Shown in pieces: positions 1-64,000 of a stretch of 64,000 nucleotides of DNA (the stretch's first letter is position 1; each line of letters starts with the position of its first letter). This DNA comes from an uncultured Pelagibacteraceae bacterium (GTDB taxonomy: Bacteria > Pseudomonadota > Alphaproteobacteria > Pelagibacterales > Pelagibacteraceae): assembly GCA_902592715.1 (NCBI GenBank), contig CACJFS010000004.1:1-64000 (forward strand), in the 5' to 3' direction. The notes beneath the pieces were generated by a model, which did no database searches, had not been told where the DNA came from, and saw only the letters and a list, made by a program, of their open reading frames with translations. A program made the translations under genes and the position numbers.

Positions 1-914
1 TACAACGATCTATCGCATCAAAAGGTTATTTTGAGACTGTAACCTGGTCATTTACAGACTCGAAAATAAATAATCTTTTTAGAGAAAATTTAAAAGAAAT
101 TAAAATAGTAAATCCAATAAGTTCAGATTTAGATGTTTTGCGAAATTCAATTTTTTCAAATTTGACTTTTTATTTAAAGAAAAATTTAGATAGAGGGTTT
201 AAAGATATTTCACTCTTTGAAATTGGCCCAATTTTTCAAGATAATCAGCCTGGAAATCAATTAACAGTAATAGGGGCAATAAAATCAGGAAAAGTATCAA
301 GGTTAAATTGGAATCAAAAAGAGAGACCAGTTGATGTCTTTGATGTAAAAAAAGATGCTATTCAGACACTAGTCGAAGCTGGATATGATAGGAAAAGTCT
401 CTTTATAAAAGATAAATCTCCTTCATATTACCACCCAGGCAAATCTGGCTCAGTGTATCTTGATAAGAATGATATTGAACCTGTTGCTTATTTTGGAGAC
501 ATACATCCAAATATTGTTAAAAAACTTGATATAAAAACTGAAGGACTATTAGGTTTTGAAATTTATCTAGATTATTTAAAAGACAATAAACTGAAACTTA
601 AAGACCAAAAACCAAATTTTGAATACTCTGACTATCAAAAATCCGAGAGAGACTTTGCATTTGTAGTTGATAAAAATTTTAAAGCACAGGATTTAATAGA
701 AATCATATCATCAATTGATCAAAATCTAATAAGGTCAATTAAAATCTTTGACATTTATGAAGGTGAAAATATACCAGACGGTAAAAAGTCAATAGCACTT
801 AACGTTACAATTCAATCATCTGAAAAAACACTAGAAGAGAGTGATCTTGAAAAAATTAATAAACTAATCATTTCAACTGTCGAAACTAAGTCTGGGGCAA
901 AAATAAGATCCTAA
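1..914 (+). CDS. pheT: phenylalanyl-tRNA synthetase beta subunit, C-terminal part (gene begins before the window)
   Basis: This is the C-terminal 303 residues of the beta subunit of the alpha2beta2 enzyme that charges tRNA-Phe. The reading frame is open from base 3, well upstream of the first possible internal start (TTG at 138), so the gene enters from the left and is not a short protein. The visible part holds the synthetase-like core (HPGKSG and FGDIHP stretches). The last ~95 residues form the anticodon-binding FDX-ACB domain, recognisable from SERDFAFVV, the KIFDIYEG strand and a terminal region ending in GAKIRS. The stop codon directly abuts the lepA start, so the two are probably co-transcribed. 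The cognate tRNA-Phe lies at 32283. Confidence 0.95.
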
Positions 915-2729
915 ATGTCTACAGAAATCGATAATATAAGAAATTTTGCAATCATTGCTCACATTGACCATGGAAAGTCAACTATTGCCGATAGAATCAT
1001 ACATAGATGTGGTGGTTTAACAGATAGAGAAATGAAAGCCCAAGTTCTTGACTCGATGGATATTGAAAGAGAGAGAGGCATAACAATCAAAGCTCAAACC
1101 GTAAAATTAAATTATAAATCTAAAGACGGAAAAAATTATATTCTTAACATCATAGATACTCCTGGCCATGTAGATTTTAGTTATGAAGTAAGTAGGTCTT
1201 TATATGCATGCGAAGGATCAATATTAATTGTTGATAGTACACAAGGTGTTGAAGCTCAAACTTTAGCTAATGTTTATCAGGCACTCGATATTAATCATGA
1301 AATAATTCCAGTTTTAAATAAAATTGATTTGCCAGCGTCTGATATAGATAGAACTAACAAACAAATTGAAGATGTAATAGGAATCGATACTGCCAATGCT
1401 GTCCCATGTTCAGGAAAGACTGGAGAAGGAATAGATGATATTTTAGAGCAAATAATTCAAACCCTCCCAGGCCCAAAAGGTGGAAAAGATGAGAAATTAA
1501 AGTGTTTATTAGTAGATAGTTGGTACGATACCTATTTAGGTGTTGTCATATTAGTGAGAGTTATTGATGGAAAAATTAAAAATAATATGAAAATTAAAAT
1601 GATGTCAACAAATCAGGAATACTTTGTTGAGAAGGTTGGGGTATTTACCCCAAAGGCAAAAGATATTGACGAACTTAATTCTGGAGAAATTGGATTTATT
1701 ACAACTGGAATAAAAGTATTATCAGAAACAAAAGTTGGGGATACTATTTGTGATGCTAGTCATCCCTTGTCTGAGTCATTACCTGGTTTTAAGCCAAGTA
1801 AACCAGTAGTTTTTTGTGGATTATTTCCTGTCGATAGTTCAGAGTATCAAAAGCTTAAAGATGGATTAGCTAAATTAAAATTAAATGATTCTAGTTTTTC
1901 TTTTGAGCCCGAGTCTTCCTCTGCTTTAGGACTAGGGTTTAGATGTGGATTTTTAGGTCTATTACATTTAGAAATTGTAACTGAGAGATTAGAGAGAGAA
2001 TTTGATATCAATTTATTAACTACAACGCCGGGGGTTGTTTATAAAATTCATATGAACAGTGGTGAAGTAAAAGATTTACAAAATCCATCGAGTTTACCCG
2101 ACCCAACTTTGATAAAATTAATTGAAGAGCCATGGATCAAAGCCACCATTATTACTCCAGATCAGTATCTGGGACCAATAATAAAAATATGCCAAGATAA
2201 AAGGGGTATTCAAACAAATTTAAGTTACTCAGGAAATAGAGCAGTTGTTAATTATGAATTACCATTAAATGAAGTAGTATTTGATTTCAATGATAGATTA
2301 AAATCAATGACTAGTGGGTATGCCAGTTTTGACTATGAAATTATAGGTCACAAAGAGGGAGACTTGGTCAAAATGAGTATTTTGGTAAATACTGAACCAG
2401 TGGATGCTTTAGCAATGATGATACATAAAGATTTTGCGCAAAAAACTGGCAGAGAAGTTTGTGAAAAATTAAAAGACTTAATTCCAAGGCATAATTTTAT
2501 GATACCAGTTCAGGCAGCAATTGGAGGTAAGATTATAGCCAGAGAGACAATTAAAGGTTTTAAAAAAGATGTATTAACAAAAATTCATGGTGGTGGAGCT
2601 GTAGATAGGAAAAGAAAATTACTCGAAAAACAAAAAAAAGGAAAAGCTAGAGCAAAACAATTTGGTAAAGTAGAAATTCCTCAAGAGGCTTTTATTGGTG
2701 TATTAAAAATAAATAAAGACTCTAAATAA
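915..2729 (+). CDS. lepA: elongation factor 4 (LepA), ribosome back-translocating GTPase
   Basis: LepA is a membrane-associated translational GTPase that acts on stalled or mis-translocated ribosomes. At 604 residues it has the family's usual length (about 600). The GTPase motifs are visible: AHIDHGKST (residues 15-23), the RERGITI switch I, DTPGHVDF and NKIDLP. They are followed by domain II, the EF-G-like domains III and V, and the LepA-specific C-terminal domain, whose basic tail ends near the [15 protein letters not shown] stretch. The ATG follows the pheT stop with no spacer. It is followed after 20 bases by the surface-sugar genes, where base composition drops sharply. Nothing in the sequence looks degraded. 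Confidence 0.97.
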
Positions 2730-2749
2730 ATTATAAAGTTAATAAATAA

Positions 2750-3985
2750 ATGAGTAAAATTATATTGGTAGAATGTGAATTAAAAGGCGGAAAAGGTCAT
2801 CATTATGATCATCTTGTTGAAAATTCATTTCATTATAAAAATAGTGGAGAAATATTTTGGGTTTTAAATAAAGATTTTAAAAAAGATAACTTGTATATAC
2901 CTGAGCATGTTAAAGTTCATAATATAATAGATTCAGGTGATAGAAAATTACTTATTCAAAACCCAAAAAATATCTTAAAGATTCTTTATTTATCTTTTAA
3001 AAACTTTATCTTTAGTTATTTTTTTCTTATTTCTAATTTAAAATTAAATAAAAGTTTCTTAAAATATATTATTAAAAACTACTTCACGTTTCCTAAATAT
3101 TTTAGTTCTTTTTGCAAAATATTTAGGAAACTAGATTTAAAGAAAGATGATAAAATAATTTTTCAAACTTCTAGAATTAATGAAATTGAATTAGCCCATA
3201 TTTTACTATTATTAAATTTAGGTGTTGAAATACATTTAAGAATAATTCAACTTCATAGAAAAAAAAAACTTTCTAAAGTTAACAAATTATTCAAGAATTT
3301 TCTTGAAAATGATGACCTATTTCGCAAAGTTTATGTATATACTGAAACTGATTATCAAAAAGATGAAATTAAAAAGCTTACCAATATCGATATTGAATTA
3401 TTTTATAATAATTTAACTTTTTCAGAAAAAGATTTAAACAAAACTAAATATACAATTGGAATATTAGGTGAGTCCAGGTTTGATAAAGGATTTTACAAAA
3501 TTCCAGAATTAATAAAGAATTTAAATTCTAAAATATTAAATAAAATAAATTTTATAATACAAATTAATAATTGCCCAGATAGTTTGTCTTATGTTAAAAG
3601 TGAAATTAATGAATTATCAACCCAATATAATAATATTAAAATTATAAATGGTTATATAAATTTTTTTGAATATAGAGAACTTTTAAAAAAAATTGATATA
3701 ATCCCTTTATTACATGAATTAGATCAATTAAAGTATTGTGGATCAGGGATAGTTTTTTCTTCAATGGTAAATGAAATTCCAATGATAATACCAAAAGGAG
3801 CAATATATGTTAAAAAATTCTATGCATATCAATCATTTATAGAGGCAGAAAGTATAAATGACTATAGCTCAAGTGTAATTGAAATAGTTGATAATTATAA
3901 GAAATTCATTGAGGAGACAAAAAAACAATCTGCATTTTATAAAAAAAAATTATTAAATGATCCATTAAATAACAGAATAATGTAA
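2750..3985 (+). CDS. putative GT-B-fold glycosyltransferase, surface polysaccharide
   Basis: This 411-residue protein has no motif that I can assign to a precise family. A GT-B fold is suggested by a two-domain layout: an N-terminal half starting with a beta strand and Gly-rich turn (ILVECELKGGKGHH), and a C-terminal half opening with ILGESRFDKGF, which resembles the donor-binding domain of group-1 transferases. A later stretch (CGSGIVFSSM, then EIPMIIPKG) resembles the region that holds the nucleotide-sugar. No signal peptide is seen. Composition is extreme: 3001-3060 contains only 7 G/C in 60 bases, against 20 in 60 for 1201-1260 in lepA. The neighbours (GT2, two sugar SDRs) support a polysaccharide role. 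The substrate is unknown. Confidence 0.5.
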   Translation: MSKIILVECELKGGKGHHYDHLVENSFHYKNSGEIFWVLNKDFKKDNLYIPEHVKVHNIIDSGDRKLLIQNPKNILKILYLSFKNFIFSYFFLISNLKLNKSFLKYIIKNYFTFPKYFSSFCKIFRKLDLKKDDKIIFQTSRINEIELAHILLLLNLGVEIHLRIIQLHRKKKLSKVNKLFKNFLENDDLFRKVYVYTETDYQKDEIKKLTNIDIELFYNNLTFSEKDLNKTKYTIGILGESRFDKGFYKIPELIKNLNSKILNKINFIIQINNCPDSLSYVKSEINELSTQYNNIKIINGYINFFEYRELLKKIDIIPLLHELDQLKYCGSGIVFSSMVNEIPMIIPKGAIYVKKFYAYQSFIEAESINDYSSSVIEIVDNYKKFIEETKKQSAFYKKKLLNDPLNNRIM

Positions 3986-4062
3986 TTGAATTAATGTTTA
4001 TGAAAATAAATTAAATAATGACAATTTTATATTATTTAAATAAAATTTAAAATTATTAGAAA

Positions 4063-4992
4063 ATGATGACACAAATAAATAATGATTGCACAGTAGTAAT
4101 TACAACTTTTTTTTCTGGCGACAAACTTGAATCTTGTATTACTAATATCCCCAAATTTTTTAAAATACTAATAATCGATAATGGGGGTGAACGAGAGAAT
4201 AAAATTTACTACGAGGAAAAATTTTCTAATCTTACTTACTATGTTTCAGATACAAATCTTGGTGTTCCACAATCATATAGCCTTGCAAATAAACTTGTTA
4301 AAACAAAATATATGTTCAATACCCAACCAGATGTAATAATTAAAAAAAATTGTATAGAGAATTTATTAAATAAAGCTAAGTCATATCCTAATTTTGCAAT
4401 TTTAAGTCCAACTATATTTCATAATAAAAATTATATACAAGAGGGAGATTATAAAATTCTAAAAATTTATAAAAATAAGTTTAAGGAAACAGATAAACCT
4501 ATATTCAATAAAGCTTATGAAAACCCACCAAACGGTGATATTTCTGTAGATAGTGTTACAGGCACAGCAATGCTAATTGATAGAGAAAAGCTAAAATTAA
4601 TCAATGATTGGGATACAAATATATTTAACTATTTCGAAGATATGGATTTATGTTTGCGTTTCAGACTCAAGGGTTTTGAAATAATTAAAATAAGAGACTC
4701 CGAGGTAGATCATGACGCATTTGCGTCACATAATAAAAACTTTATAAAAGAAATGGATTTTTCAAGAAATTGGCATTATTCCTGGTCAAGATTTTACTTT
4801 TTAAGAAAACATACAAATATTTTTAATGCATATAGTTTTGGAATTTTATTATTAATAAAATCTTTTTTTAAATCGATTTTTTATATTTTCTTCAAGAAAT
4901 CTAAGTCAGTTACACACTTTGCTAAGGCGTATGGTATTTTTTATGCTATTTTAAATTTAAAGCCCACTTATAGGCCAAAAATTAAATTATGA
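4063..4992 (+). CDS. family 2 glycosyltransferase (rhamnosyltransferase-like)
   Basis: GT-A type transferase of 309 residues. The N-terminus has the family 2 pattern TVVITTFFSGDKLESC followed by LIIDNGG. An acidic TQPDV stretch lies where the metal-binding DXD is expected. DSVTGTAMLIDR and FEDMDLCLRFRLKGF match the acceptor/catalytic region of rhamnosyltransferase-like GT2 enzymes, with the EDxDL acidic motif. A hydrophobic segment near the C-terminus suggests membrane association. Two adjacent ATG codons (4063 and 4066) could start translation. A 77-base AT-rich spacer without an ORF precedes it. Its stop overlaps the next start by ATGA, implying translational coupling with the sugar epimerase. 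The sugar and acceptor cannot be told from sequence. Confidence 0.8.
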   Translation: MMTQINNDCTVVITTFFSGDKLESCITNIPKFFKILIIDNGGERENKIYYEEKFSNLTYYVSDTNLGVPQSYSLANKLVKTKYMFNTQPDVIIKKNCIENLLNKAKSYPNFAILSPTIFHNKNYIQEGDYKILKIYKNKFKETDKPIFNKAYENPPNGDISVDSVTGTAMLIDREKLKLINDWDTNIFNYFEDMDLCLRFRLKGFEIIKIRDSEVDHDAFASHNKNFIKEMDFSRNWHYSWSRFYFLRKHTNIFNAYSFGILLLIKSFFKSIFYIFFKKSKSVTHFAKAYGIFYAILNLKPTYRPKIKL

Positions 4993-6011
4993 AAATAATT
5001 GTTACTGGAGGTTGTGGATTTGTTGGCAGCTCTTTATGCCTTTTCTTAAAAAAAAATATTAAAAAATCACAAATTTTAAGTATAGATAATTTAAGTAAAA
5101 GTTATTCTAAATATAATCAAAAAATCTTACTAAAAAATAAAATATTGAATAAAAACATTAATTTAGGAGAATTTAATTCTCTAGAAAAAATTAAATTTAA
5201 AGCAGACTTTATAATTGATTGCTCAGCTGAACCAGCTGTAGAAATTTCAAAAAAAAAAATTATAAAAGTAATTGAAAGTAATTTTCTTAGTACTTTAAAT
5301 ATTCTAGAAAAATCAAAAGAAGATAATTCAAAAATAATATTTGTATCTAGTAGTAGGGTATATCCAATAAAAAAATCATATGAGAAATTCAAAAATTTTA
5401 AAAAATATAAAAAACATTTTCCATATTCTGAGAAAGGTGACCTCTCAGACCAAAAATCAATTTATGGATTTACTAAATACGCATCGGAAAAATTAATAGA
5501 AGAATATAATTTATCAAACAATATAAAGTATATAATTAATCGCTGTGGTTTAATTTCTGGACCAGGTCAGTATGGGAAAGTAGAACAAGGCTTGGTAAGC
5601 TTATGGATGTGGAGACATCTAAATAAAATAAATGTAACTTACTTGGGTCATGGTGGAAAAGGCGAACAATTAAGGGACGTATTATTCATTGAGGATTTTT
5701 GTAAACTTGTCTTACAGCAAGTGAAATCTTTTAAATTATTTGAAAATAAACTCTTTTGCGTTGGTGGGGGTAAAATGAACGTTATAAACCTTAAAGAATT
5801 AACTCAAATTTGTAAAAAAATTACAAGAAATAAAGTTAAAATACTTAGAAAATCTAAAACTTCAATTTATGATATTCCTTATTATGTTACCTCTATATCA
5901 AAAATAAAAAAATTATGTGGATGGGAACCAAAAGTAGATTTAGATAAAGGTCTTAAACAAATTTATAATTGGATGATTCTAAATAGAGAAAAAATAAAGG
6001 ATTTTTTTTAA
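4989..6011 (+). CDS. NAD-dependent sugar epimerase/dehydratase (extended SDR)
   Basis: Extended short-chain dehydrogenase/reductase of 340 residues acting on a nucleotide-activated sugar. The Rossmann motif GGCGFVGSS is at residues 7-15. The catalytic Tyr-Lys pair is in IYGFTKYASEK (Y159, K163), preceded by a VSSSRVY strand supplying the Ser. A late RDVLFIEDF stretch is typical of the C-terminal substrate domain. It overlaps the GT2 gene by ATGA and the following SDR by one base, so the three form one tightly coupled unit. It resembles CDP-paratose/tyvelose epimerase-like enzymes, but other UDP- or GDP-sugar epimerases cannot be excluded. Confidence 0.8.
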   Translation: MKIIVTGGCGFVGSSLCLFLKKNIKKSQILSIDNLSKSYSKYNQKILLKNKILNKNINLGEFNSLEKIKFKADFIIDCSAEPAVEISKKKIIKVIESNFLSTLNILEKSKEDNSKIIFVSSSRVYPIKKSYEKFKNFKKYKKHFPYSEKGDLSDQKSIYGFTKYASEKLIEEYNLSNNIKYIINRCGLISGPGQYGKVEQGLVSLWMWRHLNKINVTYLGHGGKGEQLRDVLFIEDFCKLVLQQVKSFKLFENKLFCVGGGKMNVINLKELTQICKKITRNKVKILRKSKTSIYDIPYYVTSISKIKKLCGWEPKVDLDKGLKQIYNWMILNREKIKDFF

Positions 6012-7054
6012 TGAAATATGTTTTAATTACAGGATCCTCAGGATTGGTAGGATCTGAGTCGTCAATTTTTTTTCATAATAAAAATTTTAAAGTTTTGGGA
6101 ATTGACAACGATAAAAGGTCATACTTTTTTGGCAAAGAAGCAAGCACAAAAAAAATGTCAGATATGTTGAAAAAAAAATTATCAAATTTTAAACATTTTA
6201 ATATTGATATCAGAAGTAAAAAAAATTTAGAAAAAGTTTTTAAAAAATATAATAAAAAAATTAGTTGTATAATACATGCTGCTGCACAACCTTCGCATGA
6301 TTGGGCGGTAAAAGAACCACTAACTGATTTTACTATAAATGCTAATGGTACCTTAAATTTACTAAATCTTACAAAAAAATATTGCTCAAACAGTGTTTTT
6401 ATTTACGTTTCTACCAATAAAGTTTACGGAGACTTACCAAATTTTTTACCTTTGAGTGAAAAAAAGACAAGATTTGAGATTAAGCCCAAACATAAATTTA
6501 AAAATGGCATTGATGAAACTATGTCCATTGATAATTCAATACATAGTTTATTTGGAGTTTCAAAGTTATCAGCAGATTTAATGGTTCAAGAGTATGGTAA
6601 AAATCTTAATTTAAAAACAGGTATATTTAGACTTGGATGCATAACTGGCGAGAACCATGCTGGTGCTGAGCTTCATGGTTTTCTAAATTATCTTTTCAAG
6701 GCTACAAAATATAATAAGAAGTATAAAATTTTTGGTTACAAGGGAAAACAGGTAAGAGATAATATACATGCTATAGACTTAGTAAATTGCTTTTGGAATT
6801 TTTATTTAAAGCCAAGATATGGCGAAGTTTATAATATTGGCGGAGGTCGTCAAAATTCATGCTCTATGATTGAGGCTATCGAATTAATAGAAAAAAAAAC
6901 AAAAAAAAAATTAAATTTCAAATATCAAAACCAAAATAGAACTGGTGACCATATTTGGTATATAACAAATAACAAGAAATTTAAAAAACATTTTCCAAAA
7001 TGGAAAATTAAATATTCTTTAGAAAATATTATTGAAAAAATGAATAGCAACTAA
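6011..7054 (+). CDS. NAD-dependent epimerase/dehydratase, CDP-paratose 2-epimerase-like
   Basis: A second extended SDR, 347 residues, paired with the preceding one. The nucleotide-binding motif GSSGLVGSE is at the N-terminus, [11 protein letters not shown] near residue 90, and [10 protein letters not shown] in the C-terminal half, all reminiscent of CDP-paratose 2-epimerase-like proteins. In the catalytic YxxxK position the sequence reads LFGVSK (F171, K175), so Tyr is replaced by Phe. I believe some paratose-epimerase-like proteins share this, but cannot check it. It overlaps the previous gene by one base and ends seven bases before tRNA-Ser. A role in making a deoxysugar for a surface glycan is inferred from the neighbours. 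Confidence 0.75.
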
Positions 7055-7060
7055 CTGAAT

Positions 7061-7150
7061 GGAGAGGTGGCCGAGTGGTTGAAGGCGCACGCTTGGAAAG
7101 CGTGTATAGGGGAAACTCTATCATGGGTTCGAATCCCATTCTCTCCGCCA
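7061..7150 (+). tRNA. tRNA-Ser (anticodon GGA)
   Basis: Class II tRNA of 90 bases. The acceptor stem GGAGAGG pairs with the 3' CCTCTCC-type arm (read as TTCTCTCC before GCCA). The anticodon stem CACGC/GCGTG encloses TTGGAAA, giving anticodon GGA. A long variable arm and the T-loop GTTCGAATC are present. CCA is encoded at 7148-7150. It follows the sugar SDR by six bases, so it is either read through from that operon or uses a promoter inside it. No duplicated 3' end that would mark an integrated island was found near 2730-2749. Confidence 0.97.
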
Positions 7151-7315
7151 TAAATTTTCAACTAAAAATGGCTTTTATTCAAAAAATTCTAATAATAGAA
7201 AATTTTTTTTAAAAATCTGATATTATCGTTGATGTTGCTTACTAATTTAAGCTTAAAGTTATAAGAGATTTTATTAAAAATTTCAAAAATGGTATAAAAG
7301 ACTAATTCCTTATAA

Positions 7316-9379
<2,064 letters not shown>

Positions 9380-9382
9380 TTA

Positions 9383-10660
9383 ATGGAGTTAAGTAGCAAT
9401 TCCAAATCATCGCACTTAAATAAAATTACATATGTCAATTTACGGTGGATAGGTGTAATAGGTCAATTTATTACTATAAATGCTGTTGCATTCTTATTTA
9501 AATTTGAATTCAATTTTTTACTAGCAAATATTATAGTTTTCCTAGGTGCTTTAAGTAACATTTTCCTATTTTACTTTTTTAAAAAAAATCAGCTTCAAGA
9601 AAAAGTATCTTTAATCTTTCTTACCCTTGATATTATACAATTGAGTTTTTTGCTTTATTTAACAGGTGGTACCATAAATCCATTCTCAATATTCCTAATA
9701 ATACCAAGTATATTTGCCTCAAATAGCTTAAGTATTAAAACAAACATTTTACTAATAATTTTGACAATATCTTCTATTATTCTTCTTACTTTCTATCATC
9801 AAGAATTACCCTCACCATTAAATGAATATATTTTTAGTAATTACTATTATTATTCAGTACCTTTAGCCTTAATTATTGCACTTATTTTCCTAAGTTTTTT
9901 TGCTTTAACGTTTGGAAATGAGTCAAAAGTCAGAAAAGATGCATTAGATAAAATTCAAGAAGTTATTTCTAAGGAGAATGAATTAGTTTCATTGGGTGGA
10001 CAAGCTGCAGCGGCTGCCCATTCTTTAGGTACACCGCTTTCTACAATTAAAATTATTTCTCAAGATTTGTATGACAATTTTAAAAATAATAAAGAATTAA
10101 AAAAAGATGTTGAATTACTTTTAAGCCAAGTTGATAGATGCAATGTAATATTAAAAAAATTGTCTTTAAATCCTGTAGTTGAAGATGACTTTATAGACAA
10201 GGATATCACTCTGCATAATTATGTGAAAGAAATTGTGAATTCTTTTGAGGAAATATCAGATAAAAATTTTATCATAAATACTGAGCAGAATTATAATTCA
10301 TTCGAAATTTCAAAATTAATTGAAGTTGTTTATGGCATAAGAAATTTTATTGGAAATGCAAATAAGTTTGCAAAAAAAAATATTTACATTTCAATAACGA
10401 GTGACAGCGAAAATTCTTCGATATCTATCGAAGATGATGGTTCAGGATTTCCTAAAGACATATTAACCAAAATTGGAGATCCATATATAAAATCATTGCA
10501 ATCTAAAAATAAATCAAGAGCAGGATTGGGTTTGGGAATATTTATAGGTAAAACTTTGTTAGAAAAAAATAAGGCAAAACTCTTAATTAGGAATTCAGAG
10601 ACCAGAGGTGGTGCTGAAATTAAAATAGAGTGGTCTAATAAAGATTTAATTAGTATTTAG
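9383..10660 (+). CDS. regB: RegB/PrrB/ActS-type redox-sensing histidine kinase
   Basis: Membrane sensor kinase of 425 residues. About six hydrophobic segments fill residues 20-185. GGTINPF near residues 94-100 corresponds to the quinone-sensing GGxxNPF motif of RegB. The dimerisation/phosphoacceptor helix has H213 in [15 protein letters not shown]253 (DRCNVIL) matches the position of the redox cysteine of RegB. The ATPase domain has the N box (NANKFA), G1 (EDDGSGFP) and G2 (GLGLGIF). RegB proteins control respiration and carbon metabolism in response to the quinone pool. The start is four bases after gyrB. The usual partner regA/senC is not adjacent. Its end overlaps the convergent cobT by four bases. 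Confidence 0.85.
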
Positions 10661-12450
10661 TGAAGCTTTTTATTTTCAAATAGTCCACTCAATTGATCTA
10701 TCATAACATCGCCAAGTTCTTGCACATCAGAAATTTTAATAGCTTTTTTATAATATCGGGATACATCATGACCAATTCCTATAGCTAATATTTCTACTTC
10801 ACTTTTATTCTCAATAAATTTTACAATTTTTTTTAAATTTTTCTCTAAAAAATCTCCTGAATTTACTGACAATGTTGAGTCGTCGACTGGCGCACCATCT
10901 GAAATAACCATAAGGATCTTTCTTTCCTCTTTTCTTTTTTTTAATCTATTAAATGCCCAAGTAATTGCTTCGCCATCTATATTTTCTTTTAATAAACCCT
11001 CTTTTAGCATCAATCCCAAATTTTTTTTTGATTGTCTCCAATGAGAATCAGCACCTTTGTAAATTATGTGTCTTAAATCATTAAGTCTTCCAGGATTTTT
11101 CTTTTTACCCAATCTATTCCATTCCTGGCGACTTTTACCACCTTTCCAATTTTTCGTTGTAAAACCTAGTATTTCAACTTTAACCGAACATCTTTCTAAG
11201 GTTCTGGATAAAATATCAGCACATATTGCAGCTATTGTTATTGGTCTTCCTCTCATTGATCCAGAATTATCAATTAAAAGAGTTACAATTGTATCTTTAA
11301 AGTCTAAATCTTTTTCTTTTTTAAACGATAATGAATTATATGGATCAATGATAATTCGAGGTAATTTTGAACTATCTAACAATCCTTCTTCTAGATCAAA
11401 TTCCCATGATCGATTTTGTTTTGCCATTAATTGTCTTTGCAATTTATTTGCCAACTTTGTAATTAAATCTTGAAAACTTGTAAGCTGTTGGTCTAAATTT
11501 TTTCTGAGTTTTTGAATTTCCTCAGCTGTATCTAAACTTTCTGCTTTCGAAACTTCATCAAATTCAGTAGTAAATATTTTATATTCTTTATCGCTTATAC
11601 TTAAATTTTTTTTTTGTATAATATTTTCTGACTCTGTATCTTCATTATTTTCACTACCAAGTTGATCTTCAAGTCTAAACTCATTTACATCATCTTCGCT
11701 ATCCATTCCCTGACTTATATTTTCATCTTCACTTGTTTTGCTAGAGTCATTATTATCTTTGTCTTCATTGTCATTAGAATTATTATGATCTTGCGTATCA
11801 TCATTTTCTTCATTTTCTTTTTCAGTTGTGTCATCATTTTCAAATATATCCATACTTTCTAAAATTTCAGAAAATTTAGCATTATACACTTCTTGATTTT
11901 CTAGATTTTGTTTTAAAAATTCAAAATGTTTATCTATTGACTTGTTAAAATCTTTTTCCCAAAATTTAAGAATTTCTTTATTTTCTGGGTATAATTCGAC
12001 ATCAAAAAACTTGTTTGTCATATAAATTTCAAAAGCGTCTATAATATTTGTATCTTCCTTTTTTGTTATTTTTTCTTGTTTCAAATATTGAAGTCTATTT
12101 TTATAATTGTCTTTGAAATTTTTGGAAATTCCTTTTAGCATCTCTGAACCAAGCAGTTCATATCTTACCTTTTCTGCTAGCTGGTATAGTGTTCTGCAAG
12201 AGGGATTTTGTGGATTGTTTTTATCTAATAATTTTCTGTTTGAAAATCTTCTTTTTAACGCCTCAGAGTCTGTTTCAGCCCTTAGTTTTTTAAATTGATT
12301 TTTATCATTAATATTTTCAATTTCTCCAATATCATAAACTTTTTCGTCATTTTTTTTATTTTTAACAGCTTTATAGTCATCTGAAATTACTTTGTAAGTT
12401 GATTGAAGGGCTTGTTTAAATTTTTCTTTAATACTATCTTCTTTGTTCAT
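10657..12450 (-). CDS. cobT: cobaltochelatase CobT-like VWA protein
   Basis: CobT is the VWA partner of the AAA+ protein CobS; with CobN they insert cobalt into hydrogenobyrinate diamide in aerobic B12 synthesis. The N-terminal ~200 residues are helical. An Asp/Glu/Asn-rich linker of ~80 residues follows (around 11640-11860). The C-terminal VWA domain has the MIDAS motif DNSGS (D394) and [10 protein letters not shown] chose the ATG at 12450, giving 597 residues, because it overlaps the cobS stop as TGATG and the next residues match family N-termini. An ATG at 12498 would add 16 residues inside cobS. No cobN or other cob gene is in the window, so the substrate is uncertain. Confidence 0.88.
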
Positions 12451-13424
12451 CAAATTTGAATATTGATCATTGACTCTGGCAGTTCTTCCCCAAAACATCT
12501 TTGATAATATTCAGCAATAGTATTCTTTTCAGCATCATCACATTTGTTTAAAAATGTTACTCTAAATGCATATCCAATATCTTTGAAAATTTCTGAATTT
12601 TCTGCCCAATGTAAAACTGTTCTAGGACTCATTACTGTTGATATATCACCTGCCATAAAACCTTTCCTCGTAAGTGAGGCTACTTTTATCATATTTGAAA
12701 CTTGCTCTTTACCTTTAGGATTATTTAAATTTTTATTCTTACCTAATATAATTTCCATTTCTTTATCTAAACTAAGATAATTTAAAGTAGATACAATATT
12801 CCATCTATCCATTTGTCCTTGATTAATTTGTTGTGTCCCATGGTATAATCCGGTTGTATCACCTAGCCCAACAGTATTTGTTGTTGCAAAAAGTCTAAAA
12901 AATTTATTTTGTTTAATAACTTTATTTTTATCTAATAAAGTAAAGCTACCCTCTGACTCGAGTACCCTTTGAATAACGAACATTACATCTGGTCTTCCAG
13001 CGTCATATTCATCAAAAACTAAGGCGACAGGATTTTGAATTGACCAAGGCAGTATTCCTTCTTTAAATTCAGTAATTTGTTTACCATCTTTAATTACTAT
13101 TGAGTCTTTTCCTATTAAGTCAATCCTACTAACATGGCTGTCGAGATTAATCCTTATGCAAGGCCAATTTAATCTTGCAGCAATTTGCTCAATATGCGTT
13201 GATTTCCCAGTTCCATGGTACCCTTGAATTAAAACTCTTTTGTTAAAAGAAAATCCTGACAAAATAGCTAATGTTGTGTCTTTATCAAACTTATAAGTTT
13301 TATCAATTTCCGGGACGTACTCACTTTGTTTTGAAAATGCGTCAACTTCCATGTCACTTTCAATACCAAAAGTTTGTTTAATAGATAATTTAATGTCAGG
13401 GGTATGGTTAATATTTGGTGTCAA
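12450..13424 (-). CDS. cobS: cobaltochelatase CobS-like AAA+ ATPase (MoxR class)
   Basis: MoxR-type AAA+ ATPase of 324 residues that works with CobT. Walker A is GYHGTGKST (residues 68-76) and Walker B is VFDEYD (136-141). A sensor-1-like ATTNTVG segment and an SPRTVLHW stretch follow, both as in CobS. The length is that of the family (about 330). Its start lies 17 bases inside the J-domain gene and its stop overlaps the cobT start, so all three are translated as one unit. This dnaJ-cobS-cobT order with bolA divergent is common in alphaproteobacteria. Whether it serves B12 synthesis here or acts as a general MoxR-VWA chaperone cannot be decided from the window. Confidence 0.9.
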
Positions 13425-13941
13425 TTTTATCCTTATATGTATTTTTTAATTGAGTATAAGCTAGAGTTATTACTTTAAGCTTGTCTTCAAATTTTTTATT
13501 TCCAGAATTCATATCAGGGTGAAATTTTTTGACAAGCTTTTTAAATTTTTCTTGAACTTTTTCCCATTTTAACCCAACACTAATCCCCAATATATTAAAG
13601 GCTTTTAAATCATTAGTATTAAATTTGAATTTATTCATATTATTAAAATCATTATTAAATTTAAATTTATCCATCTCATCTCTTAAAGCATTACTCCAAA
13701 GAACTTTGAAGAAATTATCAGATGAACTAAAACTTTGTGTTGGCTTGTGCCAAGTCATGTCAGACCTTAAAAATTCCATTATTTGTTGATCACTCATACC
13801 TGTAAAATAATTCCAACTTTTATTAAATTCTTTAATATGGTTTAAACATAGTAATCTATAATCTTTGCTATTATCTCTTTCTTTAGGTGCTTTAAAAAGA
13901 CCTTCCTCCGAGCAATTATTCCAATCACAAATATTTTTCAT
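13408..13941 (-). CDS. J-domain (DnaJ-like) protein with N-terminal Cys motif
   Basis: A 177-residue protein with a C-terminal J domain. Residues ~115-177 read NILGISVGLKWEKV, then KKLVKKFHPDMNSG with the essential HPD tripeptide, then ALYTQLK-like helix IV. J domains stimulate the ATPase of an Hsp70 partner. The N-terminus has paired Cys (C5, C10, and C33 in LLCLNH), which could bind a metal; the middle has no known domain. It is the first gene of the leftward cobS/cobT unit and lies 20 bases from the divergent bolA. Its regular place beside cobS/cobT suggests it helps assemble or recycle that complex, which is inference. Confidence 0.85.
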   Translation of the reverse strand: MKNICDWNNCSEEGLFKAPKERDNSKDYRLLCLNHIKEFNKSWNYFTGMSDQQIMEFLRSDMTWHKPTQSFSSSDNFFKVLWSNALRDEMDKFKFNNDFNNMNKFKFNTNDLKAFNILGISVGLKWEKVQEKFKKLVKKFHPDMNSGNKKFEDKLKVITLAYTQLKNTYKDKIDTKY

Positions 13942-13961
13942 GATATATAATACTTTATAAA

Positions 13962-14222
13962 ATGAATATTAATCAACTAATTGAAACTATAGAAAAAAAA
14001 ATTTTGTCGCAGGAATGTATTTCAAAAGTTTTTATAGAGGACAAGTCATTTCTTCACAAAAATCATAAATCTAACGAAAATGGAAAATTTCACATTGTTC
14101 TTTCAATTGAATCAGATGAGTTAAAGAATAAAAGTAAGCTATATTCAACAAGGTTTATTTACAAAATTTTAGATGATGAATTAAAAAAATATATTCATTC
14201 GCTGCAAATCAAATTACTTTAA
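13962..14222 (+). CDS. bolA: BolA family protein
   Basis: Small (86 residues) class II KH-like BolA protein. The conserved core is recognisable: KVFIEDKSFLH, then a GKFHIVLSIES strand, then LYSTRFIYKILDDEL and the final HSLQI strand. BolA proteins pair with monothiol glutaredoxins around a 2Fe-2S cluster and affect iron-sulfur maturation and envelope stress. The His in the SFLH loop and the one in GKFHI are candidate cluster ligands. It is divergent from the J-domain gene across 20 bases that must hold both promoters. Its end overlaps the convergent aroB by nine bases. No glutaredoxin is adjacent. Confidence 0.9.
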   Translation: MNINQLIETIEKKILSQECISKVFIEDKSFLHKNHKSNENGKFHIVLSIESDELKNKSKLYSTRFIYKILDDELKKYIHSLQIKLL

Positions 14223-15317
14223 ACTACTAGATATATATTTTTTTAAATTTGAGGGATTAATTTGAAAGTCAATTATTATCTTTCCAAAATCTTTTATTAA
14301 AATTAAGTTGATGTTATTTGAATTATTTTTCTTATCACTTCTCATATAATTCATAATTTTAGACAAATGTTTTTTTTTAAATAATTTTTCAATATTTGGT
14401 TTCATCCCAATTCTATTAATATGATTTAAAATAATATTAAATTTTTGTTTTGGTAAAATTTTTCTTCTAAAACTGAATTCAACTGCATTTTTAATACCTA
14501 AAATTACAGCTTCTCCATGATTTAATTTTTTTGAAAAACCTAAAGTAGACTCATAAGAATGAGCAAAGGTATGACCTAAATTTAATACTTTTCTGTAGTT
14601 TTTCTCATTCTCATCTTTTTCTACAACTCTTTTTTTTAAATTACAGCTTTTAATTATGGATCTTTCAATGAAGGGTGATTTTAACTTTAAAATTTTTTTT
14701 AAATTTTTGTCTAAATAAAGAAAACTATTTAAGTTATCTATAATACTACTTTTTAATATTTCAGCATATCCACAAATAATTTCTCTTTGTGGTAAAGAAG
14801 TTAAAATATTCATATCAGAAACAACTAAATCAGGTTGATAAAAACTTCCGATCAAATTTTTTCCAAATTTATTATTTACACCTGTTTTGCCTCCTATGGA
14901 TGAATCCACTTGAGACAGTAAGGTTGAAGGAATATTTACAAATTTCAAGCCTCTTTTAAATGTACTAGATGCGAATCCAACTATATCTCCAATAATTCCA
15001 CCACCAAACGAAATAACACAATCTTCTCTATTAAACCTATTTTTAAATAAAATCGTATGAATTTTTTCAATTGTTCGGTAATTTTTATTTTTTTCTGATG
15101 CCGTTATTTCTATTTTAAAAATTTTATTTGTTCTTAACTTTTTGTATAAAAGTTTTTTAAACTTATGAGGAATATTTTTGTCCGTGACTATTAAACATTT
15201 ATCAAATTTTAGATGATGAGCTTTTAAAATTTTATCAATTTTACCTATTAAATCTCTTCCAATTATAATTGAGTAGTTCTTAGTTTTTGTTTTAATTGAA
15301 ATTTTATTTGTATTCAT
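14214..15317 (-). CDS. aroB: 3-dehydroquinate synthase
   Basis: AroB converts DAHP to 3-dehydroquinate, step 2 of the shikimate pathway, using NAD and a divalent metal. The 367-residue protein shows the NAD-binding SFGGGIIGDIVGF stretch, the substrate region with PSTLLSQVDSSIGGKTGVN, and the metal-binding motif GHTFAHSYE. NHGEAV follows and supplies another ligand. The start lies 14 bases inside aroK, the usual aroK-aroB arrangement of alphaproteobacteria. The end overlaps the convergent bolA. aroA is at 48023; the other shikimate genes are not in the window. Confidence 0.95.
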   Translation of the reverse strand: MNTNKISIKTKTKNYSIIIGRDLIGKIDKILKAHHLKFDKCLIVTDKNIPHKFKKLLYKKLRTNKIFKIEITASEKNKNYRTIEKIHTILFKNRFNREDCVISFGGGIIGDIVGFASSTFKRGLKFVNIPSTLLSQVDSSIGGKTGVNNKFGKNLIGSFYQPDLVVSDMNILTSLPQREIICGYAEILKSSIIDNLNSFLYLDKNLKKILKLKSPFIERSIIKSCNLKKRVVEKDENEKNYRKVLNLGHTFAHSYESTLGFSKKLNHGEAVILGIKNAVEFSFRRKILPKQKFNIILNHINRIGMKPNIEKLFKKKHLSKIMNYMRSDKKNNSNNINLILIKDFGKIIIDFQINPSNLKKYISSSLK

Positions 15318-15816
15318 AAATATCTAATATCTTATTTATAATTTCAACTTTGTTTAATTTATCACAATTAATTCTGTGACTCGACAAGCTATAAAATTTT
15401 GATCTTTCTTTTATTAAATTGTTAATTTGACCCTTAGTAAGATTTATTGCCAATGGTCTTTTTTTGCTCTTATATATTCTTTCTATTATTGTTTCATTTT
15501 TCCAATCTAGCCAAAAAGATAAACAATTTTTCTTACACATTTTTCTGATTGAGGCATTTATAAAACCTCCACCACCTAAAGATATTACAGAATTTTCTGA
15601 AATAAGAAATTTTAAAGATATTTTTTCTTCAATTTTACGAAAATACTTCTCTCCATATTTAGTAAAAATTTCTGATATTTTAGAATTCTCAGTTTCTTCA
15701 ATTTTTTGATCAATATCAATAAATGTTAAGTTTAATTTTTTTGACAAAATTTTGCCTATTGATGATTTCCCAGATCCCATCATTCCAATTAATACAATAT
15801 TTTTATCTGATTTCAT
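15304..15816 (-). CDS. aroK: shikimate kinase
   Basis: Shikimate kinase of 170 residues, a P-loop NMP-kinase-fold enzyme making shikimate 3-phosphate. The Walker A is GMMGSGKSSIGK. The substrate-binding DIDQKIEE and the Arg in EKYFRKIEE follow, then the SLGGGGF loop and the lid region with RPLA. All expected catalytic parts are present. It is first in the aroK-aroB pair. Upstream, across 56 bases, lies a divergent small membrane protein, so the promoter region is short. Confidence 0.95.
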   Translation of the reverse strand: MKSDKNIVLIGMMGSGKSSIGKILSKKLNLTFIDIDQKIEETENSKISEIFTKYGEKYFRKIEEKISLKFLISENSVISLGGGGFINASIRKMCKKNCLSFWLDWKNETIIERIYKSKKRPLAINLTKGQINNLIKERSKFYSLSSHRINCDKLNKVEIINKILDIYEYK

Positions 15817-15871
15817 GAGTTTCTATATTGAAAAAACACAAATATGTCTTATTTTGAAATTATTAAATTAT

Positions 15872-16054
15872 ATGCAATTTACAAAAAATACAAGTAAAGA
15901 CAAAATTTTTAGTTTATGGACAATTTTAAAAATTATAATAGCAATTTTCATAATCGTATTTGGCATTATTGTGATTAACCAGATTAATCTGCCCGCTCCA
16001 GACAAACAAATTGAAAAAATTTTACCAAATGAAAATTTCAAAACAATTAAGTAA
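15872..16054 (+). CDS. small single-span membrane protein, unknown function
   Basis: A 60-residue protein starting at the ATG at 15872. The frame is open further upstream to 15752, but that part runs antisense inside aroK and is unlikely to be used. A charged N-terminus (KNTSKDK) is followed by one strong transmembrane segment (residues ~14-36: WTILKIIIAIFIIVFGIIVI) and a short Pro-containing tail. Its end overlaps the next gene (secreted 578-residue protein) by 26 bases, suggesting coupling. I do not recognise the family. It may be an anchor or partner of the periplasmic protein encoded next. Confidence 0.6.
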   Translation: MQFTKNTSKDKIFSLWTILKIIIAIFIIVFGIIVINQINLPAPDKQIEKILPNENFKTIK

Positions 16055-17765
16055 AATTTTAATTTCTGCTTCTTTTTTTTTGTTTGTTCTATCTGTCCAG
16101 GCTCAGGAAGTTAAGGAGATTTGGTCAGAAATAGAAAAAAAAGAAATTAAAAATACTGAGTCAAAAAATAATTTAGATACGTCTATTAATATAGACCAGC
16201 TTGAAGGGGTTAAAGTAAAACTTTCTGATGAGAATATTGTAGTAGATCAAAATTTAGACAGTTCTAATATTTTATTGGCTGGATTATTTGACCCTGATGA
16301 CAATGATCTAAATCTTAATATGTGGTCAAAAACAGATGGAATAAAAATTAAAAAGTTACTAGAAAAAATACAGTCTAAAAAATTATCAAGTTTTTCTGAA
16401 AGGTTAATGGATGTAGCATTGTTAACAAACTCTTATGTCCCAAATCAAAATTTTTCTTTAAACGAATTCGAAAATTTCACACTTGATCATCTAATTAAAA
16501 AAAAAGATTTTGATTTAGTTGAAGAATTTATTCAAAAAAATTCATCAATAAAAGATAAAGAAAGACTCATAAAACACGTAGCTGATTATTACCTATCATT
16601 AAACAAAATAGAAAATTCATGCTCTGCTATTGATAGTTTAAGTTTAATAACTGATGAATACTTAACATATTTCAAAATTTATTGTTTAATAACTCAGAAT
16701 AAAAAAGACGAGGCTCAGCTGTTGTTTGATCTTAATTCTGAGCTAGATCCTTTGAATGACTTTTTTGTTAAGAAGTTTGAAGTATTAATGGGTTATGAAG
16801 ACAAAAATTTTATATTATCTGATGAAAATATTCTTTATTTTCATTTATCTCATAAAACAGACAAGAAATTTTTATACTATCCATCCGTAGAGTCTGAGGA
16901 ATTTATTTGGAAATATTTATCTAACTCGAATTTACTTAAAAATCTAAATGATTTTAATCTTAGTGATGTTGATCAAGTAAAGTTTTTAGAGAAAGCAACC
17001 AGTGAAGGTATTTTTGATGAAAAAGATCTATTGAATTTGTATAAAAAATTCCAATTTGAAATTGATGACCTTATTAACTATGAGGATGCATTAAATAGCT
17101 TACCAGATTATGAAGGAAGAGCTCTGATGTATCAGAGATTTTTGCTAACAGATAATCTTGAAAATAAACTTTCATTATTATCAAAATTGAATAATTCCTT
17201 TGAAAACTCAAATTTTAAAAAATCATTTGACGATGAATTATCTAAGTTATTAAAAAAAATGGATAAAAAAGAAATTCCTTTAAAGTTTTCTAACTTCTAC
17301 AAAACTAATTTAATTACTGAAGAAAACAGAAAAAATAAAATTAAATTTAATAATGAAGTTTTTCATCAATCAAAAGTATTAAATTATTTTTTGAATAAGC
17401 AAAGCTTACCTAAAACACAAAAATTAACTGACAATTTGTTATCAAAGATGAAAAAAGATAAAAATTACTCTTTCAACTTTAAAGATGTTGTATTACTACA
17501 ATCATTGAGATCAGATGGAATTCAAATAGATCAAATTGATGAACTTTCTCAATACAAATCTGAATTAAATTCAGAAATCGACAAAATGATTGAGAATAAG
17601 GAATCTGGCATGATACTATTAAAATTAGTTGAGATTATTGGTGAAAAAGAATTGAATGAATTAAACAGTGAGTCACTAAATTTTGTAATTGAAATTATGA
17701 ATAGGACAAAATTAATTAGCTTGAGAAACGAACTATTGTTGGAAATTCTTCCATTAAAAGTTTAA
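16029..17765 (+). CDS. secreted/periplasmic helical protein, unknown function
   Basis: The ATG at 16029 gives 578 residues beginning with a clear Sec signal peptide: basic MKISKQLSK, a hydrophobic core, and cleavage after SVQA (residue 25). A TTG at 16011 is a weaker alternative. The mature protein is acidic and rich in Leu, Asn, Asp and Lys, with repeated helix-pair-like stretches that suggest a TPR/Sel1-like or other alpha-solenoid fold. I see no enzymatic motif. It lies between aroK and def, so its neighbours say little beyond the overlap with the preceding membrane protein. A periplasmic scaffold or envelope-assembly role is only a guess. Confidence 0.7.
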   Translation: MKISKQLSKILISASFFLFVLSVQAQEVKEIWSEIEKKEIKNTESKNNLDTSINIDQLEGVKVKLSDENIVVDQNLDSSNILLAGLFDPDDNDLNLNMWSKTDGIKIKKLLEKIQSKKLSSFSERLMDVALLTNSYVPNQNFSLNEFENFTLDHLIKKKDFDLVEEFIQKNSSIKDKERLIKHVADYYLSLNKIENSCSAIDSLSLITDEYLTYFKIYCLITQNKKDEAQLLFDLNSELDPLNDFFVKKFEVLMGYEDKNFILSDENILYFHLSHKTDKKFLYYPSVESEEFIWKYLSNSNLLKNLNDFNLSDVDQVKFLEKATSEGIFDEKDLLNLYKKFQFEIDDLINYEDALNSLPDYEGRALMYQRFLLTDNLENKLSLLSKLNNSFENSNFKKSFDDELSKLLKKMDKKEIPLKFSNFYKTNLITEENRKNKIKFNNEVFHQSKVLNYFLNKQSLPKTQKLTDNLLSKMKKDKNYSFNFKDVVLLQSLRSDGIQIDQIDELSQYKSELNSEIDKMIENKESGMILLKLVEIIGEKELNELNSESLNFVIEIMNRTKLISLRNELLLEILPLKV

Positions 17766-17781
17766 AATACTTCAATCAATC

Positions 17782-18303
17782 ATGACAATAAAAACCATTA
17801 TAACTGAACCTAATGAGATTTTAAGACAAGTCTCAAAACCAGTACAATCAGTGGGTAATGAAGAAAGAAAGTTAATGGATGACATGTTGGAAACAATGTA
17901 TGCAGCTAACGGTATTGGATTAGCAGCAATTCAAATTGGTATTCCTAAAAGGATTATAGTAATGGATATTTTAAAAGATGGGGAGAAAAATCCAATGTAT
18001 TTTATAAATCCAACAATTAAAAACAAAGATAAAGAAAAAACAACATATGAAGAGGGATGTTTATCCGTCCCAGATTATTTCGCGGAAGTTGATAGACCTA
18101 AATATTGTGAGGTTGAATATTTAGATTATAATGGTGAAAATAAAATTTTAGAAGCTGATGGGCTCCTTGCAACTTGTATACAGCACGAAATGGATCATCT
18201 TGAAGGAATTTTATTTATAGACTACTTATCAAAATTGAAAAAAACAATGATTGTTAAAAAATTATCAAAAAAAAAAAATCCTCCTGATAGAATTATTGTT
18301 TAA
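17782..18303 (+). CDS. def: peptide deformylase
   Basis: Def removes the N-formyl group from nascent proteins. The 173-residue enzyme has all three class I motifs: GIGLAAIQIG (motif 1), EEGCLSVP (motif 2, with the metal-binding Cys) and QHEMDHLEG (motif 3, HExxH). It is followed directly by fmt with TAATG overlap, the standard def-fmt pair that controls formylation and deformylation. A 16-base gap separates it from the upstream secreted protein. Confidence 0.97.
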   Translation: MTIKTIITEPNEILRQVSKPVQSVGNEERKLMDDMLETMYAANGIGLAAIQIGIPKRIIVMDILKDGEKNPMYFINPTIKNKDKEKTTYEEGCLSVPDYFAEVDRPKYCEVEYLDYNGENKILEADGLLATCIQHEMDHLEGILFIDYLSKLKKTMIVKKLSKKKNPPDRIIV

Positions 18304-19223
18304 TGAGCAAAAAAATTGCTTTCATGGGTACCCCCACCATTTCTGGGCAAATACTCAAATCATTGTATCAAAATGGTTTTGATATTGAGGTTGTTTATAC
18401 TCAACCACCTGTAGCATCAAATAGAGGACATAGATTAAATAAGTCGCCAGTTCATATAATGGCTGAAATATTAAACATTCCTGTTAGAACTCCAATTATA
18501 TTAAATAATACTGAAGAAAAAAATTTTCTTAAGAAACAAAATATAAGTTTAGGTATTGTTGTTGCTTATGGGCAGATTCTTAAAAAAAATATTTTAGAAA
18601 TTCCAAAATATGGATGGATAAATATTCATTATTCACTTTTACCAAAATTACGAGGTGCAGCTCCCATTCAAAGAGCAATTATGGACAATCAAACATCAAC
18701 AGGTATTTCTATAATGAAAATTGATGAGGCTTTAGACTCTGGTCCCATCTGTAATCAATATTCCATAAATATTTTAGAAAACGAAAATAGTGAGGATCTG
18801 TCTCAAAGATTAAGTAATTTAGCATCTGAAAAAATACTACAAAATATTGATGATATATTTGATAACAAAGCATCTTTTAAAGAGCAAGATCATAGTAAAT
18901 CTACATATGCAAAAAAAATTAAAAAAGAAGAAGGAAAAATAAATTGGGAGGAAAGTAATTTAAAAATAATAGGAAAAATTAATGGTCTATATCCTAATCC
19001 AGGAGGTTGGTTTGAATTTAAAGGAGAAAGATATAAGATACTAAAAGCGGAAAAATCAATCTTAAGTGGAAAGTCAGGACATGTCTTATCAGATAATTTT
19101 GAAATTGGTTGTGGTGACAATTCAATAAAGATAATTGAGATACAAAGACAGGGTAAAACAGTTCAAAAAACTAAGGAATTTATGCGTGGTAGCCAAATAA
19201 CCAAAGGTACTGATTTGAATTAA
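18303..19223 (+). CDS. fmt: methionyl-tRNA formyltransferase
   Basis: Fmt formylates initiator Met-tRNA using 10-formyl-THF. The 306-residue protein opens with AFMGTPTIS and carries the catalytic/folate region VVAYGQIL and the signature HYSLLPKLRGAAPIQRAI, with the catalytic His and Asp region DEALDSGP. The C-terminal tRNA-binding domain contains INWEESN and NPGGWFEF. Its start overlaps the def stop by one base and truA follows after two bases, giving def-fmt-truA as one rightward unit. Confidence 0.96.
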   Translation: MSKKIAFMGTPTISGQILKSLYQNGFDIEVVYTQPPVASNRGHRLNKSPVHIMAEILNIPVRTPIILNNTEEKNFLKKQNISLGIVVAYGQILKKNILEIPKYGWINIHYSLLPKLRGAAPIQRAIMDNQTSTGISIMKIDEALDSGPICNQYSINILENENSEDLSQRLSNLASEKILQNIDDIFDNKASFKEQDHSKSTYAKKIKKEEGKINWEESNLKIIGKINGLYPNPGGWFEFKGERYKILKAEKSILSGKSGHVLSDNFEIGCGDNSIKIIEIQRQGKTVQKTKEFMRGSQITKGTDLN

Positions 19224-19225
19224 AT

Positions 19226-19966
19226 ATGTACAGATATCAAATTCTAATAGAATATGTGGGAACTTCTTTCATTGGTTGGCAAGTACAAACAAAAGGTAAA
19301 ACTATACAAGGATTAATTCAAAACAAAATTTCAAATCTTTTAAGTGAAAAAATTACACTTATTGGCTCAGGAAGAACAGATACCGGTGTTCATGCAATTG
19401 AGCAATCTGCACATTTTGATATCACCGAAAAAATCCAAAATTTAAATAAATTTTTAAAATCAATTAACTATTTTTTAAATAAATATGAAATAGCCATTTT
19501 AAAAATAAAAAAAAGAAGTATTAAATTTCATGCACGTTTTTCTGCTAAAGAGAGAATTTATAAATATGTTATTTTCAATCAATTGAGTAAACCTATCCTT
19601 CAAAATAAACGAGGATGGTTTGTTATTAAAAAGCTAGAATTAGAAATAATGAAAAAAGCAGTAAAAAAGTTAATTGGAACTCATGATTTTTCAACTTTTA
19701 GAGCATCTGGATGTAATGCAAAGAGCTCAATAAGATCAATTAAATCAGTGAAAATAAAGAAAATTAAAAATAAAATTGAATTAGAATTTAGATCTCAATC
19801 ATTTTTAAAACAACAAGTTAGATCAATGGTTGGTTGTTTAAAATATATTGGTGAAAAAAAGTGGACATTAAAAAAATTTACAAGTGTTATTAAATTAAAA
19901 AATAGGAATTTATGTGCACCACCAGCACCAGCGGAAGGATTATTTTTGAAAAAAGTTTTATACTAA
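19226..19966 (+). CDS. truA: tRNA pseudouridine(38-40) synthase
   Basis: TruA makes pseudouridine at positions 38-40 of the anticodon arm. The 246-residue protein has the catalytic motif GSGRTDTGVHA with its essential Asp, the N-terminal EYVGTSFIGWQVQ, the HARFSAKERIYKY stretch and FLKQQVRSMVG near the C-terminus. It is last of def-fmt-truA and overlaps the convergent SET-domain gene by four bases. In many alphaproteobacteria dapE sits directly beside truA; here two extra genes (SET and HDAC-fold) lie between. Confidence 0.96.
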   Translation: MYRYQILIEYVGTSFIGWQVQTKGKTIQGLIQNKISNLLSEKITLIGSGRTDTGVHAIEQSAHFDITEKIQNLNKFLKSINYFLNKYEIAILKIKKRSIKFHARFSAKERIYKYVIFNQLSKPILQNKRGWFVIKKLELEIMKKAVKKLIGTHDFSTFRASGCNAKSSIRSIKSVKIKKIKNKIELEFRSQSFLKQQVRSMVGCLKYIGEKKWTLKKFTSVIKLKNRNLCAPPAPAEGLFLKKVLY

Positions 19967-20433
19967 CTTCTGTTACCCATTGAGAATTTTTTATTAATTC
20001 TCCACCTTGATTCTGCTCTAACAATATAGCCACAACATTTTTTTGACTTACATTTACAAGGAAATTGTTTGTAATCTTTGTCATAACCAAATCCATAGTC
20101 ACAAGTTAATTCATCACCTTTTTTAATATCTTTTATAGCCTTAACCCAAATTTTAAGCCCTTTACCGTCGTAGTCACAATTATTTTCACAAGAGTGATTA
20201 ATTAGACCCGCTATATTCCACGGGAAATCCCCATCGAGATCATATCTTTTATTTACTGTAAATAAATATATTGGCTTACTATTATCATATTTATCTGACT
20301 CATCAGTTTGTTTTTTTGTAATTAATTTACCAATGTAATCTATTATTTTTTCACCTTCTTTTATATCTCTTGTTGCGTAAAGTCCTTTACCTTTTTTATC
20401 AATATCAGATTTTTTAATTTTATATAATTTCAT
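19963..20433 (-). CDS. SET-domain protein (putative lysine methyltransferase)
   Basis: A compact 156-residue SET protein. The S-adenosylmethionine site shows GKGLYAT (residues 15-21) and NHSCENNC (79-86); the catalytic strand has ELTCDYGF (108-115) with the expected Tyr. A post-SET segment C126-x-C128-x4-C133 follows, which with C82 of NHSC can form the usual zinc site. SET enzymes methylate lysines; in bacteria the targets are mostly unknown. It is 31 bases downstream of the HDAC-fold gene, same strand. Whether its substrate is a ribosomal, nucleoid or other protein is not visible. Confidence 0.9.
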   Translation of the reverse strand: MKLYKIKKSDIDKKGKGLYATRDIKEGEKIIDYIGKLITKKQTDESDKYDNSKPIYLFTVNKRYDLDGDFPWNIAGLINHSCENNCDYDGKGLKIWVKAIKDIKKGDELTCDYGFGYDKDYKQFPCKCKSKKCCGYIVRAESRWRINKKFSMGNRS

Positions 20434-20464
20434 ATATTTGTGTGTATTGATTAAAAAAATATTA

Positions 20465-21394
20465 TCAATTAAATTCTATCAACGCATCAACATGTCTTTG
20501 GGTACTATTTTGTAATGCATTAAGATCATAACCACCTTCAAGAATTGAAACAACCTTACCATTACAAAAAGATTTAGAATATTCTAAAGTCCTTTTGGTA
20601 ATTTTGTAAAAATCTTCTGAACTTAATCTCATTTGCGCTAATGGGTCGTCAATATGTGCATCAAAACCTGCAGAAAATAACAAAAATTCAGGTTTGAACT
20701 GCTTTATTTTAGTTAAAACATTTTCATATGCATTTAAATATACTTCAGATGTTGTTCCAGCTTCCAGTGGAATATTCAATACATTATTAAATTTTCCATT
20801 TTCCCTATGTGAACCTGAGCCGGGGTAATAAGGGTATTGGTGAGTAGAAACATATAATACTTTTTCATTATCATAAAAAATATCTTGAGTTCCATTACCA
20901 TGGTGAACATCAAAATCAATTATTGCAATTTTTTTGTATTTATACTTTTCAATTAGATAATTAGCACCAACGGCTACATTGTTATAAATACAAAATCCCA
21001 TAGCTTTATCTTTTTCTGCATGATGACCCGGAGGTCTTACAGCACAAAAAGCATTCTTAAATTCTTTATCTTGTACCCCATCTATTGCTGCAATCATTGA
21101 ACCTACTGCATCTATAGTAGCATCTTTACTCCCAGGGGAAACAATTGTATCACCATCTAAAAATACTAAACCTTTTTTTGGAAAAGATTGTTTAACATGA
21201 TTAATATAGTCTAATGAATGAGTTTTATTTAAAAAAAATTCATCAAATTTGTTGGGTTTTTTCCATATAAGATTTTTGTTATCTAATTTTTTAAAGTTAT
21301 CAATTATTGCGGTAACCCTATCAATTTTTTCTGGATGACCATTTCCTGTATTATGATTTTTATAAGTATCTGAAGTAATTAGACCAGTCTTCAC
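20465..21394 (-). CDS. HDAC-family (acetoin utilisation/acetylpolyamine) zinc deacetylase
   Basis: A 309-residue arginase/deacetylase-fold amidohydrolase. Catalytic and zinc-binding residues are all in place: RPPGHHAE (H124, H125), DFDVHHGNGT (zinc ligands D162 and H164), SAGFDAH (zinc ligand D245) and GGYD (Y289). Family members deacetylate acetyl-lysine proteins, polyamines or small amides, and the sequence does not say which. The start overlaps dapE by ATGA. The SET protein follows it. Possible roles are protein or polyamine deacetylation. Confidence 0.9.
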   Translation of the reverse strand: MKTGLITSDTYKNHNTGNGHPEKIDRVTAIIDNFKKLDNKNLIWKKPNKFDEFFLNKTHSLDYINHVKQSFPKKGLVFLDGDTIVSPGSKDATIDAVGSMIAAIDGVQDKEFKNAFCAVRPPGHHAEKDKAMGFCIYNNVAVGANYLIEKYKYKKIAIIDFDVHHGNGTQDIFYDNEKVLYVSTHQYPYYPGSGSHRENGKFNNVLNIPLEAGTTSEVYLNAYENVLTKIKQFKPEFLLFSAGFDAHIDDPLAQMRLSSEDFYKITKRTLEYSKSFCNGKVVSILEGGYDLNALQNSTQRHVDALIEFN

Positions 21395-22548
21395 TTAAAA
21401 TAATTTTTTAAAACTTTTGAATATATTAAACTCAATTTTTTTAAATCAGTAAGTGAGACAGCCTCATCAACTTTGTGCATAGTTTTTCCAACTAGGCCAA
21501 ATTCTAAACAAGGAGCTATTTTCCTAATGAACCTTGCATCTGATGTGCCTCCAGTAGTTGAAAGTTTAGGTTTTATTTTAGTAACTTTTTTTATAACATT
21601 TTGTATCATAAATGTTGTGCTATTGGGCTTTGTAAGAAAAGCTTCACCTGAGACATTGTAATCAATTTTATATTTAGATTTAGTTTTATTACATATTTTT
21701 TTTAAAATTTTATTAATTTTCTTTTTAATGGAATTTGAAGTGTGCAAATTATTAAATCTTATATTAAATGAAGCATATGCAAGACCTGGAATTACATTTT
21801 CTGCAATATTATTTATATTAATTTTTGTAATTTCAAGATTTGTTGGTTGAAAATCCCTCGTACCTTTGTCAAATCGTAAATCTTTTAGTTCTTTAAGTAT
21901 TCTTACTAGAGCAGTCGAAGGATTATTTGCTCTATGAGGATATGCCACGTGCCCTTGAACTCCAATGACCGTTAATTTAGCGTTCATACTTCCTCTTCTA
22001 CCAATTTTAACCATTTCACCTAATTTATTAGGATTAGTTGGCTCTCCAACCAAGCAAAAATCTATTTTCTCTCTTTTCTTTTTTAAATATTCTACAACTT
22101 TCTTGGTTCCATTAATGGCAACACCTTCCTCATCTCCAGTGATTAAAAGACTTATCGATCCTTTGAATTCTCTATTTTTTTCAACAAAAACGCTTATAGC
22201 AGACACAAATGCAGCTATTGAGCTTTTCATATCATTTGCACCTCTTCCAATTAAATGTCCTTTTTTAATTGATGGTTTAAATGGATTTACTGTCCAATCT
22301 CTTAAATTTCCAGCAGGAACAACATCAAGATGTCCAGCATAACAAAAATTAGGACCTTTGTTTCCTAATCTTGCATATAGATTTTTAACTGGAGCATTTC
22401 CTTTTTCTTTGAACTCTAGAATTTTAGTTTTAAACCCAAGTTTTTTTAATTTTTTTTCCAAAAATTTCATTATTCCAGCATCTATAGGAGTTACAGTTGG
22501 AAATCTAATTAGCTCTTTAGCTAACTGAAGTTCATTTATAATTTTCAT
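21391..22548 (-). CDS. dapE: succinyl-diaminopimelate desuccinylase
   Basis: DapE is a dinuclear zinc M20 hydrolase that releases LL-diaminopimelate for lysine and peptidoglycan. The 385-residue protein shows the metal motifs CYAGHLDVVP, the catalytic GDEEG stretch, the VGEPTN segment, and a late STTGGTSDARF stretch. The dimerisation domain lies between. It sits directly downstream of dapD (five-base gap), completing the succinylase branch, and overlaps the HDAC-fold gene by four bases. Confidence 0.95.
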   Translation of the reverse strand: MKIINELQLAKELIRFPTVTPIDAGIMKFLEKKLKKLGFKTKILEFKEKGNAPVKNLYARLGNKGPNFCYAGHLDVVPAGNLRDWTVNPFKPSIKKGHLIGRGANDMKSSIAAFVSAISVFVEKNREFKGSISLLITGDEEGVAINGTKKVVEYLKKKREKIDFCLVGEPTNPNKLGEMVKIGRRGSMNAKLTVIGVQGHVAYPHRANNPSTALVRILKELKDLRFDKGTRDFQPTNLEITKININNIAENVIPGLAYASFNIRFNNLHTSNSIKKKINKILKKICNKTKSKYKIDYNVSGEAFLTKPNSTTFMIQNVIKKVTKIKPKLSTTGGTSDARFIRKIAPCLEFGLVGKTMHKVDEAVSLTDLKKLSLIYSKVLKNYFK

Positions 22549-22553
22549 CGAAA

Positions 22554-23381
22554 TTATTCTCTCAAGAGATCGTTAATAGAAGTTTTAGATCTTGTCTTCT
22601 CATCTACTTGCTTAATTATTACAGCGCAATATAGAGAGGGCGCAGTTGGGTTATTTTTATCAGGAAGTGAACCTGGTACTACAACTGAATAAGGAGGAAT
22701 TTTTCCATAAGTAATTTCTCCAGTTTTTCTATTAACAATTTTTGTAGATTGTCCTATATACATTCCCATACTCAGTACGGATCCTTCTCCTACAATTACT
22801 CCTTCTACAACTTCAGACATTGCACCTAAAAAAACATTATCCTCAATAATAGTTGGTAGAGCTTGCGCAGGTTCTAAAACTCCACCCACACCTGAACCTG
22901 CGGAGATATGACAATTTTTTCCAATTTGGCTACAGCTTCCTGCTCTTGCAAATGTATCAATCATTGTTCCTTCGTCTATGTATGCACCAATGTTAACGTA
23001 GCATGGCATTAAAACTGCATTCTTGCCAACAAAACTTCCTTTTCTTACTGGTGAGTTAGGCACCATTCTAAAACCCGCTTTCTCATGATCTTCTTTTGTC
23101 CATCCTGCAGTCTTACCCTTTAGTAAATGAGCTTTATCATACCAACTACTATATGGACCATTCAAATTCTCCATTGGATATAATCTAAAACTTAACATGA
23201 TTGCTTTTTTCAAATGTTGATGAGTTATCCATTCACCATTTATTTTTTCAGCAACTCGTGACTTTCCACTATCTAAATCATCAATAACTTGATTTATAGT
23301 ATCTTTTAAAGACTGATCTGAAGCGGGATTTATTTGATCCTTTTTTTCCCAAGCTTCATTTATTATATTTTCTATACTCAT
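22554..23381 (-). CDS. dapD: tetrahydrodipicolinate N-succinyltransferase
   Basis: DapD transfers succinyl from succinyl-CoA to tetrahydrodipicolinate. The 275-residue protein has an N-terminal helical domain and a left-handed beta helix with hexapeptide repeats, seen in GSFVGKNAVLMP, the GAYIDEGTMIDT stretch and IGKNCHIS. GSVLSMGMYIGQSTK and the CoA-binding end follow. The length matches the family (about 275). It lies between the HAD phosphatase (three-base gap) and dapE. Confidence 0.96.
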   Translation of the reverse strand: MSIENIINEAWEKKDQINPASDQSLKDTINQVIDDLDSGKSRVAEKINGEWITHQHLKKAIMLSFRLYPMENLNGPYSSWYDKAHLLKGKTAGWTKEDHEKAGFRMVPNSPVRKGSFVGKNAVLMPCYVNIGAYIDEGTMIDTFARAGSCSQIGKNCHISAGSGVGGVLEPAQALPTIIEDNVFLGAMSEVVEGVIVGEGSVLSMGMYIGQSTKIVNRKTGEITYGKIPPYSVVVPGSLPDKNNPTAPSLYCAVIIKQVDEKTRSKTSINDLLRE

Positions 23382-23384
23382 AAT

Positions 23385-24047
23385 TTATGAGTTTTTTAAT
23401 AACCTTATTTCTTTTAAAAATAAAGAGAGATTTTCTATTTTATAGTCAATATAATCTTCATCAGATTCTTTTTTACCCCAATATTCATTATTGATTAGCC
23501 AGACTGTTGTAGCTCCTCTTTCTTTACCAATTGACAAGTTTTTTGCAATATCTTCAATATAAATTGTTTCTTTTGGGTCAATATCAAATTTTTTTACCAT
23601 CAGATCGAATGCTTTAGCTGCAGGTTTTGGGCTATATTCCGCATCAACTATATCAAATACATCCTCAAAGAGATCATCAATACCCAAATGAGTAGTTATA
23701 TTACTAACATGCTCACTAGAACCATTGGTAAAAACGAACTTTCTTAAATCCAACTTTTCTATTTCACCTCTCAAAACAACATCCTTTTCCATAAAAGATA
23801 GGTCAATGTCATGAACAAAATTTAAAAACTCTTTAGGAGGAATATCGTGATGTATCATTAATCCATTTAGACTTGTATTATATTTATGAAAGTAGTTAGT
23901 TTGTAATTTTTTAGCTTCGACTAAGTTAATTTTTAATTTTTCAGAAATGTATTGTGTCATTCTTTTACTTACTTGACCAAATACAGATTCTAAATCCTGA
24001 TAAAGAACACCATCACAATCAAATAAAATATTTTTTATATTTTTCAT
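23385..24047 (-). CDS. HAD-superfamily pyrimidine 5'-nucleotidase-like phosphatase
   Basis: A 220-residue HAD hydrolase of the SDT1/pyrimidine 5'-nucleotidase type. HAD motif I is FDCDGVLY, motif II FTNGSS, the conserved lysine is in the SPKPAAKAF stretch, and motif III is YIEDIAKNL. A helical cap is inserted after motif I. Its place between argB and dapD is the same in many alphaproteobacteria. It overlaps argB by four bases. The natural substrate is probably a nucleoside monophosphate, inferred from the family only. Confidence 0.85.
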   Translation of the reverse strand: MKNIKNILFDCDGVLYQDLESVFGQVSKRMTQYISEKLKINLVEAKKLQTNYFHKYNTSLNGLMIHHDIPPKEFLNFVHDIDLSFMEKDVVLRGEIEKLDLRKFVFTNGSSEHVSNITTHLGIDDLFEDVFDIVDAEYSPKPAAKAFDLMVKKFDIDPKETIYIEDIAKNLSIGKERGATTVWLINNEYWGKKESDEDYIDYKIENLSLFLKEIRLLKNS

Positions 24048-24892
24048 TTTCTTATTAATGTACCAGCACCTTTATCTGAGAATAATTCAAAAAGAATTGA
24101 ATGTTTTTTTCTTCCATCAATAATCCCAACACCTGTAACTCCATTCATTACTGCATCTAAGCAGGTGTTAATTTTAGGAATCATGCCCTCTGTTATAATT
24201 TCATTATTTATCATCTCTAAAATTTCAGATGACGTAATTTCTTCAATGAGCTTTTTTTCCTTATCAAGTACACCTTCAACATTGGTCATTAATAATAATC
24301 TTCTACATTTCAAAGATTTAGCTATAGAACCAGCAGCTGTATCGCCGTTAATATTAAATGTTTGATTATTTTTACCTAAACCTAAAGGTGATATTATTGG
24401 AACTGAACTTACTTTTATTATATCTTTTATTATATTTATATTGATTTTACTTGGCTTTCCAACGAATCCAAGCTCCTCTGTTTCTGGAATAACCTCAATA
24501 ACATTATTTTTTTTTGTGTTTATTGATACCGCGTTTGATCCTTTTTCAATTAAAGAATTAACAATATCCTCGTTAAAATCAATAAGGACATCTTCAACTA
24601 TATTAATAATTTTTTCATCCGTAACCCTTAAACCTCTAATAAATTTTGATTGAATATTTGATTTTTCTAATTCTCTTTTAATTCTAGGACCACCTCCGTG
24701 GACTATTATTATTGATAATCCTAACTTATTTAGAATACTTATATCTGAAATAAAATTGTTAAAAATATTTCTATCAATAAAAACGTTTCCTCCATATTTA
24801 ATAACTATTAATTCATTTTTATATTTATTTATATATTTTTTGACCTCTTCAATGGAAGGACCATCTTTTGGTACTATTTTTTCTATTTCCAT
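24044..24892 (-). CDS. argB: acetylglutamate kinase
   Basis: ArgB phosphorylates N-acetylglutamate, step 2 of arginine synthesis. The 282-residue amino-acid-kinase-fold protein has VIKYGGNVF near the N-terminus, IIVHGGGPRIKRE, the FIRGLRVTD stretch, NINGDTAAGSIA and MTNVEGVLD. MIPKINTCLDAV lies near the end. The arginine-sensitive type carries an extra N-terminal helix, and a helical segment is present here at residues 10-25. It lies five bases from yidC. In related genomes the GTPase gene engB usually sits in that place. Confidence 0.96.
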   Translation of the reverse strand: MEIEKIVPKDGPSIEEVKKYINKYKNELIVIKYGGNVFIDRNIFNNFISDISILNKLGLSIIIVHGGGPRIKRELEKSNIQSKFIRGLRVTDEKIINIVEDVLIDFNEDIVNSLIEKGSNAVSINTKKNNVIEVIPETEELGFVGKPSKININIIKDIIKVSSVPIISPLGLGKNNQTFNINGDTAAGSIAKSLKCRRLLLMTNVEGVLDKEKKLIEEITSSEILEMINNEIITEGMIPKINTCLDAVMNGVTGVGIIDGRKKHSILFELFSDKGAGTLIRK

Positions 24893-24897
24893 TTCTA

Positions 24898-26580
24898 TTA
24901 AACAGTTTTGACAGTCGTTCTTTTAATTATTATGTACTGTTGTGCCATTGTTAAAATGTTATTTATAGTCCAGTAAATAACTAGTCCTGCTGGGAAAGGA
25001 GCTAGTATTACTGTCAAAAATAAAGGAAAGAACATAAATATTTTTGCTTGAATAGGATCGGGAGGCGTTGGATTTAGTTTTTGCTGCATCCACATTGAAA
25101 CACCCATTAAGCATGGCCATACACCTATTAGTAAAAAAGAAGGGGGATCCCATGGTATTAGTCCAAATAAATTAAATATGGATGTAGGATCTCTTTCACT
25201 TAAATCTTTTATCCAACCAAAAAATGGCTGATGTCTCATTTCAATTGTTACAAACAAAACTTTATAAATTGCAAAGAAAAAAGGTATCTGTATAAAAATT
25301 GGAAGACACCCACTTATTGGATTAACTTTTTCTCTTTTGTATAATGCCATCATCTCTTGTTGGAGTTTCATTTTATCTTCTTTATGCAACTCTTTTAGTC
25401 TTGTCATTTCTGGCTGAAGAACTTTCATTTTAGCCATTGACCTAAATGAGTAATTTGCAAGTGGAAAAAATGCTAATCTTATGCAAGCAGTTATCATTAT
25501 AATCGCTATTCCAAAATTGCCAGCTAGATTAAAGAAATATTGAATTGCAAAGAATAAAGGTTTTACAATGAAGTAAAACCATCCCCAATCTATTGCTAAA
25601 TCAAACTTATTAATATTTTCACTCTCAGCATATCCATCAATAACGTTTACTTCTTTTGCGGCAATTATTAACCTAATTGAGTTACTTTTTGTCTCGTTTG
25701 CACCAACTTCTGTTGCATTAGTCTCAATAAAATTTGCTCTGAACTTATTTTTGTAATCAAAATCAGATCTAAAACTTTTATCTTTTTCGGGTATAAGACT
25801 AGTAAGCCAATATTTATCGGTTATACCTAGCCATCCAGATTGTGCATTTTTAGAATATTTTTTTTCCTCAATATCATCATAATCCTCCTCCACTAATTGA
25901 TCATCAAAAACTCCAATTAAACCCTCATGCAAAATATAAAAATTAGTTACATCAGGGGCTACATTTCTAATAATTTGTCCATATGGATAAAAGTTATAAG
26001 TTTTATCTGAATTATTAATTATCGTTTGTTTGATGTTAAAAAGATATTGTTTATCTATGCTTATTTCTTTTAAGAATTTAATATTTTGACTATTAGTCCA
26101 GCCTAATATCACCGGTGAACTAGGTGTGAGTTTGTTACTTCCTTCAATGCTCCAAAGAGATTTTGAGTTTGGTAAATCAATATTTTTGTTAGTAGTTGCC
26201 CATCCAGTTTCTACATAATATCCATTATTAGACTGTTTAGGATTTAATAAGATTACATTATCATCTCCATTTAAAGTATTTGTATAATTTTTAAAAGTTA
26301 AGTCGTCTATTGAAGACCCAATTAATGAAATTGAGCCTTTAATTTTGTCATTTTCAAAAAGAACTCTTTCATTTTCTTTTAAAGCATCATTTCTAGATAT
26401 TTTAATTATTTCTTCGTCCTGAACTAATGATGGCGCATCTGTTGAAGAATTTTCACTGGTAATATTTTTGTCATTAGAAATATCTTTTTGGTCTACTACT
26501 GCTGGAGCGAAAAATAGACTATACAGTATTATTACGGCTGCACTCAAAGATATTGCAGCAATTACATTTTTTGTATCCAT
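24898..26580 (-). CDS. yidC: membrane protein insertase YidC
   Basis: YidC inserts and folds inner-membrane proteins, alone or with SecYEG. The 560-residue protein has an N-terminal transmembrane segment (residues 7-27), a large periplasmic beta domain (about 60-330) and the five-helix core. The conserved Arg lies in the AIIMITACIRLAF segment, and the SGCLPIFIQIPFFFAIYK stretch, the WIKDLSERDP loop and a final WTINNILTMAQQ helix follow. The short basic tail resembles other alphaproteobacterial YidC proteins. It sits in rpmH-rnpA-yidD-yidC, three bases after yidD. Confidence 0.97.
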   Translation of the reverse strand: MDTKNVIAAISLSAAVIILYSLFFAPAVVDQKDISNDKNITSENSSTDAPSLVQDEEIIKISRNDALKENERVLFENDKIKGSISLIGSSIDDLTFKNYTNTLNGDDNVILLNPKQSNNGYYVETGWATTNKNIDLPNSKSLWSIEGSNKLTPSSPVILGWTNSQNIKFLKEISIDKQYLFNIKQTIINNSDKTYNFYPYGQIIRNVAPDVTNFYILHEGLIGVFDDQLVEEDYDDIEEKKYSKNAQSGWLGITDKYWLTSLIPEKDKSFRSDFDYKNKFRANFIETNATEVGANETKSNSIRLIIAAKEVNVIDGYAESENINKFDLAIDWGWFYFIVKPLFFAIQYFFNLAGNFGIAIIMITACIRLAFFPLANYSFRSMAKMKVLQPEMTRLKELHKEDKMKLQQEMMALYKREKVNPISGCLPIFIQIPFFFAIYKVLFVTIEMRHQPFFGWIKDLSERDPTSIFNLFGLIPWDPPSFLLIGVWPCLMGVSMWMQQKLNPTPPDPIQAKIFMFFPLFLTVILAPFPAGLVIYWTINNILTMAQQYIIIKRTTVKTV

Positions 26581-26583
26581 AAA

Positions 26584-26826
26584 TTACTTTTTCTTTTTAA
26601 CTGGATCAAATCCCTCTCCACCACCCAAAATTTTTATCGGATGACAACTAAGTATTCTTTTAAATCCATTAACACTTCCTTTTAAAATTCCATTCTCTTT
26701 TATGTTTTCAATAAAATAATCAGAACATGTTGGAAGATATCTGCAATTATTACCTAGATACGGAGATATAAGTATTTGATAAAACCTTATAATCTTGATC
26801 ATTAAAAATTTAATAAAATTGGTCAT
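26584..26826 (-). CDS. yidD: membrane protein insertion efficiency factor YidD
   Basis: An 80-residue member of the YidD (haemolysin-like, DUF37) family, which assists YidC-dependent insertion at the inner membrane. The amphipathic N-terminus (IRFYQILISPYLG) is followed by the conserved NCRYLPTCSDYF motif with paired Cys, and then by FKRILSCHPIKILGGGEGFDPV. It overlaps rnpA by four bases (ATGA) and precedes yidC by three bases. Confidence 0.96.
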   Translation of the reverse strand: MTNFIKFLMIKIIRFYQILISPYLGNNCRYLPTCSDYFIENIKENGILKGSVNGFKRILSCHPIKILGGGEGFDPVKKKK

Positions 26827-27164
26827 TTAATTTTTTTAAAGTCTTCTAGTGTTGCGTTTTTTATTGTTTCATAAGGATCTTTGCTAACAGATATTCTTGC
26901 AATCAATAAGTAACAGTAATTAAGATTAATGTTAATTGATTTTACAGCTTCATTCATAATATTTCTTAGTCTTCTTTTAATTCTGTTTCTTGTTACTGCA
27001 TTTGCAATTTTCTTTTTGGCTACAAAACTAATATTTAATCTATTATTATTTTTATCAGAAAGTTTTTTAAAGAAAATTGTTAAGTATTTGTTAGAAATTT
27101 TTTTTCCGCTAAGAATAGACTTAAAATCCTCATTTTTGGAAAGACTAACAATCTTGTTTTTCAT
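26823..27164 (-). CDS. rnpA: ribonuclease P protein component
   Basis: The protein subunit of RNase P, which trims tRNA 5' leaders. At 113 residues it has the family's size. It contains the phenylalanine-rich N-terminal part (NEDFKSIL), the central strand NISFVAKKKIANAVTRNRIKRRLRN holding the conserved RNR-type basic motif (NRIKRRLR), and the end LEDFKKIK. Its ATG overlaps the rpmH stop as TAATG. The RNA subunit is not in this window. Confidence 0.95.
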   Translation of the reverse strand: MKNKIVSLSKNEDFKSILSGKKISNKYLTIFFKKLSDKNNNRLNISFVAKKKIANAVTRNRIKRRLRNIMNEAVKSININLNYCYLLIARISVSKDPYETIKNATLEDFKKIK

Positions 27165-27301
27165 TAAGCGTTTGTTAATTTTTTTCTTCCTTTGGCTCTT
27201 CTTCTTTTTAATACTTTTCTTCCACCTTTTGTCTTTTTTTTAGCTCTAAAGCCAACAGCCTTTTTTCTTTTTCTGTTACTTGGTTGATATGTACGTTTCA
27301 T
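27164..27301 (-). CDS. rpmH: 50S ribosomal protein L34
   Basis: A 45-residue, strongly basic protein read from the complement of 27301-27164. It starts [20 protein letters not shown] and ends GRKKLTNA, the classic L34 pattern with the KRTYQPS opening and an Arg/Lys-rich middle. It is the first gene of rpmH-rnpA-yidD-yidC. Its stop overlaps the rnpA start by one base. The 82-base spacer to the divergent TVP38 gene holds an AT-repeat tract (27341-27352) and both promoters. Confidence 0.96.
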
Positions 27302-27383
27302 TGTTGTTAAATTAATGTTAAATTTCGGTAGTTATACAAATATATATATATAAGTACAGCGATTTTTAATAAGTTAAAAATCA

Positions 27384-28103
27384 ATGAATAGAGAAAAAAA
27401 AATTAAACTATTTTTAGGCTCTGCCTACATTTTGATAGTATTTGTTTTTTTATTGATTTTTTTTAACAACTTTTCCTTTCAGGATTTTTCAAGTTATGAA
27501 TTAATAAGACAAAATAGAGAAGCTTTAGAGAATATTAAAAATAGTAATATTTATTTATCAAGTATTATTTTTTTAATAGGAACCATAGTCTGGGTTCTTT
27601 TATTAGGCTTTGGATCGCCAGTGTTTCTAGTTGGTGGTTTTATTTTTGGCAAGTGGTTGGGAACTGTACTCATAGTATTTGGATTATCCATTGGCGCAAC
27701 ACTTCTTTATATGTTTGCAAATTATTTTTTAAAAGATTTAGTTGAGGAAAAATTTTCATCTCGTTTTAGCAGTTTGACTGAGAATTTTAAAAAAAATGAA
27801 TTTATTTTTTTTCTAATTTATAGATTTATAGGTGGTATTCCTTTTTTTATTTCAAATATTTTACCAACTATATTTAACGTTAAGGTTAAAAATTTCTTTC
27901 TAGGATCAATAATTGGAATGACTCCACAATTATTTGTTGGAGCATCTCTTGGAGCTGGTTTAAGCAAGATTTTGAAGGAAAATTCTGAGTTACCAAGTGT
28001 TTTAGAATTAATTTTTTCTCCTGATATTTATTTACCAATTTTAGGAATTGTAATTTTAGTTATAATAGGTCTTTTGTTAAAAAAAAAATTTTACGCAAAA
28101 TAA
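27384..28103 (+). CDS. TVP38/TMEM64-family (SNARE-associated, DedA-like) membrane protein
   Basis: A 239-residue polytopic inner-membrane protein. An N-terminal transmembrane segment (residues 9-27) is followed by a membrane core with the VTT-domain signatures GFGSPVFLVGGFIFGKWLG and RFIGGIPFFISNILPTI. GMTPQLFVGASLGAG follows, and a last transmembrane helix ends in LKKKF. Relatives act as lipid scramblases or transporters, or in undecaprenyl-phosphate recycling. It is divergent from rpmH and is followed by the oppositely oriented tRNA-Thr, so it is transcribed alone. Confidence 0.85.
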   Translation: MNREKKIKLFLGSAYILIVFVFLLIFFNNFSFQDFSSYELIRQNREALENIKNSNIYLSSIIFLIGTIVWVLLLGFGSPVFLVGGFIFGKWLGTVLIVFGLSIGATLLYMFANYFLKDLVEEKFSSRFSSLTENFKKNEFIFFLIYRFIGGIPFFISNILPTIFNVKVKNFFLGSIIGMTPQLFVGASLGAGLSKILKENSELPSVLELIFSPDIYLPILGIVILVIIGLLLKKKFYAK

Positions 28104-28106
28104 CAA

Positions 28107-28180
28107 TGGTGCCCCCATCCAGAATTGAACTGGAAACTCATCCTTACCATGGATGTGTTATACCATTTAACTATAGGGGC
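28107..28180 (-). tRNA. tRNA-Thr (anticodon GGT)
   Basis: Read on the complement, 74 bases with CCA encoded. The acceptor GCCCCTA pairs with TGGGGGC (one G-T pair). The anticodon stem CATCC/GGATG encloses ATGGTAA, giving GGT. The T-loop TTCAATT is in place. It lies between the TVP38 gene, three bases away on the other strand, and a short basic-protein gene 95 bases beyond. The promoter would be in 28181-28274. Confidence 0.96.
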
Positions 28181-28274
28181 AATATTTACTTAAATTAGTG
28201 TATAAATTTAACTTTTTCAAATTATTGCCTTAATTTTTTTTTAAAATAAGTTATATCTATTGAAGGATAATGTT

Positions 28275-28472
28275 ATGGGAATTCACTACACATATGGAGC
28301 TAATAAAAACGCAAAGCTCATGGAAAAAAAAGCAAAAAGAGAAAAAAAACTTGCAGAAAAAAGAGCTAAGAAGCAGGTGAAAACTAGCCCAGTAAAAATT
28401 GAAGAGGATAAAACTATTCCTCTTGACCAGGTTATAACTCTTGATCATCTTACAAATCCCGACAAAAAATAA
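28275..28472 (+). CDS. small Lys/Glu-rich protein, unknown function
   Basis: A 65-residue protein beginning MGIHYTYGANKNAK, followed by a lysine/glutamate/alanine helix (about residues 13-36) and an acidic end. The ATG at 28275 is preferred over the TTG at 28260 because AAGGA lies at 28263-28267, seven bases before it, one of the clearer ribosome-binding sites here. The helix is long enough for a short coiled coil or nucleic-acid contact. I do not know the family. It leads the unit that continues with a 34-residue basic protein, dcd and murA. Confidence 0.6.
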   Translation: MGIHYTYGANKNAKLMEKKAKREKKLAEKRAKKQVKTSPVKIEEDKTIPLDQVITLDHLTNPDKK

Positions 28473-28475
28473 ATA

Positions 28476-28580
28476 ATGAGTTCAAAAAAGAATAATTTTA
28501 GTAAACTTGAACTTGCCTTAAGGAAAAATTTAAAAAAAAGAAAAGAATTCCAAAAAAAAACAAAGAAAAAAAATAAATAA
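28476..28580 (+). CDS. 34-residue basic protein upstream of dcd
   Basis: An ATG four bases after the previous stop opens a 34-codon frame whose TAA overlaps the dcd ATG (TAATG). The protein begins [19 protein letters not shown] and ends in a run of Lys and Arg. The short helix [13 protein letters not shown] looks amphipathic and basic. I recall similar small basic proteins with an ALRxNLxxRK core near murA in other alphaproteobacteria, which supports it as a real gene; this is memory, not a search. A ribosome or RNA contact would fit the charge. Confidence 0.6.
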
Positions 28581-29134
28581 TGTCGGTCCAATCTGATAAG
28601 TGGATTATACAAATGGCCAGAGATAATGATATGATCTCTCCTTTTGAAGACAAACAAGTTAGAGGAGATAAAATATCATTTGGTGTTTCATCATATGGTT
28701 ATGATGCGAGAGTTTCTGATGAATTTAAAATTTTTACCAACGTAAATTCCGAAATTGTAGACCCAAAAAATTTTAAATCTTCAAATTTTATTACAAAAAA
28801 CTCATCTGTATGTATAATACCACCCAATTCATTCGTATTAGCAAGAACAGTAGAATATTTTAAGATTCCTAAAAATGTTTTGGTTATATGTTTAGGAAAA
28901 TCTACATATGCAAGATGTGGAATAATTGTTAACGTTACACCTCTTGAACCAGGCTGGGAGGGACATGTAACATTAGAATTTTCCAATACAACTCCATTAC
29001 CAGCAAAAATTTATGCAAACGAAGGAGTTGCTCAATTTGTATTTATTAAAGGCAATGAAGAGCCATTAGTTTCATATGCGGATAGAAATGGTAAATATCA
29101 GGGTCAAAAGGGAGTTACACTTCCTAAAATATAA
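28580..29134 (+). CDS. dcd: dCTP deaminase
   Basis: Dcd converts dCTP to dUTP, the precursor route to dTMP. The 184-residue trimeric enzyme has [12 protein letters not shown], the substrate motif [10 protein letters not shown], and [16 protein letters not shown] with the catalytic Glu. [17 protein letters not shown] follows. The start overlaps the preceding small ORF by one base and murA follows after two bases. Confidence 0.96.
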
Positions 29135-29136
29135 TA

Positions 29137-30399
29137 ATGGACAAATTTATTGTTAAAGGTCCTTGTAGAATAAAGGGCGAAATTTCAATTTCAGGCTCAA
29201 AAAATGCTGCTTTACCAATTTTAGCATCAACTATCTTATTTGAAAAAGAAGTCATAATAAAAAATTTACCTCGTGTTAAAGATATAGATACAATGATAAA
29301 TCTTTTAAAATCTCTTGGCTCAGAAATAAAATTTAGCAAAAATAAAAAAACTGTAAAAATAATAAAGAAAAAAAAGCAAAATTTTTTTGCATCATATTCA
29401 CTTGTCAGAACTATGAGAGCTGGAATATTAGTTCTGGGGGCACTTGTTGCTAAGCATCAAAAGTCTATCACTTCCTTGCCTGGTGGCTGCCTAATAGGTG
29501 CAAGACCTGTAAATTATCATTTGAATGCGCTAAAAAAACTTGGAATGAAGTATGATATTAAGAAAGGCTATATCCATGCACATATAAAAGGAAAACTCAA
29601 AGGTGCAAAAATCAGATTTTCAAAAATTAGTGTTGGCGCAACAGAAAATACAATTATAGCCGCATGTTTAGCTAATGGAATTACTATTCTTAGAAACTGT
29701 GCAATTGAACCAGAAATAATTGATTTAATAAATTTTTTAAAATCAGGTGGTGCAAAAATAAAATTTATAGGCAAACGTACTGTGAAGATAGAAGGTATTA
29801 AATCTTTAGAAAGTACAAGTTATTCAGTGATGTCAGATAGAATAGAAACAGGAACTTTTTGTGTAGCAGCATGTTTAACTGGAGGTAATTTAAAAATAAA
29901 TAATTTTGATCCAAAAATAATAAAAACAGAATTATCATTACTAAAAAAAGTTGGAGCAAAAATTAAATTAACTAAAAAACAAATTCATATATCCGGTCCA
30001 AAAAAAATCAAAAATTTAACCAATTTAGTTACTAAAGAATATCCAAACTTTCCTACAGATTTACAAGCTCAGTTTATGGTTCTACTTTGTAAGGCTAAAG
30101 GTAAAAGTTCAATAACTGAGAGTATTTTCGAAAATAGATTTATGCATGTAGCTGAATTAAGAAGATTAGGTGCTGAGATTTTAATTAAAAAAAATAAGGC
30201 ATTTATTTCAGGTGATACAAATTTTCAAGCCGCAGAATTAATGTCTAGTGACTTAAGAGCTTCGGTTGCATTAGTTTTAGCTGCAATAGTTGCCAAAGGA
30301 TCGTCCACAATTAATAGAATTTATCACCTTGATAGAGGATATGAAAATATAGAGAATAAACTAAGAAAAGTTGGGGTAAATATTCGACGTGTAAATTGA
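29137..30399 (+). CDS. murA: UDP-N-acetylglucosamine 1-carboxyvinyltransferase
   Basis: MurA commits UDP-GlcNAc to peptidoglycan by adding enolpyruvate from PEP. The 420-residue protein has the GSKNAALP substrate loop at the N-terminus, the catalytic cysteine C118 in PGGCLIGARP (fosfomycin-sensitive type), SVGATENTI, and the late YPNFPTDLQAQFM, FENRFMHVAEL and DLRASVALVLAA stretches. It is followed by a DUF2948 gene with TGATG overlap, as in many alphaproteobacteria. Confidence 0.97.
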   Translation: MDKFIVKGPCRIKGEISISGSKNAALPILASTILFEKEVIIKNLPRVKDIDTMINLLKSLGSEIKFSKNKKTVKIIKKKKQNFFASYSLVRTMRAGILVLGALVAKHQKSITSLPGGCLIGARPVNYHLNALKKLGMKYDIKKGYIHAHIKGKLKGAKIRFSKISVGATENTIIAACLANGITILRNCAIEPEIIDLINFLKSGGAKIKFIGKRTVKIEGIKSLESTSYSVMSDRIETGTFCVAACLTGGNLKINNFDPKIIKTELSLLKKVGAKIKLTKKQIHISGPKKIKNLTNLVTKEYPNFPTDLQAQFMVLLCKAKGKSSITESIFENRFMHVAELRRLGAEILIKKNKAFISGDTNFQAAELMSSDLRASVALVLAAIVAKGSSTINRIYHLDRGYENIENKLRKVGVNIRRVN

Positions 30400-30806
30400 T
30401 GGAAAACCAGTATTTAAAAAAGATAATTGCACAAACTCCTGAAGATCTTCATATCATTTCAGCTTGCTGCTCAGAAGGTAAAGTTAATATTGACGATGTT
30501 AAATATTTAGCTTCTAACAAGATTTTCCTAATTTCAATAGCAAGATTTAGTAAAGAAGAGGAAAATAAAAATAAATTAATAAACAGTATTATCAAATTTG
30601 AATTTATTAATTCGTCAAAATCTAAGAATATAGACCAAAATGACACTAATCTAACATTAGAATTATTAACAATTGATATTTTTAAGAAAAGGGAGAATTT
30701 TGAAATAACTATGTTATTTTCGAAAAATAGAATTATAACTCTTGCCGCTGAAGTAATTGAAGTGACACTAGAGGATCAAAAAATAGTAAATGATAAAAAT
30801 AATTAA
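30399..30806 (+). CDS. DUF2948 family protein
   Basis: A 135-residue protein in the slot after murA and before hisD where alphaproteobacteria usually carry a DUF2948 gene. It shows the expected start (DLHIISACCSEG) followed by a beta-strand-rich body. The ATG at 30399 is chosen over the TTG at 30396 because it overlaps the murA stop as TGATG. The end overlaps hisD by 17 bases. No catalytic motif is evident and the function is unknown. Confidence 0.75.
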   Translation: MENQYLKKIIAQTPEDLHIISACCSEGKVNIDDVKYLASNKIFLISIARFSKEEENKNKLINSIIKFEFINSSKSKNIDQNDTNLTLELLTIDIFKKRENFEITMLFSKNRIITLAAEVIEVTLEDQKIVNDKNN

Positions 30807-32055
30807 TTGTAATAAAAAAAATTACTTAAATAATTTAACAAAATTTTTAGATCTTAGAAGATCTGAGAAAAAAAATGAAAATAAAATAATATTTAAAATT
30901 TTAAAAGATATTAAGAACAATAAAAATAAAAGTCTTTTAAAATATGAGAAAAAATTTAGTAAAAATAGTCAAATTAAGCCAAGTATTAAACAAATTAATA
31001 AAGCAATTAAATCTTTAGACCCTAAGATTAAAAGAGCTATAGATTTTGCTTACAAACGGATACTCAAATTTCATTCTTTACAAAAAACTACAGATATCTT
31101 TTATAAAGATAATCTAAATAATAAAATTGAGTATAAATATTTACCAATTCAATCGGTTGGTATTTATGTTCCAGCAAACTTACCATCAACACTATTGATG
31201 AATGCTATACCAGCAAAAATTGCAGGTGTTAAAAGAATTGTACTAGCAAATCCAAAAAATAATGGAAAATTAAATCCTGCAGTTTTATATGCAGCAAAAA
31301 AATTAGGAATTAATGAAATTTATTCAATGGGCGGTGCGCAAGCCATAGGTAGTTTGGCTTATATTCAAAAAGTAAATAAAATTGTTGGACCAGGCAATAT
31401 CTTTGTTGCTGGAGCTAAAAGGCAGGTTTTTGGAGATGTAGGTATTGAAGGAATGATTGCTGGCCCATCTGAAATAACAATATTAGCAGATAGCAAAACT
31501 AATTTAAATGAAGTTACTACATCTATGATTGGGCAAGCAGAACATGACTCAAATTCTCAATGTATATTGATCACTAAAAATTCTAATTTGATCATCAAAT
31601 TTAAGAAAGATTTAGAATTAAAATTAAAAGATTTACCAAGAAAAAATATTGCATCTAAAAGTATTAAAAATAATGGACTAATTTTAAAAGTATATAATGA
31701 TAGACAAATTATTGATGCAATTAATGAGATAGCTCCTGAACACTTAGAAATAAATGTTAGCAATTATAAAAAGTATAAGGATAAAATTTTTAATGCGGGA
31801 AGTATTTGTATAGGAAAATATTCTCCTATGGCATTAAGCGATTATGCTGTTGGGACAAATCATGTATTACCAACTAATTCGTCAGCTAAATTTTCGTCAG
31901 GCTTAAATTTAGGTGAATTTTATAAAAAAATTAGCCTTATAACTCTTTCAAAAAAAGGTGTTGAGAAAATAGGAAAATACGCTACACATCTCGCTGAGTA
32001 TGAAGAATTAAAAGGTCATGCTTTAAGTATAAAATCTAGAATAAATAGGGAGTAA
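30790..32055 (+). CDS. hisD: histidinol dehydrogenase
   Basis: HisD carries out the last two oxidations of histidine synthesis (histidinol to histidine) with NAD and zinc. The 421-residue protein has VGIYVPANLPST, the signature GGAQAIGSLAY, GPGNIFVAGAKRQVFG, GPSEI, the zinc-binding QAEHDSNSQ, PEHLEI and the final YEELKGHALSI. It starts 17 bases inside DUF2948. hisS-hisZ-hisG follow beyond infA, tRNA-Phe and csp. Confidence 0.97.
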   Translation: MIKIINCNKKNYLNNLTKFLDLRRSEKKNENKIIFKILKDIKNNKNKSLLKYEKKFSKNSQIKPSIKQINKAIKSLDPKIKRAIDFAYKRILKFHSLQKTTDIFYKDNLNNKIEYKYLPIQSVGIYVPANLPSTLLMNAIPAKIAGVKRIVLANPKNNGKLNPAVLYAAKKLGINEIYSMGGAQAIGSLAYIQKVNKIVGPGNIFVAGAKRQVFGDVGIEGMIAGPSEITILADSKTNLNEVTTSMIGQAEHDSNSQCILITKNSNLIIKFKKDLELKLKDLPRKNIASKSIKNNGLILKVYNDRQIIDAINEIAPEHLEINVSNYKKYKDKIFNAGSICIGKYSPMALSDYAVGTNHVLPTNSSAKFSSGLNLGEFYKKISLITLSKKGVEKIGKYATHLAEYEELKGHALSIKSRINRE

Positions 32056-32061
32056 CAAAAT

Positions 32062-32277
32062 TTGTCGAAACAAGATTTATTGGAATTTAAAGGTAAAGTA
32101 ATCGATCTATTACCTAACGCCATGTTCCGAGTAAAGCTTGAAAATAATCATATTGTTACAGCTCACACAGCTGGAAAGTTAAGGAAGAATAGGATTAGAG
32201 TTCTTCAAGGTGATAATGTAACAGTGGAAGTAACACCTTATGATTTGACAAAAGGAAGAATTATTTTTAGGTTTTAA
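32062..32277 (+). CDS. infA: translation initiation factor IF-1
   Basis: IF-1 is a 71-residue OB-fold protein that blocks the ribosomal A site during initiation. It shows the conserved [28 protein letters not shown]-like HTAGKLRKN, and the end [14 protein letters not shown]. The start is TTG at 32062, supported by AGGGAG at about 32047-32052 and by the absence of a fitting ATG. It follows hisD by six bases and precedes tRNA-Phe by five. Confidence 0.97.
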
Positions 32278-32282
32278 ATAAT

Positions 32283-32358
32283 GGCTTCGTAGCTCAGTTG
32301 GTAGAGCAGAGCCCTGAAAAGGCTTGTGTCGCTGGTTCGAGTCCCGCCGAAGCCACCA
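32283..32358 (+). tRNA. tRNA-Phe (anticodon GAA)
   Basis: 76 bases with encoded CCA. The acceptor GGCTTCG pairs with CGAAGCC. The anticodon stem GAGCC/GGCTT encloses CTGAAAA, giving GAA. The T-loop GTTCGAGTC is standard. It directly follows infA and is probably read in the same transcript. Its synthetase beta subunit is the partial gene at the window's left edge. Confidence 0.97.
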
Positions 32359-32424
32359 TTTTAGAAATAAAACCGTGCAGCAAAAATGCTTGCATTCAAT
32401 TTTAAAATCTAATAACTATCCCGC

Positions 32425-32441
32425 TAGCTAAAGTTTAGCTA
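32425..32441. promoter_or_regulatory. inverted repeat in the cold-shock gene leader
   Basis: TAGCTAAA-G-TTTAGCTA is a 17-base perfect inverted repeat 35 bases before the csp ATG. A weak promoter-like TTGCAT (32390-32395) and TAACTA (32413-32418) lie just upstream, which would place the repeat at the start of the transcript. It could be an operator or a leader hairpin that controls csp translation. The rest of 32359-32476 shows no ORF. Confidence 0.35.
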
Positions 32442-32476
32442 AGTTTAATATAATAAAGAAAGAGTAAAAAAAAAGT

Positions 32477-32689
32477 ATGAGTACATTAAAAGGAAAAGTA
32501 AAGTGGTTCAACGGTAAGAAGGGCTACGGATTTATAGAAAGAGAAGACGGAGAAAAAGATTGTTTCGTTCATGCAAGCGCAGTTCGTGAAGCAGGACTTC
32601 GTTTTTTGAATGAGAACGACGCTGTAGAATTTGAAATTCAGGATGGAGACAAAGGTCCAAGCGCAGTGAATTTAAAGAAAACTTCTTAA
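32477..32689 (+). CDS. cold-shock protein (CspA family)
   Basis: A 70-residue OB-fold RNA/DNA chaperone. RNP1 is KGYGFIERE and RNP2 is DCFVHASAV; the start [14 protein letters not shown] is typical. Codon choice is richer in G/C than its neighbours (for example TTC, GGC, CGT), as in highly expressed genes. It stands alone between tRNA-Phe and tRNA-His, with a purine-rich GAAAGAG just upstream and long untranslated spacers on both sides. A 13-bp hairpin follows 20 bases after the stop. Confidence 0.95.
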
Positions 32690-32709
32690 AATTTATTTCA
32701 TTTAAAATT

Positions 32710-32756
32710 TTGTATAGGAATAAAAGTAGTTAAACCCTATTAATATTCCTATACAA
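32710..32756. repeat. 13-bp perfect inverted repeat downstream of csp
   Basis: The arm at 32710-32722 (TTGTATAGGAATA) is the exact reverse complement of 32744-32756, separated by 21 bases. No T-run follows, so it is not a standard intrinsic terminator. It may end the csp transcript after processing, act as an mRNA stability hairpin, or be part of a small RNA. It lies in the 231-base spacer between csp and tRNA-His. Confidence 0.5.
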
Positions 32757-32797
32757 TACATACTTGCATTTTGAGTCTAAAATGCTATTTAAAACTC

Positions 32798-32872
32798 ATG
32801 ATTAAAAATAGTAAAATGTTCGTATCTCACAAAAGACATCATTTTCATGCTGGCTTGCAGCTAGCTATTTAA
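32798..32872 (+). CDS. candidate 24-residue His-rich leader peptide upstream of tRNA-His/hisS
   Basis: An ATG at 32798 (or 32816) opens a short frame ending in TAA at 32870-32872. Residues 11-17 read HKRHHFH: four histidine codons in seven, 49 bases before tRNA-His and upstream of hisS, hisZ and hisG. Histidine-rich leader peptides control his operons by attenuation in enterobacteria. No strong ribosome-binding site and no clear terminator hairpin with a T-tract are visible after it, so translation and function are unproven. Confidence 0.35.
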   Translation: MIKNSKMFVSHKRHHFHAGLQLAI

Positions 32873-32904
32873 CTATTTAAAAATTTAAATTTAACTCTAA
32901 TTAG

Positions 32905-32910
32905 TATAAA
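32905..32910 (+). promoter_or_regulatory. possible -10 element for tRNA-His/hisS
   Basis: TATAAA at 32905-32910 lies ten bases before the tRNA-His 5' end, the spacing expected for a -10 box. A -35 match is poor (TTTAAA at 32884-32889, 15-base spacer). In DNA this AT-rich such matches are common. Confidence 0.3.
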
Positions 32911-32920
32911 ACAACAATAG

Positions 32921-32995
32921 GCCCTGGTGGTGAAATGGTTATCACGAAAGTTTGTGGAACTTTAGTTTTTGGTTCAATTCCAAGCCAGGGTACCA
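32921..32995 (+). tRNA. tRNA-His (anticodon GTG), A73 type
   Basis: 75 bases with encoded CCA. The acceptor GCCCTGG pairs with CCAGGGT (first pair G-T), and the anticodon stem AAAGT/ACTTT encloses TTGTGGA, giving GTG. The discriminator base is A73, so the base at -1 (a G at 32920) could not pair with C73 as in other bacteria. Lack of the G-1:C73 identity pair is known from a large group of alphaproteobacteria. The HisRS gene begins five bases after the CCA, so the tRNA and its synthetase share a transcript. Confidence 0.95.
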
Positions 32996-32999
32996 AAAA

Positions 33000-34394
33000 A
33001 TGAACAAAGAAAATAAATTAGTACCTGGGTTACCGTCAGGATTTGAAGATCGTTGGGACAAGAAACTTCTTCTCAAAAAAAAGCTATTATCAGCAATTGA
33101 GAATAATTTTATTAAGTTTGGTGCAGAACCACTTGAAACGCCATCTTTTGAAATAAGTGAAAACATAGGATCTTTTCTAGCAGAAGATGAATCTAATCCT
33201 ATGTCTGATGTATTCTTATTTAAAGATGGAGATAAAAATATTACACTTCGATACGACTTATCTAGCCCTTTAGCAAGATTTGTTGCTCAAAATAATCAAG
33301 AGTTGCCATCAATTTATAAAAGGTATGCCATTCAAAACGTATTTCGTAACGAAAAGGCTGGTAATGGAAGATATAGAGAATTTTTACAGGCAGATTTTGA
33401 TATTGTAGGAAATGTTAATTCATCTCAAGCTAACGCTGAGCTCTGTAATTTAATTTCAGAAACACTATCAGAATGTGGATTAAATAAAGATCAATTTACA
33501 ATCAATGTGAGTAATAGAAAAATAGTTCAAGGCTTATTAGATGAATTAAAAATAGCCGAGGAAAAACAATTAAAAGTTATTAGAGCAATTGATAAACTTG
33601 ACAAGCCTGGATTTGGATTAAAAGGTGTTGAAGACCTCCTAAGAAAAGAAAGAAAAGACACTAGTGGAGCTATTACAAAAGGTGCTGACTTAAATGATGA
33701 ACAGGTTTCTCAAATATTAAATTATTTAAAAACCAAAGATTTAAAGGACCTGAAACAAAATTTAAAAAACCCATTATCACAAGAAGGAATAAAAGAGTTA
33801 GAAGACTTTTTTGAGGTACTTGGATATGGATCAAACTCAGATCAAGTTAAAACAAACCTCACAATTGTCAGAGGCTTGGCGTATTATTCTGATTTCATCG
33901 TTGAAACTAATTTAAATTTTAAAGTAACAAATAATAAAGGTAAAGAGGTAGATATTGGCAGTATTTGTTCGGGTGGAGCCTATGCAAAACTTATATCAAG
34001 ATTTAAAGGAGTTGATATTCCAGGCACAGGTATAAGTTTTGGTGTAGATAGGCTTTTGTTTGCATTAATGCAATTAGATCAGATTGAACTAGATGAGCAA
34101 AAACCAGTTCTAATTTGTGTAATGGATAAAAAATATTTAAAAAATTATTATGAAATTTTAGATATTTTAAGACAAAACAATATTAATTCTGAAATATTTT
34201 TAGATACTAAAAAAAATTTGGGTAAGCAGCTTACTTTTGCAAATAAACGCCAATTACCAGTTGCTATAATCTGTGGAGAAAATGAATTTAAAGATAATAC
34301 GGTAACTATTAAAAATTTAAAGGGTGTAAAGGGTGAGAATAACAAAACAATTCCAAAGGAAGATTTAATAAATGAAGTCAAAAAACTTATCTGA
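33000..34394 (+). CDS. hisS: histidyl-tRNA synthetase (alphaproteobacterial A73-type)
   Basis: HisRS charges tRNA-His. The ATG at 33000 gives 464 residues; an upstream in-frame ATG at 32952 lies inside tRNA-His and is rejected. Motif 2 reads FRNEKAGNGRYREF, unlike the usual FRYERPQxGRYR whose Gln contacts G-1, and it matches the alphaproteobacterial FRNEKPGxGR form. The KDTSGAITKGADLN insert is also typical of that group. The TIVRGLAYYSDFIVE segment is the histidine-binding region and GTGISFGVDRL is motif 3. Its end overlaps hisZ by 23 bases. Confidence 0.95.
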   Translation: MNKENKLVPGLPSGFEDRWDKKLLLKKKLLSAIENNFIKFGAEPLETPSFEISENIGSFLAEDESNPMSDVFLFKDGDKNITLRYDLSSPLARFVAQNNQELPSIYKRYAIQNVFRNEKAGNGRYREFLQADFDIVGNVNSSQANAELCNLISETLSECGLNKDQFTINVSNRKIVQGLLDELKIAEEKQLKVIRAIDKLDKPGFGLKGVEDLLRKERKDTSGAITKGADLNDEQVSQILNYLKTKDLKDLKQNLKNPLSQEGIKELEDFFEVLGYGSNSDQVKTNLTIVRGLAYYSDFIVETNLNFKVTNNKGKEVDIGSICSGGAYAKLISRFKGVDIPGTGISFGVDRLLFALMQLDQIELDEQKPVLICVMDKKYLKNYYEILDILRQNNINSEIFLDTKKNLGKQLTFANKRQLPVAIICGENEFKDNTVTIKNLKGVKGENNKTIPKEDLINEVKKLI

Positions 34395-35421
34395 AAATAT
34401 TCTTAAATCTTTAAAATCAAGTGGATTTGATTACATCGATTTAGATACAGTAATACCCACTAATCTTATTCTTGAGAGATCTGGGGAGTCATTCAGAAGT
34501 CTAATTTTTTCATTTATGGATCAGAATGGAAAAGAAATTTGTCTAAGGCCTGATTTAACAATTGCATCGTGCATCAAATATCTCAATGAAAAAAGAAAGG
34601 GATCTTCAAAAGTTTTTTATAATGGCCAAGCATTTAGAAAAGCAAAGAAAAAAACTGATAAAATTATAAGAGATCAAATAGGCTTCGAGATTATAGGATC
34701 TAAAGACGAAAAAAAAGATGATAAGCAGATTATAAATACTAGTATTAAAGTTTTAAATAAATTTAGATATAGATCTGGAAGTATAACAATTGGGAACGTA
34801 GAAATATTTCACTTATTAATAAACAAACTAGATATTCCAAAAAGGTGGAAGCTTAGATTGCGAAGACATTTTTGGAGAGAAAGTTATTTTAATGAATTAT
34901 TAAGACGTTTAGAGACTAATTCAGATGTTGATGAAACTATCGTTGATTTCGATAAAAAAAGATATCTTAAAATGTGCAAACAAAATGAAAACAGAATTAT
35001 CGCAGGGCGTTCTTTAAGAGAAATATTAACTAGATTTGATAACAAAATTAAAGATCCTAGAAAACAAGTAAAAGGTCAAAATGTTGTAAAAATTATAAGA
35101 GAATTTTTAAAAATTAGATGCCCAATGAGTAAAGCATCAACTACTCTTAACTCCTTTTTTAAAAGAAATAAAATTAACCTTACTGTGGGACAAAATTATT
35201 TTCCAATCACAAAAGACAAAGTTTCAAAGTTAAATATAAATTTTTCCTCTTCTTTTGGAAGACATCTGGAGTACTACACCGGAATGGTATTTAAAATTAC
35301 AATTAATTCAAATTCAAGAAAAATTCAAGTTGATGGTGGTCGTTATGATAATCTAATTTCTGATTTGGGATCTTCAAAAAGAACTCCAGCTGTTGGAGGT
35401 GCAATAAGTTTAAATGATTAA
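34372..35421 (+). CDS. hisZ: ATP phosphoribosyltransferase regulatory subunit
   Basis: HisZ is a HisRS-like paralogue without charging activity that binds short HisG and confers histidine feedback control. The 349-residue protein has the class II core (FSFMDQNGKEICLRPDLT, GQAFR) but lacks the HisRS anticodon domain. RHLEYYTGMVFKI and VDGGRYDNLI are near the end. It starts inside hisS and overlaps hisG by eight bases, giving hisS-hisZ-hisG. Confidence 0.92.
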   Translation: MKSKNLSENILKSLKSSGFDYIDLDTVIPTNLILERSGESFRSLIFSFMDQNGKEICLRPDLTIASCIKYLNEKRKGSSKVFYNGQAFRKAKKKTDKIIRDQIGFEIIGSKDEKKDDKQIINTSIKVLNKFRYRSGSITIGNVEIFHLLINKLDIPKRWKLRLRRHFWRESYFNELLRRLETNSDVDETIVDFDKKRYLKMCKQNENRIIAGRSLREILTRFDNKIKDPRKQVKGQNVVKIIREFLKIRCPMSKASTTLNSFFKRNKINLTVGQNYFPITKDKVSKLNINFSSSFGRHLEYYTGMVFKITINSNSRKIQVDGGRYDNLISDLGSSKRTPAVGGAISLND

Positions 35422-36091
35422 AATTGGCATACCGAGTAAAGGTAGATTAAGAAAAGAAACTTTAAATATATTCAAAAATAAAAAGCTCAAAATTCTATCA
35501 GAAAGAGGTGATAGGGATCTCTTTGGATATATAAAAGGAAATAAAAATATTAAAATAATTTATCTGCATGCTAGAGAAATTATAGAAAGATTAGGAGATG
35601 GATCATTAGATATTGGTTTTTCAGGCTATGATTTATTGAAAGAGTCTGAATTAAATATCCAAAATAAAGTTACTATTATCAAAAAACTAAAATATGGACA
35701 TGCAACCTTAGTTTTGGCTGTACCAGACGAGTGGATTGATATTCAGACACTTGCTGATTTAGAGGAAATTTCCTTTGAATTTAAAGGTAAAAAGAAAAGT
35801 AGAATGAGAGTTGCAACAAAGTACCCAAATCTAACGAGAGAATTTTTATTCTCAAAAGGTGTAACTCAATTTAAATTAGTTCCTTCTCTTGGGGCAACGG
35901 AAGTATATCCATTTACTGGTTCATCAGAAATTTTATCAGATATAACTAGTAGTGGAGAAACTTTACGTGCAAATAATTTAAGAGTTCTAAAAGATGGAAA
36001 TATTCTTAAAAGTACAGCAATTTTGATGTCTAATAAAAAATTAAGTAACGAAAAAGGTTTGAATAAAATTTTAAACTTACTTAGTACTTAA
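35414..36091 (+). CDS. hisG: ATP phosphoribosyltransferase, short form (catalytic)
   Basis: HisG starts histidine synthesis from ATP and PRPP. At 225 residues it is the short form that needs HisZ, and it lacks the C-terminal regulatory domain of the long form. Motifs: IGIPSKGRLRKET at the N-terminus, the DIGFSGYDLL loop, and the PRPP-binding region with EVYPFTGSSEILSDITSSG. It is the last gene of hisS-hisZ-hisG and is followed by a 59-base AT-rich spacer. Confidence 0.94.
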   Translation: MIKIGIPSKGRLRKETLNIFKNKKLKILSERGDRDLFGYIKGNKNIKIIYLHAREIIERLGDGSLDIGFSGYDLLKESELNIQNKVTIIKKLKYGHATLVLAVPDEWIDIQTLADLEEISFEFKGKKKSRMRVATKYPNLTREFLFSKGVTQFKLVPSLGATEVYPFTGSSEILSDITSSGETLRANNLRVLKDGNILKSTAILMSNKKLSNEKGLNKILNLLST

Positions 36092-36150
36092 AATTAGTTA
36101 TATCTATTTTTCTAATTGAATTTTAAAATTTCAAGTATATCCTACGAATC

Positions 36151-37251
36151 ATGAACACTATTATCCTAATTTTACTATCGATCTCACTTATAAGTTCTGC
36201 TGTAATTATTTATTTAAATTTTAAATCAAATAGTGGATCAAAGGATGAGGATAATAAACAAGAAATTATTAGATTAAATCAAGAAATAGTTAATCTAAAA
36301 GAGTCTCTTAACACAACTATTAATAGTACGATGAACTCGATGTCTACATCTTTCAACAATCTTTCGTCTGGAGTTACTAAAGATATGACTAATGCTTTAA
36401 CTCAAGTAGATCAGAAGGTTGCTTCATTTAATACTCAAGTTGAAAATCTTAATGAAAGTCAAAAAGGTATAAACCAAATATTAGCAGGAGTAAAAAAATA
36501 TGGAACATTAGCTGAATTTAGCTTAGGTTCTCTGATTAAAGATTTGCTTCCTTCATCACAGTATCTAGCAAATATAAAAATGAAAGAGGACACTAATGAA
36601 AATGTTGAATTTGCTATAAAATTACAGGATGGAATTTTGGTTCCAGTAGACAGCCATTTTCCAGTTGAAAGATTTAAAGCTATTCAAGATGCACATCAGG
36701 AAGATGACAAAAAATCAATGGCAGATGCAAGAACTAAACTTGCAAGAGCTTTCAAAGAAAAAGCTAAAAGTGTAAGTGAAAAGTATGTTGTACCCCCTAA
36801 AACTACCAATTTTGCAATTGTTTATGCCCCAACTGAAAGTTTATTTTTAGAGTTAGCTAACTATCAAGATCCATCAACCAAAGAATTACTAACACAAGAA
36901 TTAATGAAGAAATACAAGGTTACTATTATGGGACCTAATAATTTGTCAGGTTACTTGCAATCCCTACATATGGGATTTCAAAGTTTAAGAATTCAAAAAC
37001 ATGCAACTGAAATCTATGATCATCTCAAAACAATTAGTTCAAGATTTTCAAGGCATTTTGATAACATCATTGTATTAAGAAAAAAATTAGAGGAAGCAAT
37101 GAGTGTTGTTGATAAATTTGGAACAGATGCAAGAGCGATAAATAGAAGTATCGAAGCAATAAAAAATCCAAATGATGATGAGGATCCAGATCCAGACTCA
37201 CCATCTCCCATTGCAGGTTATGGACAAGTAGAAAAAAGAAAAGTTTCCTAA
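36151..37251 (+). CDS. rmuC: DNA recombination protein RmuC
   Basis: RmuC limits recombination at inverted repeats. The 366-residue protein has an N-terminal membrane anchor (residues 3-22), a coiled-coil region rich in Asn, Ser and Thr (about 28-110), and the RmuC nuclease-like domain with GSLIKDLLP, VPVDSHFPVERF and a later FAIVYAPTE stretch. GPNNLSGYLQSLHMGF follows, and an acidic, Asp/Pro-rich tail ends the protein. It leads a set of DNA-processing genes with an MGME1-like nuclease (11-base gap) and exonuclease I. Confidence 0.92.
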   Translation: MNTIILILLSISLISSAVIIYLNFKSNSGSKDEDNKQEIIRLNQEIVNLKESLNTTINSTMNSMSTSFNNLSSGVTKDMTNALTQVDQKVASFNTQVENLNESQKGINQILAGVKKYGTLAEFSLGSLIKDLLPSSQYLANIKMKEDTNENVEFAIKLQDGILVPVDSHFPVERFKAIQDAHQEDDKKSMADARTKLARAFKEKAKSVSEKYVVPPKTTNFAIVYAPTESLFLELANYQDPSTKELLTQELMKKYKVTIMGPNNLSGYLQSLHMGFQSLRIQKHATEIYDHLKTISSRFSRHFDNIIVLRKKLEEAMSVVDKFGTDARAINRSIEAIKNPNDDEDPDPDSPSPIAGYGQVEKRKVS

Positions 37252-37262
37252 AGCTTTGATGA

Positions 37263-37949
37263 ATGAAGTGGAGTAATAAATTTAATTATCCTAAGTCAAC
37301 TAGGTCAATTGAAAATGGTTACAGAAAATATTCATTAGGTGATGAAAAACTTCCAAGCGTAACTACAATTTTAAGTGCTACGAAATCTGAAGAAGAAAAA
37401 GCTGCTTTAGCAAACTGGAAGGAAAGGGTAGGCTTTAAAGAAGCGAATAGAATTAAAACAGAAGCATCTTCAAGAGGAACATCAATGCATTCATATATAG
37501 AAGATTACTTAAGAGGACGTATCAATGAAAGTTTTTTTGAAAGTAATGAACAATATAAAAATATGGCTAAAGAAATAATCGAAAAAGGAGTAGAAAATAA
37601 ATTAGATGAAATTTATGGAATTGAGGAAACTCTATATTATCCTGAGCAATATGCAGGCACAGCTGATTTAATTGGTGTTTATCAGGGCAATGATGTTGTA
37701 ATTGATTTTAAACAAAGTAATAAACCAAAAAAAACTGATTATATTCAAGATTATTTCTTACAACTTGGAGCATATACTTTGGCACATGATGTTGTTCATG
37801 GAACTAAAATGAAAGCAGGCATAATTTTACTATGCACAAAAGATGTTTTGTTTCAGGAATTTAAAATAGAAGGTGCTCAATTAGAAATGTATCAAAATTT
37901 ATTTTTAGGAAGAGTAAAAAAATTTTACGAGATGAATAATATAGCTTGA
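37263..37949 (+). CDS. PD-(D/E)XK nuclease, MGME1-like exonuclease
   Basis: A 228-residue nuclease of the PD-(D/E)XK superfamily. The catalytic core is GTADLIGVYQGNDVVIDFKQS: the D of GTADL and the E-replacing D with K in IDFKQ. SSRGTSMHSYIEDYL before it is the helix with the conserved His seen in MGME1-like and phage exonucleases, and QLGAYTLAH after it is the QxxxY-type motif. MGME1 is a mitochondrial exonuclease acting on single-strand DNA ends. The location between rmuC and sbcB supports a repair role. A phage origin is also possible for this family. Confidence 0.82.
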   Translation: MKWSNKFNYPKSTRSIENGYRKYSLGDEKLPSVTTILSATKSEEEKAALANWKERVGFKEANRIKTEASSRGTSMHSYIEDYLRGRINESFFESNEQYKNMAKEIIEKGVENKLDEIYGIEETLYYPEQYAGTADLIGVYQGNDVVIDFKQSNKPKKTDYIQDYFLQLGAYTLAHDVVHGTKMKAGIILLCTKDVLFQEFKIEGAQLEMYQNLFLGRVKKFYEMNNIA

Positions 37950-38077
37950 CTTTAACTGACCATTTCATAGAAGAGATAAAACTAACTAGAAGCTACTTGT
38001 TTAGATGCAACGGTTTAGTCCTAAAAAACTTTCCAAATATCCATCAAAACATAGCTAATTTAAGGTTTAAAATATGA
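37946..38077 (+). CDS. candidate 43-residue coupled small protein
   Basis: The spacer between the nuclease and sbcB is one open frame. A TTG at 37946 overlaps the nuclease stop (TTGA), and the frame ends in a TGA that overlaps the sbcB ATG (ATGA), so it fills the gap exactly. The peptide begins with TLTDHFIEEIK, contains a CNGLVLKNF stretch and a single Cys, and looks helical and basic. The TTG start and missing ribosome-binding site are weaknesses. I do not recognise it. Confidence 0.4.
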   Translation: MTLTDHFIEEIKLTRSYLFRCNGLVLKNFPNIHQNIANLRFKI

Positions 38078-39507
38078 ATTTAGCAATCTGGGATATAGAA
38101 TCATCGAGTGCAAGTACTGATTTTGGTAGCATTATTGAAATTGGTGGAATTTTAGTTGATGAAAACTTCAAAGAAAAAGATCGTTTCAATTTAAGATGTA
38201 GCTTACCTGAAGGTGAAATCTTTCAAGCTATGGCCTTAATAGTGAATAAGACTTCCATAAAGCAATTAACCCAAACAAATTTAAGTCATTACCAGATGTT
38301 GGGAGAAGTAGAAAAAATATTTAAAAAATGGAGCCCTGCAATATTTTTAGGATGGAGTAGTCTTAATTTTGATGAAGAAATGATAAGAAAAGAATTTTTT
38401 AAAAGTATCAGATATCCATACTTAACTAACGCAGCACCAAATAAAAGACATGATGGATTAAATATTGCGCGTGCCGCATATGCTGTAGACTCAACAATTT
38501 TAGAAACCGAGATAAATGAAAAAAATAATCCAGTATTTAAACTTGCCTCTTTAGCGCAAATGCAAGGAATTGATGCAAGTGATGCACACTCTGCATTAGC
38601 AGATGCAGAATTGACAGTAAAAATTTTAAAGATTGTTAAAAAAAAACAAGAACATACTTGGAACTCATTTTTAAGAACTGCGAATAAATCTGACACAGAA
38701 ACTTTAATGAAAAAAGGAGAGGTATTAACTCTGAATGAGTATTATTATGGAAAATCAAGATTACACCTAGTTGTTCCATTGCATCCTAAACATTGTATGC
38801 ATCCTATTTATCAGGGTTGGTATTACTCAGTAGATCTAAGAACTGAAATTCAACCCTTAATAAATAAATCAATAAATGAATTAAAAACTGAAATGAAAAA
38901 ATCTCCAAAATTTTTACGGACTATACGTGCTAATAAAGCACCTATCATAATTGATGCAAAATATGGAATGAATGTTGAGCCTTATAATAAACTAGATCCA
39001 AACGTAATTAAAAAAAGAGCAGAATTTGTCCAAAGTAATGAACAATTCTCTCAAAATATTTTAACAGCTTTAAGGGAAGTTGCTGAGGAAAAAGAAGATT
39101 CAAAATCTCAAGAGGATATATATGCTGAAGAAAGCATTTATAGTAAATTTACTTCTAATAAAGATACGGCTCTTTTTCCAGCTTGGCACTCAGCTCCTTG
39201 GAAGGAAAAACTTAATTTATTAGATAAGTTTGATGACGATAGATTAGTTGGATTTGGTAAAAAAATAATTTTTCAAGAAGCACCAGAAGTTTTGCCGGAG
39301 ACAATGTATAAATCGATTAGAAGAGAAATTGCTAAAAGAATACTAAGTGAAAGAAAAGAGAAATGGTGGACAATTCCTACTTTATATAACGAAATTGATA
39401 CTTTAAGAGAAAAATATACTAATGAAAATGATAATGAAAAATTAGCTCTCTTAGACGAATTTAATACTTACGCAATGTCTATCCAAAAAAAGTATGAAAA
39501 TGTTTAA
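38074..39507 (+). CDS. sbcB: exodeoxyribonuclease I
   Basis: ExoI degrades single-stranded DNA 3' to 5' in mismatch repair and recombination. At 477 residues it matches E. coli (475). The DEDDh exonuclease domain has D7 and E9 in WDIESS, a LGWSSLNFDEEMIRKEFF stretch, and HSALADAELT with the catalytic His and last Asp. The SH3-like and helical C-terminal parts follow, with DLRTEIQPLI and FPAWHSAPWKEKL. It is third in the rmuC/nuclease/sbcB set. Confidence 0.92.
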   Translation: MNLAIWDIESSSASTDFGSIIEIGGILVDENFKEKDRFNLRCSLPEGEIFQAMALIVNKTSIKQLTQTNLSHYQMLGEVEKIFKKWSPAIFLGWSSLNFDEEMIRKEFFKSIRYPYLTNAAPNKRHDGLNIARAAYAVDSTILETEINEKNNPVFKLASLAQMQGIDASDAHSALADAELTVKILKIVKKKQEHTWNSFLRTANKSDTETLMKKGEVLTLNEYYYGKSRLHLVVPLHPKHCMHPIYQGWYYSVDLRTEIQPLINKSINELKTEMKKSPKFLRTIRANKAPIIIDAKYGMNVEPYNKLDPNVIKKRAEFVQSNEQFSQNILTALREVAEEKEDSKSQEDIYAEESIYSKFTSNKDTALFPAWHSAPWKEKLNLLDKFDDDRLVGFGKKIIFQEAPEVLPETMYKSIRREIAKRILSERKEKWWTIPTLYNEIDTLREKYTNENDNEKLALLDEFNTYAMSIQKKYENV

Positions 39508-39574
39508 TGTATAAATCCAAATTAATCCCAATTTTAACTATTGAATAAATAAAATAAATTTATATAAAACTCAT

Positions 39575-39892
39575 ATGGCAACAATTAAATCTACTGACGA
39601 AAGTTTTGATCAATTAGTTAAAGAAAATAAAATACTAATTACAGATTTTTGGGCTTCATGGTGCGGCCCTTGCGTCCAAATTGCTCCAATTTTAGAAGAA
39701 ATTTCAAACGAAATGTCTGACCAATTATCTGTAGCAAAACATAACATAGATGAAGAACCAAATACGCCAACAAAATATGGTGTTAGAGGGATTCCAACAA
39801 TGATTTTGATGAAAGATGGAAATCATGTTTCAACTAAAGTCGGTGCAGTCCCAAAAAGTGAAATTGTTTCTTGGATAAAAGAAAATATCTAA
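39575..39892 (+). CDS. trxA: thioredoxin
   Basis: A 105-residue thioredoxin with the active-site WCGPC inside DFWASWCGPCVQIAP, the cis-proline loop RGIPTMILMKDG, and no signal peptide, so it is cytoplasmic. An AT-rich 67-base spacer precedes it, with TTGAAT (39541-39546) and TATAAA (39563-39568) as a possible promoter that would give a nearly leaderless message. Its end overlaps the convergent folC by four bases. folC-trxA proximity is usual in alphaproteobacteria. Confidence 0.95.
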   Translation: MATIKSTDESFDQLVKENKILITDFWASWCGPCVQIAPILEEISNEMSDQLSVAKHNIDEEPNTPTKYGVRGIPTMILMKDGNHVSTKVGAVPKSEIVSWIKENI

Positions 39893-41154
39893 TTTAATCT
39901 TAAAATTTCTCCAGCAAGATATAGCGAACCTATACAGAGAATAATAGTATTTTCATTTTTTGATAACGATTTTATACTTTCTTCAATGCCATTAGAAAGT
40001 TTCAAATTTAATTTTAAATTAACTAACTTTTTTCTAAAATCTTCCTTTGAAATTGCACCATCTTGATTAGGAATATCAATTAAAGTAATTGAATCTACTA
40101 TATTTACAAAAGCTTTTATAAATTCTTCATGTTCTTTATCTTTCATCATGCCCACGATTAGATTTACTTCTTCATTTTGATTTTTAATCCAATTAGCGAT
40201 AGAATAACTTGCGCTAATATTGTGACCACCATCAATTATAAGTTTGTTATTCCCAGTAATTTCTTTTAATTTGCCAGATTTTATTTCTTCAAGTCTTGCT
40301 TTTAATGAAATATTTTTGATACCATCTATAATATTTTCATCTTTAATATTAAAAATCTTTCTTGATGCAGCAATTGAGGTACTAATATTATAAAGCTGAT
40401 GATCCCCAAGAATACTTGGTTCAGGTAATACTAATTCCCCTAACCGATCTTGATATTGAATAAATCCATTCTCGGACTTTCCAATACTAAAATCTTTACC
40501 AAAAAAATATTTATTTGATGTATTTTTTTCCAACGATTTTTCTATTTTATATCTTATTTCATTATTTACTTGTTTATTAATAAATATATTTGAGTTTAAA
40601 AGTTTAGCTGTTTTTTCATATATTACCCCTTCAATTGATTTATTTTCAAGCCATTGAAAGTGATCATTATGAATGACACCAATGAGTGTAATTAAATTTT
40701 CCTTAAATACATTTGTACTATCAAATTGATGAAATAGTCCGGCCTCTACAATATTTATATTATCCTTATAATTTTCAGCATGTTTAATAAATGCACATGT
40801 TAAAATTTCAAATAATGTTGCATTGTCATCTCCTAAAGTTTTTTCAATATCAGTCAGTAATTCTATTAAATCTTCTTCATTGATTTCCTTATCTTCAAAA
40901 ATATATCTTTCTGTATAAGAGAGTAGGTGAGGTGAAGTATAAAGATTAGTTTTGTATCCAGCTTGATTTAGTATTGACTTAAGGCTATAGCACATGCTTG
41001 CTTTAGCATTGGTTCCGACTACTGTTATAACATTTTTCAATTTATCTTGAGGATTTCCAAGCTTTTTTAAAAGATTAAAAGTTCTTCCCAGAGATAAATC
41101 TAATTTTTTTTTATGATGCTTCTCTAGTTTGGATATTATTTTCTGAAGTTTCAT
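39889..41154 (-). CDS. folC: folylpolyglutamate/dihydrofolate synthase, atypical P-loop
   Basis: FolC adds glutamate to folates (and in some forms makes dihydrofolate). The 421-residue Mur-ligase-fold protein has N-terminal LDLSLGR, the FEILTCAF stretch, an HNDHFQWL segment and the C-terminal IDGGHNISAS motif. The P-loop reads GTNAKAS (residues 47-53) instead of GTNGKGS, so both Gly around Lys are Ala; EVGLGGRxDATN is replaced by EAGLFHQFDSTN. It overlaps accD by 44 bases, but the N-terminal motif supports this start. Confidence 0.85.
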   Translation of the reverse strand: MKLQKIISKLEKHHKKKLDLSLGRTFNLLKKLGNPQDKLKNVITVVGTNAKASMCYSLKSILNQAGYKTNLYTSPHLLSYTERYIFEDKEINEEDLIELLTDIEKTLGDDNATLFEILTCAFIKHAENYKDNINIVEAGLFHQFDSTNVFKENLITLIGVIHNDHFQWLENKSIEGVIYEKTAKLLNSNIFINKQVNNEIRYKIEKSLEKNTSNKYFFGKDFSIGKSENGFIQYQDRLGELVLPEPSILGDHQLYNISTSIAASRKIFNIKDENIIDGIKNISLKARLEEIKSGKLKEITGNNKLIIDGGHNISASYSIANWIKNQNEEVNLIVGMMKDKEHEEFIKAFVNIVDSITLIDIPNQDGAISKEDFRKKLVNLKLNLKLSNGIEESIKSLSKNENTIILCIGSLYLAGEILRLN

Positions 41155-42040
41155 TTAAATTTTCTAAATGTATATCAGAATTTTTTCTAAGTAATATCGA
41201 TAGAAGGTTACCAACTTCTTTTTGTATATCTTTTCTATGTACCACTCTGTCGACAAAACCATGTTTCTCAACAAATTCAGCTGTTTGAAAATCGGAACTT
41301 AATTCTTCTTTAACAGTCGCTTGAATTACTCTTTTTCCCGCAAAAGCTATTAGGCACCCAGGTTCTGCCAGATGAATATCCCCTAACATTGCAAAAGAGG
41401 CAGTTATTCCACCAGCTGTAGGATCCGTAAAGCATACTATGTAAGGTAAATTATTATTTTTAAGTTCGTTTATTGCAAGTGTTGTTCTGGTCATATTTGC
41501 TAAAGCAATTGTAGACTCGAACATTCTTTGTCCCCCACCACATGGAAAGAACAAATAAGGTGTTTGGTTGTCTATTGCGTGTTGTACGCCATAAATTATT
41601 GCCTCCCCTTCAGCGGCACCGACTGATCCTCCAATAAAATCAAAATTTATTGCACCTGCTGTTACTTCTATTCCATTTATTTTCCCTTTTGCAATCATAA
41701 CTGCACAATTTTGGTTTGTCTTTTTCCTCGCAATCTTAAGTCTTTCTTTGTAAGATTTTGTGTCAACCCAATTTAATGGATCTTCTGTAGGTATAGGTGA
41801 CTCTAAAATTTGGTATGTATTTTTACCGAATATTATATCAAACCTTTGTCTACAACCAATTCTATGATGTTTTCCACAAAGATTACAAACCCATAAATTA
41901 TTCTCTAAATCTTTCTTTAATATTGGACCTTTGCAGCAACTGGTCCAATCTGAATTAGCTATATCCTCTTTCGAAGGTCTTTTTCGAAGTACCTTCTTTA
42001 TTTTTTCACCAAAATTTATAGCTTTTGTTAACCAATTCAT
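41111..42040 (-). CDS. accD: acetyl-CoA carboxylase carboxyltransferase subunit beta
   Basis: AccD with AccA transfers carboxyl to acetyl-CoA to make malonyl-CoA. The 309-residue protein has the crotonase-fold core (GGSVGAAEGEAI, FPCGGGQRMFE, TDPTAGGITASFAMLGD, FAGKRVIQATV). The N-terminal zinc ribbon is altered: the first Cys pair reads WTSCCKG, adjacent, and the second reads VCNLCG, so the usual C-x2-C is missing in the first half. It overlaps trpA by four bases and folC by 44. Confidence 0.95.
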   Translation of the reverse strand: MNWLTKAINFGEKIKKVLRKRPSKEDIANSDWTSCCKGPILKKDLENNLWVCNLCGKHHRIGCRQRFDIIFGKNTYQILESPIPTEDPLNWVDTKSYKERLKIARKKTNQNCAVMIAKGKINGIEVTAGAINFDFIGGSVGAAEGEAIIYGVQHAIDNQTPYLFFPCGGGQRMFESTIALANMTRTTLAINELKNNNLPYIVCFTDPTAGGITASFAMLGDIHLAEPGCLIAFAGKRVIQATVKEELSSDFQTAEFVEKHGFVDRVVHRKDIQKEVGNLLSILLRKNSDIHLENLNETSENNIQTREAS

Positions 42041-42837
42041 GATATTTTTTTTCTTAGTTTACTAACTATATTACTTACATTTATGACAGGATTTTGTCTA
42101 TTGTTTAAACTTCTAGTAATTTCTTTACAAATTTGACTTCCAACGACAAGTCCATCTGCATTTTTAAAATTTGATATAGTCTTTTCAGTTATCCCAAAAC
42201 CAATAACACAATTTTTTTTGGGACTTATTTTTTTAATTTTATTGTAATTAGCTAATATTTTTTTTGGAGAAACTTTTAGCTTTCCTCCAGTAGTAGATAA
42301 CATACTTATATAATAAATCATATCATGAGAATCTTTTGTAATACTTTTCAATCTTTTATTTGATGTTGTAGGAGATAATAATTGGATAAAATTAATTGAA
42401 TTTTTTTTACATTTCTTCGAAAAATTTTTATTTTCTGGCCATGGTAAATCAACAACAATTAAACCATTAACACCTGATTTTTTACATTTTTTTAAAAAAT
42501 TATTTTCACCATATTGGAAAATCATATTGTAATAACCCATAAATATTATGGGTTTTGAATTTTTACTTTTTTTAAAATCACTGACAATTTTAAAAATATG
42601 ATTCATCTTAATGCCATTTTTTATTGCTCTATAAGCACTAGTTTGAATTTGACCTCCATCTGCAACAGGGGTGTTATGGGGTACACCAACTTCTAAAATA
42701 TCTGCATAATTGGAAATTGCTTTTAGGATCTCTAAAGACTGCTTTTTTGAGCTATCACCAGCTACAGTATAAGTAATTAAAGCAGGTCTTTTTTCTTTTT
42801 TTAAGTTTTTAAAAGTAAGACTAATTGGATTTAACAT
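42037..42837 (-). CDS. trpA: tryptophan synthase alpha subunit, divergent at the beta interface
   Basis: TrpA cleaves indole-glycerol phosphate. The 266-residue TIM barrel keeps the catalytic residues at the same numbers as Salmonella: E49 in ILEVGVP and D60 in PVADGG. The intervening FSDP is HNTP, so D56, which forms a salt bridge to K167 of TrpB, is Thr. The loop 6 region reads MLSTTGGK against SRSGVTGA, keeping Thr183. MGYYNMIFQYG, DLPWPE and GFGIT are recognisable. It overlaps trpB by 17 bases and accD by four. Confidence 0.9.
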   Translation of the reverse strand: MLNPISLTFKNLKKEKRPALITYTVAGDSSKKQSLEILKAISNYADILEVGVPHNTPVADGGQIQTSAYRAIKNGIKMNHIFKIVSDFKKSKNSKPIIFMGYYNMIFQYGENNFLKKCKKSGVNGLIVVDLPWPENKNFSKKCKKNSINFIQLLSPTTSNKRLKSITKDSHDMIYYISMLSTTGGKLKVSPKKILANYNKIKKISPKKNCVIGFGITEKTISNFKNADGLVVGSQICKEITRSLNNRQNPVINVSNIVSKLRKKIS

Positions 42838-44065
42838 ATTTCTTTCCCAACTTTTTTTCTAAAATTCCACGGTCTTTATATGCATCTCCACAACTATTAA
42901 TAATTACTATTGTATTTTTACTCAATTTTTTTGCTTCTTTGATTGCTACTGAGAACGCATGACTTGGTTCGAGAGATGGTCTTAAATTTTCATATTTTGT
43001 AACTATCTGGTAGGCTTTTAAAGCTTCTTCATCGCTAGCTGCTGTATACCTTGCACGTTTGGTATCTTTTAAAAAGCAATGGAGAGGTGAAATTCCGGGA
43101 TAATCAAGACCTGCGGATATTGACTCAGTTTCTTCAATTTGACCATCGCTATTTTGATTTACATATTGTGCTGCACCATGAAGTATACCGATTTTGGAAC
43201 CATAAGTTAAAGGAGCTGCGTGTTTTTTACTATTGGCAGGCCCTCCCGCTTCAACCCCAATGAACTCAACTTGTTTTTTATCATAATCCATAAATTCATT
43301 CCAAAAACCAAAACTTGAAGAACCTCCTCCCACACAATTATATAATTTGAGTTTTTTAGGAATATCTCCAAATTCATCCATTAATTGAACTTTAAGTTCT
43401 CTAGATATTTGACTAGTACTCCATCCACATATTCTAACAAAAATTGCAGGTCCTACTGTACTACCAACACACATTGCTGTTGTATCACAATTAGCAACCC
43501 AATATCTCATACACTCTGATACAGCATCTACTAGTGTTTGACTTCCGGAATATACAGGAATTATATCTGCCCCATTTTTTTTCATTGCTTTAACATTTGG
43601 TTGCTGTCTCGCAATATCTTTTGCACCCATAAAGATTTTACATTTCAAACCAAATTTTTTTGCTGCCATACTCAACATCTTTCCAGCATAACCAGCTCCT
43701 GTGTCACCAATAATTACTTTTTTGCCAGACCTTTTGGCCAATAAACAATGAACAGTGGCGTTATATATTTTATGAGCCCCTCCATTTGCATCAGAAACAA
43801 CCTTGGACCAAATCTGAGCTCCACCAACGTGTTTTGTTAAATTTTTTAGTTTAATGAATCTTGTGGGTGTTCCAATCCAATTTTTAAAATACTTGTCTCT
43901 TTCTTTTATAAAGTTTTTGTTATTTTTTAATTTATTAAATTGTATTTCAAGATCTTCTATAGGCTTCTTAAGTGTTTCTGGCACAAAATTTCCACCAAAT
44001 TTTCCACCCCAGAAGCCAAGTTTATCTCCCTGATCTATTAGTGGAATTTTTTTTTTGAGTTTCAT
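42821..44065 (-). CDS. trpB: tryptophan synthase beta subunit, atypical active site
   Basis: The PLP enzyme that joins indole and serine, 414 residues. The PLP lysine is K99 in GGAHKIYN. Aligned to Salmonella TrpB by motif, catalytic E109 is D121 in DTGAG, Q114-H115 are Y126-A127, K167 is V179 and S377, which binds the PLP ring nitrogen, is C392; GGGSNA is GGGSSS. R141, D305 and E350 equivalents remain (IARQ, SDEEAL, LEPSHA) and SAGLDYPG is intact. The fold and operon place say TrpB. The activity may be altered or tuned. It overlaps trpF by four bases. Confidence 0.85.
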   Translation of the reverse strand: MKLKKKIPLIDQGDKLGFWGGKFGGNFVPETLKKPIEDLEIQFNKLKNNKNFIKERDKYFKNWIGTPTRFIKLKNLTKHVGGAQIWSKVVSDANGGAHKIYNATVHCLLAKRSGKKVIIGDTGAGYAGKMLSMAAKKFGLKCKIFMGAKDIARQQPNVKAMKKNGADIIPVYSGSQTLVDAVSECMRYWVANCDTTAMCVGSTVGPAIFVRICGWSTSQISRELKVQLMDEFGDIPKKLKLYNCVGGGSSSFGFWNEFMDYDKKQVEFIGVEAGGPANSKKHAAPLTYGSKIGILHGAAQYVNQNSDGQIEETESISAGLDYPGISPLHCFLKDTKRARYTAASDEEALKAYQIVTKYENLRPSLEPSHAFSVAIKEAKKLSKNTIVIINSCGDAYKDRGILEKKLGKKYVKSN

Positions 44066-44679
44066 TTTAATATAGACAAATTTAATAATTTATTAATTTT
44101 TTCAATATCTTTTTTACCTTTTTCATTTTCTAATGCACCGCTAAGATCAATAAAATAATCTTTATTTGTAAAATTAGAAATATCTTCTATTTTTATATTT
44201 CCAGCAATCATTTTATTCACTGAATTAGGTACAGAATTTAAAAACTCGTGGTTAAAGCCAATTGATTTTTCATAGCCTTTTCCATCAAAAAGTATTAAAT
44301 CTGAAATTTTTTGATAATCTTTATATATATCAACATCTTTTTGACTGTTAATTGTTAAAGCTGTAATAACTTTAACATTGTACTTTTCTTTTATTATTTT
44401 TGTTCTTTCAGGATTTACATCATAAAGTTGATAAAAATCAAAATTTAAACCTTTGATTTTTTCTAAAATTTTATCATCCGGATCGACAAGAACAGACACG
44501 AAACTGCTTACATTATTTTTTGTATTTACTAATTTTTTTAGCTTCTCATATTCAACATACCTTCTACTTTCTTTATAATTGGTAATAAAACCAATAAATT
44601 TTGGAGGAAATTTATGATTTAAAATATAATTTAAAGTCTCAAGATCAGAGACCCCACAAATTTTCAAACCCTTAATCAT
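44062..44679 (-). CDS. trpF: phosphoribosylanthranilate isomerase, divergent
   Basis: TrpF performs an Amadori rearrangement in tryptophan synthesis. The 205-residue barrel has the catalytic Cys in LKICGV and Asp in LILFDGKG. Other family signatures are altered: SPR is SRR (KESRRYV), QLHG is QLYD, and the end SSGVE is LSGALE while the KGKKD tail motif is kept. It lies between pyrF (one-base overlap) and trpB (four-base overlap). Confidence comes mostly from its place in trpF-trpB-trpA. Confidence 0.85.
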   Translation of the reverse strand: MIKGLKICGVSDLETLNYILNHKFPPKFIGFITNYKESRRYVEYEKLKKLVNTKNNVSSFVSVLVDPDDKILEKIKGLNFDFYQLYDVNPERTKIIKEKYNVKVITALTINSQKDVDIYKDYQKISDLILFDGKGYEKSIGFNHEFLNSVPNSVNKMIAGNIKIEDISNFTNKDYFIDLSGALENEKGKKDIEKINKLLNLSILK

Positions 44680-45350
44680 TAATTTAAATGACTAATTAAG
44701 TTTTTGAGATTATTTGAAATGTTACCTTTGGTAATGGGTCTCCCAATCACTAGCCAGTCACTTCCATTTTTATATGCTTCTTTAGGTGTTAATACTCTTT
44801 TCTGATCATTAGATTTAGCATTAAACCTTATACCAGGAGTAATTATTTCTTTTTTAAATACTTTTTTTACAATTTTTACCTCTTTTGCACTACACACAAT
44901 CGCATCTAATTTAGCTTTTTTTGCCAACCTAGCTTGTTGAAGAACAATTTTTTCAACTTTTTTACTAAATCCAATTTCTTTTAACGATTTATTATCTAAC
45001 GAAGTAAGAATAGTTACTCCTATTAGTTTTGTTTTACCTGAAACTTTTTTTGCTGCTTTTAATGCCTCTAGACCCGAACTTATATGTATAGTTAAGTAAT
45101 CAAATTTTAAATCGTTCACTGCTTTTATTGCTGAGGCACATGTATTAGGTATATCTGCAAGCTTATAATCTCCAAAAGTAATTTTGTTTTTTAAATTTAA
45201 TATAAAATCTCTTCCCTTTTTAGAATTTAAAAATTCTAGTCCAAATTTGTATCCAATTTTTATTTTTGAAGTTTGAGTTTTTGCAATTATTTCTTTGATT
45301 CTGCTTAAATTTTTACTATCACAAGCAATAAATATTTTACTCTTTTTCAT
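44679..45350 (-). CDS. pyrF: orotidine 5'-phosphate decarboxylase
   Basis: PyrF makes UMP from OMP. The 223-residue barrel has N-terminal FIACDSKNL and the catalytic Lys/Asp array GDYKLADIPNT. LTIHISSG and ITPGIRF follow, and VIGRPITKG binds the phosphate. It lies between ihfB (14-base overlap) and trpF, the normal alphaproteobacterial order. Confidence 0.94.
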   Translation of the reverse strand: MKKSKIFIACDSKNLSRIKEIIAKTQTSKIKIGYKFGLEFLNSKKGRDFILNLKNKITFGDYKLADIPNTCASAIKAVNDLKFDYLTIHISSGLEALKAAKKVSGKTKLIGVTILTSLDNKSLKEIGFSKKVEKIVLQQARLAKKAKLDAIVCSAKEVKIVKKVFKKEIITPGIRFNAKSNDQKRVLTPKEAYKNGSDWLVIGRPITKGNISNNLKNLISHLN

Positions 45351-45627
45351 TAATTATTTTCGTCCACTCTTTAGATACTTTAAATAATATTGATTTTTTT
45401 TCTGGAGTATTTACTTTTTCATTAGTCCTAGGATTTCTTGATATTCTTGCTTTTTGAGTCTTAGCCTCAAACGAAAATACTTCTCTAAGTTCTACTCTTT
45501 CTCCTCTTCTTAAAGATTCTTGCATTTCATAAAAAGCAATATCAAATAGTTTAATCAAATCTTTCTTTAAAAAGTTAGGATAACTTTTAGCTAGCTCTTT
45601 AATTAAATGTGATTTAACTGCTGCCAA
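45337..45627 (-). CDS. ihfB: integration host factor beta subunit (HU family)
   Basis: A 96-residue DNA-bending nucleoid protein. The HU/IHF pattern shows LIKELAKSYP at the N-terminus, a RGERVELREVFSFEAK strand, and the ISRNPRTNEKV beta arm with the intercalating Pro region. IHF binds specific sites as an alpha/beta dimer. The position right after rpsA is the usual place of ihfB. HU cannot be fully excluded but the neighbours favour IHF-beta. Confidence 0.9.
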   Translation of the reverse strand: MAAVKSHLIKELAKSYPNFLKKDLIKLFDIAFYEMQESLRRGERVELREVFSFEAKTQKARISRNPRTNEKVNTPEKKSILFKVSKEWTKIINEKE

Positions 45628-45630
45628 TTT

Positions 45631-47373
45631 TTATTCACTGTCCTTCTTATTTTTTTTATCGTCTAATTGTTCGGAAAGGGATGAGAAGGGTAAATTTTTA
45701 CCACTTAGTGGACTAGAATGCTCTTTTATAGCTTTAGCATTCATTATTTCTTCAAGTAATTTTATACTTAAAGATACTTTTCGTTTTTCAAAATTTAATT
45801 CAGATATTGCGGCATCTATTCGTTCCCCACCCACAAATCTTGAAGGTCTAGCATCTGAACTACTCATTGCTATTTGTGATTTCTTAATTAAAATTTCAAC
45901 ATCACAATCTTCAGGTTTTACGGTTAAACCTTTATTATCTGAAGAAATAACTTTAACTGTAATTGCATCTTTAATTTTTTTATTTTTAAACCAATCGAAA
46001 GGATCATTTTGTAATTGTTTAAGACCCACTCTTACTTTTTGTTCAGTTTTTTTAATTTCTAGAATTTTTACTTTTAGTTGGTCCCCTTTTTTGTATTTAG
46101 TTAGTTCATCCTCAGGTTTGCCAGTATATGACAGATCGTTCGAATGTAAAAAGCCATCTATATCAAAATCTTCTAATTTTACATAAATAGCATATTCATT
46201 AGCATTACTCACAATTCCGTTTATTTCTGATCCAACAGGATAATTACTTTCAAGTTTAGAATAAGGATTTTCTTGTGTCAGCCTATGAGAAATTGCTACT
46301 CTTCTCTTATCTTTATCAATTTCTGTAATTACACATTCTATTTGATCACCTACTTTAAAGATTTTTTTAGGTGAAATATTTTTCTTAGTCCAGCTAATTT
46401 CACTACTATGAAGTAACGTACTAAGTCCCGCTTCGAGCTCACAGAAACATCCATAGTCGGTTATTTTAACTACTTTTACACTATACGTATTTCCTATTTG
46501 ATAATTAGATATATGTTCAAATGGATCTGGAGATAGCTGTTTAAGTGAACATCCAACTTGTAATTTTTCCATATCAATTGATATGATTTTTAAATCATGT
46601 TTTTCACCTATATTAAAAATTTCGTCTGGATGATTTACTCTACTGTAACTTATTTCTTGAAGGTGACACAGCGTATCCAGAGTTCCTTCAGGTGTTGTTA
46701 CCTCAAAGAAACATCCAAATGATGAATATCCTTTTACAACTGCATCTTTTATTATATCTCCAACTTTAAACTTTTCTATAATTTTAACTTTATCTTCTTT
46801 TTTGTTAGAGGAAACAACTTGTCTTCTAGATACAACACTATTTCCTCGAACCATATCTAGCTTAATTAGTGCAAATTTTTGTTCTACCCCAATTAAGTGA
46901 TCTATATTTTTTATAGGCTTATCTGAAATTTGAGATCCAGGACAAAACATAAGTGATCCAGTTTCAACGTGTTCAACAATTACGCCTCCTTTGGTCTTTT
47001 GAATAATTTTTCCATTAATTAATTCGTTATTTTCATAACATTTTACTAATTTATTCCATCCCTTAATTTTTTGTGCTTTCTGGGCAGATACAACAACATC
47101 ACCATTTTTATCTTCAATTTTTTCTAGTAATACTGACAATGTTTCGCCTTCTTTAATATTATCAGCCATACCAATCATTTTCATTTCATTTACATCAATT
47201 ACTGGTTCGCTTTTTAAACCTGGAATAAATAAAAAAATATACTTACTTGTTATTTTTGTAATTTTTCCATCTATGATTTTGCCTTCCTCTATCTTATTTT
47301 TTGACAACTGGCTATTTAGTAACTTTTCGAATTGCTGCTTAGCTGGTGATGATAAATCTGAATAAATTTCCAT
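45631..47373 (-). CDS. rpsA: 30S ribosomal protein S1
   Basis: S1 binds mRNA and helps unwind and place it on the 30S subunit. The 580-residue protein contains tandem S1 OB domains recognisable by strand patterns such as GGVIVEHV, GCFCEL, the EISWTKKNISP stretch and YAIYVKLEDFDIDGFLH. The C-terminus is short and charged. It lies between cmk (one-base overlap) and ihfB (three-base gap). Confidence 0.96.
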   Translation of the reverse strand: MEIYSDLSSPAKQQFEKLLNSQLSKNKIEEGKIIDGKITKITSKYIFLFIPGLKSEPVIDVNEMKMIGMADNIKEGETLSVLLEKIEDKNGDVVVSAQKAQKIKGWNKLVKCYENNELINGKIIQKTKGGVIVEHVETGSLMFCPGSQISDKPIKNIDHLIGVEQKFALIKLDMVRGNSVVSRRQVVSSNKKEDKVKIIEKFKVGDIIKDAVVKGYSSFGCFFEVTTPEGTLDTLCHLQEISYSRVNHPDEIFNIGEKHDLKIISIDMEKLQVGCSLKQLSPDPFEHISNYQIGNTYSVKVVKITDYGCFCELEAGLSTLLHSSEISWTKKNISPKKIFKVGDQIECVITEIDKDKRRVAISHRLTQENPYSKLESNYPVGSEINGIVSNANEYAIYVKLEDFDIDGFLHSNDLSYTGKPEDELTKYKKGDQLKVKILEIKKTEQKVRVGLKQLQNDPFDWFKNKKIKDAITVKVISSDNKGLTVKPEDCDVEILIKKSQIAMSSSDARPSRFVGGERIDAAISELNFEKRKVSLSIKLLEEIMNAKAIKEHSSPLSGKNLPFSSLSEQLDDKKNKKDSE

Positions 47374-48026
47374 TAAGTATTTAGTTTTTTGTCTATAATA
47401 GCTTTTAACTTTAAAAAGCAGGCTTTCTTACTTAATTTAGTAGTATTAATCAAGATAGAATCTTTTGTTTTTTTTAGGGGACCATATTTTCGCTCTCTAT
47501 CTGATTTATCCCTATTTCTAAGGCTTTTAAGCACTTCTTTATACGTAATTTTTTTGTTTAATTGTCTATATTCATTAAATCTCCTTTTAGCTCTTATTTG
47601 AAGATTGGCAGTTATAAAGAATTTAAACATAGCATCTTTTACTTGGATAGTGATTATGTCTCGTCCATCTAAAATAGAACCTTTATATTTTCTTGGAGGA
47701 TTGTAAGCACATTTTTGTTGAAATTGATGCACAATATCTCTGATCCTTTTATCTTTTGCAATTCTTGATGCGGAAATAGCCACTTCATTTGATAGAAGTT
47801 TTTTATTTTTTAAATAATTTAAATTTAAATTATCTATTTTTTTTTTAATGAAATTGTAAGAAAATTTTTTATCTTTAATTTTTAAATAACCTATATATCT
47901 ATAAATTTTACCAGTATCTAAATAAAATAGATTATAATATTTAGAAATTAACTTGGCTTGTGTACCCGCTCCTGCTGCAGCTGGTGAGTCAATAGCTACC
48001 GTAATTATATTTTTTCTTTTTTTCAA
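47373..48026 (-). CDS. cmk: cytidylate kinase lacking the P-loop lysine
   Basis: Cmk phosphorylates CMP and dCMP. The 217-residue protein is placed by GRDIITIQVKDAMFK, the RRFNEY segment and NRDKSDRERKYGPLKKTKDS. The P-loop, normally GPAxxGKGT, reads SPAAAGAGTQAK: Gly14 is Ser and the essential Lys is Ala20, with Lys only at 24. The next motif, normally DTGAMYR, reads DTGKIYR with a new Lys40. The change is directly visible and not a frame error. It overlaps aroA by four bases and rpsA by one. Confidence 0.88.
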   Translation of the reverse strand: MKKRKNIITVAIDSPAAAGAGTQAKLISKYYNLFYLDTGKIYRYIGYLKIKDKKFSYNFIKKKIDNLNLNYLKNKKLLSNEVAISASRIAKDKRIRDIVHQFQQKCAYNPPRKYKGSILDGRDIITIQVKDAMFKFFITANLQIRAKRRFNEYRQLNKKITYKEVLKSLRNRDKSDRERKYGPLKKTKDSILINTTKLSKKACFLKLKAIIDKKLNT

Positions 48027-49345
48027 TTTATTTTAGCCCCAATTATTTTTAAGATGTTCAAAAATTTAGGAAAAGATGTATTCGCACTTTTTTTATCATT
48101 AATTTTCCATTTACCTCCCAATGTTAGAGCCGCTATACATGAGAGGAAAAATATTCTATGGTCCTTTAAAAAATTTTTGATTTCATAATTTTCTGTTAAG
48201 TTCAAGTCAGGATTTCCATGGATATTTATATCATTTTTAAATCGCTCTACTTTAATTCCAATTAATCTTAAAAATTTAATTCCTAAATCTAATCTTTTTG
48301 ATTCCTTTTTGTTCATCTCACCTAATTTTTTAAATTTTGATATACCCTTAGCTTTTGCAGCAACTAAAAATATAATCAAAAATTCATCTATGGCCGAACT
48401 ATTTAGTTTAGATTGGCAATTTATAGATTTTAATTTTGTTTTACTTTTTACATAAATATCCGCAATTTCTTCACCGTTATATATTTTTTTTCTTTTTAAT
48501 TTTATTTCTCCCCCCATCTTATTAAGTATTGTTATAATTCCAATTCTACTTTTATTTATATTTACATTCTCAATTATGATTTGAGATTTATTTGATAGAA
48601 GTGTTAGAACAATAAAAAAAGCAGCAGAACTTATGTCTCCTGGTACGTTGTATTTAAATGCTCTAAATTGTTTTAAACCTTTGATAAATATTATATCCAA
48701 TTTTTTTTTTTTGACGCTTATAGGATATTTTAAAAATTTTAGCATTAATTCTGTATGGTTCCTAGAGAATTTAGATTTTATGACAGTTGTTCCTGGTGTA
48801 TTTAATGCAGATAAAATTATACAAGACTTTACTTGGGCACTACCAATTGTCTCATTATAAGTAATTGGTCTCAGGAAATCACTTCCAGTTATTTCAATCG
48901 GAAGAGAATTGTTCTTACTTTTAATATTTACTCCAAAGTTTTTTAAAGGTTTTATTACTCTTGAAAAATCTCTTTTTGATAAACTTTTATCTCCAATCAA
49001 CTTAACTTTATTTTTAGATTTAACTAATAAACCCAAGATTAATCTTGCTAAAGTACCTGAATTTCCCGCATTTATAGTTGTATTTTTTTTTATTTTAAAA
49101 CCGTTAAGCCCGTATCCTTCGATAAAGTAAATATTTTTTTTTTTATAATAATTTATTCCAAGTTTTTTGACTGTTTTAAGAGCATTTAATACATCTTCAG
49201 ATTCAAGAAGATTAGAAATTTTAGATATGCCCACAGCTTGAGATGCTAGTAGAACTGACCTTATAGATATACTTTTATCAGAACTAACCATTATTTTTCT
49301 TCTAAATTTTTTAATTTTTTGATTTATGAATATATGATTAGACAC
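48023..49345 (-). CDS. aroA: 3-phosphoshikimate 1-carboxyvinyltransferase (EPSP synthase)
   Basis: AroA joins shikimate 3-phosphate and PEP. The 440-residue protein has SDKSISIRSVLLAS (usual KSISHR, here with Ile for His), AGNSGTLARLILG, a GDKSLSKRDFSR stretch, the GSAQVKSC motif and PGDISSAAFF. It is the first gene of the leftward run aroA-cmk-rpsA-ihfB-pyrF-trpFBA-accD-folC, seven bases from lptB. Confidence 0.95.
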   Translation of the reverse strand: MSNHIFINQKIKKFRRKIMVSSDKSISIRSVLLASQAVGISKISNLLESEDVLNALKTVKKLGINYYKKKNIYFIEGYGLNGFKIKKNTTINAGNSGTLARLILGLLVKSKNKVKLIGDKSLSKRDFSRVIKPLKNFGVNIKSKNNSLPIEITGSDFLRPITYNETIGSAQVKSCIILSALNTPGTTVIKSKFSRNHTELMLKFLKYPISVKKKKLDIIFIKGLKQFRAFKYNVPGDISSAAFFIVLTLLSNKSQIIIENVNINKSRIGIITILNKMGGEIKLKRKKIYNGEEIADIYVKSKTKLKSINCQSKLNSSAIDEFLIIFLVAAKAKGISKFKKLGEMNKKESKRLDLGIKFLRLIGIKVERFKNDINIHGNPDLNLTENYEIKNFLKDHRIFFLSCIAALTLGGKWKINDKKSANTSFPKFLNILKIIGAKIN

Positions 49346-49352
49346 GAAGAAA

Positions 49353-50129
49353 TTAATTTATTTTAAATTCGTCGCCAAAATAAGCTGATCTTGCACTTGA
49401 ATCTTTTACAATCTCATCTGGGCTACCTGAGGCAATTATTTTCCCATTAGATAAAACAATCGCTCTATCTACACAGCTTAGCAAATCTCTTGCTTGATGA
49501 TCACAAACAACTACTGTAATTTTTTCTAAAGATTGCAGGTTTACAATTATTTCTTGTAGCATTTTTATTGTTAGGATATCTAATGCAGCAAATGGTTCAT
49601 CCAAAAGTAGAATATTTGGATCATTTATAAGAGCCATTGAAATGACTAATTTTTTTTTTTGACCTCCAGATAAGTGTTTAGCTTTTATTCTTAACAGGGA
49701 GTCAAATTCAAACTGAGCAATTATTTTATCAATTTTTAATTTTCTTAAATCTTTTTCTTTTATATGGATTTCTCCAACTAAATTTAAATTATCTAGTAAA
49801 CTTAAATCCTGAATAAAACCACCATATTGAGGAACATAACCAAGTTTAAATTTTGTTGCTCTTTCATAAATAGGAATATCAGTACAATCAATTTCATTAA
49901 TAAATACTTTTCCAAAACTAGGATCTTTTAAACCAGTTATAATATGAAATATAGTTGATTTTCCTACACCATTAGGCCCTAACATTCCTAAAATTTCTTG
50001 TTTGTTTATTTTTAAATCTAAATTATTTAAGATTTGTCGTTTATTATAAAACATCGAAATTTTTTCTAAGCTCAAAATAGGTTTTGTTTCTTTAAATTTT
50101 TTAATTCTGAATTTTTTAATAAGTGCCAT
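49353..50129 (-). CDS. lptB: LPS export ABC transporter ATP-binding protein
   Basis: LptB powers LPS extraction from the inner membrane with LptFG. The 258-residue ATPase has Walker A GPNGVGKST, the Q-loop region, signature LSGGQKKKL and Walker B ILLLDEPFAALD with the D-loop. The H-loop is VCDHQA. It overlaps the LptC-like gene by one base. LptF and LptG are not in the window. Confidence 0.92.
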   Translation of the reverse strand: MALIKKFRIKKFKETKPILSLEKISMFYNKRQILNNLDLKINKQEILGMLGPNGVGKSTIFHIITGLKDPSFGKVFINEIDCTDIPIYERATKFKLGYVPQYGGFIQDLSLLDNLNLVGEIHIKEKDLRKLKIDKIIAQFEFDSLLRIKAKHLSGGQKKKLVISMALINDPNILLLDEPFAALDILTIKMLQEIIVNLQSLEKITVVVCDHQARDLLSCVDRAIVLSNGKIIASGSPDEIVKDSSARSAYFGDEFKIN

Positions 50130-50899
50130 TAGTTTGTAACTACCTCAACTTCTGACTCAGCCTTTTCTGGATTTATATTTATATCTTTAGTCTTTAAATC
50201 AAACTCAACTATTCCAGCCTTCATAATTGACTTAGGATCTGTCACAACTACTTTGTTGTAAGCTATCGCTTTATTTGTTTCCATATTAATATCAAAATTT
50301 ATACATGTAATTTTTTTATCTTCATAATTTATTATTACATTTTTATAAAACTTTGAATTTAAATTTTCAGAATTGTAATGAGCATAATCTGATGTAATAT
50401 AGATCGTAGCTCTTTTATCTGAATTAATTTCACCTCTTACATTTTTAAGATCAAGAATATTTTTGTTATCATTGTTGGTTTTCCCAGAATTTGCCAAAAG
50501 ATAGAATTCATTACCTTTTTGGTCCACAGATATATACTCAACATCTTTAACAAGATTTTTTATTTCCTTTTTATTAATTTCTTTTTTAACAGGTTTTTCA
50601 TCTTTTATTTCTTTTATATCATTCTTCTTTTCATTTTTAACTTCATCTTTTATTTTTATATTTTCGATCCTGTCTTTACTTTCATTGTTTGCAATTTTAT
50701 CTTCAAGTTTGTTATTTTTTAATTCTAATTCAATAATTTTATTTTTAAGTTCCTCAGTTTCATTCATTAAATTATTTTCAGATAGTTCGATTTCTTCGAC
50801 AACATTATTTTCTGTTTTAAAATATTTTAAGTAAACAACACTAATAATTAATCCTATTAAACATAGAATTATAATCTGTAAGAAAGATTTTATAGACAT
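50129..50899 (-). CDS. lptC: LptC-like LPS transport protein with a long charged linker
   Basis: LptC is a bitopic protein that takes LPS from LptBFG to LptA. Here the 256-residue protein has one transmembrane helix (residues ~6-26) and a Lys/Glu/Asn-rich, coiled-coil-like linker (~40-115). A C-terminal beta-rich domain (YISVDQKGNEFYLLA, ATIYITSDYAHY, NKAIAYNKVVVT) resembles the LptC jelly roll. The usual order kdsD-lptC-lptA-lptB is found without lptA. A role as LptA/LptC hybrid cannot be excluded. Confidence 0.72.
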   Translation of the reverse strand: MSIKSFLQIIILCLIGLIISVVYLKYFKTENNVVEEIELSENNLMNETEELKNKIIELELKNNKLEDKIANNESKDRIENIKIKDEVKNEKKNDIKEIKDEKPVKKEINKKEIKNLVKDVEYISVDQKGNEFYLLANSGKTNNDNKNILDLKNVRGEINSDKRATIYITSDYAHYNSENLNSKFYKNVIINYEDKKITCINFDINMETNKAIAYNKVVVTDPKSIMKAGIVEFDLKTKDININPEKAESEVEVVTN

Positions 50900-51880
50900 T
50901 TAACTTATATTTGCATCTAAAATATTATGAATGTGAATTAATCCAATTGTTATATTTCTTTTATTTTTGTGATGTACACATAAACTTGTAATCTTTTTTG
51001 TATTCATAATTGAAAGTGCTTCCACAGCAAGAATATTTTTGTCAACGGTTATTGGTTTCTTCTTCATTACCTTTTTTATTATTAAATTTTTAAAATTCGT
51101 ATTTTTATTTGAAATTCTCTTTAAATCTCCATCAGTTATTATCCCTGTAGTGTGTCCATTATCATTTTTAATTATTAATACCCCAAGCCCTTGTTCTGTT
51201 ATCTTTTTTAATGCACGATTCATATTCTCTTTTTCATTTATAAATGGCATTTTTTTTCCACTAAGCATTAAATCCTCAACTGTTTTTAATTGTATAGATA
51301 GTGATCCACTTGGATGAAACTTTTTGAAATCAATTTTACCAAATTTTTTATATTGCATACAAGTTACTGCTATAGCGTCGCCCAAAGCAATTTGGACTGT
51401 TGTAGATGAAGTAGGCACAAAGTTACCTGGACCAGCCTCTTTAACAGATGGTAATAGAAATTTAATATCTGCATTTTTATATAGAATAGAGTCTTTTTTT
51501 GAGGTTATGCCTATTAATTTTATGTTTTTATTACGAGATGTATATTGAATTATATTTTTTAACTCCTCGCTTTGCCCGCTTAAGCTAATTAATATCACAA
51601 TATCATTTGAGGTTACTTGTCCCATATCACCATGGCTTGCATTTGATGCATCAAGATAAAAAGAAGGAGTTCCTGTTGAAGAAAGTGTTGCAGATAATTT
51701 TCTACCAATTATTCCACTTTTGCCTACGCCGGAAATTATTATTTTTCCATTCTTACAATTTACAATTGTTCTAACTATTTGTTTAAACGACTTACCAATA
51801 CTTGATTGAAGTTTTTTAAGAGATAAGTATTCTAGTTTAATTACTTCTTTTGCAATATTTAATATTTTTTTATCGTGCAT
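50900..51880 (-). CDS. kdsD: arabinose 5-phosphate isomerase (KpsF/KdsD)
   Basis: KdsD makes arabinose 5-phosphate, the precursor of KDO in LPS. The ATG at 51880 gives 326 residues; an upstream ATG at 51916 overlaps rnd and is less likely. The SIS domain has GVGKSGIIGRKL, SHGDMG and ISLSGQSEE. A tandem CBS pair follows (~205-326, with GVLIIKNDNGHTTGIITDGD). It lies one base after rnd and its stop abuts the lptC start. kdsB at 57892 continues the same pathway. Confidence 0.93.
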   Translation of the reverse strand: MHDKKILNIAKEVIKLEYLSLKKLQSSIGKSFKQIVRTIVNCKNGKIIISGVGKSGIIGRKLSATLSSTGTPSFYLDASNASHGDMGQVTSNDIVILISLSGQSEELKNIIQYTSRNKNIKLIGITSKKDSILYKNADIKFLLPSVKEAGPGNFVPTSSTTVQIALGDAIAVTCMQYKKFGKIDFKKFHPSGSLSIQLKTVEDLMLSGKKMPFINEKENMNRALKKITEQGLGVLIIKNDNGHTTGIITDGDLKRISNKNTNFKNLIIKKVMKKKPITVDKNILAVEALSIMNTKKITSLCVHHKNKRNITIGLIHIHNILDANIS

Positions 51881-51881
51881 T

Positions 51882-52493
51882 TTAGTGTGACCAGATATCT
51901 TCTTTAAATGAAGCAAAATCTAATTCAACTCGTGTATTTATAAATTTAATTGTTTTGTCATAAATATCTTTTCTATTTTCTCTTTCTAATATATTTTTTA
52001 AAGATTCATATATCTGATGAAGATAAATAACATCTTGAGCACAGTACTTTAATTGTTTATCTGAAAGTTCACCCCCAAAGTCAGATGACTGTAATTGTTT
52101 ACTTATATCTACACCAATAAATTCTTTGATCAAATCTTTTAATCCATGCTTATCGGAATAGCTTCTTCCTATTTTACTCATTATTTTTGTACAATTAACA
52201 TTTTCAACATCAACTTTTAAATATTTTTTAATAAATAAAATATCAGCTCTTGCAAAATGAAATAATTTATTTAAATTTTTATCTAATAATACTTTTTTTA
52301 AATTTGGCGCATGATAATTATCTTTATCAAGTTGTATAATATGTGCATCATTTTTACCTGTAGATATTTGAACTAAGCAAAGTCTATCTCTTTCGATGTT
52401 AAGTCCAGTAAATTCACAGTCTATGGCTATCTTGTCACTGAACTTTATTTCATCTGGCAAATCTTTCTTATGTAATTTAATATCTAAATTCAT
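51882..52493 (-). CDS. rnd: ribonuclease D-like 3'-5' exonuclease
   Basis: A DEDDy exonuclease of the RNase D family, which trims tRNA and small RNA 3' ends. I use the ATG at 52493 (203 residues) because the frame's earlier ATG at 52568 would overlap the divergent gene at 52511. Motifs: D25 and E27 in AIDCEFTGL, HFARADILF, and YCAQDVIYLH with the catalytic Tyr/Asp. The HRDC domains of E. coli RNase D are absent, as in other short alphaproteobacterial forms. It is the first gene before kdsD. Confidence 0.88.
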   Translation of the reverse strand: MNLDIKLHKKDLPDEIKFSDKIAIDCEFTGLNIERDRLCLVQISTGKNDAHIIQLDKDNYHAPNLKKVLLDKNLNKLFHFARADILFIKKYLKVDVENVNCTKIMSKIGRSYSDKHGLKDLIKEFIGVDISKQLQSSDFGGELSDKQLKYCAQDVIYLHQIYESLKNILERENRKDIYDKTIKFINTRVELDFASFKEDIWSH

Positions 52494-52510
52494 TAAGTAG
52501 ATATATATAT

Positions 52511-53467
52511 ATGAAAAATCAGGATTCAATTTTAATATTTGGTTCATCAGGCCATATTGGCAAGTCACTTATTAGAAAATTTACAAAAAATAACTACAGA
52601 GTTACAGCAGTAACTAGAAGTATACATAGAAAAGGATATCAAATAAAAACTCAATCTAACTATGGATATTTAGCATTAGAAGAAATAAACGCTTTCACAG
52701 AGGAAAATATTTCTAAACTAATGGAAAACTCTTCTATCTGTATAAATTTGATAGGAATTTTGTATGAAAAAAAAAATAATCATTTTAATTTAATTCACTC
52801 TGATTTACCTTCTTTACTTTCTAAATGTGCTTCAAAAAAAAAGCTTGACCAATTCATTCACGTTTCGGCTTTAGGGATAGAGGAGGCAACAGATAGCAAT
52901 TACGCTCTTAGCAAATTGAATGGAGAAAAAAAAGTGAGGGAAAATTTTTCTAGATCAGTAATACTAAAACCATCAATTGTATATTCAGTCGATGATAATT
53001 TTACTACAAACTTTATGAATTTACTTAGTGTGCTTCCAATTATGCCATTATATTATGGTGGAAAAACAAAATTTACTCCAATACATGTTTCTGATTTTTC
53101 AAATATTATTTATGAAGTTATCAAAAAAAAAATATCTGGAGAAACACTTGAATGTATTGGACCAGAAGTTTTTACATTTAAAGAAATGTTGTTAAAGATC
53201 TTAAAATCCATTAATAAAAAAAGATTATTACTTCCAATACCTTTTTTTTTAGCAAAACTAAATGCTAAATTATTTCAATTAATGCCTAAGCCACTGATAA
53301 CACTAGATCAGTTAAAATTATTAAAATATGATAATATTATTTCAAAAAAATATAAAACCAATTATGATTTAAAAATGGAAGCAAATAAAAAATTTGAAGA
53401 GGAGATAAATCGTTACAGCTTTAATTGGACTAGTGGAGGTCAGTTTTCAAAAAAGATTGATAAGTGA
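52511..53467 (+). CDS. complex I NDUFA9-like NAD(P)-binding protein (atypical SDR)
   Basis: A 318-residue Rossmann protein similar to the mitochondrial complex I 39-kDa subunit NDUFA9 homologues found in alphaproteobacteria. The nucleotide motif is IFGSSGHIGKS, followed by VTAVTRS, a HVSALGIEE strand, YALSKLNGEK (Tyr-Lys pair) and FTPIHVSDF. In alphaproteobacteria such genes are often apart from nuo genes. Its promoter shares the 17-base gap with rnd. It may also act as a general oxidoreductase or epimerase. Confidence 0.82.
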   Translation: MKNQDSILIFGSSGHIGKSLIRKFTKNNYRVTAVTRSIHRKGYQIKTQSNYGYLALEEINAFTEENISKLMENSSICINLIGILYEKKNNHFNLIHSDLPSLLSKCASKKKLDQFIHVSALGIEEATDSNYALSKLNGEKKVRENFSRSVILKPSIVYSVDDNFTTNFMNLLSVLPIMPLYYGGKTKFTPIHVSDFSNIIYEVIKKKISGETLECIGPEVFTFKEMLLKILKSINKKRLLLPIPFFLAKLNAKLFQLMPKPLITLDQLKLLKYDNIISKKYKTNYDLKMEANKKFEEEINRYSFNWTSGGQFSKKIDK

Positions 53468-53471
53468 ATAT

Positions 53472-53726
53472 ATGTTAACTAATATTATTTATTTGCTAGT
53501 ATTTGTTATTTTAGTTTTTGTTTTGACTATTGCTGTAAAGGCAATAACTAGAGGAGTTGAGGCGAAACAAGTGCTAAATGAGGAAAAAAATTTACAAACA
53601 GATAACCAAAACACGAATCAAAATCTTGAGGTGATAAATCAAATAAAAGAATTAAAAGATTTACATGAAAAAGGTATTTTAAATGATGATGAATTTAAAA
53701 AAGCTAAAGAAAAAATACTAAAATAG
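53472..53726 (+). CDS. small membrane protein with SHOCT domain
   Basis: An 84-residue protein starting at the ATG at 53472 (the frame is open from 53433 but that part lies inside the previous gene). One transmembrane helix (residues ~4-22) is followed by an Asn/Gln-rich linker and a C-terminal SHOCT motif, LKDLHEKGILNDDEFKKAKEKIL, a short helical domain found at protein ends. Function is unknown. It ends one base before the convergent gcrA. Confidence 0.75.
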   Translation: MLTNIIYLLVFVILVFVLTIAVKAITRGVEAKQVLNEEKNLQTDNQNTNQNLEVINQIKELKDLHEKGILNDDEFKKAKEKILK

Positions 53727-53727
53727 A

Positions 53728-54225
53728 TTATGCTGATTTTACCTTTTTTTCTATAAATTTTGGGACTTCCTCATCCTTATCTATTACTTCTTCCTTTTTA
53801 CCTTTTGGTTGGAAAACTATCATAAGGTGTAATGGACAATAAGAGAATTTTTCAATTGATTTTCTTCCACAAAATGAGGAATCTTTTTCATCAGGATGAC
53901 CTTCCATATATTTGCAAGTACTTTCATTTAGGTCTTCTAATTGAATATTTTTAGCTGGCTCAAAATTTTTATCTAAAAGTAATGATCTAAATTTCTGTTT
54001 TCTACTTCCTTTTTTTATAAAGTTATTTGGCTGTAATCCTGCTCCTATTTTGTTCTGAGAAATTGTGGATCGAGTTTTAATTTTTGCAGATAAATTTAAC
54101 CTATGAGCCTTTCCAATCACTGCATTTCTGCTTACTCCCCCAATAATTTCAGCTATTTGACTGGCTGTTTGACCTTTGCCCCAAAGATCTTTGAGTTTAT
54201 TGACTTTTTCATCTGTCCAGCTCAT
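53728..54225 (-). CDS. gcrA: GcrA cell-cycle regulator
   Basis: GcrA is an alphaproteobacterial regulator that binds sigma70 and acts at GANTC sites methylated by CcrM. The 165-residue protein has the classic N-terminal HTH: MSWTDEKVNKL, then LWGKGQTASQIAEIIGGVSRNAVIGKAHRL. The C-terminal sigma-interaction part has CKYMEGHP and FCGRKS, then YCPLHL. CcrM is not in the window. A 127-base spacer separates it from the divergent ABC permease and holds both promoters. Confidence 0.95.
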   Translation of the reverse strand: MSWTDEKVNKLKDLWGKGQTASQIAEIIGGVSRNAVIGKAHRLNLSAKIKTRSTISQNKIGAGLQPNNFIKKGSRKQKFRSLLLDKNFEPAKNIQLEDLNESTCKYMEGHPDEKDSSFCGRKSIEKFSYCPLHLMIVFQPKGKKEEVIDKDEEVPKFIEKKVKSA

Positions 54226-54352
54226 ATATCTATATTTAGTATATTAAATAATTTTTACAACATTATCTTGAAACCATAATAAATGACTCATAACAAGCTT
54301 TTTTTTCTGTTTTTTAACAATTATTAAAAAAAAAGTTTATTAATAATTACTT

Positions 54353-55165
54353 ATGGTTGAATTACAGAAAAAATATCAAATTGGGACTAGAAGATTTGGA
54401 CTTGTTAATTGGGTTGGAACGTATTCTTTATTTAAAAAAGAAGTTTTAAGATTTTTAACAGTATCAGGTCAGACTTTATTTGGTCCAATTTTAACGAGTA
54501 TATTGTTTTTAACAGTTATTTCTTTAGCCATTGGAGATCAAAGAGCCGATGTAATGGGAGTTCCATACATAAAATTTTTAGCTAGTGGTTTAATAATGAT
54601 GCAAGTAATTCAACAAAGTTTTGCACACTCTAGTTCTTCACTGATGATGGGAAAAATGATGGGCACAATCACTGATGTTGTTCATAGCCCTTTATCTTCG
54701 TCAGAAGTAGTATTTGCTATAACATTAGCTTCAGCTGCAAGAGGCTTGCTTATTGCATCTGCTTCAACTTTAATATTTATTTTTTTTATAGATTTATCCA
54801 TACAAAGTTTTCTTTTGTGGTTTGTTTATTTATTTTTAGGTGGATTAGTTATGGGATCACTTGGAATAATAGTTGGACTATACGCAGATAAATTTGATCA
54901 AATGAGCACTGTTACTAACTTTATAATTGTACCCTTAAGTTTTTTGAGTGGAACTTTTTATAGCATTGATAAATTACCAGATTTTTTAAAAATCTTAAGT
55001 AATTATAATCCTTTTTTTCATATGATAGATGGATTTAGATATTCATTTATTGGTCAATTAGATGGATCGGTATCATTTGGAATTGCATTGTTAACTTTTT
55101 TTAGTTTGGTTATTACTTATTTCGCATACTTTTTAGTACACAAAGGATATAAAATAAAATCATAG
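54353..55165 (+). CDS. ABC-2 type transporter permease
   Basis: A 270-residue polytopic permease of the ABC-2 class with about six transmembrane helices (FGPILTSILFLTVISLAI first) and the conserved stretch FIIVPLSFLSGTFYSI near helix 5. Family members export polysaccharides, drugs or lipids. No ATP-binding partner gene is adjacent; lptB is the only other ABC ATPase in the window. It is divergent from gcrA, and argD follows after six bases. The substrate is unknown. Confidence 0.85.
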   Translation: MVELQKKYQIGTRRFGLVNWVGTYSLFKKEVLRFLTVSGQTLFGPILTSILFLTVISLAIGDQRADVMGVPYIKFLASGLIMMQVIQQSFAHSSSSLMMGKMMGTITDVVHSPLSSSEVVFAITLASAARGLLIASASTLIFIFFIDLSIQSFLLWFVYLFLGGLVMGSLGIIVGLYADKFDQMSTVTNFIIVPLSFLSGTFYSIDKLPDFLKILSNYNPFFHMIDGFRYSFIGQLDGSVSFGIALLTFFSLVITYFAYFLVHKGYKIKS

Positions 55166-55171
55166 TATAAT

Positions 55172-56344
55172 ATGAGTTCCTTAGCTAAAAATTATAAAAG
55201 AAGAAACCTGTCTTTCGATAAAGGCAAAGGCTCTTTTCTGTATACACAGAGAGGGGAAAAATTTTTAGATTTTGTACAAGGAATTGCTGTTAATTCTTTA
55301 GGTCACGCAAACCCAAATTTAATCAAAGCAATAAATAAACAATCAAAAAAACTTTGGCATGTTTCTAACTCTTTCATAATTCCAGAAGGAGAAGAGTTAG
55401 CTAAAAAATTAACAAAAAGATCTTTTGCAGATGCTGTTATTTTTCAAAATAGTGGAGCAGAAGCTACAGAGGCTGCCATAAAAGTTGCTAGAAGATATTT
55501 TTATTCTCTCGGTAAACCAAAAAAAAATAGAATTCTTTGCATTAAAAATTCTTTTCATGGAAGAACTATTGCAGCAATAAACGCAAGTGGATCTAAGAAA
55601 ATGGTAGAAGGATTTGGGCCTAAAGTGGGTGGATTTGATCATTTTAAATTTGGGAACCACAAGGAATTAAAAAGAAAAATTACAAGTAAAACTGCAGCTG
55701 TAATGATTGAACCAATTATGGGTGAAGGAGGCATTAAAGTAATACCTGAATGGTGTCTCAAAGAACTGAGGCAAATTTGTAATAAAAAAAAAATTCTTCT
55801 TATTTTAGACGAAGTTCAGTGTGGAATTGGAAGATCAGGTAAGTTTTTTTCATATGAATATGCAAACATAGAGCCAGATATAGTTCCAATTGCAAAAGGA
55901 ATTGGAGGTGGGTTCCCGATAGGTGCAGTTTTAATGAAAAAAAAAGTTTCTAAGGCTATGGTTCCAGGTACACATGGATCTACTTTTGGTGGGAATCCTT
56001 TAGCAATGTCTGTTGGGAACGCTGTAATGGATGAAATTTTTAAAAAAGGCTTTCTTTCAAAAGTTAAAAGTAATTCAAAATATTTTATTTCAGAATTAAA
56101 TAAAATTAAAAATAAATTCCCAAACATTATTAAAGAAATAAGAGGAATAGGATTAATTTTAGGAATACAGTTACATCATGATCAGACTAAATTTATACAA
56201 AGTTTAATGAAAAATAAATTATTAACAATTAGAGCAGCTGAAAATGTTATAAGAATTTTGCCTCCACTAAATGTTAATAAAAATGAAATAAATATAGCTT
56301 TAAAAATTATCAATAAAGTTTGTGAAGGATATAAAAAACAATGA
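55172..56344 (+). CDS. argD: acetylornithine aminotransferase
   Basis: ArgD is a PLP class III aminotransferase that converts N-acetylglutamate semialdehyde to N-acetylornithine. The 390-residue protein has FVQGIAVNSLGHANP, the NSGAEATEAAIKVAR cofactor site, SFHGRT, LDEVQCGIGRSGK and PIAKGIGGGFPIGA with the PLP lysine, and GTHGSTFGGNP. It overlaps argF by four bases. Confidence 0.95.
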   Translation: MSSLAKNYKRRNLSFDKGKGSFLYTQRGEKFLDFVQGIAVNSLGHANPNLIKAINKQSKKLWHVSNSFIIPEGEELAKKLTKRSFADAVIFQNSGAEATEAAIKVARRYFYSLGKPKKNRILCIKNSFHGRTIAAINASGSKKMVEGFGPKVGGFDHFKFGNHKELKRKITSKTAAVMIEPIMGEGGIKVIPEWCLKELRQICNKKKILLILDEVQCGIGRSGKFFSYEYANIEPDIVPIAKGIGGGFPIGAVLMKKKVSKAMVPGTHGSTFGGNPLAMSVGNAVMDEIFKKGFLSKVKSNSKYFISELNKIKNKFPNIIKEIRGIGLILGIQLHHDQTKFIQSLMKNKLLTIRAAENVIRILPPLNVNKNEINIALKIINKVCEGYKKQ

Positions 56345-57273
56345 AAAACTTTCTTCATCTTAGAGATATTCCCCTAAAAGATTTAAAAAAAATTATTTCT
56401 GATGCAAAAAATAGAAAATCAAAAAGAAAAAAATTAAATACCCTTGATCCAGATAAAGATTCACCTTTAAAGGGTAAAATTCTTTTACAAATGTTTGAAA
56501 AATCTAGTCTCAGAACTAGATTAAGTTTTTATTTGGCTATTAAACAATTAGGTGGAGGATCTTTAACGTTAAGACCAGAGGAGTTACACTTAGGTATTGG
56601 TAGTGAAAGTATAGCAGATACATCTAAAATTTTATCAACTTATGGTAATGCTTTTATGTTGAGAACAGATTCGGATAAAAAATTAGATCAATTCAGAAAA
56701 TACTCAAGTATACCAATAATTAATGGATTAAGTCCATCCTCACATCCCACTCAGGTTTTGTCAGATATTTTCACTATTCAAGAAATTAAAAAGAAAAGTA
56801 TTTCAAAATTAAAACTATGTTGGATAGGAGATGCTAACAACAACATGATGAATAGTTTAATAGAAGCTAGTATAAAGTTTTCTATTTCTTTAAATATTGC
56901 ATGCCCTAAAAGCTATCAGCCAAATAAAAAGCTTATTTCTTTGATAAAAAAGCAAAAAGGAAAAATAAAAATTTTTAATAAAAAAGAAATAGCTATTAAA
57001 AATTCTGATGTTGTAATGACAGACAAAATCATTTCTTTAAATGATAAAGTTAATAAGAAAAAGAAACTTAAATCATTTAAAAATTTTAAAGTTGATACAA
57101 AAACTATGAATTTAGCTAAGAAAGATGCAATATTTTTACATTGTCTACCTAGAGGAAATGAAGTTACAGAAGAAGTGTTTCTTGGGAAACAATCTAAAGT
57201 ATGGCAACAAGCTCTAAACAGAGTTTATGTTCAAAAGAGTATTTTATTATATTGTTTTGGTAAACTAAGGTAG
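56341..57273 (+). CDS. argF: ornithine carbamoyltransferase
   Basis: ArgF makes citrulline from ornithine and carbamoyl phosphate. The 310-residue protein shows the carbamoyl-phosphate loop as FEKSSLRTRLSF: the usual STRT is SLRT (S56, L57, R58, T59). The second motif SSHPTQVLSD and the ornithine-binding HCLPRG are normal. It follows argD (four-base overlap) and overlaps the convergent cytochrome c gene by nine bases. Confidence 0.92.
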   Translation: MKNFLHLRDIPLKDLKKIISDAKNRKSKRKKLNTLDPDKDSPLKGKILLQMFEKSSLRTRLSFYLAIKQLGGGSLTLRPEELHLGIGSESIADTSKILSTYGNAFMLRTDSDKKLDQFRKYSSIPIINGLSPSSHPTQVLSDIFTIQEIKKKSISKLKLCWIGDANNNMMNSLIEASIKFSISLNIACPKSYQPNKKLISLIKKQKGKIKIFNKKEIAIKNSDVVMTDKIISLNDKVNKKKKLKSFKNFKVDTKTMNLAKKDAIFLHCLPRGNEVTEEVFLGKQSKVWQQALNRVYVQKSILLYCFGKLR

Positions 57274-57795
57274 TTGTAAAGGACTATCAGCATTAGCATT
57301 CATATATAAAATTACTGAAGCTCTATCTTTCTCTTTTTTTAATCCTGCGAAAGCCATCTTGGTACCTTTTATATATGAAGCAGGTTTTATTAAAAAACTA
57401 TTCATCTCTTGGAATGTCCAATCTTTTCCAAACGCTATCAGGGCTTTTGAATATTTGTAATCTTCAAGAGCACCCATATTTCTACCTAGTACATTATAAA
57501 GTGCCGGGCCAATATTGTTTCTTCCACCTTTTTTAATTGAATGACATGCGCTACATTTCTTAAATACTTTCTTTCCATGATCAACACTTCCCATGGCTAA
57601 TAGAGCAGAAATATCAACTGCTTCAACAGCTGCAGAAGCTTTCGTGCCATCTGTTTCAGCAAATTCAACTTTATAAGCTGATTGACTAGGCTTCTCTACG
57701 TAATAGATAATGTCTGAAATTTTAGTTATTCCAAATATAACAACAAAAATAACAACTACCGCTGCTATAATTTTATTAATTTCAAATGAGTCCAT
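57265..57795 (-). CDS. cycM: membrane-anchored c-type cytochrome (CycM-like)
   Basis: A 176-residue cytochrome c with an N-terminal transmembrane anchor (residues ~9-31), a periplasmic linker and a class I haem domain. The haem-binding motif is CSACH (C81, C84, H85) and the axial Met lies in KGTKMAFAG. Such proteins carry electrons to cytochrome c oxidase. It is divergent from kdsB, an order seen in many alphaproteobacteria. Confidence 0.9.
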   Translation of the reverse strand: MDSFEINKIIAAVVVIFVVIFGITKISDIIYYVEKPSQSAYKVEFAETDGTKASAAVEAVDISALLAMGSVDHGKKVFKKCSACHSIKKGGRNNIGPALYNVLGRNMGALEDYKYSKALIAFGKDWTFQEMNSFLIKPASYIKGTKMAFAGLKKEKDRASVILYMNANADSPLQLP

Positions 57796-57861
57796 GATTT
57801 TTAATTATTATCCTCGTATAACATGTTAAACAAAAAAAAAACTAAATTTAAATTTAATTAT

Positions 57862-57878
57862 TGCGTCTGAAAGACGCA
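57862..57878. promoter_or_regulatory. GC-rich hairpin before kdsB
   Basis: TGCGTCT-GAA-AGACGCA is a perfect 7-bp stem with a 3-base loop, 14 bases before the kdsB ATG. It contrasts with the AT-only surroundings of the 96-base cycM-kdsB spacer. It may be an operator or a leader hairpin. Confidence 0.35.
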
Positions 57879-57891
57879 TAATACTTAGTTT

Positions 57892-58629
57892 ATGAGCAAT
57901 ACAGTAATTTTAATCCCCTCAAGATTAGCTGCAACAAGGTTACCAAATAAACCTTTATTAAAAATCAATAATCTTTCAATTATCAATCATGTTTATAAAA
58001 TTGCAAAATCATCTCTTATTGGAGAAAGTTATGTTGCAACCGGTGATAAAGAAATATTTGAAGAGGTCACTAAGTTTGGAGGAAAATGTATTTTAACCAA
58101 AAAAGATCATAAAACTGGAACTGACAGAATTTTTGAGGCCTATCAAGAGTTAAGAGATGACAATATTGAATATGTAATAAATCTTCAAGGAGATGAACCA
58201 ATGCTTGATATTGAGGATGTTACTAATCTCCTCAAAAAAACTATTAAGAAACAATCTAAAATTTCAACATTAGCATGTCAAATTGATGACGAAAAATTTT
58301 TCTTAAACACAAATGTTGTAAAAGTAATCACAAAAGAGGAACTTCTTCAGAACAATTTATCAACAGCAACATCATTTACAAGAGAAATTAAAAATACTCA
58401 AAAAAATATTTACCACCATATTGGGATATATATTTATAATGTAACATATTTAGAGAGGTTTGTTCAATTAGAGCAAACTCAGAATGAAAAATCGCAAAAA
58501 CTAGAACAATTAAGATTAATGGATAACAATATTAAAATAGACGTAGGATTAGCAAAAACCAAACCAATTGGCGTAGATACAGATGAAGATTATCTAGAAA
58601 TAAAAAAAATTATGGAATATAAAAATTAA
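57892..58629 (+). CDS. kdsB: 3-deoxy-manno-octulosonate cytidylyltransferase
   Basis: KdsB activates KDO as CMP-KDO for lipid A core synthesis. The 245-residue protein has IPSRLAATRLPNKPL, then KTGTDRIFEAYQ and INLQGDEP. YHHIGIYIYNV and PIGVDTDEDY near the end are also typical. It is followed by pheA after three bases. Together with kdsD (50900) it shows an LPS-type outer membrane. Confidence 0.95.
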   Translation: MSNTVILIPSRLAATRLPNKPLLKINNLSIINHVYKIAKSSLIGESYVATGDKEIFEEVTKFGGKCILTKKDHKTGTDRIFEAYQELRDDNIEYVINLQGDEPMLDIEDVTNLLKKTIKKQSKISTLACQIDDEKFFLNTNVVKVITKEELLQNNLSTATSFTREIKNTQKNIYHHIGIYIYNVTYLERFVQLEQTQNEKSQKLEQLRLMDNNIKIDVGLAKTKPIGVDTDEDYLEIKKIMEYKN

Positions 58630-58632
58630 ATT

Positions 58633-59460
58633 ATGAAAATTGCTTATCAAGGTGTTGCAGGAAGTTACAGCGAAAGTTGTGCTAAAAAAATGTATCCAGA
58701 GAGTGATACAATACCCTGTAAAACATTTGATGAATGCTTTGAAAGGTCTAGTGAAAATAATTCAATAAAATCCTTAATTCCAGAGTCAAATAAAACAACT
58801 GGAAATATTGGTGTTGAGTATTTAATCTTTAAATACAGACTAAATATTTTTGCAGAGCATTTCTTTCCAATTAATCATAATCTATTAGGATTAAAAGATT
58901 CCAAAATAGAAGACATAAAAGATGTTTATTCACACGCACAAGCATTAAGTCAATCTTCAAGTTTTATTAAGAAAAAAAAATTCGCAGAAAATGTTAGAGC
59001 AGATACAGCTGGTTCAGCAAAATTTGTTTCAGAAACTAAAGACAAATCTAAAGCTGCTATAGCTTCTAGTCTAAGTGCAGAAATATATGGTCTTAAAATT
59101 CTACAAGAAAATGTCCAAGATGATAAAGATAACGTGACTAGATTTTTATTACTTGGTAAAGATATTTTTCAGCCAGATTTTTCTGATGATAATCATATAA
59201 CATCAATATTATTTAAGTTGAAAAGTAAACCCGCTGCTCTTTATTCCGCGCTGTCAGGATTTGCAATAAATGGAGTTAATATGAGTAAACTACAAAGTTT
59301 TCCAGAAAAGAACTCATTTTCTTCGTATTTTTTTCTATGTGATATTGATGGACATATAGAATCGCCTAAAATCAAAAACTCACTTGAGGAATTGGGTCTG
59401 CATTGCCAAGATATGCACGTTCTAGGTGTTTATAAATCTGATAAATTTAGACAAAAATAA
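58633..59460 (+). CDS. pheA: prephenate dehydratase
   Basis: PheA turns prephenate into phenylpyruvate for phenylalanine synthesis. The 275-residue protein has an N-terminal catalytic domain (AYQGVAGSYSE, DTAGSAKFV, NVTRFLLLGKD with the catalytic Thr-Arg-Phe) and a C-terminal ACT domain from ~190. The ACT phenylalanine site, ESRP in other bacteria, reads QSFP, so feedback control may differ; several alphaproteobacteria also lack ESRP. It follows kdsB. Confidence 0.93.
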   Translation: MKIAYQGVAGSYSESCAKKMYPESDTIPCKTFDECFERSSENNSIKSLIPESNKTTGNIGVEYLIFKYRLNIFAEHFFPINHNLLGLKDSKIEDIKDVYSHAQALSQSSSFIKKKKFAENVRADTAGSAKFVSETKDKSKAAIASSLSAEIYGLKILQENVQDDKDNVTRFLLLGKDIFQPDFSDDNHITSILFKLKSKPAALYSALSGFAINGVNMSKLQSFPEKNSFSSYFFLCDIDGHIESPKIKNSLEELGLHCQDMHVLGVYKSDKFRQK

Positions 59461-59473
59461 TTTTATAACTTTG

Positions 59474-59503
59474 TTGTAGAATAGAAATTTTTATTGATAT
59501 AAT
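59474..59503 (+). promoter_or_regulatory. promoter of the SRP RNA gene
   Basis: TTGTAG (59474-59479) and a consensus TATAAT (59498-59503) are separated by 18 bases. The SRP RNA 5' end at 59510 lies seven bases after the -10 box, the ideal distance. This is the best promoter match noticed in the window. Confidence 0.7.
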
Positions 59504-59509
59504 AAAGTT

Positions 59510-59596
59510 GGAGGCCAATCAGGTGGTGTTACCACAAATCCCCCAGGATCGAAAGATAGCAAGGGTAGTGAGTATTTTCCAGGTTGGTTGGTCTCC
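59510..59596 (+). ncRNA. ffs: signal recognition particle RNA (4.5S, small type)
   Basis: An 87-base RNA. The ends GGAGGCCAATC and GGTTGGTCTCC form an 11-bp outer stem with two G-T pairs. The Ffh-binding core is CAGGATC-GAAA-GATAGCA, with the CAGG/AGCA internal loop and a GNRA-type tetraloop. The position just before dnaX is usual in alphaproteobacteria. It lacks the Alu domain. A T-rich terminator is not evident, and the dnaX ATG follows after six bases. Confidence 0.93.
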
Positions 59597-59602
59597 TTAA
59601 AA

Positions 59603-61237
59603 ATGACAGAAAATTCGAAAGTACTAGCTTTAAAATACAGACCTCAAGTATTTGAGGACTTAATTGGCCAAGAGATTATTGCTGAAACAATTAAAAATTC
59701 AGTCATCTCCGAAAAAGCTGCGAACGCATTTTTATTTACTGGTATTAGAGGTGTTGGAAAAACTACTTTTGCAAGAATAGTTGCCAAGGCATTAAATTGT
59801 GAGAATGGTGTTGAAAATCTTTGCAAAAAAGATTTTTGTGAACATTGCAATTCAATTGTTAACTCAAATCATATTGATGTTTTAGAGATGGATGCTGCAA
59901 GTAAGACGGGTGTTGATGATGTAAGGGAGCTTATTGAATTTTCAAGATATGGACCAACAACTGCTAAATATAAAATATTTATTATTGATGAAGTTCATAT
60001 GTTAAGCAAACAAGCATTTAATGCACTTTTAAAAACTCTTGAGGAACCACCAAAATATTTAAAATTTATTTTTGCAACAACCGAAATCAAAAAAATTCCT
60101 GTAACAGTAATATCGAGATGTCAACGTTTTGATCTTTCTAGAGTGAAATCTGAAGAGCTTTTTAATTATATAAAAATAATTAAAGACAAAGAAGGAGGTA
60201 AAGTTTCTGATGAAGCTTTAAAATTAATTGTTAAAATTTCAGAAGGATCTGTTAGAGATGCATTATCTTTATTAGATCGTGGACTTGTAGCCAATCAAAA
60301 TGATGAGGAATTAAATCTAGAAAAAGCACAAAGTATTTATGGATATTTTGATAAAAGTTCTCTGATAGAATTAATAAAAAATCTGTTTAGTGGTGATGAA
60401 AAAAAAGTATTTGAGTTGTATAGAAAAATTTATGATTCTGGCGTAGATCCCAAAATTTTTTTGAATGATTTTCTTGAGGTTTTATATTACCTAAAAAATA
60501 TTAATTTTATAAAATTAGACGGAAATAATTTTTCCTTGAATGATCAAGATTTTAGTAATCTTTCCACAATATCCGAAAATTTAGATTCAAAGGACATAAT
60601 CCTTTTTTGGCAATTTACACTTGATACAATTGAGGAAATTAACATAGTTTCAAATCCAAATTTATCAGTTGAAATGTTCCTTTTCAGATTAATGAGAATA
60701 AAAGGTTTTAAGGAGAAAAATGCTGAGGAAAGCTTTACTGGAAAAAATCCTGATACTTTAATTAAAGAACCTGAAAAAAAAATTACAAGTAAAACAATAG
60801 ATCAAATCAAAAATATTTCACAACAAGAAAAAATTGAACCAAATTTAAATAAAGATGAAGTAATTAATGAACTTAAAATAGGTTCATTTGAAAGTTTGAT
60901 AAATCTATGTACGGAAAGAAAAGAAGCTAAGCTTAAATATGAGCTTGAAACTAATACAAATTTAGTTTCATTCTCTGAGGGTTTAATAGAAATATCTTTT
61001 AATGAAAACTTAGACAAAGACTTTATTAAAAATCTATCTAACAAACTGTACGAATGGACATCCAAGAGATGGATTATCTCTCTATCAAAAAACCAAGGAC
61101 AAATTTCAAAAAAAGAAAAAAATAAAATTGATGAGAAAAAAATATTTGATGATACTAAAAAGTCTGAAGCATATAAAAAAGTGATCGAAGCATTTCCTGA
61201 TGCAGAATTAATAAATGTTGAGTTGAAAGAGGATTAG
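59603..61237 (+). CDS. dnaX: DNA polymerase III subunit gamma/tau
   Basis: DnaX is the clamp-loader ATPase. The ATG at 59603 gives 544 residues; an upstream TTG at 59588 lies inside the SRP RNA and is rejected. It shows KYRPQVFEDLIGQE, Walker A TGIRGVGKTTFA, the zinc Cys cluster (CENGVENLCKKDFCEHC), Walker B IIDEVHML and the SRCQRF sensor. Domain III ends near residue 370. After it an A9 run at codons 391-394 could shift the frame and stop early. The C-terminal tau part is short. ybaB follows after one base. Confidence 0.95.
   Translation: MTENSKVLALKYRPQVFEDLIGQEIIAETIKNSVISEKAANAFLFTGIRGVGKTTFARIVAKALNCENGVENLCKKDFCEHCNSIVNSNHIDVLEMDAASKTGVDDVRELIEFSRYGPTTAKYKIFIIDEVHMLSKQAFNALLKTLEEPPKYLKFIFATTEIKKIPVTVISRCQRFDLSRVKSEELFNYIKIIKDKEGGKVSDEALKLIVKISEGSVRDALSLLDRGLVANQNDEELNLEKAQSIYGYFDKSSLIELIKNLFSGDEKKVFELYRKIYDSGVDPKIFLNDFLEVLYYLKNINFIKLDGNNFSLNDQDFSNLSTISENLDSKDIILFWQFTLDTIEEINIVSNPNLSVEMFLFRLMRIKGFKEKNAEESFTGKNPDTLIKEPEKKITSKTIDQIKNISQQEKIEPNLNKDEVINELKIGSFESLINLCTERKEAKLKYELETNTNLVSFSEGLIEISFNENLDKDFIKNLSNKLYEWTSKRWIISLSKNQGQISKKEKNKIDEKKIFDDTKKSEAYKKVIEAFPDAELINVELKED
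60774..60782 (+). promoter_or_regulatory. A9 slippage candidate in dnaX
   Basis: Nine A residues follow a G within codons 391-394. One added A gives a TAA four codons after the run, and one lost A gives a TAG six codons after it, both about 20 residues past domain III. This is where Thermus dnaX uses an A9 run to make gamma by transcriptional slippage. A-runs of this length are common in the window, so this is a candidate only. Confidence 0.4.
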
Positions 61238-61238
61238 A

Positions 61239-61556
61239 ATGACAGATTTTTCAAAATTAATGGAAAAAGCTAAAGAAATTGAGAGCAAAATGAAAGAAAG
61301 CCAAGAAAACATTAAAAAGATCGAGGTTGAAGGTGTCTCGGGAGCTAATGATGTAAAGGTTACGTTAAATGGAGAGGGAACTATGATCTCAATTAAACTT
61401 AGTGAAAATGTTTTAAAAGAAGAAAAAGTAATTCTAGAAGATCTTATTACTGCTGCTCATAATAATGCAAAATCGCAACTTAAATCAAAAACAGCAGAGG
61501 AAATTTCTAAGGCTTCAGGAAATTTTGGAATACCTGGATTTAAGTGGCCTTTATAA
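61239..61556 (+). CDS. ybaB: YbaB/EbfC nucleoid-associated protein
   Basis: A 105-residue DNA-binding protein of the YbaB family, forming tweezer-like dimers. It has DFSKLMEKAKEIESKM, VSGANDVKVTLNGEG and LITAAHNNAKSQLKSKTAEEI. It is always between dnaX and recR in many bacteria, as here. No unusual feature. Confidence 0.95.
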   Translation: MTDFSKLMEKAKEIESKMKESQENIKKIEVEGVSGANDVKVTLNGEGTMISIKLSENVLKEEKVILEDLITAAHNNAKSQLKSKTAEEISKASGNFGIPGFKWPL

Positions 61557-61561
61557 TTTAA

Positions 61562-62167
61562 ATGCAAAATATTCCTGAAATAGAAAATTTAATTAAACTA
61601 ATATCTAAACTACCAGGGTTAGGACCTAAGTCTGCAAAAAGAATGATTTTGAAAATGATTAATAATCGTCAAGAATTATTAAAACCATTGGCTCAAAACT
61701 TAAGTGAAGTATTTAAAAATGTAATTAGATGTAAAATTTGTGGAACTTTAAAATCAAATAATAGTCCATGTGATAATTGTGAAAATAAGAGTAAAAAATT
61801 TAATAAAATTTGTGTTGTAGAAAATATCTCAGACCAATGGGCAATAGAAAGTTCATCTATTTTTCAAGGTTACTTTCATATTCTTGGAGGAACACTTTCA
61901 AATAATAATAGTCAAAATAAGGAAGACCTGCTGATCAATTCCCTTGTAGAAAGAATAAGTAGGGATAATATAGATGAGGTAATTTTGGCAACAAGTGCAA
62001 CTGTGGAGGGCCAAACTACTGCATTTTATATTCAAGATACTCTAAAAAAAACAAATATTAAGATTTCAAAACTAGCTCAAGGTTTACCAGTAGGTGGAGA
62101 AATCGAAAATTTAGACGACGGTACTCTTATATCTGCTTTTAAAAACAGAAAAAAACTAGAGGCTTAA
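61562..62167 (+). CDS. recR: recombination mediator RecR
   Basis: RecR with RecF/RecO loads RecA at gaps. The 201-residue protein has an N-terminal HhH (ISKLPGLGPKSAKRM), a Cys4 zinc finger (CKICGTLKSNNSPCDNC), a TOPRIM domain (ICVVEN) and the final Walker B-like region (GLPVGGEIENLDDGTL). It ends directly against the stop of the convergent malate synthase. Confidence 0.96.
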   Translation: MQNIPEIENLIKLISKLPGLGPKSAKRMILKMINNRQELLKPLAQNLSEVFKNVIRCKICGTLKSNNSPCDNCENKSKKFNKICVVENISDQWAIESSSIFQGYFHILGGTLSNNNSQNKEDLLINSLVERISRDNIDEVILATSATVEGQTTAFYIQDTLKKTNIKISKLAQGLPVGGEIENLDDGTLISAFKNRKKLEA

Positions 62168-64000
62168 TTAACTTTTTTTAATTAATCTGTTTAAGTGCAA
62201 GAGAGGTTCTGTATAGCCAGAAGGCTGTGACTTTCCATGAAAGATTAATTCACATGCTGCTTTAAAAGCAATAGATTTATCATACTCTGGAGACATACTT
62301 TGGTAGTTAGAATCGTTTTTATTCTGTTTATCAACAACTTTTGCCATTTTTTTTAAAATTTCAAGAACCTGTCTATTCGAACATAAGCCATGATGAAGCC
62401 AATTAGCAATATGTTGAGATGAAATTCTTAAGGTTGCTCTATCTTCCATTAATCCAATATCATTTATATCTGGGACTTTGGAACAACCTATACCTTGATC
62501 AATCCATCTGACTACATAACCCAAAATAGTTTGAGCAGAATTTGAAATCTCAGTATTAATTTCATCGACAGACCAATTAGGACGATCTGCTATTGGAATA
62601 GTAAGTAGGTCAGATAATTTTGATGGCTCTCTTTTTAAAATTGCTTTTTGTTTTTCAAAAACATTTACTTCATGATAGTGCATAACATGTAATGCAGCAG
62701 CAGTCGGAGAGGGAACCCAAGCACAATTTGCGCCTGCATTCACATGTCCAATTTTTTGTTCCATCATTTCGTTCATTTTGTCAGGCATAGCCCACATTCC
62801 TTTACCTATTTGAGCAACTCCTGAAAACCCACATTTTAAGCCTATATCTACATTATTATCCTCATAGGTTTTAATCCATTTAGACTCTTTCATATCTCCT
62901 TTTTTGATCATTGGTCCAGCTTCCATTGAAGTGTGCATCTCATCACCAGTTCTATCCAAAAATCCAGTGTTTATAAAAAATACTCTATCTTTAAGAGTTC
63001 TAATACATTCTTTAAGGTTTGCAGATGTTCTTCTTTCTTCATCCATAATTCCGCACTTAATTGTGTTTTTTTCCAATTTTAAAACTTCTTCAACTTTTGT
63101 AAAAATTAAATTAGCAAATTCTGTTTCCTCTGGCCCATGCATCTTTGGTTTAACAATATAAATTGATCCTTTTCTCGAATTACCTTTTCTTTTTAAATCA
63201 TGTATACAAGCTGCTGAGGTTATGAAGGCGTCCATTATTCCCTCAGGAACTTCTGACCCATCATTTAAAGTGATTGCAGGGTTTGTCATTAGATGTCCAA
63301 CATTTCTCACAAGTAAAAGACTTCTTCCGTGAAGTTTTAACTTTTCACCATTCAACGAAATATAACTTCTATCTGGATTAAGTTTTCTTTCTAATTCTTT
63401 ACCGTTTTTTTCAAATATTGATTTTAAATTTCCTTTCATCAATCCTAGCCAATTTCTATAACAAGTTACTTTATCCTCAGCATCTACTGCGGCTACACTA
63501 TCTTCATGGTCACAAATTGTTGAAACAGCAGATTCAATTATAATATCGCTTATACCAGCCGCATCTCTAGCAGCACTAAATGCTCTAGGATTAATAATTA
63601 TTTCAAGATGAAGATTATTATTTTTTAAGATTATAGCATTTGGTTTGGCTGGGTCTCCTCTATGACCAATAAACTTCTCTAAATCTGATAAATTATATTC
63701 TTTATTTTCCTTATAAATTGACAGTTTTTTATTATTTACTGATAAACTAGTAATATCTTTCCAGTCAAGATCATTTATTGGAAAATATTTATTCAAAAAG
63801 TTTCTAGTGTATTTAATCACTTCTTGTCCTCTTAAAGGATCATATTTTTCACTTCCGCTTTCTTCAGACTCTATTATATTTGATCCATAAAGACTGTCAT
63901 ATAAACTTACCCATCTTGCATTTGCAGCATTCAGGCTATATCTGGAGTTCATTATTGGAACAACTAATTGTGGTCCTGCTATATTAGATATTTCTTCGTC
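62168..64000 (-). CDS. glcB: malate synthase G, C-terminal part (gene begins beyond the right edge)
   Basis: The enzyme that joins glyoxylate and acetyl-CoA in the glyoxylate shunt. The frame is open to the window edge, with [14 protein letters not shown] just upstream of the first internal ATG at 63952, so the start lies outside; 610 residues are visible. [34 protein letters not shown], the [10 protein letters not shown] stretch with the catalytic Arg, and [19 protein letters not shown] identify form G. In SAR11 bacteria glcB is often under glycine riboswitch control, but its leader is not visible here. Confidence 0.96.

Follow-up and report, generated by a model that had tools for sequence, protein, structure and literature searches.

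The window, by which we mean the whole stretch of 64,000 nucleotides analysed here, belongs to a SAR11 genome of 1.08 Mb in 42 contigs that is 78.5% complete; SAR11 bacteria are very common in the sea. The minus strand of the window carries, in order, rpsA, ihfB, pyrF, trpF, trpB, trpA, accD and folC. The genes pyrF, trpF, trpB, trpA and accD were identified by family searches. The labels rpsA, ihfB and folC are presumed and agree with the gene order given by Kagan et al. in 2008. The tryptophan synthase pair and its two neighbors are as follows.

42821..44065, minus strand: trpB, tryptophan synthase beta chain of the SAR11 divergent class, 414 aa (open reading frame and profile search)
42037..42837, minus strand: trpA, tryptophan synthase alpha chain, 266 aa (TIGR00262, PF00290)
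44062..44679, minus strand: trpF, directly upstream of trpB (PF00697, 76.0 bits, cut-off 22.7)
41111..42040, minus strand: accD, directly downstream of trpA (TIGR00515, 273.7 bits, below the cut-off of 317.45)

The trpB frame is open throughout and overlaps trpA by 17 bases; trpF and trpB overlap too, as do trpA and accD. A single trpF-trpB-trpA cluster was detected in the genome, and trpE, trpD and trpC are grouped on another of its contigs, C15. The sequence-only reading of this locus had named a second canonical trpA/trpB pair as evidence against it. None was found in this 78.5% complete genome, where a TrpA search gave one match and a TrpB search gave, beyond the gene itself, a 55-residue match at E 0.065. 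The relative G275 (99% complete, single contig) has one TrpB match at E<=1e-40 and likewise at E<=1e-30. The best 80 of 581 matching contigs in the named collection are all Pelagibacteraceae or Pelagibacterales.

Family assignment

The window TrpB scores 383.1 bits against TIGR00263 (E 1.4e-114), missing the curated cut-off of 392.45 by 9 bits. Its top-scoring model is the fused TrpF-TrpB family NF010376, at 392.2 bits and below the cut-off of 819. Membership of the PLP-enzyme superfamily is shared with TrpB_2/TrpB-like proteins (TIGR01415), but the score of 96.6 bits is far below that cut-off of 518.85. TrpA scores 209.7 bits against TIGR00262 (cut-off 102.35) and also passes the cut-off of PF00290. 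TrpB is 38% identical to E. coli TrpB and 38-46% identical to the listed TrpBs from outside SAR11.

By its residues and setting, TrpB agrees with TrpB_1, the type found with TrpA in E. coli and Salmonella. The gene pairing, the PLP lysine (K87), the loop T110-G113, the phosphate loop GGGS, R141, D305 and E350 are all present, and the gene is linked to trpA and is the sole copy found. The exception is the catalytic Glu109, which is Asp. The window TrpB differs from TrpB_1 by E109D, Q114Y, H115A, K167V, N236S, R379D and D381Y. TrpA has the E49 and D60 of the E. coli and Salmonella enzymes, with E49 present in 112/112 rows, and differs by D56T and G181S. As for a Salmonella-type allosteric complex, beta R141, D305 and R175 and alpha T183 are present as residues, irrespective of geometry, but the alpha D56 - beta K167 contact residues are absent.

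Changed and conserved residues

Residue numbers follow E. coli MG1655 TrpA (268 aa) and TrpB (397 aa), and we take the Salmonella proteins to share them. The ordinary set holds 86 rows, E. coli plus Pseudomonadota loci, and includes L155, an ordinary enzyme of the SAR11 order. L259, which is the L155 locus again, was excluded from this set in the residue counts. The codons of most interest are these.

42670..42672, minus strand: TrpA Thr56; Asp in 83/86 and Glu in 3/86 ordinary rows
43529..43531, minus strand: TrpB Val179 (K167 position); Lys in 85/86 and Arg in 1/86 ordinary rows
43703..43705, minus strand: TrpB Asp121 (E109 position); Glu in 86/86 ordinary rows, Asp in 14/14 readable divergent rows
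43685..43690, minus strand: TrpB Tyr126-Ala127 (Q114-H115 positions)
43769..43771, minus strand: TrpB Lys99, the PLP lysine (K87); retained in all readable rows
42884..42886, minus strand: TrpB Asp394 (R379 position); Arg in 86/86 ordinary rows
42295..42297, minus strand: TrpA Ser181 (loop alpha-L6); Gly in 86/86 ordinary rows

Alignment to E. coli backs every site assigned in the sequence-only reading. TrpA has Thr56 with E49 and D60 kept. In TrpB, V179 corresponds to K167, D121 to E109, Y126 to Q114 and A127 to H115, and the retained residues K99, R153, D321 and E366 correspond to K87, R141, D305 and E350. That reading also offered Cys392 as an oddity. The residue is present at the S377 position, but ordinary rows have Cys there in 49/86 and Ser in 37/86, and it was dropped. 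Further changes are R148A, H195A, P196I, P198V, N236S, R379D and D381Y in TrpB and F54H and G181S in TrpA.

Across the divergent class (15 rows, one partial), 21 of 102 near-invariant TrpB positions are missing from all readable rows, among them 109, 115, 167, 173, 186, 196, 198, 201, 204, 209, 236, 379 and 381. TrpA has lost 3 of 23 (172, 181 and 207). The ordinary enzyme L155 has lost none of the 102 or the 23. Residues kept in all readable divergent rows include H86, K87, T110-G113, R141, N145, R175, S235, D305 and E350 of TrpB and E49, T183 and G184 of TrpA, with alpha D60 kept in 14/15. The altered pocket states, E109D, Q114Y/M and H115A/F, map to the end of the beta site where indole and substrate bind. 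Positions 109, 114 and 115 are altered in all readable rows and 148 in 13/14, with 145 retained. Since Q114 is Met in 3/86 ordinary rows, the change at 114 is not unique to the class.

Roles for several of these residues are given in the portions used of two published accounts. Glu109 stabilizes charge on the nitrogen of indole, the indole sub-site is delimited by His115 and Phe306, and in the closed state Gln114 forms bonds with Asn145 and Arg148 (PMC9512447). Activity within the complex drops when alpha Asp56 or Pro57 is altered, and the contact of alpha Asp56 with the equivalent of beta Lys167 is present in the mycobacterial enzyme (PMC6608616). The S. pneumoniae enzyme has a main-chain variant of the alpha Asp56 contact, and the F. 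tularensis structure has none of these interface contacts (PMC6608616); even ordinary enzymes thus do not always display the salt bridge. No report of E109D was found in the open-licence literature on tryptophan synthase.

Occurrence in SAR11 and earlier reports

A TrpB match at E<=1e-30 is present in 274 of 297 genomes sampled from the order. Judged by E-value, about 258 of these carry the divergent class (weakest 9.1e-104) and 16 carry other classes; the sequences were read for a subset. Of the 150 SAR11 genomes with a completeness of 90% or more, seven gave no TrpB match at E<=1e-30. Among 241 alphaproteobacterial genomes, the window's own genome and two SAR11 relatives gave matches of at least 75% identity, and the other listed matches reach at most 46%.

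A distinct SAR11 trpB_1 cluster was described from the Sargasso Sea metagenome in 2008 (Kagan et al., PMC2395257). In the portions of that paper examined, P. ubique HTCC1062 has a single trpB, in a distinct trpB_1 cluster with the same gene order, and the cluster is argued to be functional because P. ubique has just one trpB. Gene order and abundance suggest that this cluster is the divergent class. Residue-level analysis, a comparison of TrpA and the classes within SAR11 are absent from those portions. In the open-licence literature, outside which most subscription papers fall, we found no other paper on SAR11 tryptophan synthase and no description of its TrpA/TrpB residue changes.

Covariation of alpha56 and beta167

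The two halves of the salt bridge were said to have changed together, and this is fixed across the clade. Among 112 TrpA-TrpB pairs, 92 are acid/base (D/K 83, E/K 7, D/R 1, E/R 1), 19 are neutral/hydrophobic (A/V 8, T/L 5, T/V 3, C/V 3), one has a gap and none is mixed. Three of 114 loci (L197, L205 and L249) have no TrpA. These rows are not all independent, as several loci can come from one genome (e.g., L146/L053 and L151/L256). A set of 189 mostly SAR11 rows gave T/V 134, D/K 29, A/V 10, E/K 7, C/V 3, T/L 2, E/R 2 and gaps 2; some genomes occur twice in it, and it excludes the window itself (L002) and includes L001, which is also the window's own locus.

A tree was built from joined TrpB and TrpA with sites alpha56 and beta167 omitted. 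Parsimony on this tree places two changes in each subunit, on the stems of the divergent class (1.83 changes per column, 100/100) and of the L150 class (2.74, 100/100). A single clade of the two was not rejected by the AU test (p 0.554), and the tree constrained to one clade of both scored 4.07 log units above the free tree. An independent-pairs test had just one or two pairs to work with, too few. The covariation called for in the sequence-only reading is therefore perfect in 112 pairs, but only one or two events lie behind this association. We do not claim that the two sites were lost together independently in two lineages, as parsimony gives two changes and the AU test allows one. With stems so long, the joint loss of one given pair is unremarkable by itself; its chance on the stem is about 3% by rough multiplication (21/102 x 3/23).

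Other SAR11 classes and replacement of pairs

The locus order is common to SAR11 strains, yet further TrpB and TrpA classes occupy the same locus. The L150 class (G017, G059, G554 and G666, of which the 297-genome search recovered three and did not list G017) has T/L at alpha56/beta167 and Lys at 141, with D305 kept. The L146 class, which includes the single-contig genome G012, has E/K or E/R, with D305 replaced, Glu at alpha60 and Lys at 175; L156 groups with it in the tree (100/99). In these other classes, 21 to 32 of the 102 near-invariant TrpB positions are lost in all their rows.

The boundaries of replacement can be seen in close relatives. G017 is 70% identical to the window in rpsA, 69% in pyrF, 56% in trpF and 62% in accD, and 31% in trpB and 33% in trpA. 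Between G009 (divergent class) and G017 (L150 class) the flanking DNA is 85% and 93% identical, and the BLAST matches stop at most 10 bases from the trpB start and the trpA end. A pyrF+accD tree places the two genomes as sisters among 34 loci (those of 37 chosen in which both genes were long enough; SH-aLRT 100 by a quick method). A second such pair is G006 and G041 (L146 class), with SH-aLRT 94 and flanks of 82% and 90%. Here the match stops inside trpF, which is 59% identical.

By best match to class references, the alpha class equals the beta class in 251/251 rows, some of them from the same genome (149 divergent, 88 ordinary, 7 L146, 5 L150 and 2 L156). In SAR11, trpB and trpA are replaced together as matched pairs, which suggests that the partners are not freely interchangeable. 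No relative of the divergent-class or L150-class TrpB that would point to phage carriage was found in pattern scans of viral_contigs. Nor was a donor of the L150 class found among 385 alphaproteobacterial genomes, where the matches at E<=1e-76 are TrpBs of 35-39% identity.

Evidence for function

Compared with L066, the window has dN 0.020 and dS 0.702 in trpB and dN 0.026 and dS 0.373 in trpA. Across nine loci of close relatives, which may include more than one from a single genome, dN is much lower than dS. The medium in which HTCC1062 was grown is an artificial seawater supplemented with glycine, glycine betaine, pyruvate, DMSP and vitamins, and tryptophan is not named in the part of its description consulted (PMC5069961). 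Together with the trpC, trpD and trpE genes, this purifying selection and the HTCC1062 literature suggest that the SAR11 tryptophan synthase works in vivo.

An AlphaFold model of TrpB was built from 28 sequences, of which those other than the window TrpB are 90-96% identical to it. The model was set aside because of its mean pLDDT of 44.2 and pTM of 0.44.

Some of the divergence of TrpB is general, because AccD of the same strains has also lost near-invariant positions. Measured against 66 ordinary AccD rows, the window has lost 7/49, and other strains range from 2/49 (L155 and L156) to 16/49 (L149). Counted in the same style against 84 ordinary rows, the window TrpB has lost 32/104. In some strains accD and folC are themselves very divergent.

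Interpretation

The alignments support a remodelled SAR11 enzyme. It is probably a functional TrpB1-type tryptophan synthase, the sole one found, that underwent extensive remodelling along the stem of a clade found today in most SAR11 and whose alpha-beta coupling is retuned or weaker. The L150 class, with its lost alpha56/beta167 pair and Lys141, and the L146 class, with its acid/base pair kept and Asp305 lost, appear to point the same way. The rewired or retuned complex proposed from the sequence fits this remodelling, but the salt bridge is not singled out, because both partners fell on the same long branch as about one fifth of the near-invariant TrpB positions. Specific rewiring of that one contact is not shown; its loss is part of a wholesale rebuild.

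In the remodelled enzyme, IGP lysis and indole-serine condensation would proceed by the usual chemistry. Asp at 109 would do the job of Glu109 from a reshaped pocket, and the contact between alpha-L2 and beta-H6 may be one of neutral or hydrophobic packing in place of the salt bridge. Closure would lean on the residues left, namely the alpha T183-alpha D60 pair, beta R175 and the beta R141-beta D305 pair, and for that reason the coupling may be retuned or weaker.

It is unlikely, if conceivable, that the subunits have become uncoupled, with TrpB efficient alone, the alpha2beta2 complex weak or absent, and indole passed by diffusion or weak channelling. Both alpha56 and beta167 are uncharged and alpha G181 is replaced. 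By an inferred mapping with an offset of two, the window TrpB also has three (T68, S202 and A298) of the six 'Res6' residues of the stand-alone enzymes LBCA-TrpB and plTrpB, as given in the part consulted of PMC11917138, and lacks the other three. However, ordinary rows too have Thr at the third Res6 position (14/86) and Ser at the fourth (6/86), and beta R175 and alpha T183 are retained. The trpB/trpA overlap and the match of classes in every row imply that the partners still matter.

There is a slighter chance that trpB-trpA in SAR11 is a multi-allelic matched cassette, in which at least three mutually alien, heavily remodelled classes are swapped as pairs among near relatives, and that this could reflect diversifying selection. 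If so, the classes would have broken partly different conserved parts of the enzyme. The selection would act on an essential biosynthetic enzyme, and its agents could for example be inhibitors or antimetabolites that target the interface between alpha and beta.

The sequence-only reading also raised a shifted TrpB substrate. In that case the enzyme would use another amino acid or nucleophile instead of serine and indole or alongside them. This has little support past the changed pocket residues and is improbable. E109D, Q114Y and H115A do fall at the indole and carboxylate sub-sites (roles from the portions used of PMC9512447), and SAR11 is said, in the part consulted of PMC6775983, to be without canonical serine/glycine synthesis genes. 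But this is the sole TrpB found, its gene belongs to a trp cluster in a genome that also has trpC, trpD and trpE on another contig, T110-G113, K87, E350 and D305 are retained, and HTCC1062 grows in the medium noted above (PMC5069961).

More doubtful still is a specific compensatory swap, in which the salt bridge alone became a hydrophobic pair by paired mutation apart from the burst. Such a swap would fit the lack of mixed pairs, the keeping of acid/base pairs elsewhere as E/K, D/R or E/R, and the general TrpA-TrpB coevolution reported in the part seen of PMC4755613. However, one or two events are all there is, and with 21/102 TrpB and 3/23 TrpA positions lost on the stem, joint loss of a pair is not rare. 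Ongoing decay of trpB in a reduced genome, suggested by the many lost near-invariant positions, the seven near-complete genomes without TrpB and the in-frame stops or split trpB frames of some relatives (e.g., G060), is scarcely credible. The same substitutions recur in over 100 rows, not all of them from separate genomes, dN is much lower than dS in the nine loci compared above, and the frame in the window is open.

Studies of substrate channelling and allostery use tryptophan synthase as a standard model. All 86 ordinary rows have Glu109 and pair an acid with a base at alpha56/beta167, and the divergent SAR11 enzyme is without both. Being common in nature and under purifying selection, this enzyme offers a ready way to learn which contacts tryptophan synthase requires. 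That whole pairs replace each other at a single locus suggests a need for matching alpha and beta chains, and chimeras that join the alpha chain of one SAR11 class to the beta chain of another would permit a direct test of this partner code.

Active-site variation in TrpB and TrpA

Residue positions follow the E. coli enzyme. In TrpB, D305 is replaced by Gln, Asn or Thr at loci L146-L149, which belong to the L146 class, another divergent SAR11 TrpBA class at the same locus, and at L156, where position 141 is also changed, to Leu. The beta R141-D305 pair is thus altered at all five loci, yet the salt-bridge sites alpha56/beta167 are still an acid and a base there. The catalytic Asp60 of TrpA is replaced by Glu in the L146 class and at L154, and Glu also occupies this position in 5 of the 86 ordinary rows (E. 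coli and Pseudomonadota loci).

Possibly broken or missing trp genes

Two genomes carry interrupted trp matches, which are possibly pseudogenes or sequencing errors:

G060:C11:12457-13694, trpB, two overlapping (split) matches with stops
G046:C10:1152-1904, trpC match, four in-frame TAA codons

No TrpB was found at E<=1e-30 in 7 of the 150 SAR11 genomes that are at least 90% complete; these are possible tryptophan auxotrophs or assembly gaps.

Replacement of trpB-trpA and a possible hot spot around it

DNA comparison of close SAR11 relatives revealed trpB-trpA swapped as one unit in two locus pairs:

L020 698-2709 versus L150 2864-4918, trpB-trpA replacement, flanks 85-93% identical
L032 versus L147, trpB-trpA replacement, flanks 82-90% identical

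Very divergent forms of accD also exist within SAR11 (L148, L149, L152, L167, L257 and L258; 34-44% identity to the window), as do very divergent forms of folC (L148 and L149; 28% and 26% identity, respectively). Because accD and folC too occur in such forms, trpBA-accD-folC is a possible hot spot for gene replacement in SAR11.
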